A DNA stretch of 21,260 bases from a virus. The notes under the pieces were generated by a model. The model was not told where the DNA came from. It made no database searches and saw only the letters and a list, made by a program, of their open reading frames with translations. The position numbers and the translations under genes are program-made. Numbering within the stretch: the first letter of the stretch is position 1; every line of letters starts with the position of its first letter. This document shows positions 1 through 21,260 of the stretch, piece after piece. The stretch lies in IMG/VR virus record IMGVR_UViG_3300025400_000098, positions 1 to 21,260 of that record. The stretch is one strand, 5' to 3'.

Positions 1-2256
1 AATTACATCGACAGATGATTCTGGTGATTTAATCTTACTCCTGGTAAGTAAGCTTGGCTTTATAATTACACCTGTATCCGCAACCGTTCTTGCAGGTATA
101 AAATCCCTTACAATTTTAAAGATTACGTTATCAAAGAATTTAATTAGTCTTACAAAATCTGCTAAATTATATTGAGTTAGATTCTCTGTAATCTCATTGA
201 TAACAGGAGTAAGAGCATCGTATTTATATTTATATAAATCACTAGGATCTCCTATATAATTGTCTATGTTGAAATTCGATAAGGTAGGGCTTGCTAAAGA
301 AGCAGAGAGAATGTAATTATCTATATTATCTGAAGGAGAAAATCCTATATCGATTTTATGTAGATCATCTGTGTATTTACTTACTGTTTTATAGGTAGAA
401 GTATTTTCAGATAAAGTATTACCTGCGATAAGACTCCCTGTATTGTCCAGTCTTATTTTTCCTAATGAGCTTGTATAATACTGGTAATCACCGAAATGAG
501 GTGTAGAATCTATATTTCTTCCTCCAAAGAATTTTACGGTTAAAATATCAGAAGGGATACCAAAACAGTTAATCAACGCTCTAACTCCTCTTTCTGTTCC
601 TTTTGCTTTTAAAATCAAAGGTAAATTATGGTAGATTCTTTTGTAAATCTCTTTTTGATAATCCGTATAAGAGACTGGTTCTGAAGGAGTTCCTGTAATT
701 CCAGAGCCTGTAATGTATGTTATTGCTGCAATACTGTGACTAATAATCTCCTGACCTGGTTTATAACTCTGGTCTAAAAAGCCTCCAAATAGGTCTTGTA
801 GGGATTTATTAGAAGTATAGAGTTTTACTCCAAAATTCTGTAGAGTTTCCGAGATTAGATCTTTAGAGACTCCGAAATCTAATCTATTATCTGCATCATA
901 TTTATCTGTCACCGCTTTTGCATATAGCCATAGATTATCGAAATGCTGACCTAACATATGAATAAACGTAAGTAGGTTCATATTAGCATTATCATCTCTC
1001 AAGTAAACAGGTATACCGTTTTCTAGAGAACTAAAATTAGAATTATCAAAGCCTATTGCTGCTGCTGATTGAGAGGCGTACCATAGAATAGCTGTACTGC
1101 TATTACTGGGCAGGTTGATATATGGCTTAGTTCCTGTTTGTTTTGGCCAAGATGTAGGGGTATTTTCGTAATAAAGATATCTTTCGTATAAATCGAAATT
1201 ATTAAGACTACCTGTAATTAAATTCTCATAATAAGAAATACTCCCTGTTACGCCCTGTGAGCCTGATGTTGCTGAAGCAATTATAGCTATGCTGCTGCTG
1301 TATGATTGAATTAAATCAAGCTTGTATTTAAAATTAGCTAATCTCTCTTGTGCAGAGGAGAAATGTACGAAATTACTATAATCAGTAAAATCTACACTTA
1401 TTTCAGCACCTTTTTCGTTTAAAAGAGAATATAGCTGGCTATTTGTATTATTAACTGGGTAACTAAAGAGATCGTTATAGTCGTAGTATTGAGAAGGAAC
1501 TACTGTTTCATCCTGGATATCTATGTTAAAATTCGGTGGACTTAAAGTAGGCAGGGTAGGTATATCCGGAGTTATTGTTACGTCTACTTCGTAAGCAACA
1601 GAATCTGATATGAATTCAACTATTTGTAATTTAGTTTTTTCAGAGAACTGTACAGGAAGCGGTTCATAGAGCTTAACAGCTAAAACTGTTTCCCCACTTA
1701 TCTGCAGGATATCTACATTAGTTCCTATAAATAAATTATTGTCTTTAAAATTCAACCTAAACTCAGCAAAATAAGATTCACTGTTTATTTTATTTTTTAA
1801 ATCCTGCGTATAGGTTGTTAACTGGTCTGCAGTTAATTGAAGGGACTGTAATAATAATTCTGTCCTGTCCTCAGAAATGCTTTTAACATAGAATTCTGTT
1901 TGCTCTTTATTCTCGGAAAACAGATCGTTAAGGAAGTGGTAGAGTAATTTTACTCCTCCTACCGGATAACCGTAATTAACAGCATCCTGTACAGGGTCAA
2001 TTGTGAGTATACTTGCTCCTGTTTTCCCTGCAGATTGAGCATTTCCTAGTTGCTTGTAAGAGGAATAATCATAGAAGCTATCAATTACGTTGTCTGATAA
2101 ATCTAAGATGTGTAATTCAACTATATTCTTAGTACTATCAAAAAGATTGTTAATCTGAAAATTAGTAACTAAGGCTTTATCCTCATTACTGTATTGTTCT
2201 ACTCCTGCTATGGAGTCAGGCATATCTTGGGTTACTATGTAATCTATTTCTGCCAT
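1..2256 (-). CDS. Large tail/baseplate-region virion protein (C-terminus beyond window)
   Basis: An uninterrupted minus-strand frame runs from an ATG at 2254-2256 to the window edge, giving 752 codons with no stop; the C-terminus lies outside. The start shares one base with the TAA of the upstream gene (TAATG), the coupling used throughout this operon. The N-terminus reads MAEIDYIVTQDMPDS. The protein is rich in Ser, Thr, Asn, Tyr and Gly, with stretches such as SGSQGVTGSISYYENL, as is common in phage fibre and baseplate proteins. There is no signal peptide or membrane segment. It lies downstream of gp25 and gp6, where T4-like phages often keep further wedge proteins (gp7, gp8, gp10), but I cannot assign it to one of these. 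Structural role: fairly sure from context; identity: unknown. Confidence 0.8.
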   Translation of the reverse strand, partial: MAEIDYIVTQDMPDSIAGVEQYSNEDKALVTNFQINNLFDSTKNIVELHILDLSDNVIDSFYDYSSYKQLGNAQSAGKTGASILTIDPVQDAVNYGYPVGGVKLLYHFLNDLFSENKEQTEFYVKSISEDRTELLLQSLQLTADQLTTYTQDLKNKINSESYFAEFRLNFKDNNLFIGTNVDILQISGETVLAVKLYEPLPVQFSEKTKLQIVEFISDSVAYEVDVTITPDIPTLPTLSPPNFNIDIQDETVVPSQYYDYNDLFSYPVNNTNSQLYSLLNEKGAEISVDFTDYSNFVHFSSAQERLANFKYKLDLIQSYSSSIAIIASATSGSQGVTGSISYYENLITGSLNNFDLYERYLYYENTPTSWPKQTGTKPYINLPSNSSTAILWYASQSAAAIGFDNSNFSSLENGIPVYLRDDNANMNLLTFIHMLGQHFDNLWLYAKAVTDKYDADNRLDFGVSKDLISETLQNFGVKLYTSNKSLQDLFGGFLDQSYKPGQEIISHSIAAITYITGSGITGTPSEPVSYTDYQKEIYKRIYHNLPLILKAKGTERGVRALINCFGIPSDILTVKFFGGRNIDSTPHFGDYQYYTSSLGKIRLDNTGSLIAGNTLSENTSTYKTVSKYTDDLHKIDIGFSPSDNIDNYILSASLASPTLSNFNIDNYIGDPSDLYKYKYDALTPVINEITENLTQYNLADFVRLIKFFDNVIFKIVRDFIPARTVADTGVIIKPSLLTRSKIKSPESSVDVI

Positions 2257-2594
2257 TATGCAACTGTGGTTTGTAGTGTAAGTATTTGTTGGTTTGCTAG
2301 GAGCAATTGAGCTCTTAGTTGAGAAATTTCATCCAATAAAGGCTGAATTTCTTGTGTGGTTTGATCAAAATGAGCTATTTCAGAGCTTCTTCTTATTAGA
2401 TACTCATGAGAGTTTGTTGGACCTTGCACATCGATTACGTAATATAATTTATCATACAGTCTAAACAATTCTTCTGGAGTGTCTAGATCCTGGGCTTGTA
2501 ATGATTGTATGTAGGTCCTAAAGGAATTATCAACTACTTTGCTAAATTCCTTATTACTAAAAACTGTTCTCTGTATCTGTACATTATTGTCCAT
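2256..2594 (-). CDS. Small virion-operon protein with C-terminal coiled coil
   Basis: This gene encodes 112 aa of unknown family. The C-terminal third (about residues 82-110, QPLLDEISQLRAQLLLANQQ onwards) has leucine heptad spacing typical of a coiled coil and is Gln-rich. The N-terminal part is mixed alpha/beta with a Tyr-rich patch (RLYDKLYYVIDVQG). It overlaps the upstream DNRLRE-like gene by 11 bases and its stop overlaps the next start by one base, so translation is probably coupled. The position suggests a small tail or baseplate component, perhaps an oligomeric linker or chaperone for the large protein that follows. That role is inferred from position only. Confidence 0.75.
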   Translation of the reverse strand: MDNNVQIQRTVFSNKEFSKVVDNSFRTYIQSLQAQDLDTPEELFRLYDKLYYVIDVQGPTNSHEYLIRRSSEIAHFDQTTQEIQPLLDEISQLRAQLLLANQQILTLQTTVA

Positions 2595-3702
2595 TTCTGA
2601 CTACTTTAAAGATATTACTATTATCTACTACAGTTGTGCTTCCGTCCAGTACTGTTTTTACTAATATACGGTAATATCTTTCAGGTTGCAACCCATCCAT
2701 GTATATGTCAAAAAATGGACCTGTAGGATCGCAGCTTATTTTTGTAAAGCTTGAATCAAAGTCAATAATCATTTCTTCTGTATTTTCATCCCTTACTCCC
2801 CAATAAGAACCGGAAGGCAAGGCATAATTCACCAGGTACGAAGAAGAGGTTGTGAAAGTTCTTGGAGGAAAAGTAGGTTTTGTAGCAAGTCTAAACCGCT
2901 GTTTACCTTCATCTACATATTTACCGGTATTATTACTAATTTGAATTGTTGCTTGACTTGTTGAGAGTATAGATAGACTCCCTGTATTGTAAGTACTATC
3001 GTCCCATTTTATATCTAAAGAGGGAGGATATATTGTATTCGTATTAGATCCGTAATACTTTAATCTAATAGAGGAAGTTGTATTAAATTCTAAAGTACTT
3101 GGTAGCTTAAGGATGAATCCTTGATTCTGTATTGTGCCACTAATAAACAATTTGATTGCGGGAGTTACATCAATATCCACGTCGTTACTGGAATTCAGTA
3201 CATGGGGCTGTACAGATTCTAAATTTATTCCGTTTGAACCTGTGTACCAGGTACCCCCTCCAGGAACTCTGGAGTTAAATGATCCTGTAACGCCGGTAGG
3301 GAAGGAGTTAGTTAACCATGCATTTTGCTGACCTGCATTTATAAATGTCCAGGATACCCCTGAAGTGTCTGTTGGGATATCCCCGTATTTTCCTACTCCT
3401 GCATCCCAGTCCGTACTTGCTGCTACAGGATATGCATATAGGTTATAATTAACTGGAATTTGATAAGCATCTGCTAAGTATATATGTAGACTTGCACTAT
3501 AAGAATTAGTACCTACTAGGGAGGTTAATACTCCTTGAATATCCTCTGTATCGTATTTTATTAAGATCCTGTTAGTCTGCCCTGTACCGAAAACATCAGA
3601 ATAACCTCCTATTTCTGTTATTTCATCTTTCCCTGCATTTCCTGTCGGGATATCAGAAAAGATAAACGTATCTTTTTCTGGAAATATTTTATATACTGCC
3701 AT
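2584..3702 (-). CDS. DNRLRE-like domain tail/fibre protein
   Basis: This gene encodes 372 aa. The N-terminal roughly 200 residues follow the DNRLRE-type beta-sandwich pattern: an opening with KDTFIFSDIPTGNAGK, then RILIKYDTEDI, then ASLHIYLADAYQIPVNYNLYA with a Trp-rich segment (STDWDAGVG...VSWTF), and later DIDVTPAIKLFISG...GFILKLP. In other proteins this fold often binds surface glycans or occurs in adhesins. The C-terminal part (PFFDIYMDGLQPERYYRILV) resembles an Ig/FN3-like strand pattern. It lies 3 bases downstream of gp6. It is probably a tail-fibre or baseplate decoration protein that contacts the host surface. The domain call is by eye and moderately sure; the role is inferred. Confidence 0.7.
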   Translation of the reverse strand: MAVYKIFPEKDTFIFSDIPTGNAGKDEITEIGGYSDVFGTGQTNRILIKYDTEDIQGVLTSLVGTNSYSASLHIYLADAYQIPVNYNLYAYPVAASTDWDAGVGKYGDIPTDTSGVSWTFINAGQQNAWLTNSFPTGVTGSFNSRVPGGGTWYTGSNGINLESVQPHVLNSSNDVDIDVTPAIKLFISGTIQNQGFILKLPSTLEFNTTSSIRLKYYGSNTNTIYPPSLDIKWDDSTYNTGSLSILSTSQATIQISNNTGKYVDEGKQRFRLATKPTFPPRTFTTSSSYLVNYALPSGSYWGVRDENTEEMIIDFDSSFTKISCDPTGPFFDIYMDGLQPERYYRILVKTVLDGSTTVVDNSNIFKVVRNGQ

Positions 3703-3705
3703 ATC

Positions 3706-5532
3706 TTATAGTGTTGTTATTCTTCCTTTTATATCTATATCCGGGAATTTCAATTCAAAAATCATCGGATCGTAAGAAGGGTAAATTATGTTATTTCTAG
3801 TTGCTCCTTTAATATCATAAGCGTATTGTGAATACACTCCTCCTGCCAGATTCACTATTTCGATTTTTTGTACTGTTTGTACTCCTTTTTGGTTATCTAA
3901 TAATGTAAATATGTCTGAAATATTTATCGGCTGGTTTATGCTCCAATTTGAAATATTAAAGTAATCCTGAACTGCTGCAGTGCATGTCAGTAGCACGTCT
4001 CTGCCCATATAATGAGGTTTCAGTACTATATCGTAAGATATTCCTATATTAACTACAAAAGCGTCTCTAATATTAAGAGCATCTGTCACCATCATATACT
4101 GTGAGAGATACGTTTTTAAGTTATTTTTTAGAGTAGGGGATGCTTGTATTAGATTCTTATTAATATCGTATGCAAGAGTATATAGGGAGAGGGATAGCGG
4201 ATTGCTGTCAATAAGTAAATCTGTTCTTAAATTAGGATTTGTTAGTTGATCTTGAACAACGTGTACTTTTGCAATTGAACCATACTTAGAAGGTAGGGAA
4301 AGTGCTCTAACTAGATAATCCGATAAAGTAACTGCCCTTCCTTGTTCACTAAAAGCCCTTATAGAATTTTGTCTAAGCTCTTCTACTGAATCTCCGTCTT
4401 TCCCACCTACTGCTGGTAAGGGGTTATTAAAAGTAACCGAAGAGGTGTCTCCTGATACTGCTCCTCCGTATGATACTAATGTCGTAATCGTATTTGCCGG
4501 GACATTCGCTGATACTCCTCCTCCTGTCAGATATTTTATAGTTAAGGTTAATCCTGAAGAAGGAGCTAAACCGTATGTCTGGGTATAGATAAAGTTAGAA
4601 GGATCATAAGCGTAGTCTAGTCTAGAGATTCCTTGAGAGCTTGAACCTAAACCTACGTTAGTAGGGTCGGGAGTTATTTGTTCATCTGTTACACTGGTGC
4701 CAATAATTCCTGCTCCGAACTGTACTGTAAGGTCCCCTGTTGAAGTAAATCTCGTTACGAATCTTCTAGGGACTTTCTGAAGAGATAGGGTATAGGGAAC
4801 TGAACTACTATCATTTCCTGAATTTGCATTATCTAAGAATATAGTGTCTTGTCCTAAAAAAGGAACTTCATACCACGTATTATTACTGCTATCGGTGATT
4901 GAAAGTACTCCTAGTATGTTTGTATCCGAGATTGTGATTGTCTTGAATTTCTCTACAGAAGTAATGGTCTCGGTATGTGTTGATATTTGTCCAGAATACG
5001 CATCGACCTGTTTTACTAAGTTAAAGCTATCAGGTTGTCCGTTTGTATCTAAGGAAGCAACTCGAACTGTTGTCGGATCGTATGAACTAGAGAAAGAGAA
5101 ATCAACCGGAGTGTCTGTAATAAAATTAGTTTGCCCGTTTGAAGTGGATTTTACAACAGTATTAGCGGGTATCACTAGAGTCTGAGACCAGTCAGGCTCT
5201 CCTCCGGTAACTACTCCTACGGTTTGGCTTACTTCTAGAGTTACTTGAGATACTGTAGATATTTTTGGACGATATCCCATCTGGTATGCCAGTGTATATA
5301 GGTTAGCGGGATTCTTAGCATACTGTAAATATGTCTCTTGTAGTTGTGTATCTTGGTAAAATGATAATACATCTCCTACGTAAGCTGCCATTTCAATGAA
5401 CATCGTTCCTGGTGCAGCTGGAGAGAAGTCATTATATGTGTCTGGAAAATAATTCTGAGCATACTCTATTAACTGAGCTCTAAAGTCAGTAAAGGTCTTA
5501 TTTACGTATTTTATATCTCTATCTTGAGTCAT
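3706..5532 (-). CDS. Baseplate wedge protein gp6-like (Baseplate_J family)
   Basis: This gene encodes 608 aa, close to T4 gp6 (660 aa). The N-terminus has the gp6 signature: a short lead, FTDFRAQLIEYAQNYFPDTY (residues 14-33), then PAAPGTMFIEMAAYVGDVLS (39-58) and YLQYAKNPANLYTLAYQMGY (68-87). The middle carries the Baseplate_J core PAVGGKDGDSVEELRQNSI (373-391) followed by RAVTLSDYLVRAL (399-411). In T4, gp6 dimers tie adjacent wedges into the inner ring of the baseplate and take part in the sheath-contraction switch. The gene overlaps gp25 by one base, and the gp25-gp6 pairing is conserved in contractile systems including phages, R-type particles and T6SS (TssE-TssF). Confidence is high. 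Confidence 0.95.
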   Translation of the reverse strand: MTQDRDIKYVNKTFTDFRAQLIEYAQNYFPDTYNDFSPAAPGTMFIEMAAYVGDVLSFYQDTQLQETYLQYAKNPANLYTLAYQMGYRPKISTVSQVTLEVSQTVGVVTGGEPDWSQTLVIPANTVVKSTSNGQTNFITDTPVDFSFSSSYDPTTVRVASLDTNGQPDSFNLVKQVDAYSGQISTHTETITSVEKFKTITISDTNILGVLSITDSSNNTWYEVPFLGQDTIFLDNANSGNDSSSVPYTLSLQKVPRRFVTRFTSTGDLTVQFGAGIIGTSVTDEQITPDPTNVGLGSSSQGISRLDYAYDPSNFIYTQTYGLAPSSGLTLTIKYLTGGGVSANVPANTITTLVSYGGAVSGDTSSVTFNNPLPAVGGKDGDSVEELRQNSIRAFSEQGRAVTLSDYLVRALSLPSKYGSIAKVHVVQDQLTNPNLRTDLLIDSNPLSLSLYTLAYDINKNLIQASPTLKNNLKTYLSQYMMVTDALNIRDAFVVNIGISYDIVLKPHYMGRDVLLTCTAAVQDYFNISNWSINQPINISDIFTLLDNQKGVQTVQKIEIVNLAGGVYSQYAYDIKGATRNNIIYPSYDPMIFELKFPDIDIKGRITTL

Positions 5533-5942
5533 TATTGTGCAAAGTTAATTGATAGTTGATCTTGTATATTTGTTTGAAGAACTCCATACTGTATGTAAAT
5601 CGTAATAGTATTTGAATCTTGTAATTCCGATACTACCATGTTAACTATGTCTACTGTAGGGAACCAGTTATTTATTCCTGAGCGTATTCTTTCTTTAATT
5701 TCATCTTCTTTATCAGCAGTCATTTGCTCGAAAAGCATCCCCCGTATACCTGCCCCGAAACTGGGATTAAAATATCTCTCTCCTGGTTCGGTTAACAGAA
5801 AATTAATTAGGTTAGACTTAAGAGCATCCTTGGTAGTATAGGTGGAATTAAATACATCCTTTGCTGAAAAAGGTATACTTACTCCTACTGCTTTTCTGGG
5901 CTGTAAATCTAAAGGATCAATTTTCTGTATTTGAAATGCCAT
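5532..5942 (-). CDS. Baseplate wedge protein gp25-like (GPW/gp25 family)
   Basis: This gene encodes 136 aa, matching the 132 aa of T4 gp25. The family hallmark is TEPGERYFNPSFGAGIRGML (residues 51-70) followed by FEQ, containing the conserved E-P-G-E-R and N-P-x-F-G motif that anchors the first sheath layer to the wedge. The upstream DALKSNLINFLL helix is also typical. In T4, gp25 joins gp6 and gp53 in the wedge core and nucleates sheath assembly; despite the historic name it is not a functional lysozyme. The stop and the gp6 start share one base (TAATG). Confidence is high. Confidence 0.95.
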   Translation of the reverse strand: MAFQIQKIDPLDLQPRKAVGVSIPFSAKDVFNSTYTTKDALKSNLINFLLTEPGERYFNPSFGAGIRGMLFEQMTADKEDEIKERIRSGINNWFPTVDIVNMVVSELQDSNTITIYIQYGVLQTNIQDQLSINFAQ

Positions 5943-5944
5943 TT

Positions 5945-6367
5945 TTATAGTGCTCTTGCTTTATCTTTTTCTAGAGATGCTTTATAAATTGCTGCTGCTT
6001 TAGATACGAAATCCATTTCAGTAGAAGCAAAAGACTGTACTGGTGCAGGTGTGAACTGTTCCATCATATTCATTCCTAATCCCGGTGCCTGTACTAACCC
6101 TTCTGTCACACTTGCTAGATTTTTGTACTCCTCTTGAGTCATACTTGCTTTTGTCATATTGAAAATCTCTTGTAAAGCATTTACTCCTGTTTTTTCAGGG
6201 GAAAGGCTTTTAGGAGCAACAGGACGAGGAGTTTGTTGGTATTTTATTTCAGGAGTTTTTTTAGGAATTCTTTCTTGTACATCTTCTGATAAAATTCTTG
6301 TTAGTTCTTCCCTAACGGCTTCTCTAACGGCTTCTTTTATTAGATTCTTAAAAACTTCTGGTTTCAT
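5945..6367 (-). CDS. Hypothetical virion-operon protein
   Basis: This gene encodes 140 aa of unrecognised family. The first 30 residues (MKPEVFKNLIKEAVREAVRE onwards) form a charged amphipathic helix. A Pro/Lys linker follows (KKTPEIKYQQTPRPVAPKSL), and the C-terminal half is Met- and Ala-rich with helix potential (EIFNMTKASMTQEEYKN, then a C-terminal helix ending EKDKARAL). It sits 2 bases upstream of gp25, with 17 bases to the preceding gene. The helix-linker-helix layout suggests a small scaffold, chaperone or docking protein for baseplate assembly. That is inference from position and composition. Confidence 0.75.
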   Translation of the reverse strand: MKPEVFKNLIKEAVREAVREELTRILSEDVQERIPKKTPEIKYQQTPRPVAPKSLSPEKTGVNALQEIFNMTKASMTQEEYKNLASVTEGLVQAPGLGMNMMEQFTPAPVQSFASTEMDFVSKAAAIYKASLEKDKARAL

Positions 6368-6384
6368 AATAATAAATAGTTGTA

Positions 6385-7164
6385 TTAAGGTAATTGATTA
6401 TCTATTCTAAATTTTATCTCATCTAAGAGTACTTGAGTATTTGCACTAAACGAAGACTCCCCTATCATTACAGTAATTCCTTCTTTATCCTTTGCAATAG
6501 CGTACCTTTTCGGAGCGATTTTCGGTGAATTCGGGTCTTGTATAATAGATAGGGTATATCCTTTATATAGGTAATTTGCATCAGGAGTTCCTTCCGATCC
6601 TGTATTTGCAGGGGGCTGTGCTAATGCTGTTAGTGCTGCTATGTCAGGAGAGGTTCTACTACATTCTTCGATTAATGAATCTAAGGTAGAAAGACGATCG
6701 AGAAGTCCTTGAACTGTGCTTGTAGCTCCTGATATTAATGAGGATAGGGCTTTACTATCAGCTTCTAATCCGTCTAGTGTCTTATTTAGTTGAATAAGAG
6801 TATCACTATACCGTGTAAGGATATTAATTGGAATACCTATACCTCCTGTCATTGGAGGTATGATTGCTGTCGGAATAGGTATATTCTTAATAACTGTAAT
6901 CGCAGCTGTTACTCCTATAATCGTTCCGTTTAAAGTATTTACGAAGGAGTTTAAGCTTGAGATTCTTCTACTAAAGCTATTAACTGCTGTTGTTAAGTTG
7001 TTTTTTAGCTTTATGGTGTTTTGAAGATCTTGTGAGGAAGGGCAGGCGTTTTGAAATTTAGAAAGAGCAGTCAGGAGTTGGCTTTCAACCTGTGAAGTTA
7101 GGTTTCCCTGGAGGGTTCCTATTTGATTTGCTATTGTTCCTGCTATACTGCTATATGCTGCCAT
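6385..7164 (-). CDS. Hypothetical baseplate/tail protein with central hydrophobic segment
   Basis: This gene encodes 259 aa. Residues 1-80 and 115-170 are helical with coiled-coil spacing. Between them is an uncharged, hydrophobic Ile/Val/Pro stretch (GTIIGVTAAITVIKNIPIP, then TAIIPPMTGGIGIPINIL). The C-terminal 70 residues look like a small globular domain (NYLYKGYTLSIIQDPNSPK, then an AIAKDKEGITVMIGE strand pair). The start overlaps the TAA of the gp5-like gene by one base. A helical virion protein with a hydrophobic core segment next to the spike gene could belong to the hub, or be injected and interact with the membrane. I do not recognise the family, so the role is inference. Confidence 0.75.
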   Translation of the reverse strand: MAAYSSIAGTIANQIGTLQGNLTSQVESQLLTALSKFQNACPSSQDLQNTIKLKNNLTTAVNSFSRRISSLNSFVNTLNGTIIGVTAAITVIKNIPIPTAIIPPMTGGIGIPINILTRYSDTLIQLNKTLDGLEADSKALSSLISGATSTVQGLLDRLSTLDSLIEECSRTSPDIAALTALAQPPANTGSEGTPDANYLYKGYTLSIIQDPNSPKIAPKRYAIAKDKEGITVMIGESSFSANTQVLLDEIKFRIDNQLP

Positions 7165-8312
7165 TATTCTGTAAAGACTTTTTTAGATTGAAATAAAGCG
7201 TATTGAGTTTTTAAAGTACTTATCGCCGCTTGTACGCTTGGTCCTGCAACATTCAAAGAGATTACTGCACCTGCTCCTACTGCAGAAGCTGAAGACATTG
7301 CATTAGCAACTGTCTCTAAGGTAGCTAAGAGTGTACCTAACCAGTTTTCTAACTGTTTACCTAATACAACTGGTTGCTGAAAGCTTGTTGTTGCTTTTCT
7401 AGCTCCTGCCCCTAAATATACCTTTTTACTATCTACACAGAAATACTCAGTCGAATCTATATTCACGGAGTTTGCATTTATTCCGACAGATTCTTTTCCT
7501 GATATTAATACGCTATCTTGTTTAGCATTCAGATAAAGTCTATCTGCATTCATCAAGATTTGATTTCCTTTGTATTTATCTGAAGCTAAAGGGAGCGTGT
7601 TATAGGAATCTCTTTTAGTATTCGAAGCTAGTAGATTTGCTTTATGGTCGGAAAGAAAATACAGTGAACTATAGTCCTTATTTATATCCTCATAAATTAA
7701 ATCAGATCCATTTGTTGTATTAATTTGTCCGTTACTAATTAAAATAACAGGCTTACCGTTATTTGTATCGTCAATTAAATCTAAATTTTTTCCTTTATAC
7801 CCTCCCAGTCTAATTGTATTTCCCAGTCTTCCTTCAAGTAAATAATCCCCTGAATTAGCTTGTAGGGGATTGATGTTTTTCTGTTCCGGTACTCCTAGTA
7901 GATTAGACTTCCACTCTAATTGCTTAGTATCTGGAGAGGCGTTATGGTGAGGATGGTTCCAGACACTCACTATACTTGTCCAATAGGTTTGGGTTACTCC
8001 TGGATTCTGCAAAGAGGTAGCTCCTGGATTAGAAGATAAAGTAACGATTTCTCCTATTAAAGGTAACTGCCTGGAAGTTGCACTTCCTTGAAAAGCAAAA
8101 TTCAGTTTATCTATATCCTCTTCATTTGTTGCTGAAGTGGTTATTCTATAATATACTCCGTTTATTTTAGAAGCATCAGTACATCTAGGATCGTCGAAAG
8201 ATAAAATAATATCAATAACTCGCCCGTACATGATAGGTGCTGCAGGGGTAGATAGATTCCCCCTTCCATTAGAGGTTAAAGCAACTGAACTTACGTGCGA
8301 ATCAAAAGCCAT
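7164..8312 (-). CDS. gp5/VgrG-like baseplate hub spike protein without lysozyme domain
   Basis: This gene encodes 382 aa. An N-terminal OB-fold-like region begins around IMYGRVIDIILSFDDPRC (residues 27-44) and contains PLIGEIVTL and TYWTSIVSVWNHPHHN. It is followed by GRLGNTIRLGG (161-171), the conserved strand that opens the spike in gp5 and VgrG proteins. Beta repeats follow (VILISNGQ, NQILMNADRLYLNAKQDSVL, SVGINANSVNID, YFCVDSKKVYLGAGA), as expected for a triple-stranded beta-helix. T4 gp5 has a lysozyme domain between OB fold and helix; nothing of that size fits here. The C-terminal 70 residues are Ala-rich helix (KQLENWLGTLLATLETVANA). It probably forms the trimeric membrane-piercing spike. 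Gene order and motif agree well. Confidence 0.85.
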   Translation of the reverse strand: MAFDSHVSSVALTSNGRGNLSTPAAPIMYGRVIDIILSFDDPRCTDASKINGVYYRITTSATNEEDIDKLNFAFQGSATSRQLPLIGEIVTLSSNPGATSLQNPGVTQTYWTSIVSVWNHPHHNASPDTKQLEWKSNLLGVPEQKNINPLQANSGDYLLEGRLGNTIRLGGYKGKNLDLIDDTNNGKPVILISNGQINTTNGSDLIYEDINKDYSSLYFLSDHKANLLASNTKRDSYNTLPLASDKYKGNQILMNADRLYLNAKQDSVLISGKESVGINANSVNIDSTEYFCVDSKKVYLGAGARKATTSFQQPVVLGKQLENWLGTLLATLETVANAMSSASAVGAGAVISLNVAGPSVQAAISTLKTQYALFQSKKVFTE

Positions 8313-8662
8313 TATTTCTCTTCTTTTTTATCTATACTCTTTCCTATTTCTTGACTCTGTTCCATTAATCTAGATAACTCCTCAGGATCAAAAAAATCTG
8401 AAGGATCTGATTTTCCAGAGCCTTCCATCCTTTGAACGATAGATACCATTTTAATTAAATGCTCATCATTCTTCACTCCTATTTCTAGATATTCTTTAAT
8501 CATAGGAACTACTAGGGTAGCATCCCCTATATTCTCTACTAAGGGCTTTAACTCTCCTATTAGGGCATTAATTTGCCTATCCTTATTTCTAGAATTATCG
8601 TAGATTTCTTTAAAAATATCCGAAACTGTTTTTTTTCCGAATATAGTAGTCTCTAGTCCCAT
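8312..8662 (-). CDS. First gene of the late structural operon, hypothetical
   Basis: This gene encodes 116 aa, acidic and helical, with no recognised family. Motifs include SDIFKEIYDNSRNKDRQINA and a C-terminal DFFDPEELSRLMEQ followed by a Lys/Glu-rich tail. The start at 8660-8662 is fixed by a late-promoter box TATAAATA ending 4 bases upstream, so the message may have almost no leader. Its TAA shares a base with the gp5-like start. As the first late gene it may be a spike chaperone or small hub factor, but this is only a guess from its place. Confidence 0.75.
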   Translation of the reverse strand: MGLETTIFGKKTVSDIFKEIYDNSRNKDRQINALIGELKPLVENIGDATLVVPMIKEYLEIGVKNDEHLIKMVSIVQRMEGSGKSDPSDFFDPEELSRLMEQSQEIGKSIDKKEEK

Positions 8663-8666
8663 ACAC

Positions 8667-8674
8667 TATTTATA
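8667..8674 (-). promoter_or_regulatory. T4-type late promoter box TATAAATA
   Basis: Read on the minus strand, this is the exact T4 late -10 box, TATAAATA, ending 4 bases before the start codon of the first virion gene. It is half of a perfect palindrome: an identical box in plus orientation lies at 8676-8683, with one base between. In T4 this box is recognised by RNA polymerase carrying gp55, and a gp55-like gene starts the next module upstream. No -35 element is expected. It is the only minus-strand TATAAATA I noticed immediately before a start codon in the window. Confidence 0.75.
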
Positions 8675-8695
8675 TTATAAATATCTAAAAAGGTG

Positions 8696-9391
8696 CTATT
8701 TTATTATAAATCCATTGTTTACATAGGTCTTAGATTTTCGATAGAACTCATCTTTTAGTTTTGAAATGACTTTCGTTAAGGTAGGAGTTTCACAATCTGT
8801 TATCTCCCTGATGTAGATATATAAAGCTTTCTTTTTAAAAATCTCTAAATCTAACCTAGTTTTAAATAGTGTTAGAATCGCATCAGCTACTTTTTGTTCT
8901 ATTTCTTTAAAAAAGTATGTATCAAGATTACTGTAACTCTCTTCAACAAACTCATCTACAATCGTGGATAGTTTTATAGTTGGAATATCTCCTACTTCCA
9001 CCTCTGTTTCGTAGGACTCTTTTACTTCCTCAAAAGAACCTATTTGTTTAACTTTTTTATAATTACGGCTATTATAATTGATAAGCCACCTTTTAATGAT
9101 TGTTCCGAAATAAGAATAAGCTTTTGCTCCTAGAGTAGGATCAAATCTATGAAGCTTCTCCTCTACCAACATTGAGATTACTTCGAGTTTTAAATCCTCA
9201 ATATCATCTACGTCTGTATAGTAGAATTTAAAAGTATGTATAATATTCTCTGAGAGTTTGTATAGAGGGTAGTAGATCTCTTTTGAAAAAATTTGATCTC
9301 TGTACACAGGATCAGAGGATGCGTTATACCTAACGATTGCATCCTCTGTTTCTTGCGTAAAATAATTACTATTTTTTACCGGTTTTGCCAT
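8696..9391 (-). CDS. Late RNA polymerase sigma factor, gp55-like
   Basis: The conserved start is probably the ATG at 9391 (MAKPVKNSNYFTQETEDAIV), giving 231 aa; an in-frame ATG at 9415 would add 8 residues (MPSVFLKT). The segment from YFTQETEDAIVRYN through FSKEIYYPLYKLSENIIHTF and RFDPTLGAKAYSYFGTIIKR matches sigma region 2 as arranged in T4 gp55 and its relatives: a core-binding helix followed by the A-Y-S-Y-F helix. The protein is too short for full regions 3 and 4, as in gp55 (185 aa). It probably directs host polymerase to late promoters such as that at 8667-8674. It overlaps the upstream membrane-protein gene by 23 bases from this start. The stop is TAG. Confidence 0.85.
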   Translation of the reverse strand: MAKPVKNSNYFTQETEDAIVRYNASSDPVYRDQIFSKEIYYPLYKLSENIIHTFKFYYTDVDDIEDLKLEVISMLVEEKLHRFDPTLGAKAYSYFGTIIKRWLINYNSRNYKKVKQIGSFEEVKESYETEVEVGDIPTIKLSTIVDEFVEESYSNLDTYFFKEIEQKVADAILTLFKTRLDLEIFKKKALYIYIREITDCETPTLTKVISKLKDEFYRKSKTYVNNGFIIK

Positions 9392-9665
9392 AGTCTTCAG
9401 GAAGACGGAAGGCATTAATAGAGTCTTGAATTTCTTTCATAAAATTAAAAAAAGTTCCTACTTCATCGTCGGCTCTAAAAATACCTTTCTCATCTATTTG
9501 TTCGATGTAAAGTTTAGATTCTTCTATTGTTAACGAAACCTTTCTTAAATATTCTATTTGAAATTCTATAATATCCTCTTGCTTAGTTACCTTCCTATGT
9601 AAATTAAAGGTCGTATACCCTAAAAGTAAAGAGGCTGTTCCTAATGTTATTAATACAGATATCAT
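9369..9665 (-). CDS. Small membrane-anchored coiled-coil protein
   Basis: This gene encodes 98 aa. An N-terminal hydrophobic helix (residues 2-21, from ISVLITLGTASLLLGYTTF) is followed by a charged helical stretch (RKVTKQEDIIEFQIEYLRKV) with heptad spacing, then a soluble tail. It is probably a single-span inner-membrane protein with its bulk in the cytoplasm. It overlaps the sigma factor gene, so the two are co-translated. The family is not recognised. Small anchored coiled-coil proteins are often spanin-, holin- or exclusion-related, but nothing here singles out one of these. Confidence 0.7.
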   Translation of the reverse strand: MISVLITLGTASLLLGYTTFNLHRKVTKQEDIIEFQIEYLRKVSLTIEESKLYIEQIDEKGIFRADDEVGTFFNFMKEIQDSINAFRLPEDYGKTGKK

Positions 9666-9689
9666 AGTCTTGATTTAAATTAACTAAGC

Positions 9690-10331
9690 TTATTTATTTT
9701 TCAATATACTCTTTTCAATATTAGCAGCTAAAAAATCTGCTTGATGAAGGATATAAGTAATATTAGACTTCAATCTAGAGTCTGGATTATTAGATAAGTA
9801 GTATGGTTTATTTACATCATCGTATAATCCATCGTGAAGTTTTATAGCTAGATATTCTTTCTCACTCATCGATATTCCGTAATGCTGGAGTATGTATAGT
9901 GATCGGTCCTGGATTAGCATAAAGCTTAGATCTTTATTAGGAGTGTAAAGCTCACCTAACTTCTCTTGTCTCCATTTATCTGTAGAAGGAATATAATTAG
10001 GCTGTCCTTTTAATCCTATTTTTCCTAGATCGTGATTAAGAGCAGCAAAAACCAATTCCTCATCTGTAAAGTCAATATCTGTTTTCATTTCTTGCCAAAG
10101 AGCTTTAACCTTTAAAGCACAGTGAACTACCCTAATCACATGATCAACATATCCTCCGGGAAAAGCATTATGAAAAGCAGTCTTACCTGAAGCAGGAGCC
10201 ATAATCATTTCTTCGGAAAGATCCTTATACATATTAAGTAAAGAATCTTTACGATGGCCTGTTATAAATCTATCTGCTATTTTTAGGTACTTTTCCCAAT
10301 TCTGTTCTATAGCTTCTGCTGTTAAACTCAT
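9690..10331 (-). CDS. HD-domain phosphohydrolase
   Basis: This gene encodes 213 aa. The metal-binding residues of an HD domain are visible: H64 in GYVDHVIRVVHCALK, H100-D101 in FAALNHDLGKIG, H166-D167 in AIKLHDGLY and D199 in LHQADFLAANI. The order H...HD...H...D matches HD hydrolases acting on nucleotides or cyclic nucleotides, including tRNA- and (p)ppGpp-type enzymes. The whole protein is close to one HD domain with no fused effector. In a phage it could alter nucleotide pools or remove a host signalling nucleotide used in defence; the substrate cannot be told from sequence. Its stop and the upstream gene's stop region are tightly packed (TAATG at 10329-10333). Confidence 0.85.
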   Translation of the reverse strand: MSLTAEAIEQNWEKYLKIADRFITGHRKDSLLNMYKDLSEEMIMAPASGKTAFHNAFPGGYVDHVIRVVHCALKVKALWQEMKTDIDFTDEELVFAALNHDLGKIGLKGQPNYIPSTDKWRQEKLGELYTPNKDLSFMLIQDRSLYILQHYGISMSEKEYLAIKLHDGLYDDVNKPYYLSNNPDSRLKSNITYILHQADFLAANIEKSILKNK

Positions 10332-10504
10332 TAGTCTTGATGTTCCGTATTAAGCAAAGTACGTAAATCTCCTATCTTTTCTAAGATAAAACCTACTTGA
10401 TCGTAAGCTTGATCTAATTCATTCCTACGAATGAGATAGCCTACCTTTTTTACCTCTGTTTCGAACATCGTTAATTTTGTTTCGAATAAATCTTTATTTC
10501 TCAT
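10331..10504 (-). CDS. Short conserved-looking helical protein
   Basis: The convincing part is the C-terminal 57 aa beginning MRNKDLFETKLTMFETEVKK at 10504, a charged two-helix protein (RNELDQAYDQVGFILEKIG). The frame is open further up to 10735, but residues upstream of 10576 cover a promoter at 10592-10623 and lack a protein-like character. An ATG at 10576 would add a Lys/Asn-rich lead (MNKKIKNNKTSNKKDIK) and lies about 11 bases from the predicted transcript start, so it is an alternative start. The stop overlaps the HD gene start by one shared A. The function is unknown; small two-helix proteins of this kind are common in T4-like phages. Confidence 0.65.
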   Translation of the reverse strand: MRNKDLFETKLTMFETEVKKVGYLIRRNELDQAYDQVGFILEKIGDLRTLLNTEHQD

Positions 10505-10591
10505 GTTATCTATTTTATTATTTATTTTAATATCTTTTTTATTACTTGTTTTATTATTTTTAATTTTTTTATTCATTATTTTAATATATTT

Positions 10592-10623
10592 AGAAGTTAT
10601 GAAAAAAAACGCAGAAAAGCAAC
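10592..10623 (-). promoter_or_regulatory. Promoter, GTTG-N20-TAACTTCT
   Basis: The minus strand has GTTG at 10623-10620, exactly 20 bases, then TAACTTCT at 10599-10592. The -7 box is weaker than the TATATTTA consensus, but the spacing is exact. The predicted start near 10587 would serve the short protein, the HD hydrolase and possibly the sigma factor module. An A8/T8 run occupies the spacer. Confidence 0.45.
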
Positions 10624-10740
10624 TCTTATATCTTAACACCTTTCGCCGCGCAATTTTTATATATAGAAATATTGTTTCCTGTAACCTGTCTCCACCGTTT
10701 GCCCTAACCTTACCTCCTGTCCAAATTCTATTCATAAGAT

Positions 10741-11367
10741 CTAGTAATATACGGGACTTCCTACGGAAAACAAAGCACCTACCTCTCTTATTTTGTCAAA
10801 AGCAGTTAAAGGATCAAGTTTAAAAAATTCTCTCTCCCCTCCTCGATCGGAAGAAACCCTAACTGTAGAAAAGAATTGATGAACCTGCTGTTCAATTTTA
10901 AAAGCAGTTTTCGGCAAGACAGGTAAAGCGAACTTCGGTACCCATTCAAAAACCGTACCTGCAGTGTTAATCCCTTTCGCTCTGCTAAGAACATCTTGCG
11001 TGGTAACACCTATCTTCACTAGATCGGGATACCCGGGATTAACCATGACATATACGTATTCTGTGTCGTTCTTGATTCGTAAAACTAAATTCTTATTTTC
11101 TATTGCATACACATATGTCCAGCTAAATTTACCTTCAGAGCTAGGGCCCTTCTCAGGAATCTCTATAACGTACCTGGCTGAGAAATAGTTCAAGAGGAGT
11201 TCTGGGGAAATATGTGTGGCTTTGGTTTGAAGTGCTTGGAAGTTATCCTTCCAGCTCTGGTTAAGTATCCCCGATCCGGTCTTTGTTTTAGACCGATCGA
11301 TTATCGTAATTTTTCCCTCACTTTCCCATTCTAGGGCAGTTTTGAGGTCTAGTTTTTCTCTATACAT
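10741..11367 (-). CDS. GIY-YIG/T5orf172-domain protein
   Basis: This gene encodes 208 aa. The C-terminal half matches the T5orf172 subgroup of the GIY-YIG nuclease fold: YVYVMVNPGYPDLVKIGVT (residues 104-122) gives the two core strands, R129 in LSRAKGIN is the expected catalytic Arg, and E180 in EREFFKL the metal-binding Glu. A helix with IEQQVHQFF lies between. The N-terminal 90 residues form an unrecognised domain. GIY-YIG proteins of this group occur in many phages; roles range from DNA nicking and mobility to unknown. It overlaps the upstream two-helix membrane gene by 8 bases and ends in TAG. Domain call fairly sure; role open. Confidence 0.75.
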   Translation of the reverse strand: MYREKLDLKTALEWESEGKITIIDRSKTKTGSGILNQSWKDNFQALQTKATHISPELLLNYFSARYVIEIPEKGPSSEGKFSWTYVYAIENKNLVLRIKNDTEYVYVMVNPGYPDLVKIGVTTQDVLSRAKGINTAGTVFEWVPKFALPVLPKTAFKIEQQVHQFFSTVRVSSDRGGEREFFKLDPLTAFDKIREVGALFSVGSPVYY

Positions 11368-11566
11368 CGTCTTTACTATATAAGTAGAGTAAATAGATCA
11401 GGCTTATTACAAGAAAAAAAGGCCAGGTAGCTATTAAAAGTATGGCTTGGGAGAGAGTAAGAGGATCGGAGGACTTAAAAGTCCTGATACTATAGTCAAG
11501 TAGTATTGTGAATAGAATGCCTACAGTATAGTAGGCGAAGGTCGCCTGTAGTGGATCGTATGTCAT
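11360..11566 (-). CDS. Small two-span membrane protein
   Basis: This gene encodes 68 aa with two hydrophobic helices, roughly residues 9-26 (TFAYYTVGILFTILLDY) and 40-63 (AILLIATWPFFLVISLIYLL), separated by a short charged turn (RTFKSSDP). It is probably an inner-membrane protein of unknown function. Its own promoter lies at 11585-11616, and the leader has an A-rich stretch before the ATG. The stop is TAG and it overlaps the GIY-YIG gene by 8 bases. A holin is possible on size and topology, but the site is far from any visible endolysin, so I do not claim it. Confidence 0.7.
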   Translation of the reverse strand: MTYDPLQATFAYYTVGILFTILLDYSIRTFKSSDPLTLSQAILLIATWPFFLVISLIYLLYLYSKDDV

Positions 11567-11584
11567 AACTATTTGTTTTATACC

Positions 11585-11616
11585 TTAATATACGAACTTA
11601 AACGGATTTTTTTAAC
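11585..11616 (-). promoter_or_regulatory. Promoter, GTTA-N20-TATATTAA
   Basis: On the minus strand AAAGTTA (GTTA at 11616-11613) is followed by exactly 20 bases and TATATTAAGGTATA (box 11592-11585). It differs from the window consensus by one base in each box. It overlaps the 3' end of the preceding gene, whose stop is at 11598-11600, and would drive the membrane protein and GIY-YIG genes. Confidence 0.6.
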
Positions 11617-12029
11617 TTTTTTGAAAGAAAAAGATCAGAATATTTTTTTACTATAATGCATTTTTCGTATAGTTCCTGTTCTTCTAAAAAAGAAAGCATT
11701 TTTGAAAATGCAAAGTAGACTGCTTTTTGTCCGAATTCGTCTAAGATATCTACTAGGGTGTTATCCTGTAACTCCTCAAGTCTCTCCAAGTATCCTACAA
11801 GAGTAAGGAAGTACTTAAGCTTGAGAGATTCCCTAACAGATTCATACTCTTTTCTAAAACTTCTTTCGTATATCTGATGAATTAAGTAGTAGTTGGCTAC
11901 TCCCCTAATCACCATACCTAGTAGTATGAAAGGATTCTGTAAAGCATCTTCAACTCTATACTCCTTATAGAGCTCTTCATCTCCTACTGAGAAAATACTG
12001 AACAGGTTATCTGAGTCTATCTTTTTCAT
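11598..12029 (-). CDS. Hypothetical helical protein
   Basis: This gene encodes 143 aa, almost entirely predicted helix, rich in Leu, Glu and Tyr (e.g. LTLVGYLERLEELQDNTLVD, FSKMLSFLEEQELYEKC), with a basic C-terminus (KKLKKSV). No family is recognised. The start MKKIDSDNLFSIF at 12029 follows a very AT-rich stretch. It is the last protein gene before the gene-free segment at 12030-12457. Its 3' end contains the promoter of the next transcription unit. Confidence 0.7.
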   Translation of the reverse strand: MKKIDSDNLFSIFSVGDEELYKEYRVEDALQNPFILLGMVIRGVANYYLIHQIYERSFRKEYESVRESLKLKYFLTLVGYLERLEELQDNTLVDILDEFGQKAVYFAFSKMLSFLEEQELYEKCIIVKKYSDLFLSKKLKKSV

Positions 12030-12088
12030 TTATAATACATATATATGCTTATTATAGAGAAAATTCTCCGGAAAAAAAACTGAGGGTG

Positions 12089-12120
12089 GTTGGAAATCTG
12101 TACAAAAAGTTATATATTAA
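12089..12120 (+). promoter_or_regulatory. Plus-strand promoter, GTTG-N20-TATATTAA
   Basis: GTTG at 12089-12092, exactly 20 bases, then TATATTAA at 12113-12120, one mismatch from TATATTTA. Spacing equals that of the minus-strand promoters. The predicted start (about 12124-12125) coincides with the first base of a 13-bp stem. No plus-strand gene follows, so the product is probably RNA. Confidence 0.5.
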
Positions 12121-12124
12121 AACC

Positions 12125-12430
12125 ATAAGGGGGTGTAGGTAGTGATTGGGTCTTGGGTAAGACTTGCTGGGTGATACTTAGGATGGCTGTTCTACTGAAG
12201 TAAATCGGAAGAGAAACCGGAAGAAAAAGATGGCGGGTAGAAAATTCTTAACTATATCTTAGTATATAAATATATACCCCCTTATATTGAATTTTGTCAG
12301 AAATATGCGATTCAATGTGGGCCCTAAACCTGACCGCCTACCCGTTTGAGGGAACTAAACTAGCAAGTTTATTTCAATCTGCCCTCACTATGATCTCAAC
12401 TTGATCTCACCTTGATCTCCTATCTCCCTT
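12125..12430 (+). ncRNA. Candidate structured RNA in the 12030-12457 gene-free segment
   Basis: No reading frame of note occurs on either strand. The segment holds several stems: 12125-12137 with 12273-12285 (13 pairs including one G-U if transcribed as plus strand), an adjoining hairpin 12286-12292/12310-12316, a small hairpin 12149-12164, 12234-12240 with 12338-12344 (7 pairs, crossing the first stem), and 12347-12352/12382-12387 enclosing 12357-12361/12366-12370. Two pairs are G-U on the plus strand but A-C mismatches on the minus strand, which favours plus. However, a strong minus-strand promoter at 12438-12469 points into the same segment, so an antisense transcript is also expected. The 3' end is not defined; the hairpin at 12453-12466 followed by a T-rich stretch is a candidate. 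Confidence 0.45.
12391..12419. repeat. Three direct repeats TGATCTC at 11-bp period
   Basis: TGATCTC occurs at 12391-12397, 12402-12408 and 12413-12419, exactly 11 bases apart, with a shared flanking T or AC. One helical turn per repeat places the copies on the same DNA face. They lie just downstream of the predicted minus-strand start near 12433, so a protein bound here could control that promoter. Confidence 0.6.
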
Positions 12431-12437
12431 CTATACC

Positions 12438-12469
12438 TAAATATAAGAAGAAGGAGCCTAAGCTCCAAC
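12438..12469 (-). promoter_or_regulatory. Promoter, GTTG-N20-TATATTTA, firing into gene-free segment
   Basis: On the minus strand AAAATAAAGTTG (GTTG at 12469-12466) is followed by 20 bases and TATATTTAGG (box 12445-12438), a perfect consensus match. It overlaps the end of the 284-aa gene. Downstream there is no gene for 400 bases, so it produces either an antisense RNA to the plus-strand candidate or a long leader for the gene at 12029. Confidence 0.65.
12453..12466. terminator. Short hairpin terminator within promoter spacer
   Basis: GGAGC (12453-12457) pairs with GCTCC (12462-12466) around a 4-base loop that includes part of the TAG stop of the 284-aa gene. On the minus strand the stem is followed by TTCTTCTTATATTT, on the plus strand by AACTTTATTTT. 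It could end transcripts from both sides, and it lies entirely between the two boxes of the 12438-12469 promoter. Confidence 0.45.
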
Positions 12470-13312
12470 TTTATTTTGAGATTGTTTTAATTCTTCTTCT
12501 GCTTGTTTCTTAATACGATCTGCTTGTACCTCCTCCCAGGCATATACAGACTCTATAAACTGTTCGAAGAGATCTTCTGAGAGAGTATATTCTGTAGAGT
12601 TATTATATCTTGAGACTTCTATTGTCCATTTCTTTTTGGTTACTCCTTTAATTGTGTAGTTACTTGTAAAAGTCTTATCTTTTTTTGATCTGCCGTAATA
12701 AAGAACAATCTTTGCAGGCTTACTGATTAAAGTATCTTTATACTCTCCTGTAGAATAATCCCATTCTAACTCCTCTGTAGTTTTTAGAATGTATTCTTTG
12801 CCTACCTCTTTGTATTTTTCTTTAGTTTGGACTTTGATTAGATTTTCAACCCTTAGAATTTCACTCTCTATTTTCTTACAGCTTGACCAGATATGGTTCA
12901 ACTTCTTTCGTTCTCCTTGAATTTGAGGATAGAATATAGTATTAACAGTTTCGTTTATTTGAGACAAGGCTGATGCTACTTGTCCTACCAAGTTAATGTA
13001 TTGAATATCAACTTCATTACCCGGCCTGATTATAGTTGAGTAATAGTTTAATGAAACCTCAACCTTATCTGCCGCACAGCCCCTATCTATGTAGAGGTTT
13101 ACTCTTCCTACTGCCCGATCTGGATGCTGGATATAAATTGAGCTATCATTCATAACTGCTTCTAGCCCGTGATCACTTTTCATTGCCAAGTTAAAAGCTT
13201 TTTGGATCTCTTTAATAGCCGGTTCAAATATCTCTACTTCGTATGCAGTAGCTGCTGTCTTTGCAGATTCTAATTCGCTTTGTAGTGATTGTAATTCTTC
13301 TTGTAATGTCAT
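12458..13312 (-). CDS. Hypothetical protein with N- and C-terminal helices
   Basis: This gene encodes 284 aa of unrecognised family. An N-terminal coiled coil (LQEELQSLQSELESAKTAAT) is followed by a mixed domain with DRAVGRVNLYIDRGCAADKV and a second coiled coil (KKIESEILRVENLIKVQTKE). Residues about 175-235 look like an all-beta domain (EWDYSTGEYKDTLISKPAKI, YYGRSKKDKTFTSNYTIKG). The C-terminal helix is Lys/Glu/Gln-rich (IKKQAEEELKQSQ). It has its own perfect promoter with a leader of about 25 bases and an A-rich stretch before ATG. The stop TAG lies in the loop of a terminator hairpin. Function is unknown; an early accessory role is inferred from the promoter. Confidence 0.75.
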   Translation of the reverse strand: MTLQEELQSLQSELESAKTAATAYEVEIFEPAIKEIQKAFNLAMKSDHGLEAVMNDSSIYIQHPDRAVGRVNLYIDRGCAADKVEVSLNYYSTIIRPGNEVDIQYINLVGQVASALSQINETVNTIFYPQIQGERKKLNHIWSSCKKIESEILRVENLIKVQTKEKYKEVGKEYILKTTEELEWDYSTGEYKDTLISKPAKIVLYYGRSKKDKTFTSNYTIKGVTKKKWTIEVSRYNNSTEYTLSEDLFEQFIESVYAWEEVQADRIKKQAEEELKQSQNKVGA

Positions 13313-13341
13313 AACCTTTTTTTTGTTTTAATTTCTATACC

Positions 13342-13373
13342 TAAATATAAGAAGAAAACCCCGAAAGGCCAAC
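13342..13373 (-). promoter_or_regulatory. Promoter, GTTG-N20-TATATTTA
   Basis: GTTG at 13373-13370 (within AAAATAAAGTTG), 20 bases, then TATATTTAGGTATAG with the box at 13349-13342. It drives the 284-aa gene and lies directly beyond the stop of the 111-aa gene at 13380. The spacer contains CCTTTCGGGGTTTTC on the minus strand, a weak terminator-like motif. Confidence 0.7.
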
Positions 13374-13379
13374 TTTATT

Positions 13380-13715
13380 TTAACTTAATTCAATTTTACT
13401 AAGAACATACTTAAGTAGTATCTCATATTGTGTTAGAGTGTAGCTCCCTCTCTCTGCCCTAAGTTCTCTTAACATCTTCATATAGACATCAAATTCTGTT
13501 TCTAAGGCCTTAGAGATAACTTTTTTATCTTCTAATTCAAAGCGGTCTGGAGAATAGTAATCTTCCTCTCCATCATCGTTTCTTACCTTGATGTGTCCAG
13601 ACAGAATAAAGTCAGAATCCGATACCATTAACGCTTCGTAAACTTTTTTCTCAGTTAAAGGCGCACTGTAGTTGTTAATGCAAACTACCCTATCACCGGT
13701 TTTAAATTTTGTCAT
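13380..13715 (-). CDS. Small SH3/KOW-like phage protein
   Basis: This gene encodes 111 aa. The N-terminal 60 residues follow the pattern of small phage SH3-like beta-barrel proteins: FKTGDRVVCINNYSAPLTEK, then KVYEALMV, then IKVRNDDGEEDYYSPDRFEL. A comparable opening (FKVGDKVRLLNHDD) is seen in the 189-aa protein at 16191-16760. The C-terminal 45 residues are helical (FDVYMKMLRELRAERGS). Such proteins are widespread in phages and usually unassigned. It has its own promoter at 13742-13773 and an A-rich leader. Confidence 0.75.
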   Translation of the reverse strand: MTKFKTGDRVVCINNYSAPLTEKKVYEALMVSDSDFILSGHIKVRNDDGEEDYYSPDRFELEDKKVISKALETEFDVYMKMLRELRAERGSYTLTQYEILLKYVLSKIELS

Positions 13716-13741
13716 AACTTTTTTGTTTTAATTTCTATACC

Positions 13742-13773
13742 TAAATATAGAGTTTTAATTTGATTTCAGCAAC
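13742..13773 (-). promoter_or_regulatory. Promoter, GTTG-N20-TATATTTA
   Basis: GTTG at 13773-13770, 20 bases, TATATTTAGGTATAG with the box at 13749-13742. The spacer (TGAAATCAAATTAAA motif) is nearly the same as that of the promoter at 16792-16823, so the two promoters are related by copying. It drives the 111-aa SH3-like gene. Confidence 0.7.
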
Positions 13774-13799
13774 TTTATTTTAATTTAATTTAATGTAAA

Positions 13800-14165
13800 C
13801 GGAAGGTGGGCCGTATATAGAAGATAAGCTTTAAAGAAATTAAAGAAGATGCTGGGAAGGTTGAATATTAGCGGCCCAATACTACATCAAGGTAACTTAT
13901 CTTACTAATGCAATCACTTCACAGACTTATTGGACCTGATCCAACTATCTTATGAGGATAGAAGTTTGGAATAGATTAGACAGTTATTCTTTCTGTTCCA
14001 GCCACAAAAGGGAAAGGCCTGTCTAGAGTTAGAGCAGGCCAATCTTTGCTCTGGATGGAGTGAGAACGAACACCTAGAGACTTAAATAAATATTAGGAAA
14101 TATACGATTAGTAATTTAGATTTCCAACTATAATTCTCATTAATGACTAAGGTTCTCACTCTTAT
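13800..14165 (+). ncRNA. Candidate structured RNA in the 13716-14201 gene-free segment
   Basis: No reading frame of note exists here on either strand. Complementary segments are dense: 13807-13813 with 13872-13878 (7 pairs, GC-rich) and 13822-13828 with 13896-13902 (7 pairs), which cross and could form a pseudoknot; hairpins 13930-13934/13940-13944 and 13945-13949/13957-13961 back to back; 13968-13975 with 13992-13999; 14016-14021 with 14035-14040; and an outer stem 14058-14067 with 14152-14161 (10 perfect pairs) enclosing 14096-14101/14120-14125. A U-G pair in 13968-13975/13992-13999 and a G-U extension at 14057/14162 favour the plus strand, but no good plus-strand promoter was found. It does not resemble tRNA, tmRNA or RNase P RNA by eye. 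Confidence 0.35.
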
Positions 14166-14201
14166 GTCGTTGTTATATATATAAATAGCAAGTAATTTCC
14201 A

Positions 14202-14531
14202 TTACAAGCATTGCTCTTTATTTATCTTATCCTGATAGAGACTATCTACCCAGGCCTGCTGTTTAACAGAGAGAGTTCTTTTCATCTTAATAGAAAGTAA
14301 AAACTCTAGTTCAAAACTATTCAATATACTTCTACTTTCTAGTAGCTCCTCTATCTTAGAGCGTCTCTCAGCAATGATCTTTTCTCTAGTAGTAGGATTA
14401 ACCTTAACCCTATCAGATAGTCTTAGTTCCAACTCTTTTATTGTATTCCTAAGTTCTTTAATTTCTTTTTCCTTCTCAGATATTCGCAGTACAAGCCGCT
14501 TATTAGCTAACTCAAAACTCTTTTCATTCAT
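14202..14531 (-). CDS. Coiled-coil protein with KQxxW-type C-terminal motif
   Basis: This gene encodes 109 aa. Residues 10-60 form a strongly charged coiled coil (RISEKEKEIKELRNTIKELE). The C-terminal part reads FELEFLLSIKMKRTLSVKQQ followed by AWVDSLYQDK, close to the motif E-x-x-F-L-x-S-I...R-x-L-S-x-K-Q-x-x-W-x-x-x-(L/I)-Y seen at the end of many small phage proteins, some near replication genes. The molecular role of that motif is not established as far as I know. It lies 51 bases downstream of the 152-aa gene. Confidence 0.75.
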   Translation of the reverse strand: MNEKSFELANKRLVLRISEKEKEIKELRNTIKELELRLSDRVKVNPTTREKIIAERRSKIEELLESRSILNSFELEFLLSIKMKRTLSVKQQAWVDSLYQDKINKEQCL

Positions 14532-14582
14532 AACAAATACTCTTTGTTATAAATAGCAAAAAAACATCTAAAACATCAAAAT

Positions 14583-15041
14583 CTACCAAGTATTTACTTC
14601 TCTTTTAAGTCTTGCTTGATCTTCCTTAGAACAAGATCTACCCTTAAAAAGTACAAACCTTATAACATACCCTGGATCTTCTTTTAAGATATCCTTAATG
14701 TTCCTTCCGGCATAAATTCCCATATAGTACTCTCCGTCTTCATTCCAAGGTATCTTTGTTTTTACTTTTACTCCTTTGTTCTTTCCTAAAGAAACTAAAG
14801 TTGATAATACTCGAAGTAAGTTACTATCTGAGGAAGATTTTCTAAGTAATTCTGAAAGTACATAATTTAAATCTATTCCCCATGTTTCTAATTCCTCTGA
14901 GAGTCTTTCTTTATTCAGTAATATGTACTCTAACCTAGACTGTATAGCATTCAGCTGTCTAGTATGAATACCTTCCTCATACTTAAGATACCCCTCCACT
15001 GAAGTATCCTCCAGCATTTTGAATAGTTTATTTTGATCCAT
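14583..15041 (-). CDS. Protein with ExoX C-terminal-like domain
   Basis: This gene encodes 152 aa. The N-terminal roughly 90 residues are helical (LNAIQSRLEYILLNKERLSE) and unrecognised. Residues 104-132 (EYYMGIYAGRNIKDILKEDP followed by GYVIRFVL) match the small domain found at the C-terminus of exodeoxyribonuclease X-like and DUF3820-type proteins, whose pattern is F-G-x-Y-x-G-x-x-(I/L)-x-x-I-x-x-x-D-P-x-Y-(I/L/V). No exonuclease domain is present, so it may be a DNA-end or nucleic-acid binding accessory. It is 24 bases downstream of the DUF6291-like gene and probably shares its transcript. The stop is TAG. Confidence 0.65.
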   Translation of the reverse strand: MDQNKLFKMLEDTSVEGYLKYEEGIHTRQLNAIQSRLEYILLNKERLSEELETWGIDLNYVLSELLRKSSSDSNLLRVLSTLVSLGKNKGVKVKTKIPWNEDGEYYMGIYAGRNIKDILKEDPGYVIRFVLFKGRSCSKEDQARLKREVNTW

Positions 15042-15065
15042 TCTTTTTTATTTTAAAATCACATA

Positions 15066-15677
15066 CTACATAAAGATCTCATCGAACTTATTAATATAGT
15101 AATTTTTACCCATATCTTCTACCTTATCCTTATCCTTATCCTTATCCTTATCCTTATCCTTATCCTTATCCTTATCGTAAGACATCGTGGTCTCTTCTAC
15201 GGTATCGTTGGATATACCTACGACATCGTACGACATCGTGGTCTCTTCTACGGTATCGTTGGATATACCTACGACATCGTACGACATCGTGGTCTCTTCT
15301 ACGGTATCGTTGGATATACCTACGACATCGTACGACATCGTAGTATTTTGTACGACATCGTACGACATCGTAGTATTTTGTACGGTATCGTACGACATCG
15401 TAGTATTTTGTACGGTATCGTTAGAATCCCTACGATTAGATTCTCTTAGTACAGTTGTCTTTCTTGCTCCCTCTACCTTATTGGCATAAGCCTGTTTATC
15501 CCTATCTAAAGAAAATTTAATAGTGGCCCATAACATCTTTAATCCTGATGTATTTAGGATTGGTTCTTCTCCTCTGTTATAAAGGAATAGATTTTTTAGG
15601 AACTGAGCTTGTTCCTCTACTGTTAATAGTTCGAAAGAGTCTTCCCAACTAGCATAAACTAGAATTGATTTTTTCAT
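15066..15677 (-). CDS. DUF6291-like protein with long repetitive tail
   Basis: This gene encodes 203 aa. Residues 1-75 match the DUF6291 pattern of phage and prophage proteins: MKKSILVYASWEDSFELLTV, then EEQAQFLKNLFLYNRGEEP, then LKMLWATIKFSLDRDKQAY. Family members often sit beside or within replication-initiation modules. The rest is low complexity: three 10-residue and three 17-residue repeats sharing TTMSYD(V/T)V, then alternating Lys-Asp (about residues 168-186), and a short end (YYINKFDEIFM) that may be a docking peptide. Similar repetitive linkers are common in phage replisome organisers. The leader contains an attenuator-like hairpin ending 3 bases before ATG. The stop is TAG. Confidence 0.75.
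   Translation of the reverse strand: MKKSILVYASWEDSFELLTVEEQAQFLKNLFLYNRGEEPILNTSGLKMLWATIKFSLDRDKQAYANKVEGARKTTVLRESNRRDSNDTVQNTTMSYDTVQNTTMSYDVVQNTTMSYDVVGISNDTVEETTMSYDVVGISNDTVEETTMSYDVVGISNDTVEETTMSYDKDKDKDKDKDKDKDKDKVEDMGKNYYINKFDEIFM
15122..15175. repeat. Nine perfect hexamer repeats (CCTTAT)
   Basis: Nine uninterrupted copies of a 6-base unit encode the alternating Lys-Asp tract of the DUF6291-like protein. Slippage by whole units would change length without a frameshift. Confidence 0.95.
15181..15333. repeat. Three identical 51-bp tandem repeats
   Basis: Three copies of a 51-base unit, identical at every base including synonymous positions, encode a 17-residue repeat of the DUF6291-like protein. 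Identity implies recent expansion or continual homogenisation. The palindrome TCGTACGA recurs at each unit junction. Confidence 0.95.
15334..15423. repeat. Three 30-bp tandem repeats
   Basis: Three near-identical 30-base units (10 residues, core TTMSYD) follow directly from the 51-bp array and share its GACATCGT opening. The two unit lengths seem to derive from one ancestral motif. Confidence 0.9.
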
Positions 15678-15680
15678 AAT

Positions 15681-15737
15681 AAAAAAATCCTTTCAACAAA
15701 GTACCGGATATCACCTCGGTACCTTATCAAAAGGATT
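15681..15737 (-). terminator. Attenuator-like terminator 3 bases before the DUF6291 start
   Basis: On the minus strand an outer stem (15737-15730 with 15693-15686, 8 pairs) encloses an inner stem (9 pairs with one G-U), then seven T residues (15687-15681) and ATT before the ATG. The G-U would be an A-C mismatch on the plus strand, so the structure belongs to the minus-strand transcript. A segment at 15772-15764 (GGATATCAC) is perfectly complementary to 15714-15706 in the loop and inner stem, and could act as an antiterminator. The predicted transcript start is almost at that segment. Confidence 0.6.
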
Positions 15738-15774
15738 AATATGTTATTGATGAATTGCTTAAAGTGATATCCTG

Positions 15775-15806
15775 CAACTCTAAATGTCTTTTATATAAAA
15801 AGCAAA
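15775..15806 (-). promoter_or_regulatory. Probable promoter, TTTG-N20-TAGAGTTG
   Basis: TTTG at 15806-15803, exactly 20 bases, then TAGAGTTG (15782-15775), one mismatch from the Bacteroidota -7 pattern TAnnTTTG. The predicted start is near 15771, just at the proposed antiterminator. It would drive the DUF6291-like gene and the genes that follow. The remaining gap 15807-15916 shows only a weak hairpin (AGTAAG/CTTACT) after the 78-aa gene. Confidence 0.4.
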
Positions 15807-15916
15807 AAAATACCTAAAAAACCAAAACCCACAAGGAAGTTATGACGATCCTTGAGGGCCTGGCCGCTAGTAAGAGGTTATGAAAAACTTACTTTGCTAT
15901 AGAAAAAAAACAAAAA

Positions 15917-16153
15917 TTAAAGCAGGTCTAGCTGTACTGATTTTAAATCCTTTACAGGAATGATTAGTATCTCCTTATTCACCTTCTGTACTCTAGCTAA
16001 CTTCTTATCTCCTTCTTGATATCCTAAGAACATTGCTAGAGTACCCTCTGATATCGTGTATATAGCCCCAACCATCGGAGCTTTTATTTTACGTAAAGCT
16101 GGATGTTTCGGGCTATATTTCCAAGTACTTCTTAAATCTCTTTCGTATGACAT
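15917..16153 (-). CDS. Small beta-rich hypothetical protein
   Basis: This gene encodes 78 aa. A short basic lead (MSYERDLRSTWKYSPKHPAL) precedes a compact beta pattern (KAPMVGAIYTISEGTLAMFL, then KKLARVQKVNKEILIIPVKD) that could be a small SH3-like barrel. No family is recognised. The start is fixed by its promoter at 16158-16189: the -7 box ends 4 bases before ATG, so the message is predicted to be leaderless. The upstream gene's stop overlaps the promoter region. Confidence 0.7.
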   Translation of the reverse strand: MSYERDLRSTWKYSPKHPALRKIKAPMVGAIYTISEGTLAMFLGYQEGDKKLARVQKVNKEILIIPVKDLKSVQLDLL

Positions 16154-16157
16154 TATT

Positions 16158-16189
16158 TAAATATAAGTAATTTATAGGATAGATACAAC
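16158..16189 (-). promoter_or_regulatory. Promoter, GTTG-N20-TATATTTA, leaderless start
   Basis: AAAGTTG (GTTG 16189-16186), 20 bases, TATATTTA (16165-16158), then AATA and ATG. Transcription would begin at or within a base or two of the start codon of the 78-aa gene. Confidence 0.65.
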
Positions 16190-16190
16190 T

Positions 16191-16760
16191 TTACTCTTTG
16201 ATCCTTAATGTTTTTACGTCGATGCCTAATTTCTCTGCTATTTCATCCATAGTCAGTTCCACTATGGGTGTAGGTGTTGCTTTCTTATATACGGTAATTC
16301 CTTTTAGTAGTGCAAATACGCTGAAAGGTATTTCAATATGTTCTGGTGAATTTAGAGGAAGAACCCAGGCTTCCCAATTATCATCGTAAGAGTATAATCT
16401 AAATCCTATATTAAATTCCTGAACCGGTGTATACCCTTTTCCACCAAATTTAAAGCCAACTGAGATACAATGTTTTTCATAGGCTTCTAATTCCTCTAAT
16501 GAGGAAATACGAACAAATACTTCTGTTATAGGGTTAGGAACTATTTCTAAATCATCATTAGCTAATTCAAAACTACTTATATAAACTCCGTCTCCGTCTG
16601 TCATTTCTTCTAAAAATATAAAATCTAATTCCCAACCGTCTTCTATATACCTAGAAACAGTATAAATATTTCCTACGATCATATTATTATGAACAGAAGT
16701 AATATCGTCATGGTTCAATAATCTTACTTTGTCACCTACTTTGAATTTTTGCTTTTTCAT
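16191..16760 (-). CDS. SH3-like protein with C-terminal HTH-like tail
   Basis: This gene encodes 189 aa. The N-terminus (KFKVGDKVRLLNHDDITSVH, then NNMIVGNIYTVSRY) is an SH3/KOW-like opening. The middle holds a mixed domain with ELEAYEKHCISVGFKFGGK and an aromatic patch (YSYDDNWEAWVLP). The last 23 residues, VELTMDEIAEKLGIDVKTLR and IKE, closely match the end of the gene at 20981-21260 (VTLEDIAEKFGCPVENLRIK). This tail recurs at the ends of unrelated phage proteins and looks like a short helix-turn-helix. It has its own promoter and an A-rich leader of roughly 30 bases. Confidence 0.75.
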   Translation of the reverse strand: MKKQKFKVGDKVRLLNHDDITSVHNNMIVGNIYTVSRYIEDGWELDFIFLEEMTDGDGVYISSFELANDDLEIVPNPITEVFVRISSLEELEAYEKHCISVGFKFGGKGYTPVQEFNIGFRLYSYDDNWEAWVLPLNSPEHIEIPFSVFALLKGITVYKKATPTPIVELTMDEIAEKLGIDVKTLRIKE

Positions 16761-16791
16761 AACTAAATGTTTTTGTTTTTTTTATTATAAC

Positions 16792-16823
16792 TAAATATAG
16801 AACTTTAATTTGATTCTAGCAAC
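16792..16823 (-). promoter_or_regulatory. Promoter, GTTG-N20-TATATTTA
   Basis: GTTG at 16823-16820, 20 bases, TATATTTAGTTATAA with the box at 16799-16792. It drives the 189-aa gene. The spacer is nearly the same as in the promoter at 13742-13773. Confidence 0.65.
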
Positions 16824-16864
16824 TTTTTTTTAAAATAAATCTAAACATTTTATCTTATTTAAAC

Positions 16865-16980
16865 CAAATTATATTTGGTGTAAAACTATACCATGGCAGG
16901 CTTTTATTTGGTACAAAACTACACCATGGCACTTTGGATTGGCACTCTCTCTTTACATATGGGCAAATTATATTTGGTCT
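16865..16980. repeat. 33-bp direct repeats with CCATGG and ATTTGGT motifs
   Basis: A unit of about 27 conserved bases (TATTTGGT, then RYAAAACTAY, then ACCATGGCA) occurs twice at 33-bp spacing (from about 16873 and 16906). The 15-base stretch beginning CAAATTATATTTGG, with the following T, recurs at 16964-16978. The first copy includes the inverted repeat ACCAAAT/ATTTGGT. The cluster lies between the minus promoter at 16792 and the plus promoter at 17003, the place for an operator shared by divergent units. Confidence 0.7.
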
Positions 16981-17002
16981 AAGAAAAAAAAGATAAAATA
17001 AA

Positions 17003-17034
17003 GTTGTCTAGGAAGTATCTTCTTCTTATATTTA
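17003..17034 (+). promoter_or_regulatory. Plus-strand promoter, GTTG-N20-TATATTTA
   Basis: AAAATAAAGTTG (GTTG 17003-17006), exactly 20 bases, TATATTTAGGTATC (box 17027-17034). It is a perfect consensus match on the strand opposite to all genes, and it leads into small RNA candidate 1. Confidence 0.7.
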
Positions 17035-17037
17035 GGT

Positions 17038-17146
17038 ATCAAAAGGAAACGATGATAGGCGCCTAATAGCAAGGGTGAAGAAATCAGACGTAGTTTGTTT
17101 TTATTTTTTTTATACAGTAAAAAAATAAGTCCCTTGCTCGGACTTA
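17038..17146 (+). ncRNA. Small RNA candidate 1 (shares 43-base element with candidate 2)
   Basis: From the predicted start the transcript contains a 43-base element (17057-17099) found again at 17723-17765 with only two differences, both C/T. The element opens with the palindrome GGCGCC, which could let copies pair with each other, and includes AAGGGTGAAGAAATCAGACG. No reading frame is conserved: copy 1 has a four-codon ATG frame that copy 2 lacks. A T-rich stretch follows at 17098-17112, and the hairpin at 17126-17146 could end the RNA. Within the RNA, 17068-17075 can pair with 17131-17138 (8 bases). Confidence 0.6.
17119..17146 (-). terminator. Rho-independent terminator of the 133-aa gene
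   Basis: On the minus strand TAAGTCC and GGACTTA form a 7-bp stem (17146-17140 with 17132-17126) around a 7-base loop, followed by seven T residues (17125-17119). It lies 24 bases beyond the TAA of the 133-aa gene. The same hairpin on the plus strand is followed by CTTTCTAATTTT and may act in both directions. Confidence 0.8.
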
Positions 17147-17169
17147 CTTTCTAATTTTCAACTGTTTCT

Positions 17170-17571
17170 TTAAACTAATTGTAACTCTTTAATATACTCT
17201 TTTCCGTCATAATCCTGGATGCCTATTTTAGACATATAAGCATAAATCATATTAGAGACTAACCGATTATCTACTGTCTTCTTGTTTTCAGTAATCCAAC
17301 CCTGATTCATAATATGATCTGCTGAATCCTCAATACAGATAATACTTCCTTGGATCGACCCATTATCTGATATGGTATTTTCAATTAGAGTTTCTGCATA
17401 CTCTTTATGGAATACCTGGAGAGCTTGTGTTAAACCCCCTCTTTCAATTTGTTCCTGGTTCATATCTTCCAAGACCTTTCTAATGAATACCGGAATCATT
17501 TGATCTAAAGAAGTAGCTTGAGAGTAAATGTAGTGCCTTCCATTAAGTACGGTACCAAATTGCTTTTTCAT
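17170..17571 (-). CDS. Hypothetical protein flanked by the two small RNA candidates
   Basis: This gene encodes 133 aa of unrecognised family, mixed alpha/beta. Features are a Tyr-rich N-terminus (GTVLNGRHYIYSQATSLDQM), an acidic helical middle and a strand pair around NGSIQGSIICIEDSADHIMN. It has its own promoter and its own rho-independent terminator, so it is a monocistronic unit, uncommon for this window. Each side carries one copy of the plus-strand small RNA element. That arrangement suggests either that gene and RNA are a functional unit or that the RNA cassettes were duplicated around it. Confidence 0.75.
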   Translation of the reverse strand: MKKQFGTVLNGRHYIYSQATSLDQMIPVFIRKVLEDMNQEQIERGGLTQALQVFHKEYAETLIENTISDNGSIQGSIICIEDSADHIMNQGWITENKKTVDNRLVSNMIYAYMSKIGIQDYDGKEYIKELQLV

Positions 17572-17600
17572 AATCTTTTTTTTTAGTTTCTTTCTATACC

Positions 17601-17632
17601 TAAATATATGAATAAGGTAGGAAGGTCCAAAC
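17601..17632 (-). promoter_or_regulatory. Promoter, GTTTG-N19-TATATTTA
   Basis: AAAGTTTG followed by TATATTTAGGTATAG with the box at 17608-17601. One extra T in the -33 box is offset by a spacer of 19, so the GTT-to-box distance is unchanged. It drives the 133-aa gene. Confidence 0.65.
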
Positions 17633-17671
17633 TTTATATGAACTTTTTTATTTAATTTATTTTGAAATAAA

Positions 17672-17703
17672 GTTGTTAGTTAAGATCTTGGTTCGTATCT
17701 TTA
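17672..17703 (+). promoter_or_regulatory. Plus-strand promoter, GTTG-N20-TATCTTTA
   Basis: AAATAAAGTTG (GTTG 17672-17675), exactly 20 bases, TATCTTTAGGTA (box 17696-17703). It leads into small RNA candidate 2 with the 43-base element 19 bases downstream, against 22 in copy 1. Confidence 0.7.
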
Positions 17704-17707
17704 GGTA

Positions 17708-17778
17708 CTTAGGAAGATAAGGAGGCGCCCAATAGTAAGGGTGAAGAAATCAGACGTAGTTTGTTCAAGGGATTTTTT
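17708..17778 (+). ncRNA. Small RNA candidate 2
   Basis: This is the paralogue of the RNA at 17038-17146. The shared element is at 17723-17765, followed by CAAGGGA and seven T residues ending about 17779. The region between promoter and element differs from copy 1, so conservation is confined to the RNA core and the promoter boxes. The T to C change in GGCGCC(C/T) strengthens a possible CCC/GGG hairpin. The 3' end is not certain because no strong GC stem precedes the T run. Confidence 0.55.
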
Positions 17779-17803
17779 TCTTAAGTAATCAATTAGGCCA
17801 GGC

Positions 17804-18094
17804 CTAGCGCCTGGTAAGCATACTAATCAAAGCTGCTCTCTCATAAGTATCCCAGCCCCACTGGTAAAGCTTCTGCATCTCCTGAGAGTAATTCTTAAAA
17901 TAAGTCATAACTTTATCAGTATCATTATTGAATTTTAACATTTGTCTATAGAGATCCCCCTTTATCGTCTTCTTTCCTTTCTCAGTAAGCCGAATGATAA
18001 GAGATTCTTCTACATAAGAGAAAATAGTTGATACCTGCCCTTTAGTTAGTTTAGCTGCCTGTTTAATTTCTGTATAATTCCTATTGATTTCCAT
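17804..18094 (-). CDS. Hypothetical protein, possible winged-helix
   Basis: I choose the ATG at 18094, giving 96 aa (MEINRNYTEIKQAAKLTKGQ), because a consensus promoter at 18098-18129 ends 4 bases before it. The open frame continues to 18367, but that extension runs through the promoter and a 12-bp repeat array and would give a tetrapeptide repeat (TRLV) and a hydrophobic stretch. The N-terminal half (EIKQAAKLTKGQVSTIFSYV, then EESLIIRLTEKGKKTIKGDL) looks like a small winged-helix or HTH protein. The C-terminus is helical (MQKLYQWGWDTYERAALISM). It may be an early transcription regulator. The stop TAG lies in a GC-rich hairpin (CCAGGC/GCCTGG). Confidence 0.7.
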   Translation of the reverse strand: MEINRNYTEIKQAAKLTKGQVSTIFSYVEESLIIRLTEKGKKTIKGDLYRQMLKFNNDTDKVMTYFKNYSQEMQKLYQWGWDTYERAALISMLTRR

Positions 18095-18097
18095 ACC

Positions 18098-18129
18098 TAA
18101 AGATAAGAATAGGAAGGCAAATAAGCAAC
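18098..18129 (-). promoter_or_regulatory. Promoter, GTTG-N20-TATCTTTA, leaderless start
   Basis: GTTG at 18129-18126, 20 bases, TATCTTTAGGTATGG with the box at 18105-18098. The ATG begins 3 bases after the box, so the transcript should start at or next to the start codon. Confidence 0.65.
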
Positions 18130-18165
18130 TATAATAGCAAATAAAAGAAATAAAAAGACAGAATA

Positions 18166-18321
18166 GGATCTCTAATTGGGTCTCTGGTTGGGCCTCTGGT
18201 AGGGTCTCTAGTTGGGTTACGAGTCGGGTTACGAGTCGGGTTACGAGTCGGGTTACGAGTCGGGTTTCTGGTCGGGTTTCTAATAGGGTTTCTGGTCGGG
18301 TTACGAGTCGGGTTACAGGAC
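18166..18321. repeat. 12-bp repeat array, about 13 units
   Basis: About thirteen contiguous 12-base units open mostly with GGGT. Five are exactly GGGTTACGAGTC; the rest are variants such as GGGTTTCTGGTC and GGGTCTCTAGTT. Read on the minus strand in one frame they give Thr-x-Leu/Pro-x repeats (TRLV, TRPE, TQLE). It is either an iteron cluster or a remnant of a repetitive protein linker. Confidence 0.9.
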
Positions 18322-18599
18322 AGGTATTTTTCTCTATTTTCTTACTTTTCTCTATAAGAAAATACAATATTTTAGGGGAAAATCCTGCTCTATAGAGGAA
18401 AAAGGTAAGAGAGGTACAGGTTTTCCTAAATTTCAGGTTTCTGCTTCCGGACCAACCCTACCCTTCTTTTACACAACCTAACCTATTTCCCTTATTTCCT
18501 CTATTTTTCCTTTACCTCCCTACCTACAGTTTTCTACACTATACCTCTCTCTTATACTCTTCCCTATCCTCCCTTTCCTTTCCTTTTATGTATGTAATT
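18322..18599. other. Gene-free, strand-asymmetric segment between repeat arrays
   Basis: No convincing gene is present. From about 18420 to 18595 the plus strand is overwhelmingly C and T and the minus strand purine, with many AGG and GGAAA blocks on the minus strand. It is bounded on both sides by 12-bp repeat arrays of the same family, the layout expected of a replication origin or a recombination site. Confidence 0.5.
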
Positions 18600-18683
18600 G
18601 GGAATTCAACCGGGTCTGTAATCGGGTATCTAAACGGGTATCTAAACGGGTATCTAAACGGGTCTATGATCAGGTCTATATAG
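18600..18683. repeat. Second 12-bp repeat array, seven units
   Basis: Seven contiguous 12-base units, three of them exactly GGGTATCTAAAC, flanked by degenerate ones (GGGAATTCAACC, GGGTCTGTAATC, GGGTCTATGATC). They share length and the opening GGGT with the array at 18166. On the minus strand they read TRLD/TRLQ/TRLN, but that frame has stops just upstream, so this array is not part of a gene. Confidence 0.9.
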
Positions 18684-18763
18684 TTTTATTACTTCTCTAT
18701 TTCTCTTTCTTAGAGACGTTCTTTTCCTATGCTATACCTATCCTCCCATGTGAAGGCTTCCTA

Positions 18764-19066
18764 TTAACCTTTTCCATTATTCAAATTATAAACTCTTTTT
18801 ACCATTTCTGCATAGATAGAGTGTTCATATTTGTTATATCCGCTACACTTCAAGGTATATTTGCCTGTCTCAAAATTATGATATACCTTATAGATTGATT
18901 TATCAATATTTCCGTATTGATCTTCCCATTCTCCGTATTGAACTTCTACTAGTTCATCTTCAGTCTTAAGTAAATCTCTTATAAGAAAAAGAAGACCATA
19001 ACTTGAAAAGAATATTATTAAGGGTATTCCTATTAGTGTTACTATTAGTGTTGCTGGGGTTTCCAT
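18764..19066 (-). CDS. Small single-span membrane protein
   Basis: This gene encodes 100 aa. Residues 5-30 (ATLIVTLIGIPLIIFFSSYG and onwards) form a long hydrophobic segment, followed by an acidic cytoplasmic-type domain (DLLKTEDELVEVQYGEWEDQ) and a Tyr-rich C-terminus (YTLKCSGYNKYEHSIYAEMV). No family is recognised. No promoter of the window's type lies directly upstream; it may be read from the promoter at 19266-19297. Confidence 0.7.
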   Translation of the reverse strand: METPATLIVTLIGIPLIIFFSSYGLLFLIRDLLKTEDELVEVQYGEWEDQYGNIDKSIYKVYHNFETGKYTLKCSGYNKYEHSIYAEMVKRVYNLNNGKG

Positions 19067-19100
19067 TTATATTGTTTTTATGTTTTTATGTTTTTTTTTA

Positions 19101-19247
19101 TTACTGGGGTAGTTCTCTGGTTCAGTTTCTTGGTTCAGCGTTAAATACTTTTTTCTTTGTACCGTCCAAATAATGTATGATTGTGTCAGGGGTACATCAA
19201 GGGAATAGATTAGACATTAATTGGGCATATTCTTCTATTGTTTTTAT
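19101..19247 (-). pseudogene. Degraded small reading frame with two in-frame TGA
   Basis: Downstream of a consensus promoter, AAGGAG (19261-19256) lies 8 bases before ATA (19247-19245), in the place of a start codon. The frame then reads KTIEEYAQLMSNLFP, TGA, CTPDTIIHYLDGTKKKVFNA, EPRN, TGA, TRELPQ and TAA. The composition is protein-like and the promoter is intact, but there is neither a normal start nor an open frame. Most simply this is a decayed gene. UGA decoding would restore the length but not the start codon. Confidence 0.4.
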
Positions 19248-19265
19248 TTTTATAGCTCCTTGATA

Positions 19266-19297
19266 TAAAGATAAGCAAATTAACTATAACTGTCAAC
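19266..19297 (-). promoter_or_regulatory. Promoter, GTTG-N20-TATCTTTA
   Basis: AAAATAAAGTTG (GTTG 19297-19294), 20 bases, TATCTTTATATC with the box at 19273-19266. It overlaps the region just past the DUF1003 stop. The first open gene downstream is the 100-aa membrane protein; the degraded frame lies between. Confidence 0.65.
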
Positions 19298-19303
19298 TTT
19301 ATT

Positions 19304-19642
19304 TTACTTTTTTTTCATTATTTTTAGAATTTCTTCTAACTGATCTTCCATCATTTTTTCCATCTTTTCGGTAAATTCATTATGTGCTTTATTTACCCCT
19401 TCTGCATTCTTTGATTGGATGTCTTGTCCTATTAGTATTAACGGCATTAAGAATATCTGTATCATATTACTCATGAATAGCCATAATACAAATCCTGGAT
19501 AAGGATCAAAACGTAATTGTACTGGAGCTATTATATTCCAGGTTAACCATACTACTGTCCATAGTACTATGATTAGAAAGAATTCTATAGTGCTTACACT
19601 ATTTGTTACAAAGATTGCAAATTGGTTTAGTCTTTTTTTCAT
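19304..19642 (-). CDS. DUF1003-family membrane protein
   Basis: This gene encodes 112 aa. It has the DUF1003 hallmark: a first membrane helix around residues 20-39 (EFFLIIVLWTVVWLTWNIIA), the turn RFDPYPGF at 44-51, and a second helix at 52-72 (VLWLFMSNMIQIFLMPLILI) ending in GQD. In the usual family pattern this is W-x-x-x-N...F-D-P-Y-P-F...P-x-I-L-M-x-Q. The C-terminal 40 residues are a charged coiled coil (FTEKMEKMMEDQLEEILKIM). Bacterial members are small inner-membrane proteins without firm function; phage copies are uncommon, so it may come from a host. A hairpin GGTAC/GTACC precedes the start. Confidence 0.8.
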   Translation of the reverse strand: MKKRLNQFAIFVTNSVSTIEFFLIIVLWTVVWLTWNIIAPVQLRFDPYPGFVLWLFMSNMIQIFLMPLILIGQDIQSKNAEGVNKAHNEFTEKMEKMMEDQLEEILKIMKKK

Positions 19643-19810
19643 TATGTCTATATCGGTACTTTTTTACTGTACCTGTATATACATATCTATAGTTTAATCC
19701 TCTTTGATTCTTAGTCCATAATGTCTTTCTATTCTCTATTTATGAATTCTTCTCCGATACTCTTCTTCTGATTTTCCTAGAATTGTTTATAATCTTTTTG
19801 TGATTATTGT

Positions 19811-20125
19811 TTAAATAATTCCTAGAGTCTTAGCTCTGTAGTAGCCAACCAATTTACCGTTGTTTGGATTTAAGAATTTTTGTTCACTCCTAGGCTTATC
19901 TTTATTTTCCATCATAAGCTTCTCTTCTGGAAGTTTAAAAGAGGCAGGGTAAATAAGTTCAACAGAGATTGGTCCATTTGCGAACTTATCTAAATCATAA
20001 GTCCAGACTGAAGTAACTCCTTCTCTATTTGTGGAGGTTCTGGTAAATTTAGTTCTTAGAATCTCTTCTTCTTGTTTCTTCTTATAGTAGCTAATAGCTG
20101 TTTTTTCCTCTACTGTCTTTTTCAT
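19811..20125 (-). CDS. Hypothetical small basic protein
   Basis: This gene encodes 104 aa of unrecognised family. An N-terminal charged helix (EEKTAISYYKKKQEEEILRT) is followed by a beta-rich part (TSVWTYDLDKFANGPISVEL) and a C-terminus with a Gly-Tyr-Tyr motif (NPNNGKLVGYYRAKTLGII). It has its own consensus promoter and a short A-rich leader before ATG. No motif suggests activity. Confidence 0.7.
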   Translation of the reverse strand: MKKTVEEKTAISYYKKKQEEEILRTKFTRTSTNREGVTSVWTYDLDKFANGPISVELIYPASFKLPEEKLMMENKDKPRSEQKFLNPNNGKLVGYYRAKTLGII

Positions 20126-20144
20126 AACCGTTTTTCTTTATACC

Positions 20145-20176
20145 TAAAGATAAGGCTATTTAATCAAACTAGCAAC
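20145..20176 (-). promoter_or_regulatory. Promoter, GTTG-N20-TATCTTTA
   Basis: GTTG at 20176-20173, 20 bases, TATCTTTAGGTATAAAG with the box at 20152-20145. It drives the 104-aa gene. The -33 box touches the stop of the 26-aa membrane peptide. Confidence 0.65.
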
Positions 20177-20256
20177 TAAAAAAGCAGATTTATTGTAAAA
20201 TAAACCCCAGCTACTACTCCTATTAAGAATACAAATATAACTCCTACTAATGTCAT
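20176..20256 (-). CDS. 26-residue single-span membrane peptide
   Basis: ATG at 20254-20256 to TAG at 20176-20178. The peptide MTLVGVIFVFLIGVVAGVYF plus TINLLF is one hydrophobic helix with small-residue (G, A) spacing and no charge. It begins 20 bases after the endonuclease stop and is probably on the same transcript, and its end abuts the next promoter. Peptides of this kind in phages are often small regulators of membrane proteins or toxins. Composition alone supports a gene; no homologue is recognised. Confidence 0.5.
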   Translation of the reverse strand: MTLVGVIFVFLIGVVAGVYFTINLLF

Positions 20257-20275
20257 TTTGTTTTTGATTTAGTTT

Positions 20276-20902
20276 TTATATATCTTGTAAAGACAATCCT
20301 GACTGTCTTCTTATTTCCTCCACAGTAGTCAGATACTGTATATAATGCTTTTCGTTTACTTCCTCTTTATTAGGCATTATAAATGCTAATGTAATTCTGT
20401 TATCGTATTTAATGATCTTCCAGCAGTATTCTGGGATAGTTATTGTATTGACTATCTTACCTATATCCCCATAACTCCCACACCATACTTCAACTCTCTT
20501 ATCATTTTTGGCTAGTAGTCTGGTAATCTCTTCTAACTTCTTCCAAGTAATCCTGTTTAAATTAGGATGTTGAGGAGTCATATTAGTATAATAAAAAGAC
20601 TCTGTTTCAGCTTGTTCTGAAAATTGATTATCTTTAGCTGGGCAATTATGTCCTCTGTCGTAATCTCCGCTTTCCCATACCTGCTGTACACTTTCGTTTA
20701 GAATAGGATCAGCTTGGAAGTTATTTCCTCTATCTACCGATGTAGATCCTTCAACTAAATCTTGATCTACTTCTACCCAGTTTACTAGAGTAGGGTAGTG
20801 TAGTTCCGTATCGTAGGTTAAGCTATAATGTTCATGTTTAATTTCTACGTAACGTGGTATAGATTTGGATACTTGCTGTGTTTGAGGTAGTTTTCTTTTC
20901 AT
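20276..20902 (-). CDS. DNA/RNA non-specific endonuclease (DRGH, beta-beta-alpha metal)
   Basis: This gene encodes 208 aa. The active-site motif DRGH (residues 82-85, in GDYDRGHNCPAKDNQ) holds the general-base His of the Serratia-nuclease/NucA family. It is followed by FYYTNMTPQHPNLNRITWKK (103-122), with the metal-binding Asn (in TNMTPQ) and the N-x-x-x-W/LE helix, as in relatives. Residues 23-60 carry the usual lead strands. There is no signal peptide, so it acts inside the cell or is packaged, most likely degrading host DNA or RNA to supply nucleotides, or attacking competing phage DNA. No consensus promoter is visible, and the leader has an inverted repeat (AGTTA/TAACT). Confidence 0.88.
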   Translation of the reverse strand: MKRKLPQTQQVSKSIPRYVEIKHEHYSLTYDTELHYPTLVNWVEVDQDLVEGSTSVDRGNNFQADPILNESVQQVWESGDYDRGHNCPAKDNQFSEQAETESFYYTNMTPQHPNLNRITWKKLEEITRLLAKNDKRVEVWCGSYGDIGKIVNTITIPEYCWKIIKYDNRITLAFIMPNKEEVNEKHYIQYLTTVEEIRRQSGLSLQDI

Positions 20903-20980
20903 TATAAAGGAGTTATTGCTAACTATAATTATAATGAAAAGAAAGAAAGACTATTGACTACTTACATTGTCTTATTTTAG

Positions 20981-21260
20981 TTATTCTTTAATCCTCAAAT
21001 TTTCTACGGGGCATCCAAATTTTTCTGCGATATCTTCTAATGTAACTTCAATTATTTCCTCAGGAACTTCAATATCCATCATAAATGCAAATAAATCAAA
21101 ATCTAATAGTTGGTCATTTTCGTCTAAAGCATCTTCCCCATAAGTAAGCAACTCATCCACATAAGCTCCCACTATATTTTCATCTGGATCATATTCTAAA
21201 CTAAGAGAATTCATCTCATAATCATACCTTTCACACAACCATTTAGAAGCAATTTCATAT
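20981..21260 (-). CDS. Acidic protein with C-terminal HTH-like tail (N-terminus beyond window)
   Basis: The frame is open to the window edge, so the N-terminus is probably outside; a TTG at 21238 is a possible but weak start. The visible 92 codons are very acidic (LEYDPDENIVGAYVDELLTY, GEDALDENDQLLDFDLF). The end, VTLEDIAEKFGCPVENLRIK and E, matches the end of the 189-aa protein at 16191-16760. No other domain is recognised. The acidic body may mimic DNA or bind a basic partner, but this is only suggested by composition. Confidence 0.7.
   Translation of the reverse strand, partial: YEIASKWLCERYDYEMNSLSLEYDPDENIVGAYVDELLTYGEDALDENDQLLDFDLFAFMMDIEVPEEIIEVTLEDIAEKFGCPVENLRIKE

Follow-up and report, generated by a model that had tools for sequence, protein, structure and literature searches.

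The window, that is, the whole 21,260-nt stretch of viral DNA analysed here, very probably contains two genuine small-RNA genes on its plus strand. Comparison with related phages establishes, at the level of sequence, their promoter, orientation, non-coding character, two-copy organisation, conserved core and covarying hairpin (P2), and we infer that both RNAs are transcribed and that they work in trans in folded form. The reading that we favour, tentatively and with slightly less than even confidence, is a conserved pair of independent small-RNA genes acting by titration of a conserved host RNA-binding protein, as decoy or takeover RNAs. Both genes would be transcribed independently from a promoter of the phage gene type on the strand opposite to the neighbouring genes, the folded RNA would meet a protein partner reading its shape plus the linker, and the host RNA-binding protein would be titrated by the RNA during infection. 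The genes and the features around them are situated as follows:

17003..17038, plus strand: promoter of RNA copy 1 (GTTG at 17003-17006, 20-nt spacer, TATATTTAGGTA at 17027-17038)
17040..17112, plus strand: predicted small RNA 1 (start deduced from the promoter, end from the U-run at 17098-17111)
17057..17099, plus strand: conserved core, copy 1 (P2 17060-17064 with 17073-17077, linker GAAGAAAU, small hairpin 17085-17089 with 17093-17097)
17117..17146, minus strand: terminator-like hairpin and U-run belonging to the 133-aa gene, pointing towards the end of RNA 1
17170..17571, minus strand: 133-aa gene of unknown function between both RNA genes, not conserved at this place in relatives
17672..17707, plus strand: promoter of RNA copy 2 (GTTG at 17672-17675, 20-nt spacer, TATCTTTAGGTA at 17696-17707)
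17709..17779, plus strand: predicted small RNA 2 (start deduced from the promoter, end from the T-run at 17773-17779)
17723..17765, plus strand: conserved core, copy 2 (P2 17726-17730 with 17739-17743, linker, small hairpin 17751-17755 with 17759-17763)

The two 43-nt elements are identical at 41 of 43 positions; one of the two differences retains a stem pair (U.G versus C-G), and the other is located in a hairpin loop. With an inner 23-nt probe and up to three mismatches, both elements are the sole matches in the window, and none was found in 100 shuffles. All long ORFs of the window lie on the minus strand, and hardly any overlap would be expected between the transcripts of RNA 1 and the 133-aa gene. 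The initial annotation had described this pair of 43-base copies with two differences among protein genes confined to the minus strand, and both statements hold. A plus-strand promoter does stand upstream of each element as claimed; the elements start 18 and 15 nt after the 12-mer, and the 19-22 bases given in the annotation vary with the chosen end of the box. The stretch between promoter and element, described as not conserved, differs between the window copies, whereas the leader is conserved in relatives.

Several repeats surround the pair. Just upstream of the copy 1 promoter, at 16860-16931, the palindrome ACCAAATTATATTTGGT and the direct repeats TATTTGGTGTAAAACTATACCATGGCA / TATTTGGTACAAAACTACACCATGGCA could form a candidate regulator-binding site. 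A 12-nt tandem repeat of the GGGTTACGAGTC type occupies 18149-18325; if the gene at 17804-18094 starts at the ATG just behind the promoter at 18129, this repeat is upstream of the promoter and non-coding. Tandem repeats of 51 nt and 30 nt (15168-15435) are situated within the ORF at 15066-15677, which matches PHROGs of unknown function.

Both elements are preceded by the motif GTTG-N20-TATHTTTAGG, which occurs seven times in the window versus 0.005 expected, with a spacer of 20 in every case. Five of these motifs lie on the minus strand and two on the plus strand, and both plus-strand cases precede the elements. The same motif stands before genes of the window phage and of Flavobacterium phage immuto, and on this pattern the promoter of the elements is of the phage's own gene promoter type. 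In immuto, a slightly looser motif, read over 144 kb, is found 19 times on the gene strand and once on the other strand, and this single opposite-strand promoter precedes a predicted RNA gene, GGGGCCUGG-hairpin-GGAAGAGUAGAC. The motif resembles the Bacteroidota TAnnTTTG box. A sigma-70 promoter scan of the window gave no excess (33 found versus 35.5 in shuffles), and a sigma-70 identity of the element promoters was ruled out, the scan being at shuffle level. Elsewhere, on the minus strand at 12030-12469, approximately 400 nt without a long reading frame, beginning with GAGATCA repeats, lie behind a strong gene-type promoter (GTTG at 12469) and may be a long leader or a further non-coding RNA.

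The window phage, an IMG/VR fragment, is a relative of immuto (NC_055915). Sixteen consecutive proteins up to 12029 are collinear with immuto, mostly at 48-81% identity, including the baseplate protein at 67%. From 12029 to the next anchor (19811-20125), the gene content differs from immuto, and the opposite-strand RNA is situated here in both phages. Two further minus-strand genes were recognised: the product of 8696-9415, which shares 72% identity with immuto and is without a PHROG match, has, by eye, the look of a T4 gp55-type late sigma factor, and 20276-20902 encodes a DNA/RNA non-specific endonuclease (Endonuclease_NS, Pfam PF01223, E 1.6e-35). The proteins of the window are nearer to those of immuto (67-72%), yet its RNA core is of a different type, here called type B, as distinct from the immuto type, or type A.

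Exact and near-exact core searches of viral contigs at first returned the same phage only (L001, 99.6%), megablast of the right part of the window against INPHARED gave no match, and the 133-aa gene, tried as a route to relatives, was dropped because it led to the same phage only. A promoter-first search revealed the type B relatives missed by pattern searches. The core TGAAGANATCAGACGTAG matches seven further contigs (L394, L398, L424, L426, L427, L428/L429 and L431), which represent four lineages beyond that of the window, and in all seven it follows the same promoter type and lies outside genes. Strong gene promoters or neighbouring ORFs are mainly on the strand opposite to the RNA in six of the seven; the exception is L424, with a weaker promoter box, neighbouring ORFs on the RNA strand and one copy. 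The type B covariance model (R2) detects exactly two copies in each of the six contigs other than L424, separated by 784, 798, 858 and, in three contigs, 1517 nt, and scores the window cores at 54.7 bits (copy 1) and 57.8 bits (copy 2), both being themselves in the model. The order of the two copies is conserved across the six contigs, and the flanked genes are unrelated: a 133-aa gene in the window, a phrog_12094 match plus a 75-aa gene in L398 and L427, and other small genes elsewhere. Since the intervening genes differ between phages, conservation applies to the RNA pair and not to the cargo. Other 18-mer matches, in L422, L423, L425 and L430, have no promoter and look like chance occurrences.

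The baseplate proteins of the type B lineages are 51-71% identical to one another (two near-identical contigs aside) and 47-51% identical to that of the window, and the 'a' copies of the RNA from three lineages are 92-94% identical; on this comparison, the RNA changes more slowly than the structural proteins. Within one genome outside the window, the a and b copies are 68-79% alike. Because the 'a' copies agree so much better across lineages than a and b do within a genome, both paralogues are old and separately kept. The two window copies are more alike (80%), owing to recent duplication or conversion.

Each type B RNA is predicted to be approximately 70 nt long and to end with a hairpin and a U-run. 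The order of parts is a short leader, hairpin P2, the purine-rich linker GAAGARAU, the hairpin CAGAC-GUA-GUUUG and the U-run; the copies have in common RGGCG, then P2, then GAAGARAUC, and the core UGAAGARAUCAGACGUAG hardly changes, while leader and tail vary. In P2, all cells are paired in nine sequences and two pairs have changes on both sides, against 13-49% of cells paired in slid registers. The third pair of the second hairpin appears as G-U, G-C and A-U among copies, with a mismatch in some. The folding energy of the RNAs is no better than that of shuffles, no consistent reading frame runs from leader to core among the copies, and no family of Rfam 15 is reached by the type B RNA at the curated gathering threshold.

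These comparisons bear out the central proposals of the initial annotation: two paralogous plus-strand non-coding RNA genes, supported by promoters and relatives; selection on the RNA core, which is nearly fixed beside a covarying P2 and a shifting frame; and an undescribed family, matched by nothing in Rfam. Covariance-model searching, which it had recommended, recovered two copies in each of six contigs, and homologues lacking a promoter or lying inside genes, which it had named as contrary evidence, did not appear: every homologue from this phage group stands behind the promoter and outside genes. Its picture of a pair flanking one gene survives as a two-copy organisation in six other contigs, but not as to the gene, which is not conserved. 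The palindrome GGCGCC, proposed as a site of RNA-RNA pairing, is not supported in that role: relatives have GGGCGG, and these bases belong to a hairpin stem that changes by compensation.

The type A RNA follows the pattern (G)GGC-P2-GGAAGAGUAGAC and is present in two cultured phages:

NC_055915 67453-67508, minus strand: type A RNA of immuto
ON950054 18781-18836: type A RNA of Tenacibaculum phage Larrie

Larrie is filed under Cbastvirus. The annotated gp146 of immuto (NC_055915 67454-67552; L009 7455-7553) overlaps the RNA gene on the other strand and probably encodes no genuine protein. Viral contig scans (IMG/VR) gave 56 and then at least 120 type A loci, with at least 132 distinct sequences and one to five copies per record; 14 of 19 type A records, including Larrie, are without a relative of the window's baseplate protein, though some may be fragments. 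In the type A P2, 99 cells have changes on both sides, 0 of 500 shuffles being as high, and the signal collapses on a one-column slide. The second hairpin, GUAG/CUAC, is 91% paired, in copies all found via an exact 12-mer holding its 5' side. Long-range pairings of a 5' GGG with a CCU close to the 3' end, and of GGGC with GUCC, were dropped, as they fit some type A members only.

No Rfam family matches the type A RNA, and no match was found in plasmids. Among 84,980 scanned genomes of bacteria and archaea, 49 matches came up, nearly all by chance and in unrelated taxa; the real members are L160 and L190 only, which are probably phage contigs within assemblies. The exact 12-mer occurs in two published papers, both on unrelated matters, and searches of the open-access literature gave no described Bacteroidota phage RNA of this kind. 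A fixed partner gene was sought for either RNA type, and none is constant across phage types. A divergent gene of 124-131 aa is common near the type A RNA in immuto types and absent in the window. In one phage type (L229, L282, L217, L220 and approximately 60 other loci), paralogous genes of 75-125 aa (RFVVRKSLIGKNQ...KYNHD...) alternate with type A RNAs on the same strand, and RNA and protein may form a pair in that group; the window has no such alternating genes beside its type B RNAs. In L009, L035 and L041, the type A RNAs continue for approximately 150 nt as degenerate ACTTTAACTTAAAG-like repeats, followed by a strong terminator.

Types A and B are probably one family, although the window pair is not filed as a proven member. 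Their sister status is drawn from the same slot, promoter and architecture: in the immuto clade, A and B have the same promoter, the same slot and the opposite strand, and the non-coding units behind the promoter are nearly all of type A. The part order common to both is RGGC, a covarying hairpin, a GAAGAR linker, AGAC, a second hairpin and a U-run, with a covarying P2 directly before the purine linker in window type and immuto type alike. The pattern [AG]GGC[CG]-N6-26-GAAGA[AG]-N1-3-AGAC retrieves only A and B members in 7.9 Mb, with 1-2 per 10,000 shuffles, in a search where the pattern was chosen afterwards and the loci were enriched for members. The two types differ in the spacing from linker to AGAC and in the 3' half. 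The type A model (R1), strict because every copy used to build it has the exact 12-mer, finds no type B, and R2 finds no type A, with no match in ten genomes carrying that type. In local alignment against the immuto-clade RNAs, the window copies are not significant, and their relatives L398b and L394 reach approximately 1% in shuffles.

As to function, base pairing is the commonest known role among bacterial and phage small RNAs, and the short, nearly fixed, seed-like core would suit a regulator that base-pairs with a host or phage messenger through its linker or hairpin loops, altering translation or decay. Such a role is nevertheless unlikely, as the core has no exact complement longer than 9 nt within the scanned window, a length no greater than shuffled cores give, and the conserved stretch is mostly inside a predicted hairpin. 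A cis element, i.e., a leader, attenuator or bidirectional terminator for neighbouring genes, is improbable: the end of copy 1 does face the terminator of the 133-aa gene, and type A RNAs alternate with same-strand genes in another phage type, but each copy has its own promoter and U-run end, the neighbouring genes vary among phages, and the RNA strand has no following gene in the window and six of seven relatives. The layout of a riboswitch or cis-leader, with a co-transcribed same-strand gene downstream, is accordingly absent from window and relatives, L424 being the exception in orientation. The different genes between the copies in different phages could also point to recombination blocks, in which the copies anchor cassette exchange and the RNA is incidental; copies only 68-79% alike within a genome would be poor substrates for homologous exchange, and the covarying hairpin would be left without explanation, which makes this quite improbable.

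An RNA anti-CRISPR or other mimic of a defence RNA, such as a solitary CRISPR-repeat decoy, is highly improbable, since no Rfam model matched and the genome scan for the sister motif showed no bacterial arrays, even if a short independent phage RNA with its own promoter recalls the solitary repeat units (PMC10651486). That the core is a very short coding gene, read in the frame NTG AAG ARA TCR RAC GNA GNY, is scarcely credible: no copy read has a stop in this frame within the core, and in both window copies the open stretch covers most of the RNA, but translation would have to begin at GTG, CTG or TTG, the frame from leader to core shifts among copies (L398), the core changes are mostly non-synonymous in this single open frame, and the frame extends into the U-run at its end. 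Judged from the window by itself, the pair could be a recent duplication; conservation across five lineages at 47-71% protein identity renders a functionless chance duplication extremely improbable. Host-protein titration is the leading reading because P2 is free to change while still pairing and the linker and second hairpin hardly change, so the likely partner is a protein reading shape plus linker. That this partner belongs to the host is favoured by the spread of the RNAs over phages that differ in make-up, by the lack of a constant phage gene beside them and by their absence from host chromosomes. To go from a conserved RNA to a decoy for a host protein is a step made by elimination only. 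Doubtful, though of wider reach, is the extension that the window pair and the immuto-type RNAs form one superfamily of phage RNA decoys in unrelated phages, imitating the RNA ligand of a conserved host protein involved in defence or RNA turnover and thus disarming it; if true, it would amount to a general RNA-based counter-defence outside the CRISPR field.

The maintenance of the pair in distantly related phages suggests that it is probably useful during infection, in a role not yet described. To our knowledge, few phage small RNAs are conserved across phage lineages; type B and its probable sister family together number over 130 distinct copies, have no Rfam entry and occur whether or not the phage carries the baseplate gene of the window. 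Should the RNAs be decoys, they would point to a conserved host factor whose neutralisation many phages require. Since immuto and Larrie, both cultured, carry the sister type, expression, binding partner and need are directly testable there, the window phage itself being uncultured.

Among known systems, the stable RNAs C and D of T4 are small phage RNAs of unknown role located within a tRNA cluster. The window RNAs are likewise small phage RNAs, set apart from C and D by description, not by sequence, and a tRNA search of the window found none, unlike the T4 setting. ToxI-type RNA antitoxins of type III toxin-antitoxin systems are short structured RNAs arranged in a tandem array with the toxin gene next door. 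The window RNA is also short and structured and could bind a protein, but it forms no tandem array and has no constant adjoining toxin gene; the type III layout, RNA repeats followed by a same-strand toxin gene, is absent in window and relatives. Solitary CRISPR repeat units (Racrs) are short phage non-coding RNAs with their own promoter (PMC10651486). The window RNAs resemble them in these respects and as possible decoys, and differ in their retention as a pair and in a conserved core predicted to fold into two hairpins.
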